Shown one piece after another: positions 1 through 63,999 of a DNA stretch of 63,999 bases. Origin of the DNA: Ignavibacteria bacterium. GTDB lineage: Bacteria > Bacteroidota > Ignavibacteria > Tepidaquicellales > OLB5. Position 1 is the first letter of the stretch. Each line of letters begins with the position of its first letter. The stretch is taken from positions 1-63,999 of the forward strand of contig JADZAP010000024.1 of NCBI GenBank assembly GCA_020852705.1, written 5' to 3'. Below the pieces are notes generated by a model. That model searched no databases and was not told the DNA's origin. It saw only the letters and a list, made by a program, of their open reading frames with translations. The position numbers and the translations under genes are program-made.

Positions 1-52
1 AACAAAAGTATTAAGCTTACATTAAACTGTATTTAAGTGAATATTTAAAAGT

Positions 53-1510
53 TTGAATATTTTAAATAAAACTGCAAAAATTTTAAAATTAAAATATTTA
101 ATAATATTTACAGCAATATTTTTTTGCACTGTAAATATTTTTGGGCAGAGTATAACTTGGCAGAGAACTTATGACGGTGTTGAACATCTTTCAGACGGCA
201 GTTTTAGTGCATGTAATGCCGATGGTGATAATATATATGTTGCCGGTATAACAACATTTTTACCAAATCGGGATTTTGTTTACGTAATGAAACTAAACCC
301 TTTTGGTGATACAATATGGACAAGAACGTTAACACCAAATATTAATTTACCTACCTCTATGGCTAGAGCAATAACACCCAGTGGTGATGGAGGTTGTGTA
401 ATAACAGGTGATGCGGGCAACCCTTTTACAATTAAATTAGATTTAAACGGTAACATTATATGGAATTATGAGTATGGGACTGGTTTTAAGCAATGTTTTA
501 GTATAATCAGAACATCTGATGGCGGTTATATTGCATGCGGTAGAGATGCTGGATGTTCAACCGATTGCGCGTATATTTTAAAAATAGATTCTATGGGCAG
601 CTTACAATGGCAGCAAACTTATCCAGCTGGATATTGGAAAAATTTCGAGAGCATTACAGAAACTAATGATTTAAGCGGTTATATTGCAGTAGGTTTTGAT
701 ATTGCAAGCATTAATGATACTTCAAGAGGATATATAGTGAAAATTAATTATGCAGGCGGAATAATTTGGGAGAGAAGATATTTGATTGGACAAAGTACAA
801 GTATCAGAGCAATAATAAAACATAAAGATTTCTATTTTATTGCAGGTAGATCAAATAATAGATTATTTTACGGGAAAATAAATGAACAGGGAGATACGAG
901 CAGTATAAAAACATTTCAAACTAATTCAAGTGAATATTTTGCAGGATTCAATATTATAAATGATAATAAATTCGTAATGGCGTCAAGTAAGGATTCAATT
1001 GAAACTTTAAACGGTCATGTTTTTACGTTTGATAGTACAGGTACAGTAATCAATGATAAAATATATTTATCTGAGGATGTGTTAAATATGTACTTTACTT
1101 TGCCATTATCCGGAGGAGATATACTGTTTGGCGGCAGTGTTGATTTTGATCCTATCCATACAAGAAATGACATTTACGTATTAAGAACTGATAGTTTATT
1201 GAATGCACCTCCGCCAATTGGATTAATAAATCAAAATATAAATATACCTTTACATTTTAAATTATATCAAAATTTTCCCAATCCGTTTAACCCGGTAACA
1301 AGCATAAAATATGATATTCCTCAAAATGGGCAGGTAACCATTAAGATATACGACCTGCTTGGCAGGGAGGTTTTCACTTACAGCGATCACAAACTTGCCG
1401 GAAGTTATGAACTGAAGTTTGACGGAAGTAAACTTGCCTCAGGGATGTATATATACCAAATCACCGCAGATATGTTTACTGATACTAAAAAGATGGTCTT
1501 GTTGAAGTAG
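53..1510 (+). CDS. Secreted repeat protein with T9SS type A sorting domain
   Basis: A 485-residue exported protein. It begins with TTG and a signal peptide (hydrophobic stretch at residues ~13-30 ending near NIFGQ). Residues ~40-380 are repeats carrying DGGYIACG-like motifs, typical of beta-propeller-like secreted proteins of this phylum. The last ~80 residues form a type IX secretion sorting domain: NFPNPFNP, then IKYDIP, IYDLLGREV and a Lys-rich end (KKMVLLK). The protein is therefore likely exported by Sec, passed through the outer membrane by T9SS and anchored at the surface or released. Its ligand or function is not recognisable. A hairpin just downstream ends the transcript. The family assignment of the C-terminal domain is firm; the repeat type is inference. 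Confidence 0.85.
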   Translation: MNILNKTAKILKLKYLIIFTAIFFCTVNIFGQSITWQRTYDGVEHLSDGSFSACNADGDNIYVAGITTFLPNRDFVYVMKLNPFGDTIWTRTLTPNINLPTSMARAITPSGDGGCVITGDAGNPFTIKLDLNGNIIWNYEYGTGFKQCFSIIRTSDGGYIACGRDAGCSTDCAYILKIDSMGSLQWQQTYPAGYWKNFESITETNDLSGYIAVGFDIASINDTSRGYIVKINYAGGIIWERRYLIGQSTSIRAIIKHKDFYFIAGRSNNRLFYGKINEQGDTSSIKTFQTNSSEYFAGFNIINDNKFVMASSKDSIETLNGHVFTFDSTGTVINDKIYLSEDVLNMYFTLPLSGGDILFGGSVDFDPIHTRNDIYVLRTDSLLNAPPPIGLINQNINIPLHFKLYQNFPNPFNPVTSIKYDIPQNGQVTIKIYDLLGREVFTYSDHKLAGSYELKFDGSKLASGMYIYQITADMFTDTKKMVLLK

Positions 1511-1530
1511 AGGAATAAAACATCCTTATG

Positions 1531-1558
1531 CAGAGTCCCTTTCAGGAGACTCTGTTTT
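1531..1558 (+). terminator. Terminator after the T9SS cargo gene
   Basis: CAGAGTC pairs with GACTCTG across a short loop and is followed by TTTT. It lies 20 nt after the stop codon. A close relative of this hairpin occurs at 26838-26867. Confidence 0.7.
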
Positions 1559-1595
1559 ACGAAACTTTATGAAATTATTTTTACCTCAACTTTAC

Positions 1596-1896
1596 AAGTC
1601 AAGTCCCCTAACCCCCTCTCCTTATAGGAGAGGGGGAGAATGATTATGCAACAAAACCCTATCTGAGATATTTTAAATACTCCTGAATTACGAAAAATCT
1701 TTATTTATACTTAGTGCTGGATATTCATCCCCCCTTCTGTTGAAGAGGGGACAAAGGTGGTTAGTATTTGTTTATAATTTTAACCTTATCTTTACTCCTC
1801 ACCCCCTACCCCCTCTCCTAAGAGGAGAGGGGGAGAATGTTTGTAGATATGGCACTCCCTCTCCTTTCAGGAGAGGAAGACGGTGGGTGGGGTAAT
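1596..1896. repeat. Cluster of GC-rich palindromic dispersed repeats
   Basis: Part of the 550-base gap between genes. Two clear copies (about 1605-1642 and 1797-1838) and two degenerate ones (about 1725-1757 and 1854-1896) share the plan CCCCCTCTCCT, 2-3 nt, AGGAGAGGGGG. They are strikingly GC-rich in AT-rich surroundings. Related copies lie at 5303-5479 and 12838-13153. They resemble REP or MITE-like elements; no transposase is present. The rest of the gap shows no gene. Confidence 0.8.
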
Positions 1897-1915
1897 CAAT
1901 ATCTTTTTCAACTCA

Positions 1916-1975
1916 TCTTTACACAACAGGACTTTACAAGGCAGGTTTTTACAAGACAGGTCTTTACAAGTCAGG
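1916..1975. repeat. Four-unit 15-nt tandem repeat
   Basis: Four consecutive 15-nt units of the form NCTTTACAAGNCAGG (1916-1930, 1931-1945, 1946-1960, 1961-1975). Single copies of the same word (CTTTACAAGTCAAG/CAGG) also border GC-rich palindromes near 1589 and 5407, so it is probably part of that repeat family. Confidence 0.8.
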
Positions 1976-2062
1976 AGTTTTTTTATGTTTATTTTTAAAT
2001 TTATGTCAAATATTTTTGTATAATAATGTAAATAATTAATTTGAAATTTAATAAAAATATAT

Positions 2063-2428
2063 ATGGTTAAAGATACAAAAGCGTGGTTGGAATCAATTGG
2101 CAAAACTATTGATGCAAAAGATGCAAAAGGATTCAGCGAGTTTTGTACTGAAGATGGCGAGTTTAGGTTTGGCAATGCGGAATCAGTTTTTGGCAGAAAG
2201 AATATTGAGGATTATGTTGCTGCATTTTTTAAAATGATTGGCTCAAGTACTCATGAAGTTCCGAACTGCTGGAATACAGGTGAAAATATTATATGGGAAG
2301 GCAAAGTAACATATACACGCTTAGACGGTAAAGCTGTTCCTGTGAATTTCACAAATATATTTTATATGGATGGCGACCTGATAAAGCGATACCTGATATT
2401 TATTGATAATACCCCCCTGTTTGCATAA
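2063..2428 (+). CDS. SnoaL/NTF2-like fold protein
   Basis: A 121-residue soluble protein. The start (WLESIGKTIDAKDAKGFSEF), the central RFGNAESVFGRKNIEDYV and the C-terminal strands (ENIIWEGKVTYTRLDGKAVP, then VNFTNIFYMDGDLIKRY) match the usual layout of SnoaL-like/NTF2-like cone-shaped proteins, which are small enzymes or ligand binders. There is no signal peptide or membrane segment. The ATG at 2063 gives the expected length for the family. The substrate cannot be told from sequence. It stands alone between a repeat-rich gap and the efflux operon. Confidence 0.65.
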   Translation: MVKDTKAWLESIGKTIDAKDAKGFSEFCTEDGEFRFGNAESVFGRKNIEDYVAAFFKMIGSSTHEVPNCWNTGENIIWEGKVTYTRLDGKAVPVNFTNIFYMDGDLIKRYLIFIDNTPLFA

Positions 2429-2608
2429 ACGCCTATTTTTTTATTCTGAAATGAAAATATTTTGTCTTTGACTTCCCTAAGACAGACAGGGTTTGTTTAA
2501 TATCCTTTATTAAATTTATGCAGTAACCACACATATTTAGCTTGACAATTAAGAGTTGATATATTATTTTGGAAACTAATAGAACGAAAATCGTTTACAT
2601 TGTCCAAA

Positions 2609-3247
2609 ATGCTTACTGAAACATTAAATTTAGAAATAACACAAAATATACCTAACGACAAGCTCAAAGTATTAAAATACTCACAGGACAGATTTTTCAG
2701 TGAGGGATTCCATAAGATAACAATGGATGAGATTTCAAAAGAGCTTGGCATGAGCAAAAGCACACTATATAAATATTTCCCTTCCAAGTTTGATCTACTT
2801 GAAGAAACCATTACCCTTTTAGTAAACTCAGTTAAAAATAAAATTACAATATTAATAAACAACAATGAAAACGCAGTTGAAAAATTTATTGAGGTAATTT
2901 CAACCCTAACAGCAACAATTACAAAATTTTCAGATAAATTTATGAGTGATCTTCAGCACCATGCACCGCAGATATGGCAAAAAGTTGATGAAACAAGAAA
3001 ATTACTGTTATATAAAAACATTTCACTGATAATTTTACAGGGTCAGCAGGAAAAATTAATAAAAGAATACCCGCCGGAACTTATTATTACATTAATTACC
3101 GGGGCAATAAGGCAGGTAGTAAATCCAAATTTTCTTATTTCAGCAAAGTTCAGCTATAATGATGCAGTGCATTATTCATTTAAGATACTTTTAAACGGTA
3201 TTTTAACAGATAAAGGCAAAGTTATTCTGAAAAAATTTAAACTGTAG
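2609..3247 (+). CDS. TetR family transcriptional regulator
   Basis: About 212 residues. The N-terminal helix-turn-helix reads RFFSEGFHKITMDEISKELG followed by MSKSTLYKYFPSKFDLLEE, the TetR hallmark. The C-terminal ~150 residues are a helical ligand and dimerisation domain. ATG 2609 is chosen; an in-frame TTG lies at 2600. It stands first in an operon with a membrane fusion protein, two ABC ATPases and two ABC-2 permeases, the same order as ybiH-ybhGFSR in enterobacteria, so it most likely represses this efflux system in response to a transported compound. The gene order supports the role; the ligand is unknown. Confidence 0.85.
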   Translation: MLTETLNLEITQNIPNDKLKVLKYSQDRFFSEGFHKITMDEISKELGMSKSTLYKYFPSKFDLLEETITLLVNSVKNKITILINNNENAVEKFIEVISTLTATITKFSDKFMSDLQHHAPQIWQKVDETRKLLLYKNISLIILQGQQEKLIKEYPPELIITLITGAIRQVVNPNFLISAKFSYNDAVHYSFKILLNGILTDKGKVILKKFKL

Positions 3248-3271
3248 ATATACGGTATAAATCTAATTACA

Positions 3272-4324
3272 ATGGAATTAAAATTAAAATTATTAGAATT
3301 TAAAAAAACAACATCAGCAATATCCATTGCTGCAATATACAGTGCTGTAATATCCATTGCTGCAATATTTGCAATTTTACCCTATATATTAATATTAAAC
3401 GGCTGCTCAAAAGAAAATGATAATAATTTACTTCATGCCTCAGGAACAATTGAAGTAGTAAATGTAACAATAAGCTCTAAAACAAACGGAACTGTGAACA
3501 AGCTGAATTTTAAAGAAGGCGACCGTGTGAAAAAAGGCGATCTTCTTGCAGAAATAAGCCATGACCTGCTGGATATTCAATTAAGGCAATCTGAAGCGGG
3601 AGTTGAATTAGCCAATTCTCAGCTAAAGCTGTTAAAAAGCGGAGCACGAAGGGAAGATATAAAACAATCGGAAGATCTTCTAGTTCAGGCAAAAATTAAT
3701 CTTGAACTGGCATTAAAAGATAAGAACCGTGCAGAAGAGCTATACAGGAATGATGCCACAACTAAAAAATTATATGAAGATGCTGTTGGAAGATATGATT
3801 TAACCCTAGCTCAATATAATTCGGCAAAAGCAAATCTTTCTAAAGTTAAAACAATTGTAAGACCTGAAGAAATAGAACAAGCACAGGCAAACCTGAAAAA
3901 AGCAATTTCAATGGTTGACCTGTTAAAGCAGAATATTGAAGACTGCAGGATTTTTGCACCAGTTGATGGTTTTGTTTCAAAAAAATTTATTGAAGAAGGT
4001 GAAAACACAGTAATAGGCGGTTCATTATTAAGGATAAGTAACCTTGAAACTGTGAACTTGGTGATTTATATACCTGAAACTGAAATTGCAAAAATAAAAC
4101 TTGATGAAACAGCAGAAATAAAAGTAGATGCATTTAAAGACAAAATTTATTCCGGTAAAATAATTTTTATTTCTCCCGAAGCTGAGTTTACCCCAAAGAA
4201 CATACAGACACCTGATGAAAGAACTAAATTAGTTTTTGCAGTAAAAATTGAAATCCCAAATCCGCAGTTTGAATTAAAGCCGGGATTACCAGCAGATGCA
4301 ACTTTAAGAATTAATAATCAATAA
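3272..4324 (+). CDS. HlyD-family efflux adaptor (membrane fusion protein)
   Basis: A 350-residue periplasmic adaptor. After a hydrophobic N-terminus (residues ~14-46) comes a lipobox-like NGCSKEND, so it may be a lipoprotein. Then follow a biotinyl-lipoyl half (VNKLNFKEGDRVKKGDLLAE), a long alpha-helical hairpin rich in Glu, Lys and Gln (residues ~100-215), the second lipoyl half (CRIFAPVDGFV) and a beta-barrel domain. This matches YbhG-type proteins that link ABC-2 pumps to an outer-membrane channel. No outer-membrane factor gene is nearby. The signal region contains a duplicated ~20-nt word (AATATCCATTGCTGCAATAT at about 3319 and 3350), giving the repeat ISIAAIY/ISIAAIF. Confidence 0.85.
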   Translation: MELKLKLLEFKKTTSAISIAAIYSAVISIAAIFAILPYILILNGCSKENDNNLLHASGTIEVVNVTISSKTNGTVNKLNFKEGDRVKKGDLLAEISHDLLDIQLRQSEAGVELANSQLKLLKSGARREDIKQSEDLLVQAKINLELALKDKNRAEELYRNDATTKKLYEDAVGRYDLTLAQYNSAKANLSKVKTIVRPEEIEQAQANLKKAISMVDLLKQNIEDCRIFAPVDGFVSKKFIEEGENTVIGGSLLRISNLETVNLVIYIPETEIAKIKLDETAEIKVDAFKDKIYSGKIIFISPEAEFTPKNIQTPDERTKLVFAVKIEIPNPQFELKPGLPADATLRINNQ

Positions 4325-4385
4325 TAAATAACAAGTTACAAAAAACAAGTTATAAATAACCAGTTATTAATAATTTAATATAGAA

Positions 4386-5291
4386 ATTGCAATTGAAATA
4401 AAGGGTTTAAGCAAAGCATTTGAAAAGCTTAAAGCAGTGGATAATATTTCTTTGAGTATAAGCCATAAGGAAGTGTTTGGTATTGTGGGTCCCGATGGTG
4501 CCGGTAAAACTACTCTTATAAGAATGCTTTGCGGTTTATTAAAGCCGGATAGCGGCAGTGCAAAACTGCTTGGATATGATTTAATTAAAGATATTACCCG
4601 CATTAAAGATGAAATTGGATACCTTTCTCAAAAATTCAGTTTATATGCGGATCTTTCAATTGACGAGAATATAGAATTTTTTGCCGAACTGCATGGTGTA
4701 AAAAATTTTAAAGATCGCAGAAATGAGCTGCTGGAGTTCACGAGATTAGAAAAGTTCAGAAATTTTCTTGCAGGCAGATTATCAGGCGGAATGAAGCAAA
4801 AGCTAGCCCTTGCATGCACCTTGATACATAAACCAAAGATAATATTTCTAGATGAACCAACAACAGGGGTTGACCCTGTTTCACGGCGTGAATTCTGGAA
4901 AATTTTAAGTGAGCTGCATAGTGAAGGTGTTACAATAATTATTTCAACTCCATATATGGATGAAGCTGAACGTTTCGGGAAGATAGCAATGATTGATAAA
5001 GGCAGGGTTCTTATGCAAGGCTCACCAAAGGAAATAAAATCATCAATGAAAAAACAAGTTCTTGAAATTGTTACTGAAAATCTGAGAGATACTTACAGGA
5101 TTTTAACAGAAAATACCGGATTTGAGCCGCAGCTCTTTGGTGACCGTATTGATATTGCATTAAATGATGATAAAGATATTGAAATCATTGAAAAATTATT
5201 ATCATCAAAGCAAATTAATGTAATGAATAAGAGAATTAAACCTGTTTCATTAGAAAATGTATTTATATATATGTTAAAGGGACATGGATAG
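4386..5291 (+). CDS. ABC transporter ATPase (first of two), apparent ATT start
   Basis: Nucleotide-binding subunit of the efflux pump. Walker A is GPDGAGKTT, the signature LSGGMKQKLALA, Walker B IIFLDEPTTGVDP, and a switch His equivalent is replaced near ISTPYMDEAERF (Tyr instead of His). The first ATG/GTG/TTG in frame is GTG 4437, which would delete the first beta strand. Coding similarity continues upstream as AIEIKGLSKAFEKLKAVDN from ATT 4386 (or ATA 4380), with a stop at 4371. Homologs, including the next gene, start exactly there, so an ATT start is inferred. Together with the following ATPase it corresponds to the fused double ATPase YbhF. A palindromic repeat cluster follows the stop. 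Confidence 0.85.
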   Translation: MAIEIKGLSKAFEKLKAVDNISLSISHKEVFGIVGPDGAGKTTLIRMLCGLLKPDSGSAKLLGYDLIKDITRIKDEIGYLSQKFSLYADLSIDENIEFFAELHGVKNFKDRRNELLEFTRLEKFRNFLAGRLSGGMKQKLALACTLIHKPKIIFLDEPTTGVDPVSRREFWKILSELHSEGVTIIISTPYMDEAERFGKIAMIDKGRVLMQGSPKEIKSSMKKQVLEIVTENLRDTYRILTENTGFEPQLFGDRIDIALNDDKDIEIIEKLLSSKQINVMNKRIKPVSLENVFIYMLKGHG

Positions 5292-5302
5292 GGATGGGGG
5301 AT

Positions 5303-5479
5303 TTTACCTCTCCCCCTGACCCCCTCTCCTAAGAGGAGAGGGGGAATATGTGTCTTCATCCCCTGACCGCTTCTCCTAAATAGAGAGGGGGGTGAATGAG
5401 ACCTCAACTTTACAAGTCAGGCCCTTAACCCCACCTGACTGCCTGTGCAGTTCTCCTAAAAAGGAGAGGGGGAATATAG
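5303..5479. repeat. GC-rich palindromic repeat cluster inside an operon
   Basis: About three copies of the CCCCCTCTCCT/AGGAGAGGGGG palindrome family, at about 5308-5347, 5357-5391 and 5400-5476, fill the whole gap between the two ATPase genes. The second and third copies are degenerate. The third includes the CTTTACAAGTCAGG word also seen at 1961-1975. Strong hairpins here could lower expression of the downstream genes or stabilise the upstream message. Confidence 0.8.
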
Positions 5480-5492
5480 AAGTTAATGATTT

Positions 5493-6431
5493 ATGAATTC
5501 AATAGAAGTTAAAAATCTGACAAAAAAGTTCGGGAAATTCACATCGGTTGATAATATTTCTTTCGAAGTGAAACAGGGTGAGATATTTGGATTTCTGGGA
5601 GCAAACGGAGCGGGTAAATCAACAACAATTAAAATGCTTTGTGCAATTTTGGAACCAACCGCAGGAGAAGCAATTGTTGCAGGTTACAGCATACAAAAAG
5701 AACCTGATTTAGTAAAACAGAATATAGGATATATGTCGCAGAAGTTTTCGCTCTACAGCGACCTAACAGTTGTGGAAAACATAAATTTTTTCGGAAGAAT
5801 TTACGGAATTGAAGGAGCTAAACTTAATGAGCGGAGAAAATGGGTACTGCAAACTGCAGGTCTTGAAGAAAGAAAAGATTCATTAACCGGAACCCTTGCA
5901 ACAGGATTAAAACAAAGACTTGCATTAGGATGTGCTGTAATACACTCGCCAAAAATAGTATTTCTTGATGAACCGACCGGCGGGGTTGATCCTATTTCAA
6001 GAAAAAACTTCTGGGATCTGATAAATGATCTTTCAACCCGCGGGATTACTATTTTTGTAACAACTCACTATCTTGATGAAGCAGAGTTCTGCAACAGGAT
6101 AATGATGATAGATGCCGGAAAAATTATTGCGGGCGGTTCGCCACAAGAGCTGAAGTCAAAATTCCTAACGAATTTAATATTTGAATGTGAATGCACTGAT
6201 CCCGATAAAGCAATTATACTGCTTGATAAGATTTCATGGATAAAAGGAACCGCTTATTTTGGTGAGTATATTCATATCACACTTAAAGCTCAAATTGCAG
6301 AAAATGAATTATCATTAATATCAGAAATTAAAAATATATTGTTAAACAATGGAATAACAGTGAGCAAAATAGAGAGAATATCACCATCATTAGAAGATGT
6401 TTTTGTGAACTTGCTAGAAAAAGCGGAATAG
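5493..6431 (+). CDS. ABC transporter ATPase (second of two)
   Basis: A 312-residue cytoplasmic ATPase paired with the one before it. Walker A is GANGAGKST, the Q loop follows NIGYMSQKFSLYSDLTV, the signature is degenerate (LATGLKQRLALG instead of LSGG), Walker B is IVFLDEPTGGVDP, and the switch region is TTHYLDEAEFC with His present. The Thr-Gly change in the signature, set against the missing switch His of the partner, suggests a heterodimer with one weak site, as known for asymmetric ABC pairs. The ~80 C-terminal residues form the extra domain seen in CcmA/NatA-like ATPases. Confidence 0.87.
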   Translation: MNSIEVKNLTKKFGKFTSVDNISFEVKQGEIFGFLGANGAGKSTTIKMLCAILEPTAGEAIVAGYSIQKEPDLVKQNIGYMSQKFSLYSDLTVVENINFFGRIYGIEGAKLNERRKWVLQTAGLEERKDSLTGTLATGLKQRLALGCAVIHSPKIVFLDEPTGGVDPISRKNFWDLINDLSTRGITIFVTTHYLDEAEFCNRIMMIDAGKIIAGGSPQELKSKFLTNLIFECECTDPDKAIILLDKISWIKGTAYFGEYIHITLKAQIAENELSLISEIKNILLNNGITVSKIERISPSLEDVFVNLLEKAE

Positions 6432-6466
6432 ATTTCAAATTGCTGATTGAAAATTTTTAACTAAAA

Positions 6467-7594
6467 ATGATATACAGAATTTTCGCATTGGTAAAAAAGG
6501 AGTTCAGGCAAATAAAGCGTGATGTAAGAACACTGAGCTTGATATTTATATTCCCCGTTTTTCTGCTGTTATTATTTGGCTATGCACTTTCTTTAGATGT
6601 AAAAAATGTAAAGATAGCGGTTAAAAATAATGATAATTCACCTGAAACAAGAGATTTTATTGCTATGATGCAAAGTTCAGGATTTTTTAAAATCACGGGA
6701 TACATTAATAATGATGGTGATATAGAAAAATGGCTGGAAGAAAAACGGGCTCAATGTGTGATAGTGTTTCATGCAAATTTTACAGAAAATATTCGCTCGG
6801 GCAACAATGTGAAATTGCAATTTCTTGTGGATGGTGTTGATGGCAATACTGCCTCAGTTATAATAAGTTACGTAAGAGCAGCTACTGCATATTATAATAA
6901 TAAAATCACAAAGGAGTTTTTTGACCGAACAGGTATAAAAACATTTTCGCCAATAGAGCCGCAGCAGCAATTTTGGTATAACCCGGATCTGAATACATCA
7001 AAATTTCTGATTCCCGGTTTATTTTGCATGATACTTATAACAACCGGAGTTTTACTTACTACACTTTCAATTGTCAGAGAAAAAGAAATGGGTTCAATGG
7101 AGCAGTTAAATGTATCTCCATTAAGTCCACTGGAGTTAATAACAGGAAAAACCATTCCATATACAGTTATTGCATTATTTATTGCTGCATTTACGCTGTA
7201 TATAAGTAATATTGCATTGGGACTTGAGATAAAAGGAAGTTACTTTCTGCTGTTTGTTACAACTATTGTATTTTTAGCAGCCACTTTAAGTCTTGGAATA
7301 TTTATTTCCGCAGTTTCAAACTCACAGCAAGTAGCATTTCAGTTAGCATCTATAGCAACATTGCTGCCAACATTTATTTTATCCGGTTTTATTTTCCCTA
7401 TAGAAAGTATGCCGTTTCCGATACAGTTATTAACAAATATAACACCAGCAAAGTTTTATATCATTATACTGCGCTCAATAATAATAAAAGGAGCAGGTAT
7501 AGAGGCATTTTGGAAGCAGATATTATATTTGCTTATCTTTTCAGCAATTTTTACCGGAATAGCAGCAGCAATGATGAGAAAGGTGAAAAATTAA
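6467..7594 (+). CDS. ABC-2 type permease (YbhS-like)
   Basis: A 375-residue inner-membrane subunit. One N-terminal membrane helix (LSLIFIFPVFLLLLFGYALS) is followed by a ~150-residue extracytoplasmic domain and then five C-terminal helices (from about residue 180). The segment IVREKEMGSMEQLNVSPLSP is the ABC-2 hallmark that contacts the ATPase. With its neighbour it should form the heterodimeric pore. The next gene starts directly after its stop codon, so the two are translationally coupled. Confidence 0.87.
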   Translation: MIYRIFALVKKEFRQIKRDVRTLSLIFIFPVFLLLLFGYALSLDVKNVKIAVKNNDNSPETRDFIAMMQSSGFFKITGYINNDGDIEKWLEEKRAQCVIVFHANFTENIRSGNNVKLQFLVDGVDGNTASVIISYVRAATAYYNNKITKEFFDRTGIKTFSPIEPQQQFWYNPDLNTSKFLIPGLFCMILITTGVLLTTLSIVREKEMGSMEQLNVSPLSPLELITGKTIPYTVIALFIAAFTLYISNIALGLEIKGSYFLLFVTTIVFLAATLSLGIFISAVSNSQQVAFQLASIATLLPTFILSGFIFPIESMPFPIQLLTNITPAKFYIIILRSIIIKGAGIEAFWKQILYLLIFSAIFTGIAAAMMRKVKN

Positions 7595-8734
7595 ATGCCG
7601 CTGATATTTAATTTTATGAAAAAAGAATTTCTGCAGTTTAAACGGGATAAGCGTATGCTTGCAGTTATACTTGCAGCGCCTGTATTTCAGTTGATCTTTC
7701 TGGGGTATGCAGCAACACTTGATGTTAAAGATGTAAAAACTGCAGTATGGGATCAGGATAGAAGCCAAACAAGCAGAGAATTAATTCAGAAGTACGAAAA
7801 GTCAGGTTATTTCAATATTAAATACAATGTAACAAGTTACAATGAAATTACCCGGCTAATTGATAACGGTGATGCGGTAATGTCTATAATAATTCCAACT
7901 GACTTTGAAAAGAATCTGTTAAATTCAAAGAGTGCCAAGGTGCAAACAATTTTTGATGGTTCAGACGGCAATAAAGCAATAATAGCAGCAGGATATTCAC
8001 AGGGAGTATTAATAAGTTTTGGCTCCGGTATAGCTGCTGAATTTATAGAACGTTCCGGGAAAAAAGAACTTCCGGTAATGAAAATTCCCGTGATTGAAGC
8101 CGAAACAAGAGCATGGTATAACCCTGAACTATTAACACGTAATTATATGCTTCCGGGAATTGTAAGTCTGCTGATAATGGTAGTAACAATAAATCTAACA
8201 TCACTAGCAATTGTAAAAGAAAAAGAAATCGGAACATTTGAACAATTAATTGTTACACCGCTTAAATCATATCAGATAATTATTGGCAAACTTGTGCCAT
8301 TTTTAATACTTGGATTTATTTCCATTACCATAGTTATGACAGTAATGAGTTTTTGGTTTGGAATAGAAGTAAAGGGCAGTATAATTTTACTTTATTTCTC
8401 ATCGTTATTATTTATGTTTTCAACACTTGGTTTGGGACTATTTGTATCAACAATTTCAAAAACACAGCAGCAGGCAACAATGACCTCAACGTTTGGGGTA
8501 ATGATGCCAATGATATATCTAAGCGGATTTACATTCCCCATAGAAAATATGCCTGAATTGGTTCAGTATATAACATATTTTATTCCGTTAAGATATTTTA
8601 TTACGATTGTTAGAGCAATAATATTAAAAGGGGCAGGTATTGAACAATTATACACACAATATTTTGCACTGTTTATTTTTGGGATAATAATAATTGCATT
8701 AAGTTCGTTAAGATTTAACAAAAAATTAGAATAG
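7595..8734 (+). CDS. ABC-2 type permease (YbhR-like)
   Basis: A 379-residue paralog of the preceding permease with the same plan: one helix (residues ~20-45), a large periplasmic domain, then five helices. The coupling motif is IVKEKEIGTFEQLIVTPLKS. It ends the six-gene efflux operon. Known YbhFSR-type pumps export drugs or sodium; the substrate here is open. No outer-membrane channel is encoded nearby, so the pump would have to borrow one. Confidence 0.87.
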   Translation: MPLIFNFMKKEFLQFKRDKRMLAVILAAPVFQLIFLGYAATLDVKDVKTAVWDQDRSQTSRELIQKYEKSGYFNIKYNVTSYNEITRLIDNGDAVMSIIIPTDFEKNLLNSKSAKVQTIFDGSDGNKAIIAAGYSQGVLISFGSGIAAEFIERSGKKELPVMKIPVIEAETRAWYNPELLTRNYMLPGIVSLLIMVVTINLTSLAIVKEKEIGTFEQLIVTPLKSYQIIIGKLVPFLILGFISITIVMTVMSFWFGIEVKGSIILLYFSSLLFMFSTLGLGLFVSTISKTQQQATMTSTFGVMMPMIYLSGFTFPIENMPELVQYITYFIPLRYFITIVRAIILKGAGIEQLYTQYFALFIFGIIIIALSSLRFNKKLE

Positions 8735-8928
8735 CAGTAAAATTACAAATAATAAAACAGCATAAGTTAAACAAATCAAAAAATTAAGAAGAGGTAAATT
8801 TACAATTAAACATTGAAATTTGCCAATAATAAAAACAAATCTATTAAATTTTCTTTAATTTTATCAATATTTTAGTGTTTAAATACTTGCATTTTTTAAT
8901 AAATGCATATATATTTGAGTAAATTCCA

Positions 8929-9342
8929 TTGAAAAAGCTACTAAAAATAACAAGCACGGTTTATCTGCTGATAATATTAGCAGGCGTTATATATGCAGCA
9001 ACAGAACTGCAGTATTTTACAGGAAAGAATGAATCAGATTCAATTCTTTTAGAATGGAAAACGGGAACAGAGGATAATCTGAACCGTTTTGAAATTGAAA
9101 GAAGTGCATCTGAACCAAACAACTATGTAAAAATAGGCAGTATTTCTGCAATAGGCAATAATTCATATTATTATTTCAGAGATAATGCTACATTAATGGT
9201 ACCGGAATCACCGGTATATTATTACAGGCTAAAGCTTGTAGATAACAGCGGTAATCATGTATATTCGCAGACAATAACCGTAACACATGTTATTTCCAGT
9301 GTAAGAGATACCTGGGGCAGTATAAAAGCTATTTTCAGATAG
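8929..9342 (+). CDS. Small secreted protein, fibronectin/T9SS-associated type
   Basis: 137 residues starting at TTG. A signal peptide (KKLLKITSTVYLLIILAGVIYA) is followed by ELQYFTGKNESDSILLEWKT, then GTEDNLNRFEIERSASEPNN and YYYRLKLVDNSGNHVYSQTI. This is the beta-sandwich module that usually precedes T9SS sorting domains in Bacteroidota proteins (W-T-E-N-N-FEIERS pattern). Here no sorting domain follows; the protein stops after the module. It could be a small periplasmic protein or the remnant of a longer surface protein. Confidence 0.7.
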   Translation: MKKLLKITSTVYLLIILAGVIYAATELQYFTGKNESDSILLEWKTGTEDNLNRFEIERSASEPNNYVKIGSISAIGNNSYYYFRDNATLMVPESPVYYYRLKLVDNSGNHVYSQTITVTHVISSVRDTWGSIKAIFR

Positions 9343-9496
9343 CAAAAAGGTATCAGAAATAAATTCTGCGGCTGTACAAATTTCCCGTTTAAAACCCTCA
9401 CCACTCAAGTTTTTAGGTTATTCAATATTCATATCAAATACAAAAAGAGGCGTAAAAAAAAATAACAATACTTTTTAATTAACCTAAAGGAGAACC

Positions 9497-9886
9497 ATGA
9501 CAGACAATACATCAACAAGACCGGCAGTTGCATCAATAACACAGGCAGATATTGATGACGGCAAAACAATGGCAATACTTGCCTATATTATGTTCTTAAT
9601 CCCATTATTTGCAGCAAGGGATAAAAAATTTGCAATGTATCACACAGAGCAGGCAATTGCATTATGGATAGCATTTATTGCAATCTATATTGTTATGTTT
9701 ATACTTACAATAGTAGTAAATCAGATAAGTGACGCATTGGGATGTGTAATTTCTATAATAGGAATTCTGCCCTGGGTTGCTTATGTTGTACTTTGGATAA
9801 TGGGTCTTTTAAATGCAATTGGCGGCAAGGTAAAAGAACTTCCGGTAGTTGGAGCATGGGGAGCAAAGTTTAATTTAGTTAAATAA
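9497..9886 (+). CDS. DUF4870/Tic20-like membrane protein, copy 1
   Basis: 129 residues with three membrane segments. The start ITQADIDDGKTMAILAYIMF, the conserved YHTEQAIALWIAF and the end LPVVGAWGAKFN fit the DUF4870/Tic20-like family of small bacterial inner-membrane proteins of unknown role. A clear Shine-Dalgarno sequence (AAAGGAGAACC) precedes the ATG, unusual here and a sign of good expression. The next gene is a tandem paralog. Confidence 0.75.
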   Translation: MTDNTSTRPAVASITQADIDDGKTMAILAYIMFLIPLFAARDKKFAMYHTEQAIALWIAFIAIYIVMFILTIVVNQISDALGCVISIIGILPWVAYVVLWIMGLLNAIGGKVKELPVVGAWGAKFNLVK

Positions 9887-9916
9887 TTATATACGTTTTT
9901 TTCAGGAGATTATTAT

Positions 9917-10255
9917 ATGGCAGAATCAACAAGACAAATTAATTTTACACCGGATGATGTAAATAACGGGAAAACGATGGCAATACTTGCTTATCTGGTT
10001 TTCTTTATTCCGCTGCTAATGGATGACATGAAAAACAATAACTTTGTAATGTATCATACAGAGCAGGCAATTGTGCTGCTAATTTTCAACGTTATTGCAG
10101 GTGTTATAGGCGGCATTACGTGCGGTATAGGGCTGATACTATATCTACCTTGGTTAGTATTTTTAATTATGGGAATAATGAATGCTTCTAAGGGAGAGTG
10201 TAAACCACTTCCGCTGATTGGAAAATTTGGCGAAAAATTCAATTTAGCAAAATAG
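9917..10255 (+). CDS. DUF4870/Tic20-like membrane protein, copy 2
   Basis: 112 residues, clearly a paralog of the preceding gene: the same DDVNNGKTMAILAYLVFFIP, YHTEQAIVLLIF and LPLIGKFGEKFNLAK elements. It is shorter by one loop between the second and third helices. The ribosome binding site is CAGGAG. The two genes share one transcript that ends at the hairpin 10277-10308. Function unknown; a tandem duplication is seen directly. Confidence 0.75.
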   Translation: MAESTRQINFTPDDVNNGKTMAILAYLVFFIPLLMDDMKNNNFVMYHTEQAIVLLIFNVIAGVIGGITCGIGLILYLPWLVFLIMGIMNASKGECKPLPLIGKFGEKFNLAK

Positions 10256-10276
10256 ATTTATAAATTTAGCATTTTA

Positions 10277-10308
10277 AAAGGCATATCTTAAAAGGTATGC
10301 CTTTTTTT
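10277..10308 (+). terminator. Strong intrinsic terminator
   Basis: AAAGGCATATC pairs with GGTATGCCTTT (one G-T pair) around a six-base loop and runs into a T tract. It ends the two-gene DUF4870-like transcript. Confidence 0.9.
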
Positions 10309-10336
10309 GTTTATCAGCTAGAAATGTATTTAATAT

Positions 10337-10372
10337 TTGGTGAATAAATGAAACATATTTAAGGTAAATTTG
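10337..10372 (+). promoter_or_regulatory. Bacteroidota-type promoter candidate
   Basis: TTG at 10337 and TAAATTTG (10365-10372, form TAnnTTTG) lie 40 nt before the ATG of the next gene. Spacing is a little long (25 nt). It shows the promoter style used in this genome. Confidence 0.5.
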
Positions 10373-10411
10373 TATAAATAATGCTTATAAAAATTTTTAA
10401 AGGGTACAAAA

Positions 10412-10783
10412 ATGAACAACAGCGATCAATTTAATATGATACGGATTTTTTTCCTTATCTCAGGCATACTTAATACAGCTTATGCATTAGGATGGTCCGG
10501 TTATACTGTAATAGGAGGTCTTTTAAGCTGCGGTATTGGCTGTTTATTTGGGGCTATTCCGGTTGTTAATGTTATTGCAGGAGTTATGGATTTTATAGCA
10601 TACAGCCGTTTAAGCAGATTAGACAGAAGCGGAACATACAGCACTGTACAGTTTGCTTCAATATTTGATATAGTTACAATTCTTACCGGCAATATTTTTA
10701 GTATGGTAGTTGGAATTGTTGGGTTGGTAATGCTGAATAATGATGAGATGAAGAATGAAATGAAAAATAAAGGCATATATTAA
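10412..10783 (+). CDS. Small four-helix membrane protein, copy 1
   Basis: 123 residues with about four membrane segments: FFLISGILNTAYALGW, GLLSCGIGCLFGAIPVVNVI, a polar YSRLSRLDRSGTYSTVQFAS stretch, and ILTGNIFSMVVGIVGLVML. It ends with a short charged tail. No family is recognised. The following gene has the same length and the same pattern, so the pair arose by tandem duplication. Confidence 0.7.
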   Translation: MNNSDQFNMIRIFFLISGILNTAYALGWSGYTVIGGLLSCGIGCLFGAIPVVNVIAGVMDFIAYSRLSRLDRSGTYSTVQFASIFDIVTILTGNIFSMVVGIVGLVMLNNDEMKNEMKNKGIY

Positions 10784-10824
10784 ATATAAATTTTAATTAA
10801 TAAATAAAATTAATTGTAACTGCC

Positions 10825-11196
10825 GTGCAGGTATATAAAAATCTTGGAATGATAAAAATCTTATTTCTGGTTTCAGGAATACTTAATCTTTTAACTGCTA
10901 TTACATGGCTGATGTTAACATTTGTTGGAACAATAACCACTATAATATTGGGGTGCGGCGGATTTATATTAGTACTTATTTCAGCAGCGGCATGTATATT
11001 TGATTTTATTTGTTACAACCGGCTAAATAGATTATACAAAACCGGGACTTTAAGAACTATTCAAATAGCTGCTGTTTTGGATATACTGGCAATTTTTACT
11101 TTAAATATTACCAGCGTAATATTTGGGATAATAATACTTGTTAAATTAAGCAACCCCGAAGTAAAACAGGAATTGATTCAAAGCGGAATAAGTTAA
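10825..11196 (+). CDS. Small four-helix membrane protein, copy 2
   Basis: 123 residues, GTG start. Matches the preceding protein along its whole length (FLVSGILNLLTAITW, then FDFICYNRLNRLYKTGTLRT, IAAVLDILAIFTLNITSVI, VKLSNPEVKQELIQSGI against MLNNDEMKNEMKNKGI). Sequence has diverged strongly while the plan is kept. Function unknown. The convergent terminator at 11240-11266 follows. Confidence 0.68.
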   Translation: MQVYKNLGMIKILFLVSGILNLLTAITWLMLTFVGTITTIILGCGGFILVLISAAACIFDFICYNRLNRLYKTGTLRTIQIAAVLDILAIFTLNITSVIFGIIILVKLSNPEVKQELIQSGIS

Positions 11197-11239
11197 GCCA
11201 AAAGTAAAAAGACAAAAGGAAGAAATATAACATTTAAAT

Positions 11240-11266
11240 AAACCCGAAATATTTTTCGGGTTTATT
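11240..11266. terminator. Bidirectional terminator between convergent genes
   Basis: AAACCCGAAA pairs with TTTCGGGTTT around a short loop, with T-rich sequence on both sides. It separates the membrane-protein pair from the POT transporter gene on the other strand. Confidence 0.85.
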
Positions 11267-11306
11267 ATTTATTAATTGCTAATTATTAATTGCAATTTAT
11301 TAATTG

Positions 11307-12719
11307 TTATTTGTTATCCACTGTTTCCATATCAAGCACTTCATCATTACCAAGCGGTTTTGGTTTTTCTTCGCGGTTCTGGATATAGCTTTCTTCTTTA
11401 TATCTGGATGCGATAAGCATAAAAATAAATGCAGTAACAAACATTAACCCTGCAAAAAACCAGAAATAAGTTGGCGTACCAATAACAATAATATTTTCCA
11501 AACGTGAGGTAACCTGTGCTGTAATAAAATTACCAAGTGCAACAGAAAGCAGCCAAAGACCCATGATAAATGATTTCATACTGTTTGGTGCCTGTGTGTA
11601 TGAAAATTCAAGTCCGGTAATAGAAACCATCACTTCAGAAGCGGTTAGAATAACATAAGCAAAAAACTGCCACAAAATACTGGGAGTTGCACCGGAGACA
11701 ATAGAGATTTGTGCAATTCCAAGCAGGGCAAATGAAAATCCCGCAATAAACATACCGATAATAATTTTTCGCGGAGCAGTTAATTTAAAAAATCTGTTAA
11801 CAGCGGGATAAAGAAATGAAGTAAACAGAGGGATAAAAATCATAATCAGCAAGGGATTGATTGCCTGAATCTGCGAAGCAAGTAATTCAAACTTTACAAA
11901 ACCAAGGTTAACAAATCTATCCATCTTTTCTGCCTGCAGTACCCAACTTGAGCCGGTTTGATCAAAGAGTGACCAAAAGACTGCAACAAAAACATACATC
12001 AATGCCAGATTACCAATAGCTTTTTTACCCTGCTTGCTGAATACATCATTTTTATATTGTTTCCATCCGACAGGCGGAACGGCAATAAAAACTTTTCTGC
12101 CCATAAAGAAAACAATTGTAGCTACAAGCATTAAAAAACCGGGTACGCCAAAGGCAAGATGCGGTCCGTATTTATCAAGCAGAACAGGTGTAAGCAGGGA
12201 TGAAGCGGCAGCGCCAAGGTTAACTGAGAAATAAAAATATCCGAATATTTTTTCAAGCAAATGTTTATTTGCTTTAGTGAATTGGTCGCCAACATGTGCA
12301 GATACACAGGGTTTAATTCCGCCTGAACCCATAGCAATCAGCGTAAGCCCGATAGATAGTCCGAGTCTTGAGTCATCAATAGCAAGAGCAACATGTCCAA
12401 GCACGTAAACTACAGAAAGAGTAATGATGGTTTTATACTTTCCCCAAAGAACATCAGATAAAATTGCACCAAAAATAGGAAAGAAATAATTAGCCATAGT
12501 AAAATAGTGATACCATGTAGTTGCATCAGCTTCGCTCATTGGGTCAATTTTTCCGGTTGAGCGTGAAATAATATACTGTGTCATAAAGACAACAAGTATA
12601 GTTTTCATTCCGTAATAACTGAACCGCTCGGCAAGCTCGTTGCCAATTATATAAGGAATGCCTTTAGGCATTTTTTGCGAGCCGTTTTGGGGAGTATTAA
12701 TTGCTGTATTAGGTGTCAT
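11307..12719 (-). CDS. POT family proton-coupled peptide transporter
   Basis: 470 residues, inner membrane, about 12-14 helices. The POT/PTR2 signature is at the start of helix 1: NELAERFSYYGMKTILV, containing the ExxERFxYYG proton and peptide binding motif. The second signature (GGIKPCVSAHVGDQF) and FYFSVNLGAAASSLL also match. It imports di- and tripeptides, or related compounds, with protons. It is a single-gene unit facing the palindrome cluster at 12.8-13.15 kb. The polar C-terminal tail is short. Confidence 0.92.
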   Translation of the reverse strand: MTPNTAINTPQNGSQKMPKGIPYIIGNELAERFSYYGMKTILVVFMTQYIISRSTGKIDPMSEADATTWYHYFTMANYFFPIFGAILSDVLWGKYKTIITLSVVYVLGHVALAIDDSRLGLSIGLTLIAMGSGGIKPCVSAHVGDQFTKANKHLLEKIFGYFYFSVNLGAAASSLLTPVLLDKYGPHLAFGVPGFLMLVATIVFFMGRKVFIAVPPVGWKQYKNDVFSKQGKKAIGNLALMYVFVAVFWSLFDQTGSSWVLQAEKMDRFVNLGFVKFELLASQIQAINPLLIMIFIPLFTSFLYPAVNRFFKLTAPRKIIIGMFIAGFSFALLGIAQISIVSGATPSILWQFFAYVILTASEVMVSITGLEFSYTQAPNSMKSFIMGLWLLSVALGNFITAQVTSRLENIIVIGTPTYFWFFAGLMFVTAFIFMLIASRYKEESYIQNREEKPKPLGNDEVLDMETVDNK

Positions 12720-12837
12720 AAATAGTAAAAAATTGTTACAGAATAAAACAAATATTTCTGCAATTAAGCAATATGAAACAATAGTTTCAATGGAATTCAG
12801 GTTAAATACAGTTAATTACGAGATGAGAAATATTATA

Positions 12838-13153
12838 ACCTCATCCCCTAACCCCTTCTCCTAAAAGGAGGTATTGGATTGAGACCTCATCCCCTAACCC
12901 CTTCTCCTAAAAGGAGAAGGGGGATATTATAACCTCACCCCCTGCCCCCTCTCCTGAAAGGAGAGGGGGTGAATTATAAATTAATTTAAATCATAATAAG
13001 CTTAAATATCTAAAACCCTAAATTTATTTTTTGTATATTTGTAACCTATCAAAAAAATTATTATTGACCTCACCCCCTTCCCCACTCCTATTAGGAGAGG
13101 GGGGAAATAAATTTTTATTCCCGGCGCTCCCTATCCTTTAAGGAGAGGAGTTA
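12838..13153. repeat. GC-rich palindrome cluster reaching into the dnaE leader
   Basis: The gap between the POT gene and dnaE. Five copies are visible: about 12839-12872 (right arm truncated), 12884-12925, 12930-12973, 13070-13112 and 13127-13153. All share a CTCCT, 2-4 nt, AGGAG core; most begin CCTCACCCC or CCTCATCCCC. The sequence after the last copy (13154-13186, ending GATGGTGAGG) also looks repeat-derived, so the dnaE leader is built from repeat. No gene is seen in the gap. Confidence 0.8.
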
Positions 13154-13194
13154 GTCCATTGGACTCCTTCGGAGATGGTGAGGTAAAAACTACA

Positions 13195-16100
13195 TTGGCA
13201 AAATTTATACATTTACATAATCACACACATTATTCACTGCTTGATGCAATATGTACACCCCAAGGGCTTGTAAATGCAGCAAAAGAGCATAACATGGATG
13301 CAATAGCATTAACCGATCACGGTGTTATGTACGGTGCAATGGAGTTCTACAACAAAGCCAAACAAGCGGGAATTAAACCAATTATAGGATGCGAAGTATA
13401 TATAGTAACAAAAGGTTCAAGGTTTAACAAGGGGAAAGCTGAAGATACTAAAGATACAATGCTTGGAATGGAGAAATCCGGCAAAACTGCAGGCAAGCAC
13501 TCAAGGAGCAAGAGTATTTATGACCACATGGTGCTGCTTGCAAAAGATTTGAAGGGATACCAAAATCTGGTAAAGCTATGCTCAATTGGGCACACTGAAG
13601 GATTTTATTATAAGCCAAGGATTGATTCAGAAATATTAAGCAAATATAAAGATGGGCTGGTTTGCCTTAGCGCCTGTGCAGGCGGAGTTGTTTCGAGCTA
13701 TATTGCAAGGGGTGAGCTTGATGAAGCCCGGGAATCAGCTGAGATATACAAAAATATTTTTGGTGCAGAAGATTTTTATCTTGAGATGCAGAATCACGGG
13801 ATGGAGATTGAAGCAAAGATACGCAAACATGTTCCAAAACTTGCAAAAGAGCTTGGTTTAAAAACAATTGCAACAAATGATATACATTATATAAAGCATG
13901 CACATCACATTCCGCATAATTTATATCTATATATAAGCACAGATCTTTCAAAAGAAAAGGAAGGCAAGAACCTTGAAACTGATTTAAGGTATGAAACCGA
14001 TCAGGTTTATTTTAAATCAGCCGAGGAGATGTGTGATATATTCAAAGATTTTCCTGAGGCAATTAATTCAACATTAGAAGTTGCAGAAAAATGCAATCTT
14101 GAACTGCCAAGGGGTGAATATCACATGCCAAACTTCCCTATTCCCGCAAACTCAGGTGCTGAAACACTTGATGAATATATCCGCAAACTTGCACATGAGG
14201 GTTTAAAAGATAAAATAAAAAATGCAGGCAAAGATGAAATTGATAGACTTGACCATGAACTTGATGTTATAGCATCAATGAAGTTTTCCGGGTATTTTTT
14301 AATAGTGGCAGATTTTGTAAACCATGCAAAACAAACCGGAATATATGTAGGACCGGGAAGAGGTTCGGCAGCAGGCTCGCTTGTGTGTTATGCACTTGGC
14401 ATAACAAATGTAAATCCGTTAGATTATAATCTGCTGTTTGAAAGATTCCTTAATCCGGAGCGTGTAAGCATGCCTGATATTGATATAGATTTTCAGGATG
14501 ACAGACGCGATGAAGTAATTGAATACTCACGCCGTAAATACGGAACAAACTCCGTCAGCCAGATTGTTACTTTCAACAGACTAAAGACAAAGGCAGTATT
14601 AAAAGATGTTGGCAGGGTTTTAAACTATCCCTTTGAAACAATTAATGAAATTACCAAGCATGTGCCATCGGTGTTTGGTAAAATTAAATCGCTTACAGAT
14701 TGTTACAAAGAAATTCCTGAATTTAAGCAGTATTTTGATCAGGTAAAAGAAAGAAAGAAGCTCTTAGATTATGCCATAGTGCTGGAAAATCTGAATAAGA
14801 ATGTAAGCATGCATGCCTCAGGGGTGGTTATAGCGCCATCGGATATATCAGATTATGTGCCTGTAGCCAAAGCACCGCAGTCAGAAAATCAATACATGAC
14901 ACAGTATGATATGAAGATGCTTGAAGATGCGGGATTAATTAAAATGGATTTTCTTGGACTTAAGGAATTAAAAATACTTCAGCAGGCAATTGATTTAATT
15001 GAGCAAAGGCATAATATAAAAATAAATCCCGATACCCTGCCTCTGAATGATAAACAAACATACGAGGTATTTTCATCCGGATATACAATAGGTATATTTC
15101 AGTTTTCAAAACCTAAAATGCGTGAATATTTAGCGAAGCTAAAGCCGAAAGATATAAATGATTTGGCAGCTATGAATGCACTGTACCGTCCGGGACCGAT
15201 GGATCTTATTCCAGAATTTTTAGAGCGTAAGCAGGGCAAAAAAGATGTAACATATTTACACGAGGATATGAAACAGGTGTTAAAAGAAACTTACGGTATA
15301 ATTGTTTATCAGGAGCAGGTGATGCAGCTTGTGAGAATAATTGCAGGTTATTCACTGGCAAAAGCTGACCTTGTAAGGCGGGCAATGGGCAAAAAAGATG
15401 AAAAGCTTATGCGCGAGCAGGAAGATGAGTTTGTTAAAGGTGCCGCTGAAAGAGGTTATGGAAAGAAAGTTGCAAAAGATATATTTAAATTAATATTAAA
15501 GTTTGCTGATTATGGTTTCAATAAATCTCACAGTGTTGCGTATTCAATTCTTGCATATTATACAGCATATTTAAAAATACACTATCCGCTGGAATTTATG
15601 ACAGCACAGTTAAACTGCCGTTTTGGTGATATGGATGAAATGGTTCTGCTGATAAATGAATGCAAAAGGATGAAGATATCATTAAGTCTGCCAGATATAA
15701 ATGAGTGTTATTCAGCATTTACAATTGATGCCAAAAACACAAACAGAATACTCTTTGGGCTTTCGGCAATAAAAAATGTTGGTAAAACGGCAGTTGAAAA
15801 TATAATAAAAGAGCGAAATGAACACGGCAGGTTCACAAGTTTTGTGGAATTTATTTCAAGGGTTGATAACCGAATAGTTAATAAAAAAACACTTGAGGCA
15901 CTAATATATGCCGGTGCATTTGATTGCTTTGATAAGAACAGAAAGAAATTTTTTGATAATTACGAAGCAGCAATTCACCGTTACGGTGTTAGGAAAAATG
16001 AAACAAAAGGTCAGTCAAGTCTGTTTGATACGGGAAAGAAACAGGAAATTAAGGATATAATATTTTCAAAACTTGGCGAGGGATACCGGGATTGGTCTGA

Positions 16101-16752
16101 TAGAGAGAAGCTTTCGCTGGAAAAATCGGTATTGGGATTATATGTAAGCGCCCATCCGCTGAGCGATTATGAAGAAGAAATTAATGCAATTAATCCTTTC
16201 AGGTTCAGTGACGTTCAGGATACAGATATTGATGAAGTTGATTTTGGCAAACTGCAAAGAGTTATTATGTGCGGTATAATTACAGATGTAAAAGTAAAGA
16301 TGAGCAAAAAAGGAAACCGTTTTGCAGTTTTTACATTAGAAGATTTTACAGGGCAGGGTGAGTGTGTTGTATTCCCAAAAACATACGAGCAGTACCGCGA
16401 AATTATGGCAGATGATAATATTGTAACAATAACAGGCAAAGCAGAAGAGAATGGAAATACAATAAAACTGATTGTTGATGAAATTAAACCGTTAGTAAAA
16501 TCGGCAGTAAAAAATAAAATGCCCGAGCGTGTTGTGATAAAGATTGAGAGCACTTTATTTGATGCAGCAAAACTGTTTGAAATTAAAGGTATATTGCAGA
16601 GCAGTGAAGGAGAGTCAGCGGTAATTATTCACTTAAAAAACGGAAGCAGAGAAAGCATGCTGGAACTTGAAAATGTAAAAATTCATTATGACAAATACAC
16701 TGAAAAACTTTTAACAGAGATTTTTGGCAAAGATAATATTATATTGCAGTAA
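13195..16752 (+). CDS. dnaE: DNA polymerase III alpha subunit
   Basis: Replicative polymerase, ~1185 residues. Domains in order: PHP (FIHLHNHTHYSLLDA at the start), palm with catalytic acids in MPDIDIDFQDDRRDEVI, thumb and fingers (FNKSHSVAYSILAYYTAYLK), helix-hairpin-helix, OB fold (GIITDVKVKMSKKGNRF) and a C-terminal domain. The frame is open from 13159, but the first 12 codons read through repeat sequence. TTG 13195 gives MAKFIHLHNH, matching how DnaE proteins begin, so it is chosen. The gene lies alone behind a palindrome cluster that probably inserted in its leader. Confidence 0.97.
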   Translation: MAKFIHLHNHTHYSLLDAICTPQGLVNAAKEHNMDAIALTDHGVMYGAMEFYNKAKQAGIKPIIGCEVYIVTKGSRFNKGKAEDTKDTMLGMEKSGKTAGKHSRSKSIYDHMVLLAKDLKGYQNLVKLCSIGHTEGFYYKPRIDSEILSKYKDGLVCLSACAGGVVSSYIARGELDEARESAEIYKNIFGAEDFYLEMQNHGMEIEAKIRKHVPKLAKELGLKTIATNDIHYIKHAHHIPHNLYLYISTDLSKEKEGKNLETDLRYETDQVYFKSAEEMCDIFKDFPEAINSTLEVAEKCNLELPRGEYHMPNFPIPANSGAETLDEYIRKLAHEGLKDKIKNAGKDEIDRLDHELDVIASMKFSGYFLIVADFVNHAKQTGIYVGPGRGSAAGSLVCYALGITNVNPLDYNLLFERFLNPERVSMPDIDIDFQDDRRDEVIEYSRRKYGTNSVSQIVTFNRLKTKAVLKDVGRVLNYPFETINEITKHVPSVFGKIKSLTDCYKEIPEFKQYFDQVKERKKLLDYAIVLENLNKNVSMHASGVVIAPSDISDYVPVAKAPQSENQYMTQYDMKMLEDAGLIKMDFLGLKELKILQQAIDLIEQRHNIKINPDTLPLNDKQTYEVFSSGYTIGIFQFSKPKMREYLAKLKPKDINDLAAMNALYRPGPMDLIPEFLERKQGKKDVTYLHEDMKQVLKETYGIIVYQEQVMQLVRIIAGYSLAKADLVRRAMGKKDEKLMREQEDEFVKGAAERGYGKKVAKDIFKLILKFADYGFNKSHSVAYSILAYYTAYLKIHYPLEFMTAQLNCRFGDMDEMVLLINECKRMKISLSLPDINECYSAFTIDAKNTNRILFGLSAIKNVGKTAVENIIKERNEHGRFTSFVEFISRVDNRIVNKKTLEALIYAGAFDCFDKNRKKFFDNYEAAIHRYGVRKNETKGQSSLFDTGKKQEIKDIIFSKLGEGYRDWSDREKLSLEKSVLGLYVSAHPLSDYEEEINAINPFRFSDVQDTDIDEVDFGKLQRVIMCGIITDVKVKMSKKGNRFAVFTLEDFTGQGECVVFPKTYEQYREIMADDNIVTITGKAEENGNTIKLIVDEIKPLVKSAVKNKMPERVVIKIESTLFDAAKLFEIKGILQSSEGESAVIIHLKNGSRESMLELENVKIHYDKYTEKLLTEIFGKDNIILQ

Positions 16753-16836
16753 ATCCATTAAAGTTACTGCTGATTTAACTGAAATTTAACATTAATTAAT
16801 AACATTTACATATTTTATATATTATAAGGAGATAAA

Positions 16837-17166
16837 ATGCATCCAATTGAATTAACAGACGCAAATTTTGAGGCGGAAGTATTAAAATCAGATAAACCTG
16901 TATTAGTTGATTTTTGGGCAGTATGGTGCGGACCGTGTAAAATGATTGCACCGTTTGTAGAAGAGCTTGCAGGCGAATATGAAGGTAAAGCAAAGGTAGG
17001 CAAGCTTGATGTTGATAACAATCCAAACACATCAACAACTTACGGAATTAGAAGTATTCCTACAATATTAATTTTTAGAGATGGAAAAATAGTTGATCAG
17101 ATAGTAGGCGCAGTATCTAAACAAACACTGGCACAGAAACTTGAAGCACATTTACAGCCGGCTTAA
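16837..17166 (+). CDS. trxA: Thioredoxin
   Basis: 109 residues, full-length cytoplasmic thioredoxin. Active site WCGPCK (residues ~31-36), the cis-proline region RSIPTILIF and C-terminal Gly in VGAVSKQTL are all in place. It reduces disulphides in ribonucleotide reductase and other enzymes. A strong Shine-Dalgarno (AAGGAG, 7 nt before ATG) predicts high expression. It has its own terminator at 17219-17247. Confidence 0.96.
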
Positions 17167-17218
17167 AGAAAGTAAATTAATATTTCTTTATTTCAGATAT
17201 TTAACATATCTTTAATTA

Positions 17219-17247
17219 ACAGGGCAGAGTAATTCTGCCCTGTTTTT
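17219..17247 (+). terminator. trxA: trxA terminator
   Basis: ACAGGGCAGA pairs with TCTGCCCTGT around GTAAT, followed by TTTTTATTT. A textbook intrinsic terminator 50 nt past the stop. Confidence 0.93.
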
Positions 17248-17258
17248 ATTTACATTAT

Positions 17259-17317
17259 CCCGTTGTTGGTGTTGTCACCAACAACGGGGGCAAAGTGAAG
17301 CAACACCAACAACAGGG
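17259..17317. repeat. Palindromic repeat of the GTTGTTGGTG family
   Basis: A perfect 13-bp stem (CCCGTTGTTGGTG / CACCAACAACGGG, loop TTGT, 17259-17288) is followed by a third half-copy CAACACCAACAACAGGG (17301-17317). The same words recur at 26755-26813. This is a second dispersed repeat family, unrelated to the CCCCTCTCC palindromes. Confidence 0.8.
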
Positions 17318-17417
17318 TGAATTTCATTTAATCCCGCTTTAATAGCCGGATTTTTATTAATTTTAAATAAGCTGAATTTCTTAATATTAATAAAGATTTT
17401 TGATTAATTTGCTGTAA

Positions 17418-18101
17418 ATGAATGATAAATTAGTTATATCTAACGCTATATTGGTTTTTGCTGTAATTTTAATAATATCAGTATCAATTTTTATCTCCTT
17501 AAAAAAGTTTAATTCAGAAAGATTAATATTAATTGCTTTTGGAATATTATTTTTGATTTCATTTTCACTGCTTAATGGAATTATTCATACTGCAGGAGTA
17601 AAAAATTTTATTTCATTTGGCTGGAATTTTTTCATACTGGCAGCCACAGTATCTTTAACGGTATTTTCACCTGTATTAATACCTGCAATAAAATTTTTGA
17701 GAACAAATAAAATAAAAACCAGGGAAAAAACTCCAGGTATTGAGGAAAATTTACCTGTGGGATCAGAAATAAATGAGCTGCCAACACAGGAAAATAAAAT
17801 AACTCCAGAAGAACTTACCGAAGAAATAAATTTTTTCCCTGAAAAATCACAATTCGGGATAACAACAGAAGATGAAAATCCAATTGAAAAGCCCGAAGAA
17901 AGTAAATCTACAGAAAATACTGTAATTAATGAGCCGGAAGAAATATCAGCAGAAGAACTAAATATCAGCAATAAAGGAGTTAGTAAAAATGCAGATGGTA
18001 AAAATTCTGATAACAAAATAGTAAATAAAACAGTGATACAAAAAAATATAAAGAAACAAACTGTATCACCAAAAAGGAAAAAAGGGCGTAAGCGAAAATG
18101 A
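17418..18101 (+). CDS. Membrane protein with long acidic tail and basic C-terminus
   Basis: 227 residues. Three membrane helices (about residues 6-28, 36-56 and 66-95) are followed by a Glu-rich, low-complexity cytoplasmic or periplasmic tail (~100-190) and a strongly basic end (KKQTVSPKRKKGRKRK). No family is recognised. Its stop overlaps the next start (ATGA), so it is coupled to the lipoprotein gene and likely co-expressed with the complex I-like genes downstream. The basic end could bind nucleic acid, acidic lipid or an acidic partner. Confidence 0.7.
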   Translation: MNDKLVISNAILVFAVILIISVSIFISLKKFNSERLILIAFGILFLISFSLLNGIIHTAGVKNFISFGWNFFILAATVSLTVFSPVLIPAIKFLRTNKIKTREKTPGIEENLPVGSEINELPTQENKITPEELTEEINFFPEKSQFGITTEDENPIEKPEESKSTENTVINEPEEISAEELNISNKGVSKNADGKNSDNKIVNKTVIQKNIKKQTVSPKRKKGRKRK

Positions 18102-18712
18102 ATAAATATATATTGATAGTTATATTTTGCATGGCATTTACTGCATTTAATTGCAGCAGCAGTAAAAAAACACATGATGTAAATAGTACAGAAAAAAACA
18201 CTTACCTTAATCAATATTTACCGTTAGGCAATGGCAATAAGTGGGTTTACACAGATGAAGCAGCAGGTAATGAAAGCGAAACATTTACAGTTGAAGTTAA
18301 AGATGTTAAAAAAACTGATAGCGGCACTCAGATACAGGTAACTTCGTTTCCATACCTAACAAGTGATAATACTGAAAGAACTGTTATGGTTATGAATAAT
18401 GGAGAAATCGAAATAAACAACTATATGGGAACAAGCGGTATGATTTTTCCCCAGGCAGATAATTTTAAACAGGGATATGAATGGTCATTTGGAATATTTA
18501 AAGGATATGTAACATCACTAAATGATACAGTAAAATCAGCAGATGGCAGGTTTTATGACTGCGTATATGTTAAAATGACAGACGGCTTTACATTTTCTTA
18601 TGAAATGTGGTTTAAAAAAGATACAGGTATAGTTAAATGGGGTGCAAACCGGACAAATCCGCCAACACTAAAGCGGGTGTATTATGTTTTAAAGGAACAT
18701 AAGGTTAAATAA
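18098..18712 (+). CDS. Lipoprotein of unknown function
   Basis: 204 residues. Lipoprotein signal (MNKYILIVIFCMAFTAFNCS with Cys at position 19). The mature part begins with a Ser/Lys/Thr linker and then a beta-rich domain starting YLPLGNGNKWVYTDEAAG, a pattern common in Bacteroidota lipoproteins (LPL-NGNKWVY), and ending MTDGFTFSYEMWFKKDTGIV. It should sit in the outer or inner membrane facing the periplasm. It overlaps the preceding gene by 4 nt and is followed within 2 nt by the NuoJ-like frame. Confidence 0.75.
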   Translation: MNKYILIVIFCMAFTAFNCSSSKKTHDVNSTEKNTYLNQYLPLGNGNKWVYTDEAAGNESETFTVEVKDVKKTDSGTQIQVTSFPYLTSDNTERTVMVMNNGEIEINNYMGTSGMIFPQADNFKQGYEWSFGIFKGYVTSLNDTVKSADGRFYDCVYVKMTDGFTFSYEMWFKKDTGIVKWGANRTNPPTLKRVYYVLKEHKVK

Positions 18713-18713
18713 A

Positions 18714-19202
18714 ATTTTTACGGCACTGGAAACATTATTTTTTATATATACATTAATTGTAATTTGCTCTGCATTTTTTGCGGCATTCAGTTCAAACAGC
18801 AGAAATGCATTTGTTAATACTTTATTTACAATAGCAGGAATCAGCGGTCTATTAGGATTGGTGAGTAATCTATTTACATCAGCTGTGCTTGTATTTCTAT
18901 TATTAATGATGATTTCAGTATATACACTTGGCAGAAATTATTTTGATAATAAATTATTTTCAGAATCTGAGGGAAAAAATAATTTAATACCGGTGATTTG
19001 CCTGGGATTTTTTACAGCAATAATTTCTGCAATTCCCGGCGCTGCTAAATGGCAGAAATTTGAGATAAATTATGATTACAATAATTTTGCACTTATTTTT
19101 ACAAAATACCTTCCGGTAATTCTGCTGATTGCAATTTTAGCTTCAGTATTTATTTTGCTAATTATGAAAAGTTTTATGAATGTTACAGCAGAAGAAAGTT
19201 AA
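18714..19202 (+). CDS. nuoJ: Divergent NuoJ-like complex I subunit, apparent ATT start
   Basis: About 162 residues with five membrane helices in the NuoJ order. The late segment IFTKYLPVILLIAILASVFI matches the conserved LFTKYLLPFEIAS end of NuoJ, but the Glu is gone. Around helix 3 the usual YVGA is FTSA, so the Tyr of the conserved pi-bulge is also lost. The first usual start codon, TTG 18858, would remove two helices. The frame is open upstream and coding-like to ATT 18714, one base after the preceding stop. Role: membrane-arm subunit of NADH:quinone oxidoreductase or a derived complex. The identity is by pattern, not by search. Confidence 0.6.
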   Translation: MFTALETLFFIYTLIVICSAFFAAFSSNSRNAFVNTLFTIAGISGLLGLVSNLFTSAVLVFLLLMMISVYTLGRNYFDNKLFSESEGKNNLIPVICLGFFTAIISAIPGAAKWQKFEINYDYNNFALIFTKYLPVILLIAILASVFILLIMKSFMNVTAEES

Positions 19203-19243
19203 AAAAGTAAGATTAATAAAGTAAGATTAATAAAGTAAGCTAA

Positions 19244-19522
19244 ATGGGTATTAACTATTTTATATTTGTTTCAGCTGTGTTATTTGGTATTGGACTGATT
19301 ACGGTTGTTTCAGCTAAAGGGGGCATACGAAATTTGACAGGAATTTTACTGATGTTTTTTTCATGTATTATTAATCTGGCAGCAATAGGCGGATTTTGGG
19401 GATTTAATCCCGAAAGCAGAATTCTGATATTTTTGATAAGTGCGGTTTGTTTAATTCACCTTTCAGCGGGAGCAATAATGTTTTATAAATATTATATAGA
19501 AAACAGCAAAGCGGTTAAATGA
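19244..19522 (+). CDS. nuoK: Divergent NuoK-like complex I subunit lacking the key glutamates
   Basis: 92 residues, three helices, the right length for NuoK (~100). VLFGIGLITVV matches the NuoK start LF-LGL. In true NuoK, Glu in helix 2 (GLEIMINA) and helix 3 (AAAEASIGL) are needed for proton pumping. Here helix 2 reads ILLMFFSCIINLAA and helix 3 ISAVCLIHLSAGAIM, so no Glu is present in either. A short duplicated AAGTAAGATTAATAA word lies just upstream. The stop overlaps the next start (ATGA). Either a decayed subunit or a complex with another job. Confidence 0.55.
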   Translation: MGINYFIFVSAVLFGIGLITVVSAKGGIRNLTGILLMFFSCIINLAAIGGFWGFNPESRILIFLISAVCLIHLSAGAIMFYKYYIENSKAVK

Positions 19523-19926
19523 ACGAATTTATCAATTCAGGATATTATTTTATACTCACTTTAATAATTTATATTATAATAGTGAGTTATGCTTTATATA
19601 AAATTTCGGGATTTGTGAATTTAAAATTGAAAACAATTTTCGCTGAAAATAAATATTTACGTAAATCAATATTAATTTTCAGAAAATATTTTTCAGAACC
19701 GTTTATCAGAGCAGTTAATTCAATTATTAAACAGGAGTCAAATGCAGTTAGATTAATAAGACCTGCTGATAAATTTATTTCCGAGAAAATAATACCCATT
19801 ATAACCGAACCCGTAAATATTATTTCACTGATCGTAAGAAAAATTTATAATGATAACATACAGATAACACTTACTTATACTACAGCATTAATTGTGGTAT
19901 TTTATATCATTTTAAGTATTTTTTAA
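19519..19926 (+). CDS. Membrane protein resembling the C-terminal end of NuoL
   Basis: 135 residues, one helix at each end and a basic amphipathic middle. The second half (ADKFISEKIIPIITEPVN, then NDNIQITLTYTTALIVV) resembles the last ~70 residues of NuoL, where a lateral amphipathic helix leads to a final membrane helix. Fourteen or more antiporter helices of NuoL are missing. It overlaps the NuoK-like gene by 4 nt. It may be a free-standing lateral-helix protein or an unrelated membrane protein; identification is tentative. Confidence 0.4.
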   Translation: MNEFINSGYYFILTLIIYIIIVSYALYKISGFVNLKLKTIFAENKYLRKSILIFRKYFSEPFIRAVNSIIKQESNAVRLIRPADKFISEKIIPIITEPVNIISLIVRKIYNDNIQITLTYTTALIVVFYIILSIF

Positions 19927-19965
19927 TATTATTAACTTTGTAGTTTAATGTGTGTATTAAAATTA

Positions 19966-20090
19966 CTGCCGCTGTGGCGGAACTGGTAGAACTTGGAAAT
20001 GCTTCGCATTCCAAGTCAGGCGCGATGATGCAAAATATTCCGGACTGGTAGAACTTGGAAATGCTTCGCATTCCAAGTCAGGCGCGATGA
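19966..20090 (+). repeat. Two tRNA-like repeats upstream of tRNA-Leu
   Basis: 19966-19990 is identical to the first 25 nt around the start of the true tRNA-Leu (20124-20148: acceptor and D-arm half). Both copies then carry a hairpin CTTGGAAATGC/GCATTCCAAG in place of the anticodon arm. A 47-nt unit is repeated exactly (19982-20028 and 20044-20090). Neither copy has a T arm or 3' acceptor strand. They are 5'-half tRNA relics joined to a palindrome. Confidence 0.8.
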
Positions 20091-20125
20091 ACGATAAATT
20101 TAACAATTTCTAAAATAAAATTGCT

Positions 20126-20209
20126 GCCGCTGTGGCGGAACTGGTAGACGCGCTAGACTCAAAATCTAGTTAACGCAAGTTAGTGGGGGTTCGAGTCCCC
20201 CCGGCGGTA
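20126..20209 (+). tRNA. tRNA-Leu (anticodon CAA)
   Basis: Complete class II tRNA of 84 nt: acceptor GCCGCTG pairs with CGGCGGT (two wobble pairs), D arm GGCGGAACTGGTAGACGC, anticodon stem CTAGA/TCTAG with loop CTCAAAA giving CAA, a variable arm TTAACGCAAGTTAGT, T arm GGGGGTTCGAGTCCCCC and discriminator A. CCA is not encoded. It reads the UUG codon. Confidence 0.95.
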
Positions 20210-20228
20210 CAAAAGTATTTATGACTGA

Positions 20229-20477
20229 ATGAATAAATATTATGTATATTGTTTGTATTCAGAAACTAAGGACAGATTATATATTGGACACACGGATAAT
20301 TTAGAGCGAAGGTTTAACGAGCATTGTGAAGGAAAAGTAAGATCAACAAAACCATACAGACCGTATAAAATGATATATTTTGAAGAACAACCTGATAAAG
20401 CATGTGCTATGAACAGAGAAAAACAACTTAAGAGATCCGGAAGGAAATATTTAAGGAAATTAATAAATATACAGTAA
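20229..20477 (+). CDS. Small GIY-YIG nuclease-domain protein
   Basis: 82 residues, one GIY-YIG domain of the UPF0213 type. The motif appears as YYVYCLYSETKDRLYIGHT (YVY...YIG), followed by DNLERRFNEHCEGK with the catalytic Arg, and the Glu region EEQPDKACAMNREKQLKR. Such stand-alone proteins are widespread and few have known function; some act on nucleic acid. It starts 19 nt after the tRNA-Leu and lies between the NuoK-like and NuoN-like genes, so it may have arrived with the tRNA-associated repeats. Confidence 0.85.
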   Translation: MNKYYVYCLYSETKDRLYIGHTDNLERRFNEHCEGKVRSTKPYRPYKMIYFEEQPDKACAMNREKQLKRSGRKYLRKLINIQ

Positions 20478-20516
20478 TAATTGTAATACAGTTCACTACA
20501 CAACAGGCTAATTTAA

Positions 20517-21965
20517 TTGAACACAGAAACATTTAATATTCTTTTCAATTTTCTACCTGAAATAACCCTTGCAGTAATAATTATAATTTTAAATATAGTT
20601 AACTCCGCAAACAGCAGAAATACGCTTGCGTATTATATTTATGCAGGGGGAATTATTGCTGCAGTGATATTTACATTAATGCAGGCATATTATGCTCAGC
20701 AAATTTTATTTAGCGGTGCTTTTACAGCAGATAGTTTTGGATATGCCGGGAGATTAATTGTTATATGCCTTATGGCATATAATGCCATTGCGCTATGCAG
20801 TAAAAATTCAGAAAGATTTTATTTCAGTTTCTCACTGCTTTCAGCTTTAGGCGTAATGCTTGCAATTCAGGCATCAAATATATTTGTTTTCTTTACGGCA
20901 ATAATGGTAGTTATGATTCCGCTATATTTAATTCACCTGAAAAATTTAAAAACATCAATAAAGTATTATATTGTAAGCAGTGTGTTAACTGCTGTTTTAC
21001 TCTACGGTGCAACCTTACTTTATGGATTATCAGCTTCGGGGGATTATTTACATATATCGGGATATATTTCTTTAAATCCGTTTAACACTTTAGTTTTACT
21101 TATGGCTGTATTAATGATAATACTGCCTCTGGCATTTTATGCAAATCTTGCACCTGTAAATCTAATTTATCCCCTGCTTGCAGAAGAGCAAAATGAAGGA
21201 ACGGTATTTCATTTTACTATTGTTAATACAGTTGCGGTATTATTTATAATTGCCAGATTTATTTTTACTGTACTGCATGACAGCAATATATTTATTCAGA
21301 GTGCAGGTGAGCTTAGTTTTATACAAAATATCAACTGGAAATTACTTCTTGCAGTAATTTCTGCCTGCTCAATGGTTTTTGGAAGTTTTGTATTATTGTG
21401 GCAGTATGATCTGAAAAAAATTTTCACATACATCACAATATCACAGGCAGGATATCTGCTTATGGGATTGATTGCCGGCTCAAGAGATGGATTAAGCATG
21501 TTTGTTTTTGGAGTGATTGTTTTTGCAATTAACTCCGCAGCACTTTTATATATAATTAAACTTATTAAAATTCATTTTAACACATACACAATTACAGAGC
21601 TTAAAACATTTGGAAGCAGCAATAAATTTCTATTTGTAACATTTATATATTTTCTTGTATCTTCTGCGGGATTTCCGCTGACAGCAGGATTTAATTCAAA
21701 ATTACTGCTCTACAGCCTGTCGGGTTTATCGGGATTTATATGGCTTATTATAGTTGGAATAGTTTCGCAAACAGTATTTTTATATTTTATTTTCAGACAA
21801 ACTATTTATTTTTTTTCAGCTCCAAAAAATGTTAATAAATTAAAGCTGAGCGATTTAAATCATACTGTATTGTTAATTCTTTTAATTTCAGCCATATTTA
21901 TTTCAGTTGTTATTTACCCGTTCACAAACTGGGCAAATTATTGTTCAAAAATATTCGGAATCTAA
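20517..21965 (+). CDS. nuoN: NuoN-like complex I subunit lacking conserved charges
   Basis: 482 residues, about 14 helices, TTG start. Kept: IPLYLIHLKNLKTSIKYYIV (helix 5-6 region), WQYDLKKIFTYITISQAGYLLMGL and GFPLTAGFNSKLLLYSL with its Lys. Lost: the helix 5 Glu (LELxSLPLYVL in NuoN is FTAIMVVMIPLYLI), the helix 7 Lys (LLFKLAAVPFH region reads LMAVLMIILPLAFY), and the helix 8 Lys (Asn in FTIVNTVAVLF). These form the proton path in known antiporter-like subunits. The fold seems kept while the pump residues are gone. Confidence 0.75.
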   Translation: MNTETFNILFNFLPEITLAVIIIILNIVNSANSRNTLAYYIYAGGIIAAVIFTLMQAYYAQQILFSGAFTADSFGYAGRLIVICLMAYNAIALCSKNSERFYFSFSLLSALGVMLAIQASNIFVFFTAIMVVMIPLYLIHLKNLKTSIKYYIVSSVLTAVLLYGATLLYGLSASGDYLHISGYISLNPFNTLVLLMAVLMIILPLAFYANLAPVNLIYPLLAEEQNEGTVFHFTIVNTVAVLFIIARFIFTVLHDSNIFIQSAGELSFIQNINWKLLLAVISACSMVFGSFVLLWQYDLKKIFTYITISQAGYLLMGLIAGSRDGLSMFVFGVIVFAINSAALLYIIKLIKIHFNTYTITELKTFGSSNKFLFVTFIYFLVSSAGFPLTAGFNSKLLLYSLSGLSGFIWLIIVGIVSQTVFLYFIFRQTIYFFSAPKNVNKLKLSDLNHTVLLILLISAIFISVVIYPFTNWANYCSKIFGI

Positions 21966-22059
21966 ATAAATAGTAACGTGTTAGTGGTATTGATACCATA
22001 CACCGTTTATAGTATGTTTAATCAGAAAATAATTCAAAATTCAATAGAAAAGAGACGAA

Positions 22060-23904
22060 ATGTGCGGAATAGTTGCATATCTTGGTAACAAACAGGCATT
22101 ACCAATAATTATAAATGGATTAAAGAAACTTGAATACCGCGGATATGACTCAGCCGGTGTTGCATTAATGTTTGATGATGAAATTGCTGTTCGCAAAACA
22201 GCAGGAAAGGTTTCGGATTTGGAAAACCTGCTTGGCTCAAACGGATATGATAAAAATGCAAGCATTGGATTTGGTCATACACGCTGGGCAACACATGGTG
22301 AACCAAACAACAAAAATGCTCATCCTGTATATGATGAGAACAATGAAATTGTTGTTATTCATAACGGGATAATTGAAAATTACGCAGTATTAAAAACAAG
22401 ACTTGAGCGTGAGGGTTTTCAATTTACAACTGATACCGATACCGAGTGCCTTGTTCACCTGATACGCTCGCATTATAAAAATGTAATGGATTTTGAAACA
22501 TCCGTACGGCTTGCCTTAGCAGAAGTTGACGGTACTTACGGAATGTGTGTACTTTCAAAATTTGAGCCGGATAAAATTATAGCTGCAAGAAAAGGCAGTC
22601 CGTTAGTACTCGGAGTTGGCGATGGTGAATATATTATTGCCTCTGATGCTACGGCTATTATTCCGCACACAAGACAGGTGCTGTACTTAATGGATGGCGA
22701 AATGGTTATATGCAGCAGGGATAAATTTGAAATAAAGACAATTCACGATGAAAAGATAGTTAGAGAACTTGAGGAAATAACATTTGACCTTGAAGAGATT
22801 GAAAAAGGCGGATATGAGCATTTTATGCTCAAGGAAATTAATGAGCAGCCGGATTCAATTACAAATACAATGCGCGGGCGAATAATAAAAGATACCGGGC
22901 TTGTTAAACTTGGCGGACTGATGAATGTTACAGAAAAACTTAAATTTGCTCCGAGGATAATAATTTCTGCCTGCGGCACTGCCTGGCATGCGGGTTTGGT
23001 TGGTGAGTATATGATTGAGCAGATGTGTAAAATTCCCGTAGAGGTTGAATATGCATCTGAGTTCAGATACAGGGATCCGGTGATATTTCCAAATGATATA
23101 ATGTTTGTTATCAGCCAGAGCGGTGAAACCGCTGATACTTTGGCCGCGCTTAAGGAAGCGAAATCAAGGGGTGCTGATGTTTACGGAATTGTAAATGTTG
23201 TTGGAAGCACAATTGCAAGAGAAACTCATGCAGGTGTTTACACTCATGCCGGACCTGAAATTGGGGTTGCTTCAACAAAGGCATTTACATCACAGCTTAC
23301 GGGACTTGCACTGATTTCATTAATGATTGCACAGTACAGAAATTCATTACCTGCAAATGAAATAAAAGAAATAACAGATGAACTTTTAAGAATACCGGAA
23401 AAGATCAGAGAGATTTTAAAGCTTAATGACCAGATACTTGAAATTGCAAAAGTGTTCAAGTTTTGCCAGCACATGCTGTATCTTGGCAGGGGCTATAACT
23501 TCCCTGTTGCACTTGAAGGAGCATTGAAGCTGAAAGAAATTTCATATATACATGCAGAGGGTTATCCTGCTGCGGAAATGAAACACGGTCCGATTGCACT
23601 AATTGACCAGAACATGCCGGTTATTGTAATTGCACCTAAAGACTCAACATACGAGAAAGTTATTTCCAATATCCGCGAGGTTAAGGCAAGAAAAGGTGTT
23701 GTAATAACCATAACTGATCTTGAATCAGACGGGCACATAGAAGAATTCAGTGATTATGTGATAAAAATACCGCATACACTGGAAATGCTTTCGCCTATAC
23801 TGACGACTATTCCATTGCAGATGCTTGCATATCATTTAGCTGTGCTGCGAGGATGCAATGTTGACCAGCCGAGGAATCTTGCAAAGAGCGTAACTGTAGA
23901 GTAA
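22060..23904 (+). CDS. glmS: Glutamine-fructose-6-phosphate aminotransferase
   Basis: 614 residues, full length. The N-terminal glutaminase domain begins MCGIVAYLGN, where Cys2 becomes the nucleophile after Met removal; GHTRWATHGEPN is the conserved loop. Two SIS isomerase domains follow (SACGTAWHAG and ISQSGETADT; then YLGRGYNFPVALEGALKLKE). The C-terminus DQPRNLAKSVTVE carries the active Lys. It makes glucosamine-6-phosphate for peptidoglycan and lipopolysaccharide. No glmS ribozyme is seen in the short leader. Confidence 0.97.
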   Translation: MCGIVAYLGNKQALPIIINGLKKLEYRGYDSAGVALMFDDEIAVRKTAGKVSDLENLLGSNGYDKNASIGFGHTRWATHGEPNNKNAHPVYDENNEIVVIHNGIIENYAVLKTRLEREGFQFTTDTDTECLVHLIRSHYKNVMDFETSVRLALAEVDGTYGMCVLSKFEPDKIIAARKGSPLVLGVGDGEYIIASDATAIIPHTRQVLYLMDGEMVICSRDKFEIKTIHDEKIVRELEEITFDLEEIEKGGYEHFMLKEINEQPDSITNTMRGRIIKDTGLVKLGGLMNVTEKLKFAPRIIISACGTAWHAGLVGEYMIEQMCKIPVEVEYASEFRYRDPVIFPNDIMFVISQSGETADTLAALKEAKSRGADVYGIVNVVGSTIARETHAGVYTHAGPEIGVASTKAFTSQLTGLALISLMIAQYRNSLPANEIKEITDELLRIPEKIREILKLNDQILEIAKVFKFCQHMLYLGRGYNFPVALEGALKLKEISYIHAEGYPAAEMKHGPIALIDQNMPVIVIAPKDSTYEKVISNIREVKARKGVVITITDLESDGHIEEFSDYVIKIPHTLEMLSPILTTIPLQMLAYHLAVLRGCNVDQPRNLAKSVTVE

Positions 23905-23967
23905 GAACCTGCCCTGCCCAAATTACAGAAAAGTACACAAGGGAATTTATATTAATTGGAAACATCA

Positions 23968-23994
23968 ACCCGTTCATTTGTACGGGTTTTTATT
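23968..23994 (+). terminator. glmS: glmS terminator
   Basis: AACCCGT pairs with ACGGGTT around an eight-base loop and is followed by TTTTATT. It overlaps the end of the decayed reverse-strand gene at 23974. Confidence 0.85.
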
Positions 23995-24190
23995 AATTTC
24001 AGTCTCATATACTTTGTAGGCATTTGTGATTTTATCAATTGCCTGGTCTGTGTTACCGGGCTTAAGATTCATTATATCCTGAGCAGAAGTCTTAAACGAC
24101 TGTAAAAAAAGCAATTACGGTTTTGATGTTATTCTGAAAAGGTATTACATTCAGAGTTAGGTCAATATTTATAGAGCCTGAATTTGACAA
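23974..24190 (-). pseudogene. Frameshifted paralog A of the ISINLTLN module protein
   Basis: On the reverse strand TTG 24190 opens MSNSGSINIDLTLNVIPFQ, matching MSQSAGNISINLTLNLEPFK of the gene at 24971-25480. The frame breaks in a seven-T run near 24107; removing one T would join it to LQSFKTSAQDIMNLKPGNTD and on to NAYKVYETEINKNPYK before a stop. It lacks the later region and the C-terminal WW motif. It is a decayed first copy of the array and is divergent from the small gene at 24211, as in the intact copies. Confidence 0.7.
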
Positions 24191-24210
24191 AATTGTATTA
24201 GATTTATGTT

Positions 24211-24354
24211 ATGGAATATGTCTTATTCATAGTTGGTTCAATAGCGGTATTATTTTTATTCTGCTTTTTTATTTCATTGCTTGATATGGGTAAAGCAGGC
24301 GTCAGCGACTTCTTTGAAATGCTCCGCCACCCCTTCAGGCTTCCCGACCGATAA
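24211..24354 (+). CDS. Small membrane protein of module A
   Basis: 47 residues: one membrane helix (YVLFIVGSIAVLFLFCFFIS) and a polar tail ending HPFRLPDR. It starts 20 nt from the divergent pseudogene start, with a promoter-like TAGATTTA (24199-24206) 12 nt before the ATG, as in modules B and C. Its end overlaps the convergent gene of module B by 20 nt. Only position and plan link it to the small proteins of modules B and C; sequence is less similar than those two are to each other. Confidence 0.5.
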   Translation: MEYVLFIVGSIAVLFLFCFFISLLDMGKAGVSDFFEMLRHPFRLPDR

Positions 24355-24793
24355 CCCACCAGCTTTCAAAGCCTACATTTTTTAATCCCTGCTGAAGCTT
24401 GGCAAGAGCAATTTCCTGTTTGTTATACTCGCTTAGCATATCGCCGAATGTTGAGCGAAGCATAACCATTATTGACTGAAAGTCCTTAACTCTTAATCCA
24501 ATGTTTTGGTATATGTCACTAAGTTTTGTAACTGAGGTGGCGTGCTGAAGTTTCGCAGCTATAGCTTCTTTTTGAGCAAGCGTTTCCTCTTTGATTTCTT
24601 TTTCAAGCATATTAACTTGCGGAATGGTTTTTTCTATTGCATTTTTAAGCTGAACATACCCGCTTGCATCCGGATTACCAATTTTTGCTGATTGAAGTGA
24701 TTTCAGTATGTTGAGCACCTGCTGCATCTGGTTTTTGAACGGCTCTATGTTCAAAAACAGATTAATTGACATATTTCCTAAATTTTCAGACAC
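24335..24793 (-). CDS. ISINLTLN module protein B (unknown function)
   Basis: 152 residues, GTG start, no signal peptide. Residues 1-70 (NMSINLFLNIEPFKNQMQQ, then IGNPDASGYVQLKNAIEKT) are shared with paralog C. The rest (residues ~72-145) is a different helical region rich in Gln, Lys and Leu. It ends VGFESWWVIGREA, and the F-E-x-WW motif is shared by all copies with a C-terminus. The N-terminal part weakly recalls phage tape-measure beginnings. It forms a divergent pair with the small membrane protein at 24825, 31 nt away. Function unknown. Confidence 0.7.
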   Translation of the reverse strand: MSENLGNMSINLFLNIEPFKNQMQQVLNILKSLQSAKIGNPDASGYVQLKNAIEKTIPQVNMLEKEIKEETLAQKEAIAAKLQHATSVTKLSDIYQNIGLRVKDFQSIMVMLRSTFGDMLSEYNKQEIALAKLQQGLKNVGFESWWVIGREA

Positions 24794-24824
24794 TTTTTAA
24801 CCCTATTTCTTGTTATATTTATAT

Positions 24825-24974
24825 ATGCAGAAAAAGATAATATATACAGAAGCAACCGGATGGGCATATTTTTGGACGCTGGTAATTTTATTTATTCCTA
24901 TTGTAAATATATTCTGCTGGTGGATACCTATTACCTTAATGCGCCGTGAAATTGACCGCCCGCCCCGGTTCTAA
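24825..24974 (+). CDS. Small membrane protein of module B
   Basis: 49 residues: a short polar start, one aromatic membrane helix (YFWTLVILFIPIVNIFCWW) and a basic, Pro-rich tail (MRREIDRPPRF). Shares IP-VN-F-W-P-L-RR-D-P-F with the protein at 25512, so the two are homologous. TATATTTA (24814-24821) lies 11 nt before ATG, so the message may be leaderless. The stop overlaps the convergent gene of module C by 4 nt. Confidence 0.65.
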   Translation: MQKKIIYTEATGWAYFWTLVILFIPIVNIFCWWIPITLMRREIDRPPRF

Positions 24975-25480
24975 TCTTTATTGTTAAATCCCCACCACGT
25001 TTCAAATCCTTCTTTTTCTTTAATCATACTGTATATAAGTACACTGCTTTGCTTCAGCTCTTCTGCTTCATTTGGTTTAAGATTATAATCTTCACAAAGA
25101 CTTATTATCAACTCTTCAATTGTTCCGTTTAATCCAGCGGGCTTTTTCTCCTCGCAATACCTGCGGAACTTTGCATAATTTATTATCAGTTCGGGGTCTG
25201 TGTGCTCGGGTTCATCAACCCGCCAGCCGGAGCGCTCTTTCCACTCCACAGCCACTTTTTGAGCAAGCGTTTCCTCTTTGATTTCTTTTTCAAGCTTATC
25301 AACTTGCGGAATGGTTTTTTCTATTGCATTTTTAAGCTGAACATACCCGCTTGCATCCGGATTAGCAATTTTTGCGGTTTGAAGATTTTGCAGCAAATGC
25401 AAAGCCTCTTGTAAACCTTGCTTAAATGGCTCAAGATTAAGAGTTAAATTTATAGATATATTTCCTGCGCTTTGAGACAC
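24971..25480 (-). CDS. ISINLTLN module protein C (unknown function)
   Basis: 169 residues, GTG start. Residues 1-72 match paralog B closely; at DNA level 25258-25376 is almost identical to 24572-24690. Then the sequence switches to a different C-terminal part: WKERSGWRVDEPEHTDPEL, GTIEELIISLCEDYN and a final KEKEGFETWWGFNNKD. That C-terminal part matches the fragment at 25659 rather than paralog B. A conserved head with exchangeable tails is therefore seen. No catalytic motif is recognised. Divergent partner: the small membrane gene at 25512, 31 nt away. Confidence 0.7.
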   Translation of the reverse strand: MSQSAGNISINLTLNLEPFKQGLQEALHLLQNLQTAKIANPDASGYVQLKNAIEKTIPQVDKLEKEIKEETLAQKVAVEWKERSGWRVDEPEHTDPELIINYAKFRRYCEEKKPAGLNGTIEELIISLCEDYNLKPNEAEELKQSSVLIYSMIKEKEGFETWWGFNNKD

Positions 25481-25511
25481 TTTTTATCCTAAAATTATGT
25501 TATATTTGTAT

Positions 25512-25652
25512 ATGAAACCAAAATTCACACAAGCTCATCCATTTGCATACGTACTGGCTTTTTTTTTGCTTTTAATCCCGGTAGTTAACTTATTTTTCTG
25601 GCTTCCGGTTGTTCTGTTCCGCCGTCCGTGTGATTATCCTTCTGAATTCTAA
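25512..25652 (+). CDS. Small membrane protein of module C
   Basis: 46 residues: polar start, one helix (FAYVLAFFLLLIPVVNLFFW), then LPVVLFRRPCDYPSEF. Clear homolog of the module B small protein. TATATTTG (25501-25508), a perfect TAnnTTTG element, ends 3 nt before the ATG, which predicts a leaderless message. It ends 6 nt before the convergent remnant D. Confidence 0.65.
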   Translation: MKPKFTQAHPFAYVLAFFLLLIPVVNLFFWLPVVLFRRPCDYPSEF

Positions 25653-25658
25653 AAAGCT

Positions 25659-25840
25659 TTATTTCTTCTTATAGATCCACCACATCTCAAAGCTTTCTTT
25701 TTCTTTAATCAAACTATAGATTGAGACTTCGTATTCCTTTAGCTCATCAGCTTCAATCGGTTTCGGATTATAATCTTTACATAAGCTCATCAGTAATTTT
25801 TCCTCAGTAACTTTTAACCCCGGTGTGTGTTTTGATTTAA
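25659..25840 (-). pseudogene. C-terminal remnant D of the module protein
   Basis: Reverse-strand reading HTPGLKVTEEKLLMSLCKDY, then IKEKESFEMWWIYKKK and a stop. It matches the last ~55 residues of paralog C (PAGLNGTIEELIISLCEDYN ... KEKEGFETWW). No start codon and no N-terminal ISINLTLN head are present. A truncated fourth copy at the right edge of the array. Confidence 0.75.
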
Positions 25841-26141
25841 TTTATTTTTGATAATTTGAATATTTAATTAACAGCCCGGGGGTCGCATAGCTTGGGTGTA
25901 TCAACTAATCAGCCAGAGCGGGTTCTTATTAATTTAACATCCAGCATATAAAATTCAGAAGAATGTTTTAAATTTTTCACTTTTACAAATAAGATGATGA
26001 AATTGCAATTAGGCATTGTTTTACATCTTAAATACAACTTTTTGGGATATTTCAGCTAACAATAGGGAGCATTTAGGATCCACTCAAGACGGAATATTTT
26101 CAAAAAATATAAAAATACAATAAATGGACTCCGGAACTGAT
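25841..26141. other. Gap without recognisable gene
   Basis: About 300 bases of AT-rich sequence with no reading frame that looks coding. It begins at the broken edge of the module array, so it may hold more decayed copies that I cannot read. Confidence 0.5.
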
Positions 26142-26191
26142 ATTAAATTTGCATACCAAATTTTATAATTTCATATTAATTTTGCATACCA
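26142..26191 (+). promoter_or_regulatory. Two tandem promoter-like elements
   Basis: ATTAAATTTGCATACCA (26142-26158) and ATTAATTTTGCATACCA (26175-26191) repeat almost exactly with a 33-nt period. Each contains TAnnTTTG. They lie 25-70 nt before the DUF4920-like gene and probably give two start points. Confidence 0.5.
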
Positions 26192-26214
26192 CAGTTAATT
26201 AAATACAAAAAAAC

Positions 26215-26712
26215 ATGAAATACATTAAATTATTACCAATCTTTTTAGTTTTAGTTTCATTTACAGTTTTTTCACAGCATGACGGCAAAAAAGACGGTGA
26301 AAAAGTTGATGCAAAAGAGCTTTCAGACGGCACTCTATACGGTACGGATATAAACGCTGAGCAAAAAGTATTAAGTGTTGCGGATATTTATGCTGATACA
26401 TCTGCTTATATTGGTAAAAATGTAGTTGTAAAAGGCAATATGAGCGAAATATGCCGCGAAGGCGGCTGCTGGATAGTAGTAAGCGATGGTACAAACAGCA
26501 TAAGAGCATTAACTCAGCATAAATTCATAATGCCAAAGGATATGGATATTAACGGCAAAGCGGCAGTTGTTGAAGGTATTTTCAGTATTAAGGAAATTAC
26601 AGAAGAGCAGGCAAAACATTTTGCTGAAGAGTCAGGGAAAGATACAAATTTGATTAACGGTCCGCAGAAGATGTACAGAATAATTGCAACAGGGATTAAG
26701 ATTTTGAAGTGA
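26215..26712 (+). CDS. Secreted DUF4920-like protein
   Basis: 165 residues. Signal peptide (MKYIKLLPIFLVLVSFTVFS), then a charged linker and an OB-like domain: IGKNVVVKGNMSEICREGGC followed by WIVVSDGTNSIRALTQHKFI and NGKAAVVEGIFSIKEITEEQ. The C-x5-GCW pattern is typical of the DUF4920 family of periplasmic proteins, some linked to metal or redox stress; no function is established. A repeat and a bidirectional terminator follow. Confidence 0.7.
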   Translation: MKYIKLLPIFLVLVSFTVFSQHDGKKDGEKVDAKELSDGTLYGTDINAEQKVLSVADIYADTSAYIGKNVVVKGNMSEICREGGCWIVVSDGTNSIRALTQHKFIMPKDMDINGKAAVVEGIFSIKEITEEQAKHFAEESGKDTNLINGPQKMYRIIATGIKILK

Positions 26713-26754
26713 AATAAAGAAAATGAATACTTCGTTGTTGTTAGTGAACTTCAT

Positions 26755-26813
26755 TTGTTATTGTTGGTGACAACACCAACAACTGGGGAAAAAGGCAACA
26801 CCAACAACTGGGG
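26755..26813. repeat. Second copy of the GTTGTTGGTG palindrome family
   Basis: TTGTTGGTG, three bases, ACACCAACAA (26761-26782) forms a hairpin, and CAACACCAACAACTGGGG occurs twice (26771-26788 and 26796-26813). The same arrangement of one hairpin plus one extra half is seen at 17259-17317. Confidence 0.8.
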
Positions 26814-26837
26814 AAAAATATTAAAGTGAACTAAAAA

Positions 26838-26867
26838 GGCAGAGTCCTTCATTGAAGAGACTCTGCC
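26838..26867. terminator. Bidirectional terminator
   Basis: GGCAGAGTCCTTC pairs with GAAGAGACTCTGCC. On the reverse strand a TTTTTAG tract follows, so it best ends the AIF-like gene. A smaller hairpin GGGGCT/AGCCCC lies at about 26893-26906. Confidence 0.75.
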
Positions 26868-26917
26868 AAAACATAAGAAATGGAAGAGAAAAGGGGGCTA
26901 AAAGCCCCAAGTTAATT

Positions 26918-28099
26918 TTATTTCTTTACAGGCAGTCTGCCAATCAGAGAATTGCGGTCTATAATTTCCTTTTCGCCTATTATTTTTCGTGCTTCATCAA
27001 GCTGTCCCCAAACATTCCACAGCAGCACTCCCCTTACCCGGTTATTATTTAAGTAATAAATAACACCTTCTTTGAATTTTTCCTTCCAATCTTCAACAAT
27101 TTCGTAAGATGAGTCAAGCTCGCCAACTGCTTCATATCCAAGGTCAAATAAATCAGAATAAAAGAAAGGCAGATAGTTATATTTTTCAGCTGCGCCAGCC
27201 ATATTTCTGCCGGCTTGTTTACCCATTTTATTGGCATTATCTTCATGCTCGGCTCTAAAGCGTTTGTTAAGAAGTGGATTGTAGAAATTAGCAGCATCAC
27301 CGGCAGCATAAATATCAGGAATATTTGTCATAAGATTTTCATCTGTATTAATTCCGTTAGAAATTTCAATTCCGGCATTTAAGGCAAGTGCAGTGTTTGG
27401 TTTAATACCAATACCTGCAATTACTGCATCAGCGGTTACGGTTTTACCGTTATCGGTGTTAATTTTAATTTTATTTTCAGCTTCACTTATATCGTTAACA
27501 TTTGAGCGGTTTAATATTTCAACACCTTTATTTTTAAAGTAATCTGTAACATATTCAGCAAGGTCAGCGGGGAAGACTCTTTCACCAAGAAATTCCCCCT
27601 GAAAAATTACAGTAACTTTTTTAGTGTTCATAGCTAGAGCAGCGGCTATTTCAGTGCCTATAAAACCGCCTCCAATAACAGCAAAATTGTTTAAAGTTTC
27701 ACTAAGTTTGCGAAGTTTTTTGTAATCATTAAAGGTACGGTAATAAATTATACGGTCGCTTGCAAAATTCAGCTTATTAACCTTTCCGCCTGTAGCCAGC
27801 AATAATTTATCATAAAAGATATTTTCGCCGTTATTAAGCTTAACGGATTTATCGTTATTAAGTGATTCAGCATCAGTTTCAAGCATAAAATCAACATTCA
27901 GCTCACCGGTATTTTTCCATATTTTTTCCTCGGGTGTAGTCTTCCAAAGTCCTTTAGAAAGCGGCGGGCGTGCATAGGGTTTTTGCGATTCATTGCTTAT
28001 CATAAGTATTGAGCCCTCAGTATCAAGCTCGCGGATACCTTTTACTGCTGCATCGCCTGTCATACCGCCTCCAATGATAATGTATTTGTATTTTTTCAT
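26918..28099 (-). CDS. FAD-dependent NAD(P)H oxidoreductase, AIF/ferredoxin-reductase type
   Basis: 393 residues. FAD-binding GGGMTGDAAVKGIRE at the N-terminus, NAD-binding VIGGGFIGTEIAAALA (residues ~143-158), the second FAD motif NIPDIYAAGDAANF, and a C-terminal domain with RGVLLWNVWGQLDEARKIIG. This is the layout of apoptosis-inducing-factor-like reductases and class I ferredoxin reductases. It would pass electrons from NAD(P)H to a ferredoxin or other acceptor. No partner ferredoxin gene lies nearby. Confidence 0.85.
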   Translation of the reverse strand: MKKYKYIIIGGGMTGDAAVKGIRELDTEGSILMISNESQKPYARPPLSKGLWKTTPEEKIWKNTGELNVDFMLETDAESLNNDKSVKLNNGENIFYDKLLLATGGKVNKLNFASDRIIYYRTFNDYKKLRKLSETLNNFAVIGGGFIGTEIAAALAMNTKKVTVIFQGEFLGERVFPADLAEYVTDYFKNKGVEILNRSNVNDISEAENKIKINTDNGKTVTADAVIAGIGIKPNTALALNAGIEISNGINTDENLMTNIPDIYAAGDAANFYNPLLNKRFRAEHEDNANKMGKQAGRNMAGAAEKYNYLPFFYSDLFDLGYEAVGELDSSYEIVEDWKEKFKEGVIYYLNNNRVRGVLLWNVWGQLDEARKIIGEKEIIDRNSLIGRLPVKK

Positions 28100-28220
28100 A
28101 ATTACTTTTACTTTATAATTTAAACATTTATAAAATTGATTTTCAATATATATAACATATATTTATAGCTTAAAAGTTTTAATGTTTCTAATTAATTTTG
28201 CACAACAAATAAAATGTATT

Positions 28221-28523
28221 ATGGAAAATATTTTTGGCTTTGCAGGAACTGCACTTGTAATAACGGGTTATATCCCTCAAATATATCATTTAATTAAGGA
28301 GCATTGTTCAGAAGGATTAAGTATTAAAGCATATTTGTTATGGTGCGTTTCTTCGTTATTGTTCTTAGTTCATTCATTTATTATAGGTGATATAGTATTT
28401 CAGTTTGTTCAGTTAATAAGCTTAATTTCAAGTGTTATAATCGTAATATACTGCAGAAAATTCAAGGATCATTACTGCGTTTACCACCTAAATAAAATTA
28501 AAGAAGCAAACCAGAAAGGATAA
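28221..28523 (+). CDS. SemiSWEET/PQ-loop sugar transporter
   Basis: About 100 residues with three helices. GFAGTALVITGYIPQIYHLI contains the PQ-loop Pro-Gln (as Pro-Gln in YIPQI), followed by GLSIKAYLLWCVSSLLFLVH with the conserved Trp, as in SemiSWEET. Dimers form a six-helix sugar pore. ATG 28221 gives MENIFGFAG, the family's usual start; an upstream in-frame ATG at 28182 would add a polar stretch. The basic tail is longer than usual. Confidence 0.8.
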   Translation: MENIFGFAGTALVITGYIPQIYHLIKEHCSEGLSIKAYLLWCVSSLLFLVHSFIIGDIVFQFVQLISLISSVIIVIYCRKFKDHYCVYHLNKIKEANQKG

Positions 28524-28552
28524 ATAATATCACCCCTTCGGAGTTTTAGAAT

Positions 28553-30346
28553 TTATTTATGAAAAGTAATTTTCACAGTCGTAGTTTCTGAGCCGCGGAT
28601 AAATGTAACTTCTGATTCTTCGCCGGGTTTAAATTTAGAAAGAGCATCGGTATAGTCATAAATATTTTTTATATCATACTCCCCTAACTTAGTAATTACA
28701 TCACCAGCCTGCAAACCTGCTATTTCAGCAACACCGCCTGATTTAACACCTGTTATTTCTAATCCTTCTTTAGTGCTGCTGTAGTCGGGTATGACCCCCA
28801 AGGTAACTCTAAAGCCCATATTGGTTTCTTTTTTTTCAGAGGCAACTTTAATAAAATCAGGTTTAGTTTGCAGTCCATTCAAAAAATTTATAACAGATGC
28901 AGCCATGTTAAGAACTTTAGCTTCGCCATCAAAATTTATAAACTGCCAGTCATCGCTTGGTTTATGGTAATCCTTATGTAGTCCGGTGAAAAAAAACAGC
29001 ACGGGAATATCTTTTGCATAAAAGCTTGCATGATCGCTTGGTCCGTACCCATCTTTATCATATACCGCATTGAAATTAAATGATTTATTAAGTGAATCAA
29101 GCAAACCCTGCCAAAGAGATGAAGTACCGGTACCGCCAATAGTAAGTTTATTATCGGTTAGTCTGCCCACCATATCAAGATTAATCATAGAGACAATGTT
29201 ATATTTTTTCATGAGTTCGCTTTTTGTAAAGTAAGCAGAGCCGAGCAAGCCGGCTTCTTCACCGCTGAAGGTCATAAATAACAGACTGCGCTTTAAGTTA
29301 TTTTTTTTAGATGCAAAATACTGAGCAAGCTCAAGAACGCCGGCAACGCCGGAGGCGTTATCATCTGCACCATTGTGAATTTGGGCAGTATGATTTTCGT
29401 TTAATGAACCATACTTTAAACCATCGCCAAGATGATCCATGTGTGCACCAATAACAATATATTCATTTTTTAAAACAGGGTCGTTTCCTTCAATTAATCC
29501 AATAATATTATTTGTTTCTGATTTAACAGGAACCAGATCACATTTTAATTGTGCCATTCCGCCTTTTGATTCAAATGAATCAGGTTTTCTAGTGCTATCT
29601 ATTGATTTCTGAATATCATTGAGGGTCATATTTTTATTATTCTTAAAAATATATTCAACAAACGAACGTTTAACATTCATAACGGGAATATCCATATTTT
29701 CACTATGTCCGTACATTCGCAAATGCACAAGATCATCTTCCCCGCTTTCGGGACCCTTAATAATAATTATACCAATGGCACCTTGCTCTTTAGCAGCGCC
29801 GCATTTAATGCGAAGTCTTTCATATTTTCCAAATGGGTTATCATGGGGATTGTTGTATCCCGGGGAATACATCATCATTAGAGCTATTTTACCTTTCAGA
29901 TCAATACCTGCATAATCATTGTAATTAAGTTCAGGTGCATTAATTCCGTAACCAACAAATACAATGTTCCCCTGAGCCGATGCATTACCTGATAAATATA
30001 CAGGTATAAAGTTTTCACCAGCTCCGCTGATAAGCTCACCGTTGCCAATAGAAAGCGAGTTATTTTTACCCAAGTTTAATTGACTGATATAATCAAATGG
30101 CTGTAAATAGCCATTTGTACCGGCAGGTTTAAGTCCGTATTCTTCAAATTCATTTATAATGTATTCTTCAGTAAGACAGTCACCTTCAGTACCGGGGAAC
30201 CTGCCGGCAAGCTTATCGCTTGCAAGGTATTTAATATGTTCTGAAATTTCACCGGAAGTTATTTTAGGGGTTTTATCTGATGGTGAAAATGCTGCAAATA
30301 TTACCAGCAAAAGTCCAGAAACTAATAATTTTATTTTGTAGTTCAT
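28553..30346 (-). CDS. M28 family zinc aminopeptidase with PA and PDZ domains
   Basis: About 597 residues, exported (signal MNYKIKLLVSGLLLVIFAAF). A PA domain insert (GNIVFVGYGINAPELNY) precedes the M28 core: zinc ligands and catalytic residues in IGAHMDHLGDG, GADDNASGVAGVLELA, FSGEEAGLLGSAYF, INLDMVGRL and FFFTGLHKDYHKPSDD. A C-terminal PDZ domain (AEIAGLQAGDVITKLGEYDI) follows. It cleaves N-terminal residues from peptides in the periplasm or at the surface. ATG 30346 is preferred over 30361 because it gives a standard signal peptide. Confidence 0.9.
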   Translation of the reverse strand: MNYKIKLLVSGLLLVIFAAFSPSDKTPKITSGEISEHIKYLASDKLAGRFPGTEGDCLTEEYIINEFEEYGLKPAGTNGYLQPFDYISQLNLGKNNSLSIGNGELISGAGENFIPVYLSGNASAQGNIVFVGYGINAPELNYNDYAGIDLKGKIALMMMYSPGYNNPHDNPFGKYERLRIKCGAAKEQGAIGIIIIKGPESGEDDLVHLRMYGHSENMDIPVMNVKRSFVEYIFKNNKNMTLNDIQKSIDSTRKPDSFESKGGMAQLKCDLVPVKSETNNIIGLIEGNDPVLKNEYIVIGAHMDHLGDGLKYGSLNENHTAQIHNGADDNASGVAGVLELAQYFASKKNNLKRSLLFMTFSGEEAGLLGSAYFTKSELMKKYNIVSMINLDMVGRLTDNKLTIGGTGTSSLWQGLLDSLNKSFNFNAVYDKDGYGPSDHASFYAKDIPVLFFFTGLHKDYHKPSDDWQFINFDGEAKVLNMAASVINFLNGLQTKPDFIKVASEKKETNMGFRVTLGVIPDYSSTKEGLEITGVKSGGVAEIAGLQAGDVITKLGEYDIKNIYDYTDALSKFKPGEESEVTFIRGSETTTVKITFHK

Positions 30347-30429
30347 AATATAATTTTGCATTTATACACCCCTTCATGCTTTCGGCATGACACCTCTTTT
30401 AAGAGGGTAAATAAAATTTGTAATTTATT

Positions 30430-31533
30430 TTATTCAATCCAATCGCAGATAAATACATTTGTTTCACCTTCTTTAGCATTAAAGCGGTTAGAGCAGAATA
30501 CAAATTTTTTACCGCCATCGTGAAGCGAGAACATAGGAAAACCATCAAATGTATCATTAAATGTTATCCTTTCATTACCTGTACCATCAATATTAATCAT
30601 ATAAAGATCAAAATCTCTGCCTTTAGGGTCATCCTGATTAGAGCAGTAAATAACACGCTTACCATCAGGAAAGAAATAGGGACCAAAATTAGCAGCACCG
30701 TTATTTGTAACCTGTCTGATATTAGAACCGTCTGCATTCATAACATAAATTTCAAGTTTGCTTGGTTTAATAAGCCCTTCGGAAAGCAGGTTCTGATATT
30801 CTTTCAACTCGGCAGGGTCTTGAAACCGCGAAGCACGGAAGACAATCATTTTTCCGTCATAGGAATAATACGCACCTCCATCATAGCCGGCAATATTAGT
30901 AAGCTGTTTTACATCACTGCCGTCAAGATTCATAGAGTACAGATCAATATCACCGTTGCGTGTAGAGGTAAAAACAATTTTATCACCTTTTGGAGAAATT
31001 GTTGCCTCGGCATCGTACCCCTCAATATTGGTAAGCTTTGTTAAATCAGAGCCATCAGAGTTTGCTTTAAAAATATCAAAATCTTTGTATAAAGCCCATA
31101 CATATCCCTTGGAAAAATCAGGTTTTTGGGGGCAGTTTTCATTTCCCAGATGAGTTGAAGCATACAGAATATGTTTGCCATCAGGGTAGAAATAAGAGCA
31201 GGTAGTTCTGCCTTTTCCGGTGCTTACAAGATGCTGGTTTGAGCCATCTGTATTCATAATAAATATCTGATCACAGCTGTAAGGCGGGCGTGTTGACTGA
31301 AATATAATTTTTGAGTCATCAAAAGAAAAATATGCTTCAGCATTTTCTCCGCCATTTGTAAGCATTTGCATATTTTTAAAATGTTTTTCCATCGGGTAAA
31401 TAAGGGTATCTGACTGAGTTAATTTAAATATACCTGCATTTGCAGGTGAGAAAATAAAAAATACGTATAAAAAAGGGATAAGAAGAATTATAAGAATCAG
31501 ATACTTATATTTGATTAAGCAATTTTTAAACAT
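30430..31533 (-). CDS. Exported TolB-like beta-propeller (PD40) protein
   Basis: 367 residues. An N-terminal hydrophobic segment (LILIILLIPFLYVFFIFSPA) acts as signal or anchor. Then come six PD40/WD40-like blades with IFIMNTDGSNQ, IFKANSDGSDLTKLTN, LYSMNLDGSDVKQLTN, IYVMNADGSNIRQVTN and LYMINIDGTGNERIT. Such propellers bind periplasmic partners. Three Cys pairs are unusual. A Crp/Fnr-type dyad and TAnnTTTG element lie upstream, so it may be controlled by oxygen state. Confidence 0.85.
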   Translation of the reverse strand: MFKNCLIKYKYLILIILLIPFLYVFFIFSPANAGIFKLTQSDTLIYPMEKHFKNMQMLTNGGENAEAYFSFDDSKIIFQSTRPPYSCDQIFIMNTDGSNQHLVSTGKGRTTCSYFYPDGKHILYASTHLGNENCPQKPDFSKGYVWALYKDFDIFKANSDGSDLTKLTNIEGYDAEATISPKGDKIVFTSTRNGDIDLYSMNLDGSDVKQLTNIAGYDGGAYYSYDGKMIVFRASRFQDPAELKEYQNLLSEGLIKPSKLEIYVMNADGSNIRQVTNNGAANFGPYFFPDGKRVIYCSNQDDPKGRDFDLYMINIDGTGNERITFNDTFDGFPMFSLHDGGKKFVFCSNRFNAKEGETNVFICDWIE

Positions 31534-31555
31534 AACTGGATAATTTTTATATTTA

Positions 31556-31600
31556 CAAATATATAAATAAATGTTAATAAGAATATATGATATATGTCAT
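31556..31600 (-). promoter_or_regulatory. Crp/Fnr-type site and promoter for the TolB-like gene
   Basis: On the reverse strand the dyad ATGACATATATCAT (31587-31600) is followed by TATATTTG (31563 down to 31556). The dyad centre is 30.5 nt from the first T. The start codon lies 23 nt further on. Confidence 0.6.
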
Positions 31601-31656
31601 AAATCAAAATCAGAGAAAAATGGAAAATTAATAAAATAATTAAAATATTTAAAGTT

Positions 31657-32517
31657 TTAAACTGTCTTATTTCGTTTTGTAAATCCAATCATTGTATAGG
31701 ATAAGATAACTAAAAAAACTATTAAAATAAAAGTTACTTCCAGCCAGTGTTCATTTGGGTGAATCCATATCTCTTTAAAAAGATTCCATCTTCCAAGTAT
31801 CTCAACAAAATTCCAAAAAATAATGACAGTAGGTATTGCGTATCTTATAGCTCTGCCAAGATTGTCAATTTTCAGAAGTTTAACAAAAAGGTAAGCCGAC
31901 CATAATAAAGAACCGTAGGCAATCAAATGTGTAACAAAATGTTTATCACCAAAAAATTTAATATCGTAAGTAAATAATAAAAGCAGATAAAAAGTCCACA
32001 ATATCATTATTATTTCAACCGAGGTAATAATGGCATAGTTATTCTTAACAGCAGGAGTTTTATTTGATAAGCCCTTAATTTTAAAAAATCGCTGTAAAGT
32101 AATATAAAAATTACAACCGGTATCAGTTTTAAAAAGGAAATAGATTAAAAAAAAACATAAAAATCCTGCACTTGCAGGCATAATAAGATATTCTGGTTTA
32201 GTTACAATTTCATTTGCTTCCATTAAAGGCGGAACGTTTAAAGTATGAGCTACATAAACATGAGCAAACTCAATCCAACCGGTCCAGATAAATAAACCAG
32301 CAAACAAACCGGATATAGTTGCGATAGTATTATTTTTACATTTGTATCCGTAAATCATAACGGCTGAACCGGCAATTCCTAAAAATAAAGCAGCTTTAAA
32401 TACATAATCATGTCCTAATATTTTTTCCATTAAAATCATAGCAGTATGCCCAAGAGGCATAGTTAGCAGTACTATGAAAAATGCAAAGATACCCCAAAAC
32501 GGTTTGCTAATTTTAAT
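31657..32517 (-). CDS. Polytopic membrane protein, possible ATT start
   Basis: 286 residues if read from ATT 32517, or 267 from ATG 32460. About seven helices. No family is recognised. The upstream extension adds KISKPFWGIFAFFIVLLTMP, a good first helix in frame with the rest, which supports an earlier start. His and Trp are frequent at helix ends (FIWTGWIEFAHVYVAH; NFVEILGRWNLFKEIWIHPN), as in some membrane redox proteins, but no haem motif is certain. It lies upstream of the TolB-like gene with a 124-nt gap that holds the Crp/Fnr-type site. Confidence 0.65.
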   Translation of the reverse strand: MKISKPFWGIFAFFIVLLTMPLGHTAMILMEKILGHDYVFKAALFLGIAGSAVMIYGYKCKNNTIATISGLFAGLFIWTGWIEFAHVYVAHTLNVPPLMEANEIVTKPEYLIMPASAGFLCFFLIYFLFKTDTGCNFYITLQRFFKIKGLSNKTPAVKNNYAIITSVEIIMILWTFYLLLLFTYDIKFFGDKHFVTHLIAYGSLLWSAYLFVKLLKIDNLGRAIRYAIPTVIIFWNFVEILGRWNLFKEIWIHPNEHWLEVTFILIVFLVILSYTMIGFTKRNKTV

Positions 32518-32524
32518 ATTATTT

Positions 32525-32590
32525 ATTTTGATATTATTATATAGTTTGATATTATTAAATAGTTTGATATTATTATATACTTTGATATTT
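32525..32590. repeat. Tandem TTTGATATTATTATATA repeats
   Basis: Four imperfect ~18-nt units of TTTGATATTATTATATAG fill the gap just upstream of the membrane protein gene. The unit contains no clear promoter motif. The rest of the ~325-nt gap is AT-rich with no gene. Confidence 0.75.
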
Positions 32591-32719
32591 TAACTAATTA
32601 ATAGGTGACAGCTTTTACAGGGATAATGAGGGAAAAATATTATAAACTGTTATACTTAGAACTTAGAAAATATAGTTTTTGCTAAATATTTTATGACTTC
32701 TATTAAATTATTAGAATTA

Positions 32720-32783
32720 GGACTAATTTAGTCCAATATTAATTTAAAATGGAAGTCTAATCAAGACTTATATTTAAGTCTTG
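32720..32783. repeat. Two perfect inverted repeats downstream of rel
   Basis: GGACTAA/TTAGTCC around one T (32720-32734) and CAAGACTTA/TAAGTCTTG around TATT (32762-32783). Both use a GACTwA-like half. They may be operator sites or a terminator for the rel gene; no strong T tract is seen. Confidence 0.6.
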
Positions 32784-32842
32784 ACTTTAGAAAAATTTAT
32801 GGTATATGAGATTAATTTAGTCTGATTTGAATTATAGAGGCA

Positions 32843-35068
32843 TTACTCTTCAAAACGTTTAACATCAAATACGCCTTCAATTCTGCGGAGCTTATCGATA
32901 AGTTCATTAAGGTGGGTAATATTTTTAACCATAAGTATAACAGTTCCATCAAACAAAGAGCCTTTAGAAGCAATACTTACGCTTTTGATATTTGTATTGC
33001 TGTGCCCTGAAATAACATTAGTAATTTCATTCAGCATACCGGACCTATCTTCTCCGCTTATTTTAATACCGACAAAGAATTCATCTTCAAGCTGTTCGGG
33101 CCACTGCACATCAATTAACCTTTGCGGGTCAGAAAGGAAAAGGTTTGAAAGATTTTTGCATGACTTTTTATGTATTTTAATTCCTTCAGTTTTAGAAATA
33201 AATCCGATTATATCTTCACCCGGAATAGGGTTGCAGCAGTTAGCATAACTGAACATCAGATCTTTAACATCACCGCCTGCAATAATTTTAGTTTTAGATG
33301 AACGTGCAGATTTAATATAGTTTTCAAACAGGTTCATCTCTGTTTCTTTTACTTTTGCATACTGATTTTTTTCAAGCAATTTTACCCAAGGTGAGTCAAT
33401 TTCGGTGTTTAAAAGGCGGTTTTTATCTTTAATAAGTTCATAAAGCTCATCTGCAGAAATCAATCCATCTGCAAGAGAGAGATACATACCCTGAATACTA
33501 TCAAATTTCAGTCTAACAAACAGTTTAATCATATCATCTTCGCTTAATGTAAATTTCATTTTCTTCAGCTTTTTATTCCATATTTCTCTGCCTTCATCAA
33601 TTTTTTGTCTTCGCTCGTTGTTAAAATATTTATGAATATCTGACTTTGCTTTATGAGTAACAACAAATTTTTCCCAATCCTGATTAGGTTTTTTTATCTT
33701 AGAAGTAATAATCTCAATCTGATCACCGCTTTTAAGCTTTGAATCAAGGGGAACTATTTTACCGTTCACTTTTGCTCCGATACATTTGTAGCCAACCTCG
33801 CTGTGAATATCAAATGCAAAATCAACCGGAGTAGAATTAACAGGAAGAATTTTAAGATGTCCTTTAGGCGTAAAAACATAAATCTCATCCTGATAGAGAT
33901 TTAATTTAAGTCCTTCCATAATTTGCTTTGGAGTTGACTCTCTTGAGGAGCTGTCAAAAAGCTCACGTATCCAGCTAATCCAGTCTTCCATCTGTTTATC
34001 ATTGGAGCTGATGTTTTCTTTATATTTCCAGTGAGCGGCAACACCTTTTTCGGCAACTTCGTGCATATCACGAGTGCGAATCTGCACTTCAACCATTTTA
34101 CCTTCGGGTCCTATAAGTGTAGTATGTATTGACTGATAGCCGTTTTGTTTAGGCAGAGAAATATAATCTTTAAAGCGTTCGGGAACAGGGATATAAATTT
34201 CTGATGCAATACCGTAAGCGGTAAAGCAGTCATTTCTATCTTTGGTATCAAGAATAATTCTAACCGCAAAAAGGTCATAAATTTCGTCAAAAGATTTACC
34301 GCGAGAGATCATTTTTTTTGCAATGCTGTAAAGGTTTTTTGCTCTGCCAATAATTTCATATTTAAATCCTTCTATGTTAAGCTCTTTTTTTATAGGTTCA
34401 ATAAATTTTTTAATATAGTTATCCCGTTCGCGTTTTTTTGCATTTAACTTTTTAGAAAGTTCCTTGTAAAATTTCCGGTCAAGATATTTAAAAGACATAT
34501 CTTCAAGCTCTGTTTTAACACGGCTTAACCCAAGTCTATGTGCAAGAGGTGCATATATTTCCATAGTTTCTCTTGACATTCTGACTTGACGCTCGGGATT
34601 AAGATATTCCAGTGTTTTCATATTATGCAGTCTATCGGCAAATTTTACAAGAATAACACGAATATCATCTGACATAGAAAGAAGCATTTTGCGGTAATTT
34701 TCAATCTGTTTGGCTTCATAATTTTCAAACATTCCTTCAATTTTAGTAGCACCATCAACAATATCGGCAATTGTATCGCCAAACTCAGCTTTTACATCAT
34801 CGTAAGTAAATTTTGTATCTTCAACAACATCGTGCAGTAAAGCAGAAGCAACGGTAATATCATCCAGCGGAATTTCATTTGCTACAATAACAGCAACTTC
34901 ATAAGGGTGAATAACAAAGGGTTCACCTGATGCGCGTTTATCCTGTTTATGAGCATTTAGACTGAACTTAAAAGCATCGGCAATCAGCTTTTCGTTAAAC
35001 TCACCCAGATTCCTGCGGCAGATAGCCAGCAGGTCATCAAGCTTTTTTTTATATAATGTGCTTAACAA
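32843..35068 (-). CDS. rel: Bifunctional (p)ppGpp synthetase/hydrolase, Rel/SpoT
   Basis: 741 residues, full length. HD hydrolase domain (ASALLHDVVEDTKFTYDDV, residues ~70-90), synthetase domain (LFAVRIILDTKDRND; PKQNGYQSIHTTLIGPEGK), TGS domain (YVFTPKGHLKILPVNSTPVD), a helical and zinc-finger-like region (SYANCCNPIPGEDIIGFIS) and a C-terminal ACT domain (DRSGMLNEITNVISGHSNTN). The intact HD and synthetase motifs suggest both activities. It sets the stringent response. The upstream gap shows no motif I can name. Confidence 0.94.
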   Translation of the reverse strand: MLSTLYKKKLDDLLAICRRNLGEFNEKLIADAFKFSLNAHKQDKRASGEPFVIHPYEVAVIVANEIPLDDITVASALLHDVVEDTKFTYDDVKAEFGDTIADIVDGATKIEGMFENYEAKQIENYRKMLLSMSDDIRVILVKFADRLHNMKTLEYLNPERQVRMSRETMEIYAPLAHRLGLSRVKTELEDMSFKYLDRKFYKELSKKLNAKKRERDNYIKKFIEPIKKELNIEGFKYEIIGRAKNLYSIAKKMISRGKSFDEIYDLFAVRIILDTKDRNDCFTAYGIASEIYIPVPERFKDYISLPKQNGYQSIHTTLIGPEGKMVEVQIRTRDMHEVAEKGVAAHWKYKENISSNDKQMEDWISWIRELFDSSSRESTPKQIMEGLKLNLYQDEIYVFTPKGHLKILPVNSTPVDFAFDIHSEVGYKCIGAKVNGKIVPLDSKLKSGDQIEIITSKIKKPNQDWEKFVVTHKAKSDIHKYFNNERRQKIDEGREIWNKKLKKMKFTLSEDDMIKLFVRLKFDSIQGMYLSLADGLISADELYELIKDKNRLLNTEIDSPWVKLLEKNQYAKVKETEMNLFENYIKSARSSKTKIIAGGDVKDLMFSYANCCNPIPGEDIIGFISKTEGIKIHKKSCKNLSNLFLSDPQRLIDVQWPEQLEDEFFVGIKISGEDRSGMLNEITNVISGHSNTNIKSVSIASKGSLFDGTVILMVKNITHLNELIDKLRRIEGVFDVKRFEE

Positions 35069-35301
35069 AACAATTTTGAATTAATAATGAGTAATTAATA
35101 ATGAATAATTAGTAATTAAAAAATAAGAATATGTTATAATGAAATTTCAATTTCTTTGAATAATGAATTTAATTCCTTGAAATTTTTTTAAAACAGACTA
35201 TACCTATATATATAACAATCAAATGTTTAAATAAGTTTACAATTCGTCCGAAAGAATTAGAAGTTATAAAGATAATTACATAAATAATGCACGGAAATAA
35301 A

Positions 35302-35955
35302 TTAAATTGTACCGAAGAGTCTATCGCCGGCATCTCCCAAACCGGGCATAATGTATCCTTTGTTATTGAGCTTTTTATCTACAGCGCAGGTGAAAATTTT
35401 TATATCACTGTGATACTTTTGCACTTCTTTAATACCTTCAGGGGCAGCAACAAGGCATGCAGCAACAATTTTTAAAACACCGGTTTTTTTAGTTTCATCA
35501 ATAGCGCTGCACATACTGCCGCCTGTTGCAAGCATGGGGTCGAGAATATAGACAATAGTATTTTTTTTATTTTTAAGTACAGGAAATTTAAAATAGTATC
35601 TAATTGGCTGCAGAGTTGATTCATTTCTGTAAACTCCAAGGTGGCTGATTCTGGCTTCAGGAAAAATAGAAGTAAATCCGTTTAACAATCCCAGTCCAGC
35701 CCTTAGTATAGGCATAAGAACAATTTCATCTTTAATCACAGAACCGCGGTAAGAAGCCAGAGGGGTTTTAATATTGCAGCTTTTTAAACCAACTTCTTTG
35801 CCTGCTTCATAAGCAAGAAGCATAGAAAGTTTATCAACATACTGACGGAATTCAAGATATGAGGTATTTTTATCCCTGATTTTGGTAATATAGCTTTTAA
35901 CAAGCGGGTGTGCAAGCTGAATCAGATTTTTGTATGCGGAATATTTTTTAAGCAT
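35302..35955 (-). CDS. upp: Uracil phosphoribosyltransferase
   Basis: 217 residues. PRPP-binding loop DPMLATGGSM (residues ~139-148), LMPILRAGLGLLNGFTSIFP and the uracil-binding end NNKGYIMPGLGDAGDRLFGT are all typical. It converts uracil and PRPP to UMP in pyrimidine salvage. It lies 35 nt downstream of a lipoprotein gene on the same strand, probably sharing its message. Confidence 0.95.
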   Translation of the reverse strand: MLKKYSAYKNLIQLAHPLVKSYITKIRDKNTSYLEFRQYVDKLSMLLAYEAGKEVGLKSCNIKTPLASYRGSVIKDEIVLMPILRAGLGLLNGFTSIFPEARISHLGVYRNESTLQPIRYYFKFPVLKNKKNTIVYILDPMLATGGSMCSAIDETKKTGVLKIVAACLVAAPEGIKEVQKYHSDIKIFTCAVDKKLNNKGYIMPGLGDAGDRLFGTI

Positions 35956-35990
35956 AAAATTAAAGCATTTCTTTAGAATTACCTAAAGAA

Positions 35991-37013
35991 TTAATTCAGC
36001 AGCGTAACATAAAGATTAGTACTTACAGCCTGAGTTGAATTAGCTGATTGTCCCTGTGCCGAGAGCTTAAGCTCAAGCTTAAGGTTTGTCATAGTTTCTT
36101 TGTTTTGAATACAACCGCGTGTAAGATTAAGAGAAATTTTCCCGCTGCCAGAGGTTTCAGCGTTTTCAACTTTCACTTTCATTCCGTTTTCGTTTACTTC
36201 CTTGTTTTTAAATTCAACAACTAAGGCAGCTTCTATATTGGCAATCTGCTGAGAGTTTTTATCTTCAACTGATTTCATTGTATATTTAGCATTGTTAACA
36301 ACTTCAAAAAACAGAACTGAAGTATTAAATGCCTTTACCCAGCTTGAATCAATTGCAACCGGACCCTGCGGGCAGACCTGATATTCCTGCTGTAGAATTT
36401 CTTTGATAGATTCCTCTCCAAATGACCGTTTAATTTCTTCTTTATCTTTTTCTTTTAAAGTATCACCAAGAGCTTTAAAAAGGTGTTCATAAATTTTTTC
36501 CATACCATAAACATCGGTAATTTCTCCATAGGCGCTTACACGTGTGAAAAACGGATTTGCAATAACTGCATTATACTGAATGAAAGCAGGGTTTTGTTTA
36601 ACACTGTCATTTACATTTGAATTATATTTTACGGACTGCTCACCCATTGTGGAAGTAATATTGATAGAATCAAATGTGATTTTATAAGTTATGATACCCG
36701 AGGCATCAACATTATCAACTTCTTTTTGGTAGTAATAATTAATTTCATTATCCTGTTTTACTTCTTTATTTTCAGTTGCAGGAGATTTTTCCATGTTACT
36801 GGTTTTAGCAACCATTTTATAAAAGAATTTATCGCCTTTTTTAACAACGTATTTAAGCTGTACAACCTGTTTGCCTGTAACGCTGTCTTTTTTTACAAAT
36901 TCAGAATTAGTTTTGTTATCCCCTGTTTTATTATCATCTTTTTTATCACCGCATCCGTAAACGTAAACTAATAAGAGTGCAAGAATTGAGTTCAGGATAA
37001 AATATTTTCGCAT
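35991..37013 (-). CDS. Lipoprotein, DUF6263-like
   Basis: 340 residues. Signal with lipobox (ILALLLVYVYGCGDKKDDNK, Cys at 21), a Lys/Asp/Asn linker, then a beta-rich domain that begins QLKYVVKKGDKFFYKMVAKT and later SSWVKAFNTSVLF. The layout resembles DUF6263 lipoproteins of Bacteroidota, whose function is unknown. It should be anchored on the periplasmic side of a membrane. Confidence 0.7.
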   Translation of the reverse strand: MRKYFILNSILALLLVYVYGCGDKKDDNKTGDNKTNSEFVKKDSVTGKQVVQLKYVVKKGDKFFYKMVAKTSNMEKSPATENKEVKQDNEINYYYQKEVDNVDASGIITYKITFDSINITSTMGEQSVKYNSNVNDSVKQNPAFIQYNAVIANPFFTRVSAYGEITDVYGMEKIYEHLFKALGDTLKEKDKEEIKRSFGEESIKEILQQEYQVCPQGPVAIDSSWVKAFNTSVLFFEVVNNAKYTMKSVEDKNSQQIANIEAALVVEFKNKEVNENGMKVKVENAETSGSGKISLNLTRGCIQNKETMTNLKLELKLSAQGQSANSTQAVSTNLYVTLLN

Positions 37014-37390
37014 TACAGCCCTTTCTGAATAATTAACTGCATTAATATATAGCAGTTAGTGCATTTAAAATTTTATTTAATCTGCAAATATACCCAAAAT
37101 ATGATGTAAGTTCAATTAATTTTAAAGAGGTTAAGGCAAGGTGTATTTAATAAACAAAACTTGGTATTAAGAAACTGAATAAGTTTATTGAAATTGAAAT
37201 TATTGTTTACTATTATAAATTTGATTTTTAAATTATTAAAACACCAGAAAAGCCAATAAAACTAACGTAATTTTCAATTTCTAATGTATTTTTAAAATCA
37301 ATATTTTTAATTAAAGAACATACAAAATTGCAGGTCTTTTTTTATTTCTATTATTGTAAACTCATATACTTGGAAAATTTTTAAACAAAG
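37014..37390. other. AT-rich gap between divergent genes
   Basis: Nothing is recognised here beyond sequence upstream of the lipoprotein. The only clear element in the gap is the ccoI promoter that follows it. Confidence 0.5.
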
Positions 37391-37434
37391 ATGACAAATA
37401 TCATATTATAATATGATTTATAATCCTAATTTTG
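37391..37434 (+). promoter_or_regulatory. Crp/Fnr-type site and promoter for the cbb3 locus
   Basis: The dyad ATGACAAATATCAT (37391-37404) is followed by TAATTTTG (37427-37434). The distance from dyad centre to the first T is 29.5 nt, as at the small RNA promoter. If the start point is ~5 nt past the element, the dyad sits near -41.5, the class II activator position. This would place the first base just before ATG 37444. Confidence 0.7.
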
Positions 37435-37443
37435 TGGCAAAAT

Positions 37444-39882
37444 ATGCAGATTTCTGATATAAATCTAAGGGAAAGGACATTGTGCTATCACTGCGGTGAG
37501 TTATGTACAAGTGAAGATATTAAAATTGGTGAAAAAAAATTTTGCTGTACCGGCTGCAAAACGGTTTATGAAATATTGCATGAAAACAATTTATGCAAAT
37601 ACTATGACCTTGAAGAAGCCCCGGGAATTTCACAAAAGAAACTTGCAAGTGCTGCAGGCACAAGGTACTCCTATCTTGATGACCCTAAAGTAATTTCACA
37701 GCTTATAAGCTTTAATGATGGCAAAATAACAGTAGTAAATTTTGCTATACCGGCAATACATTGCTCAAGCTGTATTTGGCTTTTAGAAAAGCTGTATAAG
37801 CTGCATGAAGGGATTATTCAAAGTGAAATTAATTTTGTTCAGAAGACCTTAAACATAAAATATAACCCTCAAAAAATAACTTTAAGAAAAATAGTTGAGT
37901 TATTAGCTTCAATAGGATATGAACCTCAAATAAGTTTTGATGATATAGAAAATAAAGTAAAGTACCAATCAAATAAATCACTTTATTATAAAATTGGCGT
38001 TGCAGCATTTTGTTTTGGCAACATTATGTTATTAAGCTTTCCTGAGTATCTTGCACCAATAGGTACACTTGAGCACTCATACAAGCAGCTATTTGGATTA
38101 CTGAATTTAATTCTTGCGGCACCGGTTTTGTTTTATTCAGCAAGCAGTTATTTTAAATCGGCATGGAGCGGGTTAAAACAAAAAAGTATAAATATTGATT
38201 TCCCCATAGTGCTTGGCCTTGCAGTATTATTCATCAGAAGTTTTTATGAAATAACAACAAATAGCGGAGCCGGCTTTTTAGATTCAATGACGGGGCTTAT
38301 ATTTTTTCTGCTATTGGGAAAGTTGTTCCAAGGGAAGACGTATGATGCACTTAACTTTGAAAGAAATTACAAGTCATATTTTCCGGTTTCAGTAACAGTA
38401 AAAAAAGATAGTGAAGAAAACAGCATACCTGTAACAAATTTAGTTACAGGAGAGAGAATAATTATAAGAAATAACGAACTGATTCCTGCAGATGCAATTT
38501 TATTCAACGGAAACGGCAATATAGACTACAGCTTTGTAACAGGCGAGGCATTGCCTGTACCAAAAGTACAGGGCGAAATTATTTATGCCGGAGGCAGACA
38601 AATTGGCAGTGCAATTGAACTTGAAGTTATAAGAACAGTATCGCAAAGCTATTTAACTAAACTATGGAACAAAGATACATTTACAAAGAGCAATGAAGAT
38701 AAGTTTAACTCAATTGTAAATGTTGTAGGTAAATACTTTACAATTATAATTCTATTTATAGCAGTTTTGGCATTTGTTTATTGGTATGCCGAAAGTGTAA
38801 GAACCGCTATAAATGCATTTACAGCGGTGTTAATAGTTGCCTGCCCTTGCGGAATTGCCTTAACTAATCCGTTTGCACTTGGCAATGCCCTCAGGATATT
38901 GGGCAGAAATAAATTTTATGCAAAAAACGCATCGGTGGTTGAAAGAATTTCTAAAATTGATACAATTGTATTTGATAAAACCGGGACAATTACACAAACC
39001 GGTGATGCTGATATTAAATTTAACGGAACGGTTTTAAACAGCAACGAACAAAAACTTGTTAAATCACTTGTTAGAAACAGTACTCACCCTTTAAGCAGCA
39101 GGATTTATGAAGCAATTGAGGGAAATGAACTTGCTGATATAACATATTTTAATGAACTTTCGGGTAAGGGAATTGAGGCAGAAATTGAAGGAAACCGTAT
39201 AAAACTTGGCAGTGCCGGTTTTGTTTCAGATATTCCGGAAACAAATTTGGCAAATGATGTAAATTTTACAAAGCCAGATTCAAGAATTTTTCTATCTATT
39301 AATAATACAATCAAAGGATTTTTTTCAATAAATAATATTTACCGAACAGGATTAGAAAATATAACATCATCACTTAAAAATGATTTTGATATGATTGTAC
39401 TAAGCGGAGATAATGATGGTGAAAGGGAAAATCTGACAAAATACTTTGGATTGGAAGGCAGGGTAAAATTTAATCAGAAACCAGAAGACAAACTGGAATT
39501 TATAGAGGAACTTCAGGTACAAGGTCATAAGGTTATGATGATAGGGGACGGGCTAAACGATTCAGGTGCGTTAAAGCAAAGTGATGTTGGAGTAGCAATA
39601 AGCGAAGATATAACAAATTTTTCTCCGGCATGTGATGCAATATTTGATGCGGGAAACTTCAGCAAATTAAATACAATAATTTCTTTTACAAAAAGTACTA
39701 AAATGGTAATAATTTTAAGTTTTTGTATTTCTATATTATATAATCTGCTTGGGGTTTCGCTTGCCTTTAGCACAGAAATTTCACCGCTGCTTGCAGCGAT
39801 ATTAATGCCTGCAAGCAGTATAACGGTAGTATTATTTACAGTTCTATCCACAAATATTATTTCAAGAAAGAAAGGTTTATAA
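37444..39882 (+). CDS. ccoI: Copper-transporting P-type ATPase for cbb3 assembly
   Basis: About 812 residues. Cys-rich N-terminal zinc-finger-like region (CYHCGELCTSEDIK, KKFCCTGCKTVYEIL) typical of FixI/CcoI, a heavy-metal-binding domain with HCSSCIWLLEKL, then the P1B ATPase core: VACPCGIAL (metal site CPC), DKTGTITQTGDAD (phosphorylated Asp), NSTHPLSSR and MIGDGLNDSGAL. It moves copper for the haem-copper centre. The open frame begins at TTG 37432, but that codon lies inside the promoter element, so ATG 37444 is chosen. First gene of the oxidase operon. Confidence 0.93.
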   Translation: MQISDINLRERTLCYHCGELCTSEDIKIGEKKFCCTGCKTVYEILHENNLCKYYDLEEAPGISQKKLASAAGTRYSYLDDPKVISQLISFNDGKITVVNFAIPAIHCSSCIWLLEKLYKLHEGIIQSEINFVQKTLNIKYNPQKITLRKIVELLASIGYEPQISFDDIENKVKYQSNKSLYYKIGVAAFCFGNIMLLSFPEYLAPIGTLEHSYKQLFGLLNLILAAPVLFYSASSYFKSAWSGLKQKSINIDFPIVLGLAVLFIRSFYEITTNSGAGFLDSMTGLIFFLLLGKLFQGKTYDALNFERNYKSYFPVSVTVKKDSEENSIPVTNLVTGERIIIRNNELIPADAILFNGNGNIDYSFVTGEALPVPKVQGEIIYAGGRQIGSAIELEVIRTVSQSYLTKLWNKDTFTKSNEDKFNSIVNVVGKYFTIIILFIAVLAFVYWYAESVRTAINAFTAVLIVACPCGIALTNPFALGNALRILGRNKFYAKNASVVERISKIDTIVFDKTGTITQTGDADIKFNGTVLNSNEQKLVKSLVRNSTHPLSSRIYEAIEGNELADITYFNELSGKGIEAEIEGNRIKLGSAGFVSDIPETNLANDVNFTKPDSRIFLSINNTIKGFFSINNIYRTGLENITSSLKNDFDMIVLSGDNDGERENLTKYFGLEGRVKFNQKPEDKLEFIEELQVQGHKVMMIGDGLNDSGALKQSDVGVAISEDITNFSPACDAIFDAGNFSKLNTIISFTKSTKMVIILSFCISILYNLLGVSLAFSTEISPLLAAILMPASSITVVLFTVLSTNIISRKKGL

Positions 39883-39890
39883 ATTAAAAT

Positions 39891-40067
39891 ATGAGTGTAA
39901 TTGCAATACTTATATTTTTCAGCGTATTGGTTGCGGCAGCATTTCTTGCTGCATTTATTTGGGCAGTAAAAAGCGGTCAGTATGAAGACCGTTACACTCC
40001 AAGTGTTAGAATATTATTTGATGATGATGCAGAAGGTATAAATAAAAACACAGAAAAAAAGGATTAA
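39891..40067 (+). CDS. ccoS: cbb3 oxidase assembly protein CcoS
   Basis: 58 residues: one helix (SVIAILIFFSVLVAAAFLAA) and the CcoS signature GQYEDRYTPSVRILFDDD. It is needed for haem and copper insertion in CcoN. It starts 8 nt after ccoI, the usual order. Confidence 0.92.
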   Translation: MSVIAILIFFSVLVAAAFLAAFIWAVKSGQYEDRYTPSVRILFDDDAEGINKNTEKKD

Positions 40068-40167
40068 AGCACCAAATTAGTATATTAATTATATAAAAAT
40101 TATTTATCAAAATAAAAATATTTACAAACTTAAGGAATTTTAATTTTATAACAGGAGATACCGAAAA

Positions 40168-42306
40168 ATGGAAATGGAAAAGTTCAGTTATGATAACAAA
40201 ATAGTCCGCAATTTTGCATACGCAACAATGTTTTGGGGCATTGTTGGAATGCTTGTTGGATTATTGTTAGCATTTCAGATCTATATCCCGGCATTAAATT
40301 TTGGAATGCCGTATATAACATTTGGCAGAATACGTCCGTTACATACAAACGCAGTGATATTTGCATTTGTAGGAAATGCAATGTTCATGGGAATATATTA
40401 TTCACTTCAAAGATTAACAAAAGCCCGAATGTACAGCGATATTTTGAGCAAGCTGCATTTTTGGGGATGGCAATTAATAATATTAAGTGCAGCAATAACA
40501 TTTCCATTAGGTTACAACACAACAAAAGAATATGCAGAGCTTGAGTGGCCAATTGATATTTTAATTACAATAGTATGGATAATATTTGCCATCAATATGT
40601 TTGGAACATTGGTAAAACGCCGTGAAAAGCATATGTATGTTGCAATATGGTTTTACATATCAACCGTAGTTACAGTTGCTGTGCTGCACATAGTTAATTC
40701 TGTTGAAATACCCGTTACGTTATTTAAAAGTTATCCGGTATATGCAGGCGTTCAGGATGCATTGGTACAATGGTGGTACGGACATAATGCAGTTGCATTT
40801 ATATTAACAACACCTTTTTTAGGGTTAATGTATTACTACCTGCCTAAAGCAGCAGGAAGACCGGTTTATTCATATAAACTTTCAATAGTTCATTTTTGGT
40901 CATTAATATTTTTATATATATGGGCAGGTCCGCACCATTTATTATACACTGCATTGCCTGATTGGGCACAATCACTTGGCACAGTTTTTTCAATCATGTT
41001 ATTTGCACCCTCGTGGGGCGGTATGATAAACGGATTATTAACGCTACGTGGAGCATGGGATAAGGTTAGGGAAGACCCAATTTTAAAATTCATGGTAGTT
41101 GCAGTTACAGCATACGGTATGGCAACATTTGAAGGTCCGATGCTTTCATTTAAAAATGTTAATGCAATTGCACATTACACTGACTGGATTATTGCACACG
41201 TTCATATTGGTGCATTAGGCTGGAACGGATTTTTGACATTTGGTATATTATACTGGCTGATACCCAGAATATACAAAACAAACCTTTATTCAAAAAAACT
41301 TGCTAATCTTCACTTTTGGATAGGCACACTTGGCATAGTATTTTATGCTGTTCCGCTGTATTGGGCAGGAATAACTCAATCATTAATGTGGAAACAATTT
41401 ACTCCGGAAGGAATATTACAATATCCAAACTTTTTAGAGACGGTAACAAATATAATACCTCTGTATGCAATACGCTCAATTGGGGGAACAATGTATTTTA
41501 GCGGAATAATTTTAGCAGCGTATAATCTGGTTAAAACAGTTAAATCCGGCAAACTGGCTGCAGATGAAGCAGCAGAAGCACCCGCAAGAAAAGTTATTGT
41601 AGGAACAATTACAGGAGAAACTAAACACAGATGGCTTGAAAGAAAACCTGCACAATTTGCATTAGCAGCAACAGTTGCAATATTGATTGGAGGAATAATT
41701 GAGTTTGTTCCGACATTTCTGGTTAAATCAAATGTTCCGACAATTTCAAGCGTAAAACCATATAGTCCGTTAGAACTTCAAGGCAGAGATTTGTATATAA
41801 GAGAAGGATGCAACAACTGCCACACACAAATGATAAGACCATTTAGAAGTGAAACTGAAAGATACGGAGAATACTCAAAGGCGGGAGAGTTTGTATATGA
41901 TCATCCGTATCTTTGGGGTTCAAAGAGAACGGGACCTGACCTTCACCGGGAAGGTAAAAAATATCCAAATTCATGGCATTACCTACACATGCAGGACCCG
42001 GGGCAAATTTCACCGGGCTCAATTATGCCTGTATATGATTGGCTTTTGGAAAATGATTTAGATATTACAACAACTGAAGCAAAAATAAATGCACTTCGGT
42101 CAATTGGCGTACCGTATCCGGCAGGATATGAAAAAATTGCTAATGATGATCTGATGAAACAGGCACAGGAAATAACTGCTGACCTGAATAAAAACGGCAT
42201 ACCTGTTACACCGGAAAAAGAAATTGTTGCAATGATAGCATATCTGCAAAGACTTGGTATAGATATTAAAGGCGATAAAACTGCCGATAAAAAGGAGGTA
42301 AAATAA
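40168..42306 (+). CDS. ccoNO: Fused cbb3 oxidase subunits I and II
   Basis: 712 residues. Residues ~1-480 are CcoN: 12 helices with haem and copper histidines in RIRPLHTNAVIFAFVGN, WWYGHNAVAFILT and DWIIAHVHIGALGWNG. A linker and an extra helix lead to CcoO (~530-700) with one haem c site, GCNNCHTQMIRPFRSE. This fusion is usual in Bacteroidota and relatives. The protein reduces oxygen to water with high affinity and pumps protons. A good ribosome binding site (CAGGAG) precedes it. Confidence 0.96.
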   Translation: MEMEKFSYDNKIVRNFAYATMFWGIVGMLVGLLLAFQIYIPALNFGMPYITFGRIRPLHTNAVIFAFVGNAMFMGIYYSLQRLTKARMYSDILSKLHFWGWQLIILSAAITFPLGYNTTKEYAELEWPIDILITIVWIIFAINMFGTLVKRREKHMYVAIWFYISTVVTVAVLHIVNSVEIPVTLFKSYPVYAGVQDALVQWWYGHNAVAFILTTPFLGLMYYYLPKAAGRPVYSYKLSIVHFWSLIFLYIWAGPHHLLYTALPDWAQSLGTVFSIMLFAPSWGGMINGLLTLRGAWDKVREDPILKFMVVAVTAYGMATFEGPMLSFKNVNAIAHYTDWIIAHVHIGALGWNGFLTFGILYWLIPRIYKTNLYSKKLANLHFWIGTLGIVFYAVPLYWAGITQSLMWKQFTPEGILQYPNFLETVTNIIPLYAIRSIGGTMYFSGIILAAYNLVKTVKSGKLAADEAAEAPARKVIVGTITGETKHRWLERKPAQFALAATVAILIGGIIEFVPTFLVKSNVPTISSVKPYSPLELQGRDLYIREGCNNCHTQMIRPFRSETERYGEYSKAGEFVYDHPYLWGSKRTGPDLHREGKKYPNSWHYLHMQDPGQISPGSIMPVYDWLLENDLDITTTEAKINALRSIGVPYPAGYEKIANDDLMKQAQEITADLNKNGIPVTPEKEIVAMIAYLQRLGIDIKGDKTADKKEVK

Positions 42307-42307
42307 A

Positions 42308-42514
42308 ATGTATAAACAGATACTTCAAAATATTTCTGGTATAGAAATATTCCCGGTAATATCATTAATTATATTTTTTACTTTCTTTATTGCTGTAATA
42401 ATATGGAGCTTTACAAGAAATAAAAAATATATAAGTAAAATGGAAAATATTCCGCTTGAAACAGAAAATGAAAATGAGAATATGCAAAAAATATACACCG
42501 GAGGTGTAGAATGA
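42308..42514 (+). CDS. ccoQ: CcoQ-like small subunit
   Basis: 68 residues, one helix (FPVISLIIFFTFFIAVIIW) and a charged C-terminal tail. Position between ccoNO and ccoP, the size and the plan fit CcoQ, which steadies the oxidase. The ribosome binding site (AAGGAGG) lies within the end of ccoNO. Its stop overlaps ccoP (ATGA). Confidence 0.85.
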   Translation: MYKQILQNISGIEIFPVISLIIFFTFFIAVIIWSFTRNKKYISKMENIPLETENENENMQKIYTGGVE

Positions 42515-43455
42515 AAAACTTATGTAAGTTATTATTACCCGTAATTGCGCTGATGATGTTGAATATTCATTTATTTTCAGAGGAAACTAAAGGAGGTGCA
42601 GGTGATACGGCAGGATTTTCAATGTTTGCAGGCATACTGGTATTTTTGCTTATTGCAATAATGTTCATTATTTTTTTCAAATTATCCTCACCAAAATACA
42701 TTTATACCGGTGAAAAAGTAAAAGGTAAACTATCATTTTTTTCAAAAATATCTGCTGTAATAAACAGAGGTGTACCTGTTGAGAGGGAAAGTGATATAAT
42801 GATTGGACATGAATATGACGGGATAAAAGAACTTAATAATACCATACCGCCATGGTTTAACTTTATTTTCTACGGTACAATATTACTTGCAATTGTGTAT
42901 ATGATAGATTATCATGTACTGGGTTCAGGAAGTGTTATGTTAGATGAATATTTGAGTGAGATGAAAACAGCAAACGATAAACGTGAAGAATTAATAAGAA
43001 CAGGTGCATTAATAAATCCGGATAATGTTACATTATCAACAGATGCAGCTGACCTTGAAAAGGGTAAACAAATATATACAACAAACTGCACACCCTGCCA
43101 CGGGCCTGATGGAGGCGGAACTGTAGGACCAAACCTGACAGACCAGAACTGGATTCACGGCGGCGGGATAAAAAATGTATTTATAACAGTAACAAATGGT
43201 GTGCCTGCCAAAGGAATGATAGCATGGAAAACATTACTTACACCAAAACAGATTCAGCAGGTAAGCAGTTATGTATTAAGTCTGCAGGGTACAAAACCAG
43301 CAAACGGAAAACCTCCAGAGGGTGAAATATGGGCAGATACAGTTAAAACATCAGGTAAAGACTCCGTAAAAATTACTGATAGCAGCAAAGTTAAAACTGA
43401 TACATTAAAACAAAAAAACAACAGCAGTAAAATTAAGAAAGATTCAATTAAGTAA
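42511..43455 (+). CDS. ccoP: cbb3 oxidase subunit III, mono-haem form
   Basis: 314 residues: a signal-like N-terminus, a helix (AGILVFLLIAIMFIIFF), the conserved NTIPPWFNFIFYGTILLAIV second helix, and one haem c domain with CTPCHGPDGGG and later GMIAWKTLLTP. Classic CcoP has two CxxCH sites; only one is seen here. The last ~45 residues are a Lys/Ser/Asp tail (KTSGKDSVKITDSSKVKTD) not common in the family. It brings electrons from cytochrome c or a quinol complex to CcoO. Confidence 0.93.
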   Translation: MKNLCKLLLPVIALMMLNIHLFSEETKGGAGDTAGFSMFAGILVFLLIAIMFIIFFKLSSPKYIYTGEKVKGKLSFFSKISAVINRGVPVERESDIMIGHEYDGIKELNNTIPPWFNFIFYGTILLAIVYMIDYHVLGSGSVMLDEYLSEMKTANDKREELIRTGALINPDNVTLSTDAADLEKGKQIYTTNCTPCHGPDGGGTVGPNLTDQNWIHGGGIKNVFITVTNGVPAKGMIAWKTLLTPKQIQQVSSYVLSLQGTKPANGKPPEGEIWADTVKTSGKDSVKITDSSKVKTDTLKQKNNSSKIKKDSIK

Positions 43456-43530
43456 TTTTGTTAAAATGAAATTCAGTTTGAATTTCATTTTTATCACAAC
43501 ACTGCACAGCCAATAGGCAATAATTAAAAG

Positions 43531-44943
43531 ATGGATAAAGCAAGTTCAGTTAATATATCAGATATAAACCCATTTAACGAGAGTTTGGGAATTGTTAGAG
43601 ATGACGGTAAACGCAGGTTTATATATCCTAAAAAACCAAACGGCAGATATTACAATGCCCGCACAATTTTCAGCATAGTGCTGCTTGTATTTTTATTTGG
43701 CATGCCGCTTATTAAGCTAAATGGTCATCCGTTTATGATGCTGAATATAATAGACAGAAAATTCATTCTTTTTGGTGCAGTATTTGGAACGTATGATTTT
43801 TTTATTCTGGCAACGGGATTTTTAACGTTTGTGGTTTCTATAATTTTATTTACGGCAGTATTTGGAAGAGTTTTTTGCGGATGGGCATGTCCACAGACGA
43901 TATTTTTGGAAATGGTATTCAGAAAAATTGAATTTTTGATTGAAGGAGATTATTTTAGGCAGAAAAATTTTAATAAATCACCCTGGGGAGCAACTAAGAT
44001 ATTTAAGAAGCTATTAAAATGGTCAATTTTTATGGCTATTTCAGTGCTTATTTCTAATACTTTTTTGGCATGGATAATTGGTTTTGATGAAGTTGTTAAG
44101 ATTATTTCAGAACCAATTTCAATGCACACAGGTGAGTTTATTGCAATGCTTACATTTACAGGTGTATTTTATTTTATCTTTGCATATTTCAGGGAGTATG
44201 CCTGCATTTATGTTTGTCCTTACGGGAGACTACAGGGTGTGCTTTTAGATAAATCATCAACCGTTATTGCTTATGATTACATCAGGGGAGAGCCAAGAGG
44301 TAAACTAAGAAAATCAACTGAAAGAACCGAAGGTGATTGTATAGACTGCAAAGAGTGCGTAGCAGTTTGCCCCACAGGAATTGATATAAGAAACGGAACA
44401 CAGCTTGAGTGCGTTAACTGCACTGCCTGCATAGATGCCTGTGATAACGTAATGGATAAGATATCAAAACCCAGAGGGTTGATAAGATTTGCATCTGAAA
44501 ACAATATAGTAAATAAAACAAAATTTAAGATTACTGCAAAGATTATTGCATATTCTGGTATATTAATAATAATGTTAGGAATTTTAACTTACCTGCTTGC
44601 TGCAAGAAAACCAATTGATATAACAATTTTAAGGGCACCGGGTATGCTTTTTCAGGAGCAGCCGGATAATAAGATTAGCAATTTATATACCATGAAACTT
44701 ACCAATAAAACATTTGATGAGGTACCAATAACACTTAAGGTTGAAAACCGGGATGGTGAGCTTAAAGTAGCCGGTAATGATATTAATATGAAATCAAATG
44801 ATGTAACAGAAACAAAATTTCTGGTTATACTAAACAGAAATGACCTAAAAACTATGAATGTACCATTGGAAATAGGTATATATAAAAACGGAGAAAAAAT
44901 TGAATCAAAAAAAATTAATTTTTTGGGACCTGCACCGCAGTAA
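43531..44943 (+). CDS. ccoG: cbb3 oxidase accessory iron-sulfur protein CcoG
   Basis: 470 residues. About five helices, the conserved FCGWACPQTIFLEMVFRKIE, then two 4Fe-4S clusters (CIDCKECVAVCP and CVNCTACIDACD) and a C-terminal Ig-like domain of the FixG type. CcoG reduces Cu(II) for oxidase assembly. It follows ccoP by 75 nt and lies on the same strand. Confidence 0.94.
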   Translation: MDKASSVNISDINPFNESLGIVRDDGKRRFIYPKKPNGRYYNARTIFSIVLLVFLFGMPLIKLNGHPFMMLNIIDRKFILFGAVFGTYDFFILATGFLTFVVSIILFTAVFGRVFCGWACPQTIFLEMVFRKIEFLIEGDYFRQKNFNKSPWGATKIFKKLLKWSIFMAISVLISNTFLAWIIGFDEVVKIISEPISMHTGEFIAMLTFTGVFYFIFAYFREYACIYVCPYGRLQGVLLDKSSTVIAYDYIRGEPRGKLRKSTERTEGDCIDCKECVAVCPTGIDIRNGTQLECVNCTACIDACDNVMDKISKPRGLIRFASENNIVNKTKFKITAKIIAYSGILIIMLGILTYLLAARKPIDITILRAPGMLFQEQPDNKISNLYTMKLTNKTFDEVPITLKVENRDGELKVAGNDINMKSNDVTETKFLVILNRNDLKTMNVPLEIGIYKNGEKIESKKINFLGPAPQ

Positions 44944-44973
44944 TTGCAAAATGCAGAAGAAAGGATTTAATTT

Positions 44974-45405
44974 ATGAGCTGGGGCAAGGGAATATTATTA
45001 GCATTAATGCTATTTTTTACCGGAATTTGTATAATGGTTTATAAAACCATGACAAAGAATATTGATCTGGTAACAAACAATTACTACGAACATGAACTTA
45101 AATATCAGGATCAGATAAACAGGATAAATAATACAAATGGTTTAAAGGAAAAATTAAAGATAGAGACCGCAGGAAACAGTGTTATAATCACTTATCCAAA
45201 ATTAAACAAAGAAATAAAAGGAGAAATTAATTTTTACAAACCAAATGATGCTAAAAGTGATTTCAAAATGAAAGTTGAACCCGGCAATGAAAATGTACAG
45301 ATTATCAGTTCAGAAAAAATAAATAAAGGTTTATGGAGGGTTAAAATAAACTGGGAATCTGACGGTATGGAATTTTTTAGTGATGAAAAAGTAATTATAC
45401 AATAA
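44974..45405 (+). CDS. ccoH: FixH/CcoH family protein
   Basis: 143 residues with one N-terminal helix (GILLALMLFFTGICIMVYK), followed by LVTNNYYEHELKYQDQINRI and a beta-rich domain. The NYYE-LKYQ-QI pattern after the helix is the FixH hallmark. Needed for oxidase stability and assembly. Thirty nt after ccoG. Confidence 0.9.
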   Translation: MSWGKGILLALMLFFTGICIMVYKTMTKNIDLVTNNYYEHELKYQDQINRINNTNGLKEKLKIETAGNSVIITYPKLNKEIKGEINFYKPNDAKSDFKMKVEPGNENVQIISSEKINKGLWRVKINWESDGMEFFSDEKVIIQ

Positions 45406-45410
45406 AAGAA

Positions 45411-46103
45411 ATGGAGTTATTAACAGGTTTTCTGATTGGAATATTAGGAAGTTTTCACTGCATTGGTATGTGCGGACCAATAGCTTTATCACTTCCAAAA
45501 AGCAGAAACCTTTTAGCTGCGAGATTATTTTATAATCTGGGCAGAATTGCAACATATTCAATGCTGGGCTTATTGTTTGGGCTGCTTGGAGAAAGACTTG
45601 AAATGTTTGGTCTTCAAAGGGCAATTTCAATTTCACTCGGGATAATAATAATAATTACTGTAATAACACCATCATCATACAGAATAAAACTTGCACAAAA
45701 ATCAGGTTTTTATACCGGAATAAACCTGCTAAAAACATATTTTGCACGTTTGTTTAAAATGCATTCGTATAAATCAATGTTTGCAATTGGATTGCTTAAC
45801 GGACTTTTACCCTGCGGGTTGGTTTATGTTGGCATAACAGGCGCAATAGCAGTTGGAAGTCAGTTAAACGGAATGTTATTTATGGCAATGTTTGGATTAG
45901 GCACATTACCGGTAATGTATGGAGTATCAATAGCGGGCAGTGTAATAAACATGAACATACGCCGCAGACTAAACAAACTGCTGCCTGCATTCACATTAAT
46001 TTTAGCTGCAGTGTTTATACTTCGCGGACTTAATTTAGGTATCCCCTACCTAAGCCCAAAGCTGGAGAGCAAAACCAAAACCGAAGAAATAATCTGTCAA
46101 TAA
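45411..46103 (+). CDS. SafE/DsbD-like membrane protein of the cbb3 locus
   Basis: 230 residues with six helices. The repeated signature GSFHCIGMCGPIALSLP in the first half and NGLLPCGLVYVGITGAIAVG in the second marks the SafE/TauE-DsbD_2 group. Both halves keep Cys (HCIGMC and PCG), suggesting thiol or copper transport across the inner membrane for oxidase assembly. It starts 5 nt after ccoH and ends the operon. Confidence 0.85.
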   Translation: MELLTGFLIGILGSFHCIGMCGPIALSLPKSRNLLAARLFYNLGRIATYSMLGLLFGLLGERLEMFGLQRAISISLGIIIIITVITPSSYRIKLAQKSGFYTGINLLKTYFARLFKMHSYKSMFAIGLLNGLLPCGLVYVGITGAIAVGSQLNGMLFMAMFGLGTLPVMYGVSIAGSVINMNIRRRLNKLLPAFTLILAAVFILRGLNLGIPYLSPKLESKTKTEEIICQ

Positions 46104-46138
46104 AAAAAATTTACCGGGGATAAAAATCATATTTTAAA

Positions 46139-46182
46139 TTGACAATGGTCATATTTTAGTAATAGTGCTTATTGTATCTTTG
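46139..46182 (+). promoter_or_regulatory. Crp/Fnr-type site and promoter for a small RNA
   Basis: The dyad TTGACAATGGTCAT (46139-46152) and TATCTTTG (46175-46182) have the same 29.5-nt spacing as at ccoI. No protein gene follows on this strand before a hairpin, so the promoter seems to serve a short transcript. Confidence 0.65.
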
Positions 46183-46186
46183 TAAT

Positions 46187-46270
46187 GGTACTTATTGAGG
46201 GCTGCTCCTCGGTAAGGATGGATGAAAATGGCATTGAGCCATATTAACAAAGCGGAGGAAACTCCGCTTT
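46187..46270 (+). ncRNA. Putative Fnr-controlled small RNA
   Basis: About 84 nt from the predicted start to a 9-bp hairpin with GAAA tetraloop (AAAGCGGAG/CTCCGCTTT, 46249-46270). Two smaller hairpins lie before it (GAGG/CCTC and ATGGC/GCCAT). A perfect palindrome GTGTATATATACAC follows. The only frame is a 20-codon ORF from ATG 46185 (46185-46247), which overlaps the predicted start point. No T tract follows the last hairpin. Family not recognised. Confidence 0.5.
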
Positions 46271-46336
46271 GTGTATATATACACTTGTTCAGAACAGAAG
46301 ATTTTATAAAAACCTGAATAAAAAAATTATTTTAAA

Positions 46337-47224
46337 TTAAACTTTCTTAGATTTCAGGTCATAAGACGGTTTATATTTTTTTAGATTGACAATAAGAATT
46401 GGAATATGAGAAAGTCTGACTATGCCTCCTGAGACATCTTCGGAAAAGAATCTTTTTAAACCTTTTTTACCGTGAGTACCAATAGCAATAAGATCAGCAT
46501 TAATTTCACGTGAATAATTAATAATTCCCTCTTCTTTCATATAATCATTGTAAATGGCATAGTCAAATTTTCCGCCGAATTTTTTGAAGAAATCATGGAT
46601 TTTTTCTCTGTCATCTTTAGTTCTGCTGAACTGGTCTAATGTATTAACTTTAAACAGGTTAATTTTTGCACTGCAAATTTTTGCAAAATTCTGGACAAAG
46701 GGAAAAATACCATAAGCTTCAGGAAGAAAGTCACTAGCAAAAACAATTTTGCTAAATAGCTTATTCGCGGGTTTTACGGGAATAACAAGCACAGGCTTGG
46801 TAGCATACCTGACAACTCTTTCAGCAGTGCTTCCTAAGATTATTTCAGTTAAATTACCTGCGCCATGTGAGCCCATTACTATCATATCTGCTTTAAGTTT
46901 ATCAGATAAATCAGTAATAGCAAAATGTATATTATTACTGGCTTCACAAGAAACAGATACATCTAAATTTTTCAGAGTACTTCTATTTTTTAATGCATCA
47001 AGTTTCTTTTTTGCATTATTTAAAATTTTTTCACGGAAACCTTCAAACATAATTGATGCAGGCGGAGCCATGCCAATAGGGTCGGCAGCATAGTAATAAT
47101 CAGCAATTTCACATACATTAAAAATGTGCAAAGATGCTTTGGATTTTCGGGCAATTACGGCTGCCTTATCAAGACCGTAGTAAGAAGGCTCAGAAAAATC
47201 GGTAGGTACAAGTATTTTTTTCAT
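46337..47224 (-). CDS. Tandem universal stress protein
   Basis: 295 residues, two UspA domains. The first starts KILVPTDFSEPSYYGLDKAA and contains MGSHGAGNLTEIILGSTAER, a full ATP-binding G-x2-G-x9-G(S/T) motif. The second ends ADLIAIGTHGKKGLKRFFSE with VSGGIVRLSHIPILIV, where the motif is degenerate. Such proteins help survival under low oxygen or starvation. It lies between the cbb3 locus and two Crp/Fnr genes, a common grouping in anaerobic or microaerobic response. Confidence 0.9.
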   Translation of the reverse strand: MKKILVPTDFSEPSYYGLDKAAVIARKSKASLHIFNVCEIADYYYAADPIGMAPPASIMFEGFREKILNNAKKKLDALKNRSTLKNLDVSVSCEASNNIHFAITDLSDKLKADMIVMGSHGAGNLTEIILGSTAERVVRYATKPVLVIPVKPANKLFSKIVFASDFLPEAYGIFPFVQNFAKICSAKINLFKVNTLDQFSRTKDDREKIHDFFKKFGGKFDYAIYNDYMKEEGIINYSREINADLIAIGTHGKKGLKRFFSEDVSGGIVRLSHIPILIVNLKKYKPSYDLKSKKV

Positions 47225-47369
47225 ATAAATAAGTTTCCTTTTTGTACAAAATAAACATTAATAGACTAAATTTTCAGTAACAAATTACCGGACAATTATA
47301 AAAGATTATTTCTTAGTTTCATGTTATACAGTTTTGGGGGAATTTAAAACAGTATGATATTAATTAAAA

Positions 47370-48011
47370 TTAAACACCTGCTGAAATTAACCCCGAAAGG
47401 TTTAGAATTTTAATATTGCCCGACGAATAAGTTAAAATTCCCCTCTGAGTAAAATCTGCAATAATTTTTTTCATGTAGCTTTTTGAAATACATGTGTAGC
47501 TTGCAAGTTCATCTAAAGAAATATTAACATTAAGTATTTTAGAGTTATTCAATCCGTATTTATCAATAAGTAACTTTAAAGTATCAGCAAACCTTTCATC
47601 AGATAATTTATCATTAATTCTTACTATATGGTTTTCCATGGAATCAATTCTTGAGCATAAATTTTTCATCACAAGAAGTTTATATGAATTGTTAGAATCA
47701 ACGAGATTCATAAAATCAGAAGCAGAAACAAAGCTTAAAACAGTTTCAGAAACCGCCGCAGCAGAATTTGTAAAGGGGCAGCAGTTAACAACAGAGTGCA
47801 AACCAAGTATTTCACCTGAATTTGCAAGATACAAAATACGCTGGTTTTGATACGGCTCTTGTTTAAAAAGTTTAACACTGCCAGATTTAATATAATATAT
47901 TCCCGAGGGTTCGTCATTTTCATTAAAAATCACATCGTTTTTATGAAATATAAACTGTGTTGGCTCTCTGTAATTTTTTATAATATCTTCTATACAGTTA
48001 ACAGGTTTCAT
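47370..48011 (-). CDS. Crp/Fnr family regulator, atypical recognition helix
   Basis: 213 residues. A cyclic-nucleotide-like beta roll (residues ~20-110: VIFNENDEPSGIYYIKSGSV, LYLANSGEILGLHSVVN), a dimer helix, and an HTH with LDELASYTCISKSYMKKIIA. The recognition helix reads SKSYMKKII and lacks the Glu and Arg that read TGA half-sites in CRP and FNR, so its target should differ. Its own promoter carries an Fnr-type dyad at 48066-48079, so it is probably controlled by the other regulator. Confidence 0.85.
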   Translation of the reverse strand: MKPVNCIEDIIKNYREPTQFIFHKNDVIFNENDEPSGIYYIKSGSVKLFKQEPYQNQRILYLANSGEILGLHSVVNCCPFTNSAAAVSETVLSFVSASDFMNLVDSNNSYKLLVMKNLCSRIDSMENHIVRINDKLSDERFADTLKLLIDKYGLNNSKILNVNISLDELASYTCISKSYMKKIIADFTQRGILTYSSGNIKILNLSGLISAGV

Positions 48012-48034
48012 TTTGTTATTTATAAAGTTTCAAA

Positions 48035-48079
48035 CAAAATTAGCTTGTTTGCAGTACACTGAACAATGATTTAAGTCAT
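48035..48079 (-). promoter_or_regulatory. Crp/Fnr-type site and promoter for a Crp/Fnr gene
   Basis: Reverse strand: dyad ATGACTTAAATCAT (48066-48079), then TAATTTTG (48042 down to 48035). Distance from centre to first T 30.5 nt. The start codon at 48011 is 24 nt on. Confidence 0.65.
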
Positions 48080-48168
48080 ATTTTTTTATGATTAATGTTA
48101 AAAAATAAGATGACTTATAGGGCAGAAAAGAGATTAAAGACCTTAAAATTATATAATAAATCAGAAAA

Positions 48169-48876
48169 TTAATCGAAAATATGAGCAGTTTTCAGCAAAC
48201 CCTGCTGATTGATAACTTTTATTCTTTTCCCGATAAGTTCTATTAAATTTTCGTTTTTAAATTCTGAAAGAATTCTGATTGCAGTTTCAGTAGCAATTCC
48301 AACAATGTTAGCAATATCTTCGCGGGAAATTACAGTGCTGATAATGCCGTTTTTATCAGTACCAAAAAACTCCTGCAGCATTAATAATGCTTCTGCCATT
48401 CTTTCACGCACAGGCTTTTGCGCAAGACCGGTAAGTCGTTCTTCAGCTTTTTTAAGGTCATGAGAGAGCAGCTGCATCATTTGAGTTGAAAGCCGGGCAT
48501 TGGTATTAAGAAAATCAAAGAATGTGCGTTTTGGGATAAAACAAACCGTAGCATCTTCTAAAACGGCAGCAGTACCGGCGTAAACCTCACCGCTGATAAG
48601 CGAACGGTAACCAAGGATATCACCTTCTTTGGCAAGCCGGAGGATTTGCTCTTTGCCTTCTTCTCCGGTTTGAAAAATTTTAATTTTTCCTTTATTAACA
48701 CAGTAAACACCGGCAGGTTTATTGCCCTCATTAAAAATTATCTGTCCTTTTTTGTAAATACTGCAGTTTTTTTCTGAATCCATTTCTGAAACCTGTGCAG
48801 ATGTGAGGGTACAGAATATATTACCAAGTCTAGAACGGCATTCATCGCAAACAGGTTGTTGAAATTGGGGTTTCAT
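48169..48876 (-). CDS. Fnr-like regulator with N-terminal cysteines
   Basis: 235 residues. N-terminus VCDECRSRLGNIFC with Cys at ~10, 13 and 22 and more at ~38 and 59, a pattern seen in Fnr-like oxygen sensors that hold a 4Fe-4S cluster. Beta roll (IIFNEGNKPAGVYCVNKGKI), dimer helix (LSTQMMQLLSHDLKKAEERL), and HTH ISREDIANIVGIATETAIRI. The recognition helix TETAIRI keeps the Glu and Arg that contact TGA, so it is the best candidate for the TGAY-N4-RTCA sites in this window. Cluster binding is inference. Confidence 0.88.
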   Translation of the reverse strand: MKPQFQQPVCDECRSRLGNIFCTLTSAQVSEMDSEKNCSIYKKGQIIFNEGNKPAGVYCVNKGKIKIFQTGEEGKEQILRLAKEGDILGYRSLISGEVYAGTAAVLEDATVCFIPKRTFFDFLNTNARLSTQMMQLLSHDLKKAEERLTGLAQKPVRERMAEALLMLQEFFGTDKNGIISTVISREDIANIVGIATETAIRILSEFKNENLIELIGKRIKVINQQGLLKTAHIFD

Positions 48877-49034
48877 TATTAAAAATTACAACGGTATAAC
48901 GCTAATTAAAAATTAATATCAATACTTGTATTCAATAATAAATGGTTAAAACAATAAAAAAAATCCAAATACTATATTAAAAATCATATTATCAGCTAAC
49001 ATTTAGATTTTACAAGTGTGTAATATACAATTAT

Positions 49035-49529
49035 TTAAAAAAATGAAATATATACTTCCAGATTTTTTTTTGTGTATTCTAATTTTATATTGAATTTTTC
49101 TTCATACCAATACCTGATAATTTCTGCCTTCCCCTCCCCTATTTTGACTGAGATTTCAATAATATCATCATCTGAAATGCTTGCAGGGATAACATCTTTG
49201 ATATCATTTTCATAACCGTAAAACTTAACAATTTCGTCATAGATTTCAATAAAGCGGTTAGCTGTTGGAAAGTTAACAGTGCAGATAAATCCAAACCCTT
49301 TATTTAACAGGATACGGTCAAACAAACCGGGATCATTTTTTAAATAAAATTCAGTATTCACAGCATCAAGTGAATTGTTGAACATATAACCTATCGTATC
49401 ATTGGGATTGTTAAGGTTTAAGCCAAATAATGATAGATCATTTTTAGTTTGTGAAACAACACAGCACGTAACTGAAAAAATGATTGCAAAAATAATATTT
49501 AAATAAGCGGTTTTGGTATTTTTTTTAAT
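49035..49529 (-). CDS. Lipoprotein of unknown function, apparent ATT start
   Basis: 164 residues from ATT 49529. The usual start, ATG 49385, leaves 116 residues with no signal. The frame is open upstream and reads KKNTKTAYLNIIFAIIFSVT then CCVVSQTKND, a clear lipoprotein signal, preceded by the codon ATT in the place of Met. The mature part has a GFGFICTVNFPTANRFIEIY core and an IRYWYEEKFNIKLEYT end. No family is recognised. It lies between the Fnr-like regulator and the prophage repressor; it could be the last host gene or a prophage cargo gene. Confidence 0.65.
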   Translation of the reverse strand: MKKNTKTAYLNIIFAIIFSVTCCVVSQTKNDLSLFGLNLNNPNDTIGYMFNNSLDAVNTEFYLKNDPGLFDRILLNKGFGFICTVNFPTANRFIEIYDEIVKFYGYENDIKDVIPASISDDDIIEISVKIGEGKAEIIRYWYEEKFNIKLEYTKKNLEVYISFF

Positions 49530-49556
49530 TTTTATTTACAGGTTTTTAAAAATAAT

Positions 49557-50234
49557 TTATTTTACTTCTCTAATTATTCTGTTGAGTTTATAGATTTTAA
49601 TAAACTCATTTTCGTGATGATTGGTTGGCGGATACTTTGTATTAACGCTGTAAAGAGTTATAAGTCTGTTCTTTCTATCCCAGTTTATCAGTTTTGCGTT
49701 AGCTTCAAAGGTATCGGGGGCTGATTTAAATACAGCAACAACAGCAGTGTTATCTTTTATTTTTTCGGTAAATTCGCTGCAAAGCAGTTTATCACCCGGA
49801 TTAATATAAGGTTTCATAGAGTCACCTTTGGCAACAAAAATGAAGGGATTAATTAACCCGGCAGCATCGCTTAAATCAATATTTTTAACAGCAAAATCCT
49901 GCCAGGTTGCAGCGGGTGAACCGCACTCAGCGTAACCTAAAACGGGCACTCTGGTAAATTTTGAAGCAGCGGTATTTTCATTTTTATGTTTTTCACCAAA
50001 CATTGAGTCTAAAGTAATTCCGTGGATAGCTCTGATTTTTTCAAGCTGCTCAATAGTCCAGCCGCTAAGCCCGCGCTTAATTTTGCTCAGCGAGCCGGCA
50101 TTTTCATTTATGCTCTTAGCAAGTGCATAAATGGAATGAATGCCCTTTGCAGCCAGCATAGGAAAGAGTCTGTTATTAATTTTAACAGTAAGAGATCTAT
50201 CTTTAGAATATTTTTTTAATGACTTCATACGCAA
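49557..50234 (-). CDS. Prophage repressor, HTH and S24 peptidase domains
   Basis: 225 residues. HTH at residues ~25-75 (IHSIYALAKSINENAGSLSK), linker, cleavage region VLGYAECGSPAA, then an S24 protease domain: FVAKGDSMKPYINPGD with the catalytic Ser, and the Lys near NDTAVVAVFKSAPDTFEANAK. It is a CI/LexA-type repressor that could undergo RecA-stimulated self-cleavage. The cleavage pair seems to be Cys-Gly rather than Ala-Gly. It faces the structural genes, with operators in the 340-nt gap between. Confidence 0.9.
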   Translation of the reverse strand: MRMKSLKKYSKDRSLTVKINNRLFPMLAAKGIHSIYALAKSINENAGSLSKIKRGLSGWTIEQLEKIRAIHGITLDSMFGEKHKNENTAASKFTRVPVLGYAECGSPAATWQDFAVKNIDLSDAAGLINPFIFVAKGDSMKPYINPGDKLLCSEFTEKIKDNTAVVAVFKSAPDTFEANAKLINWDRKNRLITLYSVNTKYPPTNHHENEFIKIYKLNRIIREVK

Positions 50235-50283
50235 TAATAATAAATACTTATGAAAATATATCTGCTTATACCATATATTGCTC

Positions 50284-50314
50284 TTGACATATATGCAATT
50301 TGCATATATATTTG
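50284..50314 (+). promoter_or_regulatory. Prophage promoter with operator O1
   Basis: TTGACA (50284-50289) and TATATTTG (50307-50314) form a strong Bacteroidota-like promoter pointing to the structural genes. Between and over them sits a perfect dyad TATATGCAA-T-TTGCATATA (50290-50308). A bound repressor would block the promoter. Confidence 0.8.
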
Positions 50315-50446
50315 CAGAGTTATTGCTGTTGTAGCAAATATAACAATAAAATACCTGAATTAACCTAAAAAAAAAAGTTTGTTTGTGTAAATAGCTGATT
50401 TTCCTTTATAGAAAAATTTAAACTAATTAAAATTGAAGTTAATTTA

Positions 50447-50476
50447 GCATAGAAAGTTATTTTAGCATAGGAAGTT
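50447..50476. repeat. Short duplication in the prophage leader
   Basis: TTTAGCATAGAAAGTTAT and TTTAGCATAGGAAGTTAT lie side by side. The rest of the 340-nt gap shows only O1 and O2. Confidence 0.6.
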
Positions 50477-50493
50477 ATATGCAGCTGGCATAT
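50477..50493. promoter_or_regulatory. Candidate operator O2
   Basis: ATATGC-AGCTG-GCATAT has the same half-site and 5-nt spacing as O1 (ATATGC-AATTT-GCATAT). It lies 80 nt before the small terminase gene. Confidence 0.65.
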
Positions 50494-50573
50494 TTAAAAT
50501 AAACTCAGCATTAGTAAATAATACCCTTAATTAAATAATAGCTTATAAGTTTTAAGATTAATCCTTATGTAAA

Positions 50574-51113
50574 ATGAAAACGAAAACCACTGTTAATAAG
50601 ATTTCACAAAGCAACTTAGAGCAATGTATAAAGTATGCAGAGTGCGGGATAACTTTTAAGCAAATTGAAAATTTGCTTGGACTAAGTGCGGGTACACTTA
50701 AAAGTTATGCTGTAAAATACCCTGAATATAAGCGGGCATTTGAAAATGCAGAATTGATTGTGCAGGCAAAAATTGAGCAGGCATTAATAAAACGTGCTTT
50801 AGGGTATGAAACTTCTGAAATTCATATTATATACACCAAATCATCGGGCAGTACAAATGAAAATCAGGATGATGAGGAAATACAGATTTTTGAAGATGGA
50901 TTGATAAAACCCGAGGAGCTTGGAATGAAAGTTAAAGAGATTAGAAAAGTTTATAAAATTGTTCCACCTGATAATTCCGCAATATTATCATATTTAATTA
51001 ACAGAAACAGCAAGAGGTGGAGTAAAAATCCTGCACCAGAGTCAGGTAAATCAATAGAAGATATGCTTGAAGACAGAAAAACAGGCTTAAAACAGGCAAC
51101 AGATAATATGTAA
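50574..51113 (+). CDS. Terminase small subunit
   Basis: 179 residues. The N-terminal HTH (CGITFKQIENLLGLSAGTLK) and the following ALGYETSEIHIIYTKS and PDNSAILSYLINRNSKRW match DNA-recognition subunits of phage terminases, the last segment being common in this group. It binds the packaging site and recruits the large subunit. Five nt separate it from the large subunit gene. Confidence 0.85.
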   Translation: MKTKTTVNKISQSNLEQCIKYAECGITFKQIENLLGLSAGTLKSYAVKYPEYKRAFENAELIVQAKIEQALIKRALGYETSEIHIIYTKSSGSTNENQDDEEIQIFEDGLIKPEELGMKVKEIRKVYKIVPPDNSAILSYLINRNSKRWSKNPAPESGKSIEDMLEDRKTGLKQATDNM

Positions 51114-51118
51114 TTATA

Positions 51119-52456
51119 ATGTTTGAAAAGAATACAGATAAATTAACAGCAAGATGGTTTAAAATAAACCAAAAAGCATTAACTCATCCGGTACAAAAGC
51201 AGCTTTTGGATGATTTTTTAAAACGGAAATACAGAAACTACATTATTTCTGCAGGCAGAAGATCATTTAAAACAGAAAGGTTTGCAAAGCGTCTGATAGT
51301 AAGAGAAAGTTATGACGATAAAAATTACGGAAAGAAATATTTTTTAGGAGCGCCAACAAGACAGCAGGCAAAAGAAATTTTTTGGGATGACCTTAAAAAG
51401 CTTTCAAATCCATTATATGTAAAAAAAATTATGGAAACCGCACTAAAGATTACATACATCAACGGTACTTCAATTAAAGTAATAGGGCTAAAAGAATTTA
51501 AACGGGTACAGGGACAGTTAATGCACGGAATAGTGATTTCAGAATATCAGGATTGTGACCCGGGGGTTTACAGTGAATCAATTGAGCCGATGATAAATGA
51601 TACACGGGGCTGGTGCATAAAAGAGGGCAGACCGTTTGGCAAGAACCACTTTTTTGAGGATTTTTTAAACGGCAGAAATGGCAAAAAGGGCTGGCAGTCG
51701 TATCACTGGACAAGCGAAGAAATACTGAGCAATGAGCAGATTGAAGAGGCAAAAGCAAATTTGGCAAAACCTGATTATGAAAGAGAGTACAGAGCATCAT
51801 TTGAAACTGCATCACAAAAACCATATTACAGCTATACAGAAAAAAATAATAAACGTACAGAAATTATTCAGCACCTTCCGTTTATTGCAGCATGTGATTT
51901 TAATGCACAGGAAAAACCAATGAGCTGGGTAATTGGACAAAGGTTAAAGGATGAAAGCGGAGAAAAAACTTACTGGCATAAAGCATTATCATTTCAATAT
52001 ACAAACACATTAACTATGTGCCGTTTGCTTGATGAAGATTACTTTAAAATGCTTAATGGCGGATATCCAAAGAAGGTAATTTTTTATGGTGATTACTCAG
52101 GAAGCAGGCATACATCAAATTCCAGCTTTAATGACTGGGAAATAATTGAAAATTATTTCAGCAACAAAACCATAATAGAAAAAAGAATTAAGCCGTGTTT
52201 ATCAATAAGGGACTCAATTGGGGCAACAAATGCACAGCTGTTAAACAGCAAAGGAGAAATAAGGCAATATGCAGATCCCAAAAACTGTGCAGAACTGATT
52301 AAGGACTGGGAATTTTGCTCCTGGAAGTCAAACGGCAGAGAACTTGATGACAATGATCCGTTACGCACACATTTATGCCGTGCAGTTGACTATTACAATG
52401 ATTACGAATATTCAATCCGCGGTAAACCGCTCACTGCATCGTTTAGAACTCTTTAA
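51119..52456 (+). CDS. Terminase large subunit
   Basis: 445 residues. ATPase half: Walker A-like SAGRRSFKTERFAKRL and Walker B GIVISEYQDCD with the catalytic Glu. Nuclease half: IAACDFNAQEKPMSWVIGQ (first Asp), VIFYGDYSGSRHTSNS and DDNDPLRTHLCRAVDYY near the end, giving the acidic metal site. It powers DNA packaging and cuts the concatemer. Confidence 0.93.
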   Translation: MFEKNTDKLTARWFKINQKALTHPVQKQLLDDFLKRKYRNYIISAGRRSFKTERFAKRLIVRESYDDKNYGKKYFLGAPTRQQAKEIFWDDLKKLSNPLYVKKIMETALKITYINGTSIKVIGLKEFKRVQGQLMHGIVISEYQDCDPGVYSESIEPMINDTRGWCIKEGRPFGKNHFFEDFLNGRNGKKGWQSYHWTSEEILSNEQIEEAKANLAKPDYEREYRASFETASQKPYYSYTEKNNKRTEIIQHLPFIAACDFNAQEKPMSWVIGQRLKDESGEKTYWHKALSFQYTNTLTMCRLLDEDYFKMLNGGYPKKVIFYGDYSGSRHTSNSSFNDWEIIENYFSNKTIIEKRIKPCLSIRDSIGATNAQLLNSKGEIRQYADPKNCAELIKDWEFCSWKSNGRELDDNDPLRTHLCRAVDYYNDYEYSIRGKPLTASFRTL

Positions 52457-52489
52457 ATTTAATTAAAAAAACAATATCCATTAAACCCT

Positions 52490-53842
52490 ATGCAATTAAC
52501 AGGAAACATATTCAGTGAGCTTAATAAAGCATTTAACTCAGCTATAAAGAAAAGTGAAATTTACCGGCTTTCACTTCATAATGAATTTGCTGCATTTTAC
52601 AATAATGATTATGAATCAATTTGCTCATACCTGCGCGAGGCAACATTTAACAATCCATTTTCAGAAACCACACTTAACAATATCCGTTTTAGGCATGTAA
52701 ATATAATCAGGAAAATAATTAACAGGATAACAAGCGGGATATTTACCAAGGATCCCGTAATAAAACTAAAAGATGCAAATGCTGCAGAGCAGGATCTTTT
52801 TTCTGAAATATTAACAAAAGCTAAATTTATACAGAAGGTTAAGGAGGCATTTCAAAAAGCAGTGTATTATAACACTGTTGAAGCACACGCAGTGTGGGAT
52901 AATGAAGCCAATAAACTTAGAATAGATATTATAACTCCCAATAATTACACAGTAGAAACAGGGAACGACTTTCTTGAAAAGGAAAAAATTGCAATACGCA
53001 AAGCAGATAAATTTGGTGAGGTATATTGGTCTGTATGGGGCAAAACAGAGCATTATTTAGTTAAAGGCGATAATAAAATTGCACCAAAAAATAATAAGGA
53101 AATGGTAAATCCATACAGCAGTGCAGGGATTTATGCACTGCCCTTTGCAGTGCTTAGGATAGATGAAGGAGAAGATTACTTTGGCGAGCCAAACTGGAAT
53201 ATTTTTCTGCATCAAAAAAATCTGGATATCCGGCTGACTGATCTAAATGAAACCGAGCTAAAGACACTTCATCAGATATATCTGGGAATAAATACAAACT
53301 TCAGCGAGGGAGAGTCGTTTAAAGCAGGTGATTTTAAACAGATAAATAATGTAAAAGCGGATGATAAGGAACCCAGAATTGAAAGTGTGATTGCAGATGT
53401 TGATTACATTTCAGTTAGAGAAAATATTGACTGGCATAACAGACTTGTGCTAAACAGTGAAGGAATTTCGGGGGGTACGGCAAGTACTGAGCTGAAAGCG
53501 GAGTCAGGTGCAGCAAAAATAATTGATGAACTGGAGCTATTGGAAAAACGAGAAGAATATAAGACACTGCTGTATCATTTTATGCAGCATCTGCTGCAAG
53601 TTATAAGAGTTGTATGGAATTATAATAATCCAAATGTACAATTAAATAAAAATAGTTTGTTTGAAACATCATTTACCGAAGCCAGAATATTTGAAACAAT
53701 TGATGAAAAAAGGAAGCGTTATGATATGGCACTTGCAATTGGATACAAAGATAGAATTGATATAACCGCAGAAGAACTTGAGTGCAGTGAAGCAGAAGCA
53801 ATTGAATTACTGCGGAAAAGAGATAACAGAATTAAAAAATAA
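52490..53842 (+). CDS. Phage portal protein
   Basis: 450 residues. Position after the large terminase, the size and features such as RIINRITSGIFTKDPVIKL, IITPNNYTVETGNDFLEKEK, GEPNWNIFLHQKNLDIRLTD and a C-terminal helix DITAEELECSEAEAIELLRK fit portal proteins. Twelve copies form the DNA entry ring at one vertex of the capsid. No other role fits this place. Confidence 0.85.
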   Translation: MQLTGNIFSELNKAFNSAIKKSEIYRLSLHNEFAAFYNNDYESICSYLREATFNNPFSETTLNNIRFRHVNIIRKIINRITSGIFTKDPVIKLKDANAAEQDLFSEILTKAKFIQKVKEAFQKAVYYNTVEAHAVWDNEANKLRIDIITPNNYTVETGNDFLEKEKIAIRKADKFGEVYWSVWGKTEHYLVKGDNKIAPKNNKEMVNPYSSAGIYALPFAVLRIDEGEDYFGEPNWNIFLHQKNLDIRLTDLNETELKTLHQIYLGINTNFSEGESFKAGDFKQINNVKADDKEPRIESVIADVDYISVRENIDWHNRLVLNSEGISGGTASTELKAESGAAKIIDELELLEKREEYKTLLYHFMQHLLQVIRVVWNYNNPNVQLNKNSLFETSFTEARIFETIDEKRKRYDMALAIGYKDRIDITAEELECSEAEAIELLRKRDNRIKK

Positions 53843-53878
53843 TATAATAAAAGTAAAAAAATAAAAAATAAAAATAAT

Positions 53879-54379
53879 ATGAAAAAATTATTAAGTAAAG
53901 AGCCGGAAGGCGGAGCAGGATCAAATAAGGAAGAGGAAATTACAGTTGCTAAATCGGAGTATTTAAAACTGGTAAAAAATTCAGATGAGCTTAAAACTCA
54001 ACAGGAAGCAGAAGTTGGCAAAGCAAAGAAAATAGAACAGCTTGAGAAAGAAATTGCTGAGTTAATCCTTGAGCGTGATGAGTCAAAAAAGAAATATGGC
54101 GAGCTGGAGAAGAATATTAGAAATGAATATTATGAAAATTTAAGTGATGAGCACAGAAAAATAGCGGAGTTAATTCCCGGAATAGAAGGATTACGGCAAT
54201 ACGTAAAGTTAAACATATCAAAGCCGCCTGCAGGAAGCGATTCAGCAAGACCCGGGGCGGGAACTATAGATTCATCAGCAAAATGGGATGAACTTACTTA
54301 TAACGAAAAGGAAGAACTCCGCAAAAAGCGTCCTGAGATGTGGCGTAAATTATACAGAGAAAAATTTGGATTCAATTAG
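53879..54379 (+). CDS. Scaffold-like coiled-coil protein
   Basis: 166 residues. Long coiled coil (residues ~20-100, Glu/Lys-rich, e.g. KIEQLEKEIAELILERDESK), then a Gly/Ser/Pro linker and a basic C-terminal helix (EELRKKRPEMWRKLYREKFG). This matches DUF4355-like scaffolding proteins that lie just before the capsid gene and guide shell assembly. Confidence 0.8.
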   Translation: MKKLLSKEPEGGAGSNKEEEITVAKSEYLKLVKNSDELKTQQEAEVGKAKKIEQLEKEIAELILERDESKKKYGELEKNIRNEYYENLSDEHRKIAELIPGIEGLRQYVKLNISKPPAGSDSARPGAGTIDSSAKWDELTYNEKEELRKKRPEMWRKLYREKFGFN

Positions 54380-54510
54380 TAAAAACAATTAACAATGAGT
54401 AATTAGTAATTAGTAATGAATAATGAGTAATATTAGAATAGTAATTTTTATTTAAAAACATTTAAACAAAACAACAAAATTCTTACAAACTAAAATTAGA
54501 AAGAAAAGCT

Positions 54511-55524
54511 ATGGCATCATTAACACTTGATGATCTTGCAGGGAAATTCCAAAGCGAGACATTTAAAGCAACCCTTAGGGGAACATTTACAAAGGCATTA
54601 AGTTTTTTTGGTTCAGGATTTATGACAGAAGCCCCGGATGAAATAGTAGATCCAAATCAAACCGGTACATTTGGCAACCTTCCGCAATGGAACGTTGATA
54701 CATCTGACCCTGATCAGATAACAACATCATCAACAACACCAATTAACAAACTAACAGCATATAAAGACCGCTTTTCATGGATGGAGCTGGAAAAAGGATG
54801 GGGAGCACAGGAGCTGATAAACACAGTTTCCGGCAGGGGTAATGATATGATTGAAGAAATTGCTGTACACATTGGTGAATACTGGGCTTATGCTATGCAG
54901 AAAAGAGCGATTAATGTACTAAAGGGAATATTTGCAGCTGAGCTTTCTGTAAGTCACTCAACTGGAAATACATATTCAGGAGCTAATATAAGCAATGCAG
55001 GAGTACTTGCTGCAAAATACAAGCTTGGCGATTGGCATAGAATGCTTTCTGTAATTTTAATGCACTCAAAAGTTCATGGCGATGCAGTTTCCAATAACCT
55101 GATAACATTTCCCGCGGGACCGGTTGGAAATAATACATTTGTAAGCGGAAATCCGGGACAGATATTAGGACTTATGCCGTTTGCCGATGATGACCTTACA
55201 GCAACGGCGGGAGTATATTCAACATTTTTGGGAGGAAGAGGTTCAATGTTGTACAAGCTCCGCAGCAGACCGGGAAGTGCGTTAACAAACCGCAATGCGG
55301 TAAAGACAGGAGGAATATATCTTGAGCTTGCACGAGATGCCAAACAGGCAGGCGGAACAGATGAAATAATTACAAGAGTATCTTGTATGGTGCATACACC
55401 CGGAGTTGCATGGGGAGATGCAGCACCTGAAAATCCAACTCTTGCACAACTTGCAACGGGCAATAACTGGAGTAAAGTTGCACCTGATAAGCTGATAAAA
55501 GTTGCCGAGCTTAAAACAACTTAA
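54511..55524 (+). CDS. Major capsid protein
   Basis: 337 residues, acidic and without signal. It stands directly after the scaffold gene, the usual place. Sequence traits: LAGKFQSETFKATLRGTFTK near the start, WMELEKGWGAQELINTVSGR, and ending in KVAPDKLIKVAELKT. The fold (HK97) is inferred from place and size, not from a motif. Confidence 0.8.
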   Translation: MASLTLDDLAGKFQSETFKATLRGTFTKALSFFGSGFMTEAPDEIVDPNQTGTFGNLPQWNVDTSDPDQITTSSTTPINKLTAYKDRFSWMELEKGWGAQELINTVSGRGNDMIEEIAVHIGEYWAYAMQKRAINVLKGIFAAELSVSHSTGNTYSGANISNAGVLAAKYKLGDWHRMLSVILMHSKVHGDAVSNNLITFPAGPVGNNTFVSGNPGQILGLMPFADDDLTATAGVYSTFLGGRGSMLYKLRSRPGSALTNRNAVKTGGIYLELARDAKQAGGTDEIITRVSCMVHTPGVAWGDAAPENPTLAQLATGNNWSKVAPDKLIKVAELKTT

Positions 55525-55569
55525 TAAATATTAAAATTTATTTTCAAATTCCCTTATATAATAATATCA

Positions 55570-55597
55570 CTTTCCCTGTCAAAACAGACAGGGAAAG
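55570..55597 (+). terminator. Hairpin after the capsid gene
   Basis: A perfect 11-bp stem CTTTCCCTGTC/GACAGGGAAAG with a six-base loop and no T tract. It lies 45 nt after the stop and may stabilise the capsid message or dampen what follows. Confidence 0.6.
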
Positions 55598-55638
55598 GAT
55601 AATAAATAAGAACAACAGATAATTTAAATTTATGCCTT

Positions 55639-55971
55639 ATGAAAGAAACTAAACCGGGAAAAGAATTGAAAACCGAGAAAGAAATTTTTGAGATAAATCC
55701 GGCAATACTTTGCCTGCAATTGGGATACAGCTCAATAATTGATGGTGATAATATAACGGTAGTTGCCGATAAATACGGCGAACAATTTAACAGCAGAAAT
55801 GAAAAGATAAGAGTAATAACAGAACCGGGTTATGTAATAATAAACGGAAAGCGGACAACAAGCGGAAAATTTGAAGGATTAACAGCAGTTCAGTTATATC
55901 AGCTTGCAGCAGCAGGAGTATTGCTTCTTAACAGTAAACAGCAAACAGAGTTCAGAAAAAAGTTTTTTTAA
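55639..55971 (+). CDS. Small prophage protein between capsid and connector
   Basis: 110 residues. Two parts: a beta-rich middle (NITVVADKYGEQFNSRNEKI) and a helical end (LTAVQLYQLAAAGVLLLNSK, then TEFRKKFF). No family is recognised. Place suggests a head decoration or head-completion protein. Confidence 0.65.
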   Translation: MKETKPGKELKTEKEIFEINPAILCLQLGYSSIIDGDNITVVADKYGEQFNSRNEKIRVITEPGYVIINGKRTTSGKFEGLTAVQLYQLAAAGVLLLNSKQQTEFRKKFF

Positions 55972-55992
55972 AAATTTAAAATTTTAATCACA

Positions 55993-56682
55993 ATGCCAAT
56001 AGATGAATTTATAACAGATGAAGATATTAAAAGCTTTGTGCCGGAGCTAAGCAGGATGCTTTGGAGCGAAGAAACAGATTTTACGCCTCAAAAAATACAG
56101 GCGCTGGAAATAATTAAAACTGAGCTTCGCTCAATGGGTTACTTACCCGCAGAAATTATGCCAAGACTATATATAAGATATTCAGGAACAACAGAAACAA
56201 CCAATCATATAACACAGCCAACAAATACAGATTTAGCAGCAAGACTAAGGTTTGTACTTGATGTAAAGCAATATACCGCAGGCGGTGAAAAGATATTTAC
56301 ATTACAAGGCAGTAATGATAAACAAACGTGGTTTGATATTGATTCACGCAAAGCGGAATCAGCAGGAGTTATTACTTTTCTTATTACTTCATCGTACCTG
56401 TACTACAGATTAAACAATGTAATTACAGGAGGAGAAATTGACTACGAAGCATTTTTATGTGATACAGGTATTGAGCGTCTGCTGATATACAAATGGTTAG
56501 AATTAATTCTGCTTGACAGAATTTCTGAAGAAAGAGACCAATATCATTTGAAGATGGAATATTTCAGGAAGGAGTATGAAGGACTTATGGAAAAGATGCG
56601 GATTTGGAAAGATTTTAACCAAGACGGCAAATTGAGTAAAAATGAATTTAACAGATCACAAACAATAAAATTATTAAAATAA
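55993..56682 (+). CDS. Head-tail connector with EF-hand loop
   Basis: 229 residues. N-terminal helices (SFVPELSRMLWSEETDFTPQ), then a beta domain (residues ~50-145), then helices (RLLIYKWLELILLDRISEER) and a last segment KDFNQDGKLSKNEF (residues 206-219). The loop D-x-N-x-D-G-x-L-x-x-x-E is a textbook calcium-binding EF hand. Place before the tail completion gene suggests an adaptor protein (gp6/gp15-like). Confidence 0.7.
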   Translation: MPIDEFITDEDIKSFVPELSRMLWSEETDFTPQKIQALEIIKTELRSMGYLPAEIMPRLYIRYSGTTETTNHITQPTNTDLAARLRFVLDVKQYTAGGEKIFTLQGSNDKQTWFDIDSRKAESAGVITFLITSSYLYYRLNNVITGGEIDYEAFLCDTGIERLLIYKWLELILLDRISEERDQYHLKMEYFRKEYEGLMEKMRIWKDFNQDGKLSKNEFNRSQTIKLLK

Positions 56683-56684
56683 CA

Positions 56685-57146
56685 ATGATATATAAAACAA
56701 TTGATGAGTGGTTTGCTGAAAGGATTAATGAACTAAATGAAACCCTGCCTGAGCATGAAAAAATAAATCAGATAACGGGTACATTTAAAACAGATCTGCT
56801 GCCCGCAAATTTAATGGATAATTCATATTTGGTTAAGCCCGAGACAATAATTTTTCAGGATAATGAATCAGCAGAAATATCTGCATCAGTAACAGTACAA
56901 TTTCATTTCAGACTGTATAAGCGGGCTAAAGAAAATTATAAGAAAAACATTGATGATAAATTATTTGCACTTATGTGCCTGCTTGCAGGCAATGAAAGCT
57001 CGGGGCTGGAATATAATTCAAACGGTATAACATTGGCAAATCTGCATAACCTAAGCATTACAGAAACGGATAAATCATATAAAGCCGGAGAATACATTTT
57101 TCCAAAATTGAAATTTAACTTACAAATTTTTATAAATATTAATTAA
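56685..57146 (+). CDS. Tail completion or terminator protein
   Basis: 153 residues. Starts 2 nt after the connector. Pattern: short helix, beta strands (EISASVTVQFHFRLYKRAKE), second helix, and final strand (YIFPKLKFNLQIFININ), which fits gpU/gp17-like tail terminator proteins that join head and tail. No single motif proves it. Confidence 0.6.
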   Translation: MIYKTIDEWFAERINELNETLPEHEKINQITGTFKTDLLPANLMDNSYLVKPETIIFQDNESAEISASVTVQFHFRLYKRAKENYKKNIDDKLFALMCLLAGNESSGLEYNSNGITLANLHNLSITETDKSYKAGEYIFPKLKFNLQIFININ

Positions 57147-57166
57147 ATAAAATAAATAATTTTATT

Positions 57167-57724
57167 ATGGCAAAAGCATTAAGAGATAAAGGCGGTAATC
57201 AGCTTGTGATAATAGAGCTTGAAGATGATCTTAGCATTCCGGCTGTAATTACAAACGGAGTAAACGCATTAAATTGCGGGCTAATATTTGAGTCACAGGT
57301 GGCAATTGATACAAAGACAGAAAAATTTAAAGCAGAAGACGGCAGAACATACGGTCAGGACGAAGAATATGAAGGCAGAACATCGGGGGTATTAATGGAA
57401 AGCTCTAAACTTATAGCAGATTATCTTTCATTTGGAACACGAGGAAAGCTTCATCTTGAAATAAAATACGAGGGAATAAAAGCGGGAAAACATCAGGAAG
57501 TATTTAAAATAGCAGATATAACACCACAGATGCAATTTAAAACTCCCGGCGGCACAAAAGCAATGAAATACGAATCAATTTCAGCAGTTCAAATTCAGCC
57601 GGTTGTAATTAGTGAAGCGAACATTAATTTAATAAAAACTTCACTTGGTTTAAATATCAGAGCTTTGGGTCCGGTAACTATTCCAGCTGGGCAGGAACAT
57701 GTAATTGCAGAAAGTGATGTGTAA
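57167..57724 (+). CDS. Major tail tube protein
   Basis: 185 residues, beta-rich (VITNGVNALNCGLIFESQVA; RTSGVLMESSKLIADYLSFG). It stands between the tail terminator and the tail chaperone, the conserved place of the tail tube gene. Strong expression is expected. Confidence 0.7.
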   Translation: MAKALRDKGGNQLVIIELEDDLSIPAVITNGVNALNCGLIFESQVAIDTKTEKFKAEDGRTYGQDEEYEGRTSGVLMESSKLIADYLSFGTRGKLHLEIKYEGIKAGKHQEVFKIADITPQMQFKTPGGTKAMKYESISAVQIQPVVISEANINLIKTSLGLNIRALGPVTIPAGQEHVIAESDV

Positions 57725-57727
57725 AAA

Positions 57728-58237
57728 ATGAGGGAGAACAAATATAATTTTAACGGGAAGTTATACAGTATCAAACCGCTTTCACTTGATATTCTTCATA
57801 AAGTTTCACCGCTTTTAGTAAGATTTAAACAAGAGCATTACAGACTTACAAAAGATATAGACATGAGAGAATTGACAGAACTTGAGAGTGGTATAAGTGA
57901 ACTGGAAAATGCAATAGATGGTGAAACAAATAAAAAATCAGAAGATACCGGACTGAAAGAAAAACTTCAAATACAGCTTAAAGAGCTTAAAAAGGAATAT
58001 AACTCGGTAAAATTTACATCTGTAAGAGAACACATTTTAAAAATGGAATCATTGGCACTGCTGAATATAATTACAGATGCTGAATTTATATCAAAAATGC
58101 TAAATATAATTTTAGATTGCCAAAATTCTGATGAGTGTTTTACTGTTGAGAAAATTAACACAATGGATGCATTTAAATTTATTAAGCAGGTTATTGCAGA
58201 TTTTTTTTTGAATATATCAGAATTCAGCAAAGTATAA
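57728..58237 (+). CDS. Tail assembly chaperone G
   Basis: 169 residues, helical and charged (ISELENAIDGETNKKSEDTG; QLKELKKEYNSVKFTSVREH). Lies between tail tube and tape measure, as G does in lambda-like phages. Near its end nine T bases (58201-58209: GAT TTT TTT TTG) form a slippery site that lets ribosomes shift by -1 into the next frame to make the longer GT form. After G in most siphophages both forms help load the tape measure. Confidence 0.8.
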   Translation: MRENKYNFNGKLYSIKPLSLDILHKVSPLLVRFKQEHYRLTKDIDMRELTELESGISELENAIDGETNKKSEDTGLKEKLQIQLKELKKEYNSVKFTSVREHILKMESLALLNIITDAEFISKMLNIILDCQNSDECFTVEKINTMDAFKFIKQVIADFFLNISEFSKV

Positions 58238-58482
58238 ATGAGTTCAGAAATAAATTTGACCTGCTTAATGCGGGCTTTTGTCCGCTGCCTGATTCACTGC
58301 AAATTCCGCAAGGAATTGAATATTTATATATGCAATGGAGCATTGCAAAATTCTACCATATAAATCCAAATGAAGCCGGAGAATTAAGTGAACTTGATTT
58401 TTGGCAGATGCGTGAATTTGAATCACTTGAGCAGGCAAAGATGAGCTATTATTTAAAATTACAGCAGAAAGAAATTTTATAA
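58207..58482 (+). CDS. Chaperone T region, reached by -1 frameshift
   Basis: The frame opened by the slip reads EYIRIQQSINEFRNKFDLLN, then AGFCPLPDSLQIPQGIEYLY, NEAGELSELDFWQMREFESL and QKEIL before a stop. It has coding character and no good start codon of its own; the ATG at 58238 belongs to another, short frame. Expressed as a ~250-residue fusion with the preceding protein (57728-58482). Confidence 0.8.
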   Translation, partial: FEYIRIQQSINEFRNKFDLLNAGFCPLPDSLQIPQGIEYLYMQWSIAKFYHINPNEAGELSELDFWQMREFESLEQAKMSYYLKLQQKEIL

Positions 58483-58500
58483 TATATAAAATTAAGTATA

Positions 58501-59052
58501 ATGATAAATAAAAGTGAAGATTTAAACGGTATGATTAATAAATTTCTTGATGAAATTTCGGGTGTATTTGCAAAAACAAAACCTGATGAAGTTAACTCAG
58601 CGGATAATTCATTTAATACGAGCCGTGAAATATCGGCTCAATTTGAATTGATGCTTGGATTTACAAAAAGTATGATGAGCAATATGAATGAAATGCAAAT
58701 AGGGTTTGCAAAGACAGTTGAAATAATAATTGGAATAATAAATACAATTTCAGGCAGAAGTAACGGAGGCATTGGCGGATTGTTAAGCGGATTGTTTGGG
58801 GTGATTGGCAGTATATTTGGATTACCGTTTGGCATTGGTTCTGCCGGAGCATTAGGAGCAGGTTTATCGGGCTCAGCAATTTCCGGAGCGGTAAGCGGGG
58901 GTTTAATAAATCAACGGGAAGGTTTGAACAATATAGTTACAAATCAGCCGCAAATTATAAATCAGATTGTTATTAAAAATCCGGTAACATTTCAAAAAGC
59001 ATTTGATGCAGAGATCCGCAACAGAGAGCTGAGGGGAGGGATTGACCTGTAA
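58501..59052 (+). CDS. Very short tape-measure-like protein
   Basis: 183 residues. Start: acidic and helical; middle: amphipathic (EIIIGIINTISGRSNGG); then Gly-rich hydrophobic segments (GLLSGLFGVIGSIFGLPFGI; SAGALGAGLSGSAISGAVSG); end INQIVIKNPVTFQKAFDAEI. The Gly-rich hydrophobic part is typical of tape measure C-termini, and the place is right, but the usual length is 500-2000 residues. Its stop overlaps the next start. Confidence 0.6.
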   Translation: MINKSEDLNGMINKFLDEISGVFAKTKPDEVNSADNSFNTSREISAQFELMLGFTKSMMSNMNEMQIGFAKTVEIIIGIINTISGRSNGGIGGLLSGLFGVIGSIFGLPFGIGSAGALGAGLSGSAISGAVSGGLINQREGLNNIVTNQPQIINQIVIKNPVTFQKAFDAEIRNRELRGGIDL

Positions 59053-60458
59053 TGCCGGTATTAATAAAAAAATACAGAGGTAATAATTATTTTATGGAGC
59101 GTGAGTTTGCGGATAAACTTGATCTTGAATTTATTCCGAGCAACGGGCTGCCAGTATTTAGATTAGAAACAGATGACCCTGCGCAGCCGGGCTCATACCG
59201 TGCTGGTGATTTTGACCTGATGATTTCACTGCTGCAAAACGAGCGTTCACAAACGGGTTTAAATATCAGGGATTTTTTTCTGGGTGAAGATCGTGATTAT
59301 TACTGTTTGGTTATATTTAAACTAAGTGAAACGCAGAGCTTTTGCGGAATTGCACGCTCTGAGCAAATAACAGGAAGCTATACATATTCACAAAACAGAT
59401 GGCATGTTAAGCTCACTTGTAAAGATATATTAATTGAATGGGCAAAGCTCTGCGATGCTGTTTCAAGCTCATTAATAAATTTTGCAAACGGAGTACAGCT
59501 TACATTTGAAGAATACATTATAAGGCATTTCAGCGGATTAACCGGTGATATTGTGCTGATAAATTTTCCGCAGAAAACATATCTTGAAAGGGTAAGGGAA
59601 ATTTACAGTAATATTCAATGGTGCTGCGCACTGGGAGATTACAGAAATTTTATCACGGGGAAAGAAAACATAAGTGTTTGGGAAACATTTAAAGAGCTTG
59701 CAAAAGGTATGGGCTTTAATTTTGAAATGTATTTAAATGAAGGCACTGAGGTGCTGAATGAACCTGAATTTATTTTCAATATTTTTTTTCTGAACGATCT
59801 TGTTAATAATACAGCAATTGAACCTGAAATTATTGAAATATCAGAATCAATTTTACTGCAAAAGCCCAAATGGTTATATTTAAAATACAGAAGCATCATT
59901 TTTAATGATGCCGAGTATAGTGACGGAATATTTTTTTCAAACAGCCAATTATTTGAAAGTGATACAAATCATGGTGACGGCACAACACTTTATCCCTCGC
60001 TGGCATTAACAATGAATGGAAAAAGTTTAAGCTATATTAACAGCAGCGGTGTAACCGAAAAAATGATATTGCGGGATTTGGATTTTATGGATATGCCGCT
60101 GAAGCAGTACAATTATGATCTTTCAACAGGCAGACCTATTGGGAAACTTTTTCCATTGAATGAAACTGAAGGAGGCGGTATGGCTTATGCCCGAATATTT
60201 AACTGCGCCAGAGTTCACAATGGCGAAGCTGATACTTATGATTTTTTGCCGGTTCAGGAAAATACCCGGTTAATTTATTCTGTGATAAATAAAATTCAAA
60301 ATCACAGTTTCAGCTTAAAGATAAAATTAAATTTTCAAAAAAGATTAAGTACAAAAAGTATTTTTTTGATTAATTCAAAAAAATATATTGTTAACTCAAT
60401 TTCAGATTTAAACTTAAAAAATAATACAGCAGAAGTACAAGTAAGCCAGATAAATTAA
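59052..60458 (+). CDS. Baseplate/distal tail protein
   Basis: 468 residues, beta-rich at both ends. Start MPVLIKKYRGNNYFMEREFA, later GEDRDYYCLVIFKLSETQSF, a middle with SVWETFKELAKGMGFNFEMY (as in tail-associated proteins that contain a phage_T4_gp5-like or D-like domain), and end KSIFLINSKKYIVNSISDLN. It lies after the tape measure, where Dit/Tal proteins are encoded. Assignment is by place and general pattern. Confidence 0.6.
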   Translation: MPVLIKKYRGNNYFMEREFADKLDLEFIPSNGLPVFRLETDDPAQPGSYRAGDFDLMISLLQNERSQTGLNIRDFFLGEDRDYYCLVIFKLSETQSFCGIARSEQITGSYTYSQNRWHVKLTCKDILIEWAKLCDAVSSSLINFANGVQLTFEEYIIRHFSGLTGDIVLINFPQKTYLERVREIYSNIQWCCALGDYRNFITGKENISVWETFKELAKGMGFNFEMYLNEGTEVLNEPEFIFNIFFLNDLVNNTAIEPEIIEISESILLQKPKWLYLKYRSIIFNDAEYSDGIFFSNSQLFESDTNHGDGTTLYPSLALTMNGKSLSYINSSGVTEKMILRDLDFMDMPLKQYNYDLSTGRPIGKLFPLNETEGGGMAYARIFNCARVHNGEADTYDFLPVQENTRLIYSVINKIQNHSFSLKIKLNFQKRLSTKSIFLINSKKYIVNSISDLNLKNNTAEVQVSQIN

Positions 60459-60464
60459 ATAATT

Positions 60465-61001
60465 ATGGGAATAATAAACGGATACAGCAGCCCTGCGGTA
60501 AAAATAATTCCTGCGGCAGAAAATTCACCTGAAGCAGAAATAAAGGTGGAATTGCCCTTAACAAATTCTGCCGGACTGGTAGAATCATACGAGATAAAAA
60601 AAATATCTCACGAGCTTATTTCATTTGGGCAAGGAGAAAATAAAATAATAAATGCACAGAAAATACTGGGGTATATAATTACTTTCACACTGCACTATAA
60701 TAAATGGTTAGACGGCAAAGATTTATATACAGGTATAAAGCAGATAATAGATGCAGCTAAAGCGGGCAGAAAGCTGATATTAATTCCAAGAAACGATGCA
60801 CCATGGCGGGAATTTGAGGTAATTTTATCAAATAATACCTTTGAGCTTGGAATAAATAAAGGAGGCAGATATGCAAGCACGCACAGACTTGCGGTTTTAG
60901 AGTTCAAATCTGCAAACTTAGAGCCGGATTTAAAATGGTATCCGCCCGAATATGCAGAGCCCTGCGGCGGAACAGGTTTACCTATAGAAGGTTCACCTTA
61001 A
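60465..61001 (+). CDS. Minor tail or baseplate protein
   Basis: 178 residues, beta-rich: FTLHYNKWLDGKDLYTGIKQ and a long C-terminal tail LEPDLKWYPPEYAEPCGGTG. No family is recognised. Seven nt after the preceding gene. Probably part of the tail tip. Confidence 0.55.
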   Translation: MGIINGYSSPAVKIIPAAENSPEAEIKVELPLTNSAGLVESYEIKKISHELISFGQGENKIINAQKILGYIITFTLHYNKWLDGKDLYTGIKQIIDAAKAGRKLILIPRNDAPWREFEVILSNNTFELGINKGGRYASTHRLAVLEFKSANLEPDLKWYPPEYAEPCGGTGLPIEGSP

Positions 61002-61089
61002 AAAAATAAATTGTAAAAAATAAATAAATAAAGCTATTGCCTTAATAATTTTTAAAGAAATAATTTTAATAACAAAATCAATAAACCCT

Positions 61090-62433
61090 ATGAAAAAAAT
61101 AATAATTTTAGCAGTTACTTTTTTAATCTTCAATTTTTCTGTTATTGCACAATTTACAAGTCTTCCAATCAGACTTGTAAATGCAACAGGTGCACCGTTA
61201 ACGGGAGAGGCAGGAAATATAGAATTTACAAAATACCCGCACAACTTTCCGGCAGATAAAATTTCGGGAATAACAGTTACAGAAATTGGCACAGCCGGCA
61301 ACTATGTTGCTAAAGGTTTTACAGATTTTCAATATGTAAAACTTTGGTTAAGCGGAGTTGAGCAGTATTGGTTTGATAGTGTACTTACAGGTAATATTTT
61401 CAGCTATCTAAGTAACAACTATGTAACCTTGGGAACATCACAAACAATTACCGGCAGTAAAAATACAACAGGCAGCTGGAATGCACTTTCAACAGGAAGT
61501 TTTCTTTATTCAGGAAGCTCAACAAGCAATACATTTTACAAACCATATATAATAAATTCATCTCCGTGGTATAATGATCTCTCGCAGATGCCAAATACAG
61601 GATTACTATTTAAAAATGCAGGAGACTCACTTTATCTGAAGCGTGAAAACGCATATTACTCTGAAGAAGATAATAAGCTGTATTTTAATACTACAGGTAC
61701 GCTGGGTACATTCCGTATAGCAAAGCGGAGCAACGGTCAGTTGTTTGATTTTAACAGCAATGAATTTACATGGTCAGCAGGAACAGGTCTAAATTTAAAC
61801 AGCAGTATTTTTGTGAGGGATAGTATTTCGGCAAAAAATTTTACTGTAATAAAAGATTCCACCTGGTATATGCTTGGTGAACCTTTAAGCAAACTAAGGG
61901 TACTTTCACTTAAAAAACCGTTCTGGGCAAATCCCCTGCCCTACCCTGACTGGAAATGGTATTACATTAGTATAAATGAAACAGGGGCAACAACAGCAAT
62001 GGATAGCTTTACAGTAATGAATAATGCTGATATGACATTTGATGAAGCGCCGTTTGAAGTGTTTGGTGTTTCAAGCTGGAGCGATGTAGATACAATTTCC
62101 CTTCCGGTTAGAGGCAGTTATATGATAAGTTACAGTGTTAATCTGTTATTTCCATATACAGAAGTAACGGGTATAAGTGCAAGAGATTCTGTAAGACTTA
62201 GAATAGCAAATGAACTTAATCAGGATTTGCCTTTATCGTATGCTGAGGAGTGGATAGAATTTAATGACGGCACACGGTACAGTCCGGCATCACATACAGT
62301 TACCAAAACATTCACACTGTTTAATTCACTGCCCGGAATGAAATATTATCTTCAGTTGTATGCTGTATTGGGAACATCACTGATAAATGCGGCAGCAACT
62401 AAACCAACTATTACATATTTGCTTGTGCGATAA
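61090..62433 (+). CDS. Tail fibre-like protein with an N-terminal signal peptide
   Basis: 447 residues. The start MKKIIILAVTFLIFNFSVIA followed by QF is a full Sec signal peptide. Then LVNATGAPLTGEAGNIEFTK, as in fibre heads, a fibre-like repeat (NNYVTLGTSQTITGSKNTTG), a middle region and a beta-sandwich C-terminus (GTRYSPASHTVTKTFTLFNS). Fibre domains fit receptor binding; the signal peptide does not fit a virion protein assembled in the cytoplasm. Confidence 0.65.
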   Translation: MKKIIILAVTFLIFNFSVIAQFTSLPIRLVNATGAPLTGEAGNIEFTKYPHNFPADKISGITVTEIGTAGNYVAKGFTDFQYVKLWLSGVEQYWFDSVLTGNIFSYLSNNYVTLGTSQTITGSKNTTGSWNALSTGSFLYSGSSTSNTFYKPYIINSSPWYNDLSQMPNTGLLFKNAGDSLYLKRENAYYSEEDNKLYFNTTGTLGTFRIAKRSNGQLFDFNSNEFTWSAGTGLNLNSSIFVRDSISAKNFTVIKDSTWYMLGEPLSKLRVLSLKKPFWANPLPYPDWKWYYISINETGATTAMDSFTVMNNADMTFDEAPFEVFGVSSWSDVDTISLPVRGSYMISYSVNLLFPYTEVTGISARDSVRLRIANELNQDLPLSYAEEWIEFNDGTRYSPASHTVTKTFTLFNSLPGMKYYLQLYAVLGTSLINAAATKPTITYLLVR

Positions 62434-62505
62434 ATAAATTATGAATAAACTTTAAGCGCATTAAAATTAAATAAACAATAAAATAAACTTTAACATAAAA
62501 TAAAA

Positions 62506-62826
62506 ATGGAAATAACAACTTCATCGTTATCACTTAATATACACCGCGAAACAGATGTACTTGCACTTGCAAGGGCAGAAAAGAAAAAAGATTACTGGAG
62601 GAAGGTAGTTGATGGTAAGCTTCAGCTGCCTATTGGCAAAAATGCAGACTATGCAGAGGAACGATTGATATACTGGATAAAAATATATGAAAAATACAGA
62701 GCAAGGATAGAAGGTCATATTAATGATTTTGAAAAAATAAAGGATCCGGTTGGCTTTATGGAGTGGATTGCAGGTGTAATTAATACGATAAAAGCAGTAA
62801 TAAATCTAATAATTAATTATAAATAA
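62506..62826 (+). CDS. Small helical prophage protein
   Basis: 106 residues, basic and helical (YWRKVVDGKLQLPIGKNADY; ERLIYWIKIYEKYRARIEGH) with a hydrophobic end (WIAGVINTIKAVINLIINY). No family is recognised. It stands before the holin candidate, so it may belong to the lysis group or tail tip. Confidence 0.55.
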   Translation: MEITTSSLSLNIHRETDVLALARAEKKKDYWRKVVDGKLQLPIGKNADYAEERLIYWIKIYEKYRARIEGHINDFEKIKDPVGFMEWIAGVINTIKAVINLIINYK

Positions 62827-62909
62827 AAAGGGTTAAGCGGAATTATTAATTACCAAAACATCAGAGATAATTTTTAAAAAATAATAAACTAAATATAAAA
62901 TTAACCATT

Positions 62910-63113
62910 ATGAAAAATTTACTTGAAGAAATATTCGGGATAAACTGGCGCACAACTATATGGGGAGGAATTATGACATTAGCCCTTGCAATTAATCAGG
63001 CACCTACTGTTGTAAACTTTCTGCCTGATAATATTGAAGTATGGGTAAGGGGAATTTCCGGCCTGATAGTTATAGCGGCAGGAATAAAATTTGCAGTAAC
63101 TGCAAAAGGTTAA
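62910..63113 (+). CDS. Holin candidate
   Basis: 67 residues: basic start, one amphipathic helix (TTIWGGIMTLALAINQAP), a second helix (VRGISGLIVIAAGIKFAVTA) and short tail AKG. This size and plan, next to the endolysin gene, fit a small holin. Confidence 0.6.
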   Translation: MKNLLEEIFGINWRTTIWGGIMTLALAINQAPTVVNFLPDNIEVWVRGISGLIVIAAGIKFAVTAKG

Positions 63114-63378
63114 GTGATAAGATTAATTTAATTAATTATTACGGTGCGGGCTATCAAAAAAAAGCTCCGCAAAAAAAATGCGGAATACCCCCTGTTTCCT
63201 TATAAATTAAAATTTCAATAAATTTATTTCTAAGAAACCAATACCCGCAAATGACCTCATATTCACATCATATATACTTCAATTGGTCCGCACCGGATTT
63301 TTTAATCTACCGTGTTAAGATCTCACACAGGTATTACAAATTAATACATTATAAAAGGATTTAAAAAAGAAAAGAAAA

Positions 63379-63999
63379 ATGGATCTGATAAATAAAGAGC
63401 ATTTTGTAAATAATTACAAAAGTAAATTTGGTAAAGCACTGAGTGAAAATAAAAAGAAAAATATATTTCTGATAACGGATGCATTTGAAAAGGATGACAA
63501 TATGAAGAGCTTAAGATGGCTGGCATATATATTAGCAACAGGAATGCATGAATCAAATGATACATTTGAGCCGGTAACAGAGGGTTACTGGATAAAGCCC
63601 GAGGCAAAGCGTGTTAGGGCACTGTATAATTATTATCTGCATAATAACCCGCGAGCATTAAAGTCAATTTTTCCAAACGGCTATGCCGGCAAAGCTTATT
63701 ACGGCAGGGGACGGATTGTTCAGCTGACACATGAATTTAACTACAGGTTTGCTTCGCTGAAACTGTATAATGATATGCGGCTTGTTGATGATCCCGATAT
63801 TATTATAAAAGATCCATCAGCAGATATTGCAATAACGTTCCGCGGAATGCGTGAAGGGTGGTTTACAGGTTTTAAATTGGAGAATTTCTTTCCGTTGGGC
63901 TTAGCAAAAGCTGAGTGGAAGAATGCAAGAAAGATCATAAACGGATTAGATAAAGCAGCTTTAATTGCAGGTTATGCCGTAAAGTTTTATGGTTTGCTT
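63379..63999 (+). CDS. Endolysin, lysozyme/chitinase-like, cut by window end
   Basis: First 207 codons; the gene runs off the right edge. The core reads LAYILATGMHESNDTFEPVT, EGYWIKPEAKRVRALYNYYL, YYGRGRIVQLTHEFNYRFAS. The YxGRGxxQLT motif and the upstream HES Glu are typical of the GH19 chitinase/phage lysozyme group. No signal peptide is seen, so it should need the holin. The leader has a hairpin TCCGCA/TGCGGA at 63166-63184 with a run of seven A as loop. Confidence 0.85.
   Translation, partial: MDLINKEHFVNNYKSKFGKALSENKKKNIFLITDAFEKDDNMKSLRWLAYILATGMHESNDTFEPVTEGYWIKPEAKRVRALYNYYLHNNPRALKSIFPNGYAGKAYYGRGRIVQLTHEFNYRFASLKLYNDMRLVDDPDIIIKDPSADIAITFRGMREGWFTGFKLENFFPLGLAKAEWKNARKIINGLDKAALIAGYAVKFYGLL

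Follow-up and report, generated by a model that had tools for sequence, protein, structure and literature searches.

A probable phage moron cluster stranded behind glmS in an Ignavibacteria genome

Introduction

The window considered here, a stretch of 63,999 nucleotides from an Ignavibacteria bacterium, contains behind the host gene glmS a repeated unit, in which a reverse-strand gene for a larger protein starts close to a forward-strand gene for a tiny membrane protein. What holds these two genes together? The original prediction regarded them as a linked pair of a kind with no described counterpart, perhaps toxin-like, a phage defence or decoy, or scraps of a phage tail gene. Hence, there are several alternatives: the two genes could act jointly, only one of them could have a function, or the entire array could be debris.

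Results

Layout of the array

The genes of the array are as follows (small genes on the forward strand, large genes on the reverse strand).

24211-24354, plus strand: small gene A, occupying the moron slot (see below) and encoding a one-helix protein of 47 aa
24335-24793, minus strand: large B, 152 aa, GTG start, composed of the segments TMP_B and T_B
24825-24974, plus strand: small gene B, likewise in that slot and encoding a membrane protein of 49 aa
24971-25480, minus strand: large C, 169 aa, GTG start, composed of TMP_C and T_C joined at CTTGCTCAAAAAG
25512-25652, plus strand: small gene C, 46-aa membrane protein, the core of a LITAF-like moron seen in genome G038

Modules B and C are both intact, with the same start-to-start gap of 31 nt between the large and the small gene, and their layout, order and spacing are as originally described. 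The large gene of module A is indeed frameshifted, its recognisable head SNSGSINIDLTLNVIPFQ beginning near 24190. Unit D had rightly been called a C-terminal remnant, but its proposed extent (25659-25840) was too short, as the homology continues past in-frame stops to about 25918. The stop of a small gene overlaps the stop of the next large gene in two cases (24974/24971 and 24354/24335). At the nucleotide level modules B and C share repeats of 144 nt at 92% and 93 nt at 71%, far above chance; small B and small C are 43% identical, and small A has no detectable relation to either of them.

Composition of the large proteins

Judging by their sequences, the large proteins do not represent a new family, and each consists of the head of a phage tape measure protein (TMP) joined to the end of T, the part of a tail assembly chaperone reached by frameshift. 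When large C was searched against its own genome (a 2.94-Mb assembly in 75 contigs), two adjacent matches were found on the contig C61: the N-terminal part matches the start of an 810-aa protein, and the C-terminal part matches a startless ORF overlapping the end of a 128-aa ORF. The gene order there is tail protein, chaperone G, frameshift T, tape measure. In PHROGs the 810-aa protein groups with tape measure families and the chaperone gives no match; the latter is named so because of its position, size and second-frame extension. In this prophage (L011 9620-10275) chaperone G has its second-frame T extension at an AAAAAG run.

The following TMP- and T-derived segments are distinguished in the array.

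24000-24190, minus strand: TMP_A, frameshifted tape measure head remnant, cut at a direct repeat
24335-24373, minus strand: T_B, the last 12 codons of chaperone T with the GFESWW end, fused to TMP_B, as judged from the alignment of T ends
24374-24793, minus strand: TMP_B, tape measure head of about 140 aa
24971-25255, minus strand: T_C, the whole T domain, from just past the chaperone slippery site to the stop
25256-25480, minus strand: TMP_C, tape measure head of about 75 aa
25659-25918, minus strand: T_D, what is left of chaperone T, interrupted by in-frame stops and truncated at the right repeat

TMP_B is colinear with residues 1-144 of the C61 TMP (score 119; the best of 500 shuffles scored 56), and the local score of 76 between TMP_A and the same protein was reached by none of 500 shuffles. 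The TMP nearest to large B belongs to a prophage of G037 (score 165, shuffle maximum 62). T_C and the C61 T score 157, a value that none of 500 shuffles reached (maximum 54). Thus, homology of the large heads to the TMP N-terminus is present, in line with the earlier mention of phage tail scraps, and the F-E-x-WW C-terminus noted as shared by the large proteins is the end of chaperone T. Outside the array the large proteins match ordinary TMP or T genes. The large proteins are not full-length TMPs, comprising heads of 75-140 aa on T ends with no surrounding tail operon.

Read from its right end, the array is T_D, small C, TMP_C fused to T_C, small B, TMP_B fused to T_B, small A, TMP_A. Each large ORF is read from the TMP head to the T end, the reverse of the phage order, and this is expected where T-TMP segments follow each other. 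The fusion of a TMP head with T is absent from every other genome among 391 of the class, and a search of the genome contig collection with both large proteins gave no match. For the window proteins nothing exceeded the cut-off in Pfam, PHROGs, NCBIfam and PADLOC; with the PADLOC models no small protein matched, and weak matches of large B were at the chance level. The AlphaFold model of large C is all helical, its mean pLDDT of 58.7 being too poor for a fold search.

The slot between T and the tape measure gene

In phages the tail genes concerned are arranged as G, T, TMP; the small genes occupy the gap between the last two and are read from the opposite strand. The same slot is filled in ten prophage-like loci of Ignavibacteria, located via chaperone and TMP searches: G027, G028 (with three ORFs), G033, G034, G037, G038, G166, G225 and two phages of G300. 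In all seven outside phage TMP loci matched by large B there is an opposite-strand membrane ORF in the gap. The small genes are thus conserved elsewhere by position, beside full tape measure genes of other phages. A further match in the class, in G133, was rejected as a Wzz-like false match.

The measured gaps containing a small gene span 134-1660 nt; in the phages of C61, G007, G010 and G012, which have no small gene there, the gap is 14, 0, 0 and -4 nt, respectively. With the three gaps of the window counted, a hydrophobic ORF occurs on the antisense strand in 12 of 12 gaps and on the sense strand in none of the 12, and only 0-14 of 400 shuffles of a gap were equally good. The T gene of G166 could not be delimited with certainty, and its gap stands outside the shuffle test; the start codon in G033 is ambiguous. 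The slot proteins (33-84 aa, best 19-residue hydropathy 1.9-3.2) are predicted to be membrane proteins and fall into several unrelated kinds. In L131 the moron and the tape measure gene are head to head with overlapping start codons (1188-1373 and 1372).

The gap of G028 (L012 6475-8134), with its three opposite-strand small ORFs, is a second multi-moron cluster, in this case inside a prophage. It has internal direct repeats (86 nt at 73% and 37 nt at 84%) and an inverted repeat of 38 nt. It yielded no detectable scraps of TMP or T, hence its three genes need not share the route by which the array arose. The tail regions L012 and L013 also have tandem paralogs with pentapeptide-like repeats between the major tail protein and the chaperone.

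The profile of small B and small C yielded one good relative outside their own genome (E 4e-8), in G038; its gene stands precisely between the chaperone and TMP genes of a prophage-like contig and runs opposite to both. This moron has a zf-LITAF-like domain (PF10601; 29.2 bits against the cut-off of 23.8), with two CxxC zinc knuckles around the membrane segment, whereas small B and small C keep only the membrane core, lack the zinc CxxC and do not match the model. LITAF-like zinc-ribbon proteins are also encoded in the same-order genomes G028, G022, G033 and G018 (L036, L037, L038 and L039, respectively), none of them in a tail region. None of the following matched a cultured phage: large C, small B, small C, the moron and the TMP head of one of the relatives, and the tail region of G037. 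In IMG/VR, six query sequences gave no match.

Thus, the pairing of large and small genes proposed originally is real; it reflects neighbourhood in a phage genome and is no evidence of a toxin-like system.

Putative promoter elements

Each small gene of the window is preceded by a -7-type element.

24199-24206, plus strand: TAnnTTTA, before small A
24814-24821, plus strand: TATATTTA, before small B
25501-25508, plus strand: TATATTTG, before small C

The TAnnTTT(G/A) element reported in the original prediction holds up, and each copy ends 3-4 nt ahead of its ATG. The same arrangement is seen in four of eleven small genes, namely all three of the window and one of G028, the element being missing from most morons of the relatives. 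In Bacteroides promoters the -7 element reads TAnnTTTG (PMC7366714). Given this distance to the ATG, the transcripts are predicted to be leaderless or nearly so; as leaderless mRNAs are rare in Bacteroides (PMC7366714), we treat this reading as a prediction only.

Formation of the array and its insertion

In the heads of B and C, residues 1-33 show synonymous saturation (pS 0.82, pN 0.30), while residues 34-75 are nearly identical (pS 0.04, pN 0.04). The small genes B and C are likewise diverged, with pS 0.87 and pN 0.38, indicating coding constraint, and T_C and T_D are about half identical. With a saturated head and small gene beside a near-identical tract, and with T domains so different, the units are not simple recent duplicates. 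They stem from different phages or diverged long ago and recombined later, and the near-identical tract within saturated sequence points to recent recombination in the locus or in the phages from which it came. The joint of large C (CTTGCTCAAAAAG followed by TGGC) falls on the A-run of the slippery site in the chaperone, a site that reads GAGCAAAAAGTTAGG in C61.

The array probably grew as different phages recombined. In this view, illegitimate recombination would have linked their T-moron-TMP segments, one TMP head to the next T, where short stretches matched, for instance at the slippery run CAAAAAG of the chaperone. Every such event would add one moron, keep T at one end and TMP at the other, leave the tail genes outside the joint intact, and produce an ORF of a TMP head followed by a T tail, that is, a large protein, as a by-product. 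The joined array, cut at both ends, would finally have come to lie between 17-bp repeats behind glmS. We infer this order of events from the structure of the present locus. Absence of the fusion from the other class genomes argues for the large ORFs being by-products; against this, two of them are open and in frame, and by-products need not stay so.

22060-23904, plus strand: glmS, a host gene whose terminator is followed by the inserted array
23983-23999: left 17-bp direct repeat CGGGTTTTTATTAATTT, containing the 3' arm of the glmS terminator
25919-25935: right 17-bp direct repeat CGGGTTCTTATTAATTT, matching the left copy in 16 of 17 positions

The GlmS protein of the window is 91-95% identical to those of Chlorobi bacterium OLB5 and Ignavibacteria MAGs. 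The phage-derived stretch is bounded on both sides by the 17-bp repeats and constitutes a 1.9-kb insertion; a comparable repeat pair at that distance was found in one of 200 Markov sequences. Elsewhere in the own genome the repeat pattern occurs at two sites, both with a mismatch, so that there is no exact third copy. In the sister genomes the array is absent, and a relative of the gene at 26215 lies within about 220 nt of glmS. Direct repeats at both ends fit site-specific or illegitimate integration. The segment to the right of the array (25936-26173) has no clear homology to the sister genomes. Just before the 26215 gene (window positions 26140-26199) there are two ATATTAAATTTGCATACCA-like copies 33 bp apart, with the look of a doubled promoter or operator.

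Discussion

The origin of the array and the identity of the slot are well supported; the function of the small proteins we infer from their position, membrane character and the Bacteroidota-type -7 promoter element. In HK97 (AF069529) the order is gp13/14 frameshift chaperones, gp15 moron, gp16 tape measure. According to PMC10883804, gp15 is a predicted inner-membrane protein blocking DNA injection (Cumby et al. 2012), and it is evaded by hybrid phages that carry a different tail tube and tape measure. Since the small genes fill the T-TMP slot as gp15 does, the array is best read as a moron cluster. The likeness is that of a tiny predicted inner-membrane protein (62 aa in the case of gp15) in the chaperone-tape measure slot. 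The differences are that gp15 lies on the same strand as the late genes and is a single copy within a phage, whereas the small genes of the window are on the opposite strand and form an array. No local alignment between small C and gp15 was found at E <= 100; because of this lack of similarity we suggest that the small proteins work like gp15 and do not claim membership in its family.

Ltp of TP-J34 is a lipoprotein of a different class and genome position from the small proteins of the window. According to PMC10883804 it is a prophage-made, membrane-located block of DNA injection, which resembles what is proposed for the small proteins, and its exclusion is overcome by tape measure changes. 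Tab, the tail assembly blocker of JBD26, is also a small prophage-made moron product, one that acts through the tape measure protein of the invaders, but it is soluble, 83 aa long and active at assembly, and its gene lies between those for the terminase, with an anti-Tab linked to it (PMC10884400).

By analogy, the simplest reading is that the small proteins are exclusion proteins, with a target type linked to the neighbouring tape measure. Having its own -7 element, a small gene would be expressed from a silent prophage and not with the late genes, and the tiny protein would sit in the inner membrane and stop a superinfecting phage at the entry of its DNA or at some other step that depends on the TMP. 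On balance we favour the interpretation of the entire region as a stranded moron cluster, in which the prophage expresses the small proteins to exclude superinfecting phages and each joining event left a large ORF as its by-product. As the array occurs in a single host species, there is no sign that it was selectively kept after capture; units A and D are decayed.

How does this interpretation compare with the others? If the array were a dead prophage scrap with no present host function, all its ORFs would be leftovers being lost. The frameshift in A, the stops in D, truncation at both ends and restriction to one species are consistent with that, but none of the three small genes or their -7 elements is broken, two of the large ORFs remain open, and B and C share a recent near-identical tract within otherwise saturated sequence. 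We regard this explanation as less likely than the favoured one, though by no means far-fetched. We give less credence to active large proteins, that is, to a TMP head with a T domain serving as a decoy that jams the tail assembly of incoming phages, the small protein being its partner or a second layer. Two of the four fusions are intact and in frame, with GTG starts behind AGGA/AGGG-type sites, head residues 1-33 are constrained, and interference with tail assembly is a known defence both through the tape measure (Tab, PMC10884400) and more widely (Tai, PMC11364771). The constraint, however, may date from the time when the heads belonged to TMPs, A and D are broken, the large genes have no identified promoter, no such fusion exists in the other class genomes, and the outside phage matches are ordinary genes.

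It is similarly improbable that the opposite-strand gene serves the tail genes of its own phage, by antisense control of the TMP or as a membrane guard against TMP toxicity. The gene is always beside the TMP gene and starts head to head with it, to the point of overlapping start codons in L131; still, four related phages live without it, and several unrelated kinds of protein suit exchangeable morons better than a regulator. Finally, a small hydrophobic ORF repeatedly found beside a soluble one could suggest a two-gene toxin-antitoxin system in tandem repeat. The large gene consists of pieces of two structural genes, the small gene adjoins full TMP genes in phages, and no window protein matches a toxin or antitoxin family; we rejected this very improbable explanation on the anatomy of the genes.

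As far as we searched, the kind of genes found here, phage morons, is known, while neither the opposite-strand slot nor an array outside a phage has been described. Hence, the layout originally thought to be novel is partly so: a small gene between chaperone and tape measure is the HK97 gp15 slot, and no description was found of its opposite-strand version in Ignavibacteria or of the array outside a phage.

A broader possibility, which we put forward tentatively and with somewhat less than even expectation, is that the chaperone-TMP gap is a general, class-wide slot for interchangeable opposite-strand membrane proteins excluding rivals by tape measure type, and that recombination lets hosts or prophages stack them and thereby keep a record of several exclusion types at once. 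If so, position alone, that is, the opposite strand in the chaperone-tape measure gap, would allow one to find many diverse tiny exclusion proteins that are invisible to family searches, and the tape measure would be tied to such proteins as their target. The array would then also illustrate a concrete way for phages to stack morons, with the flanking tail genes spared.
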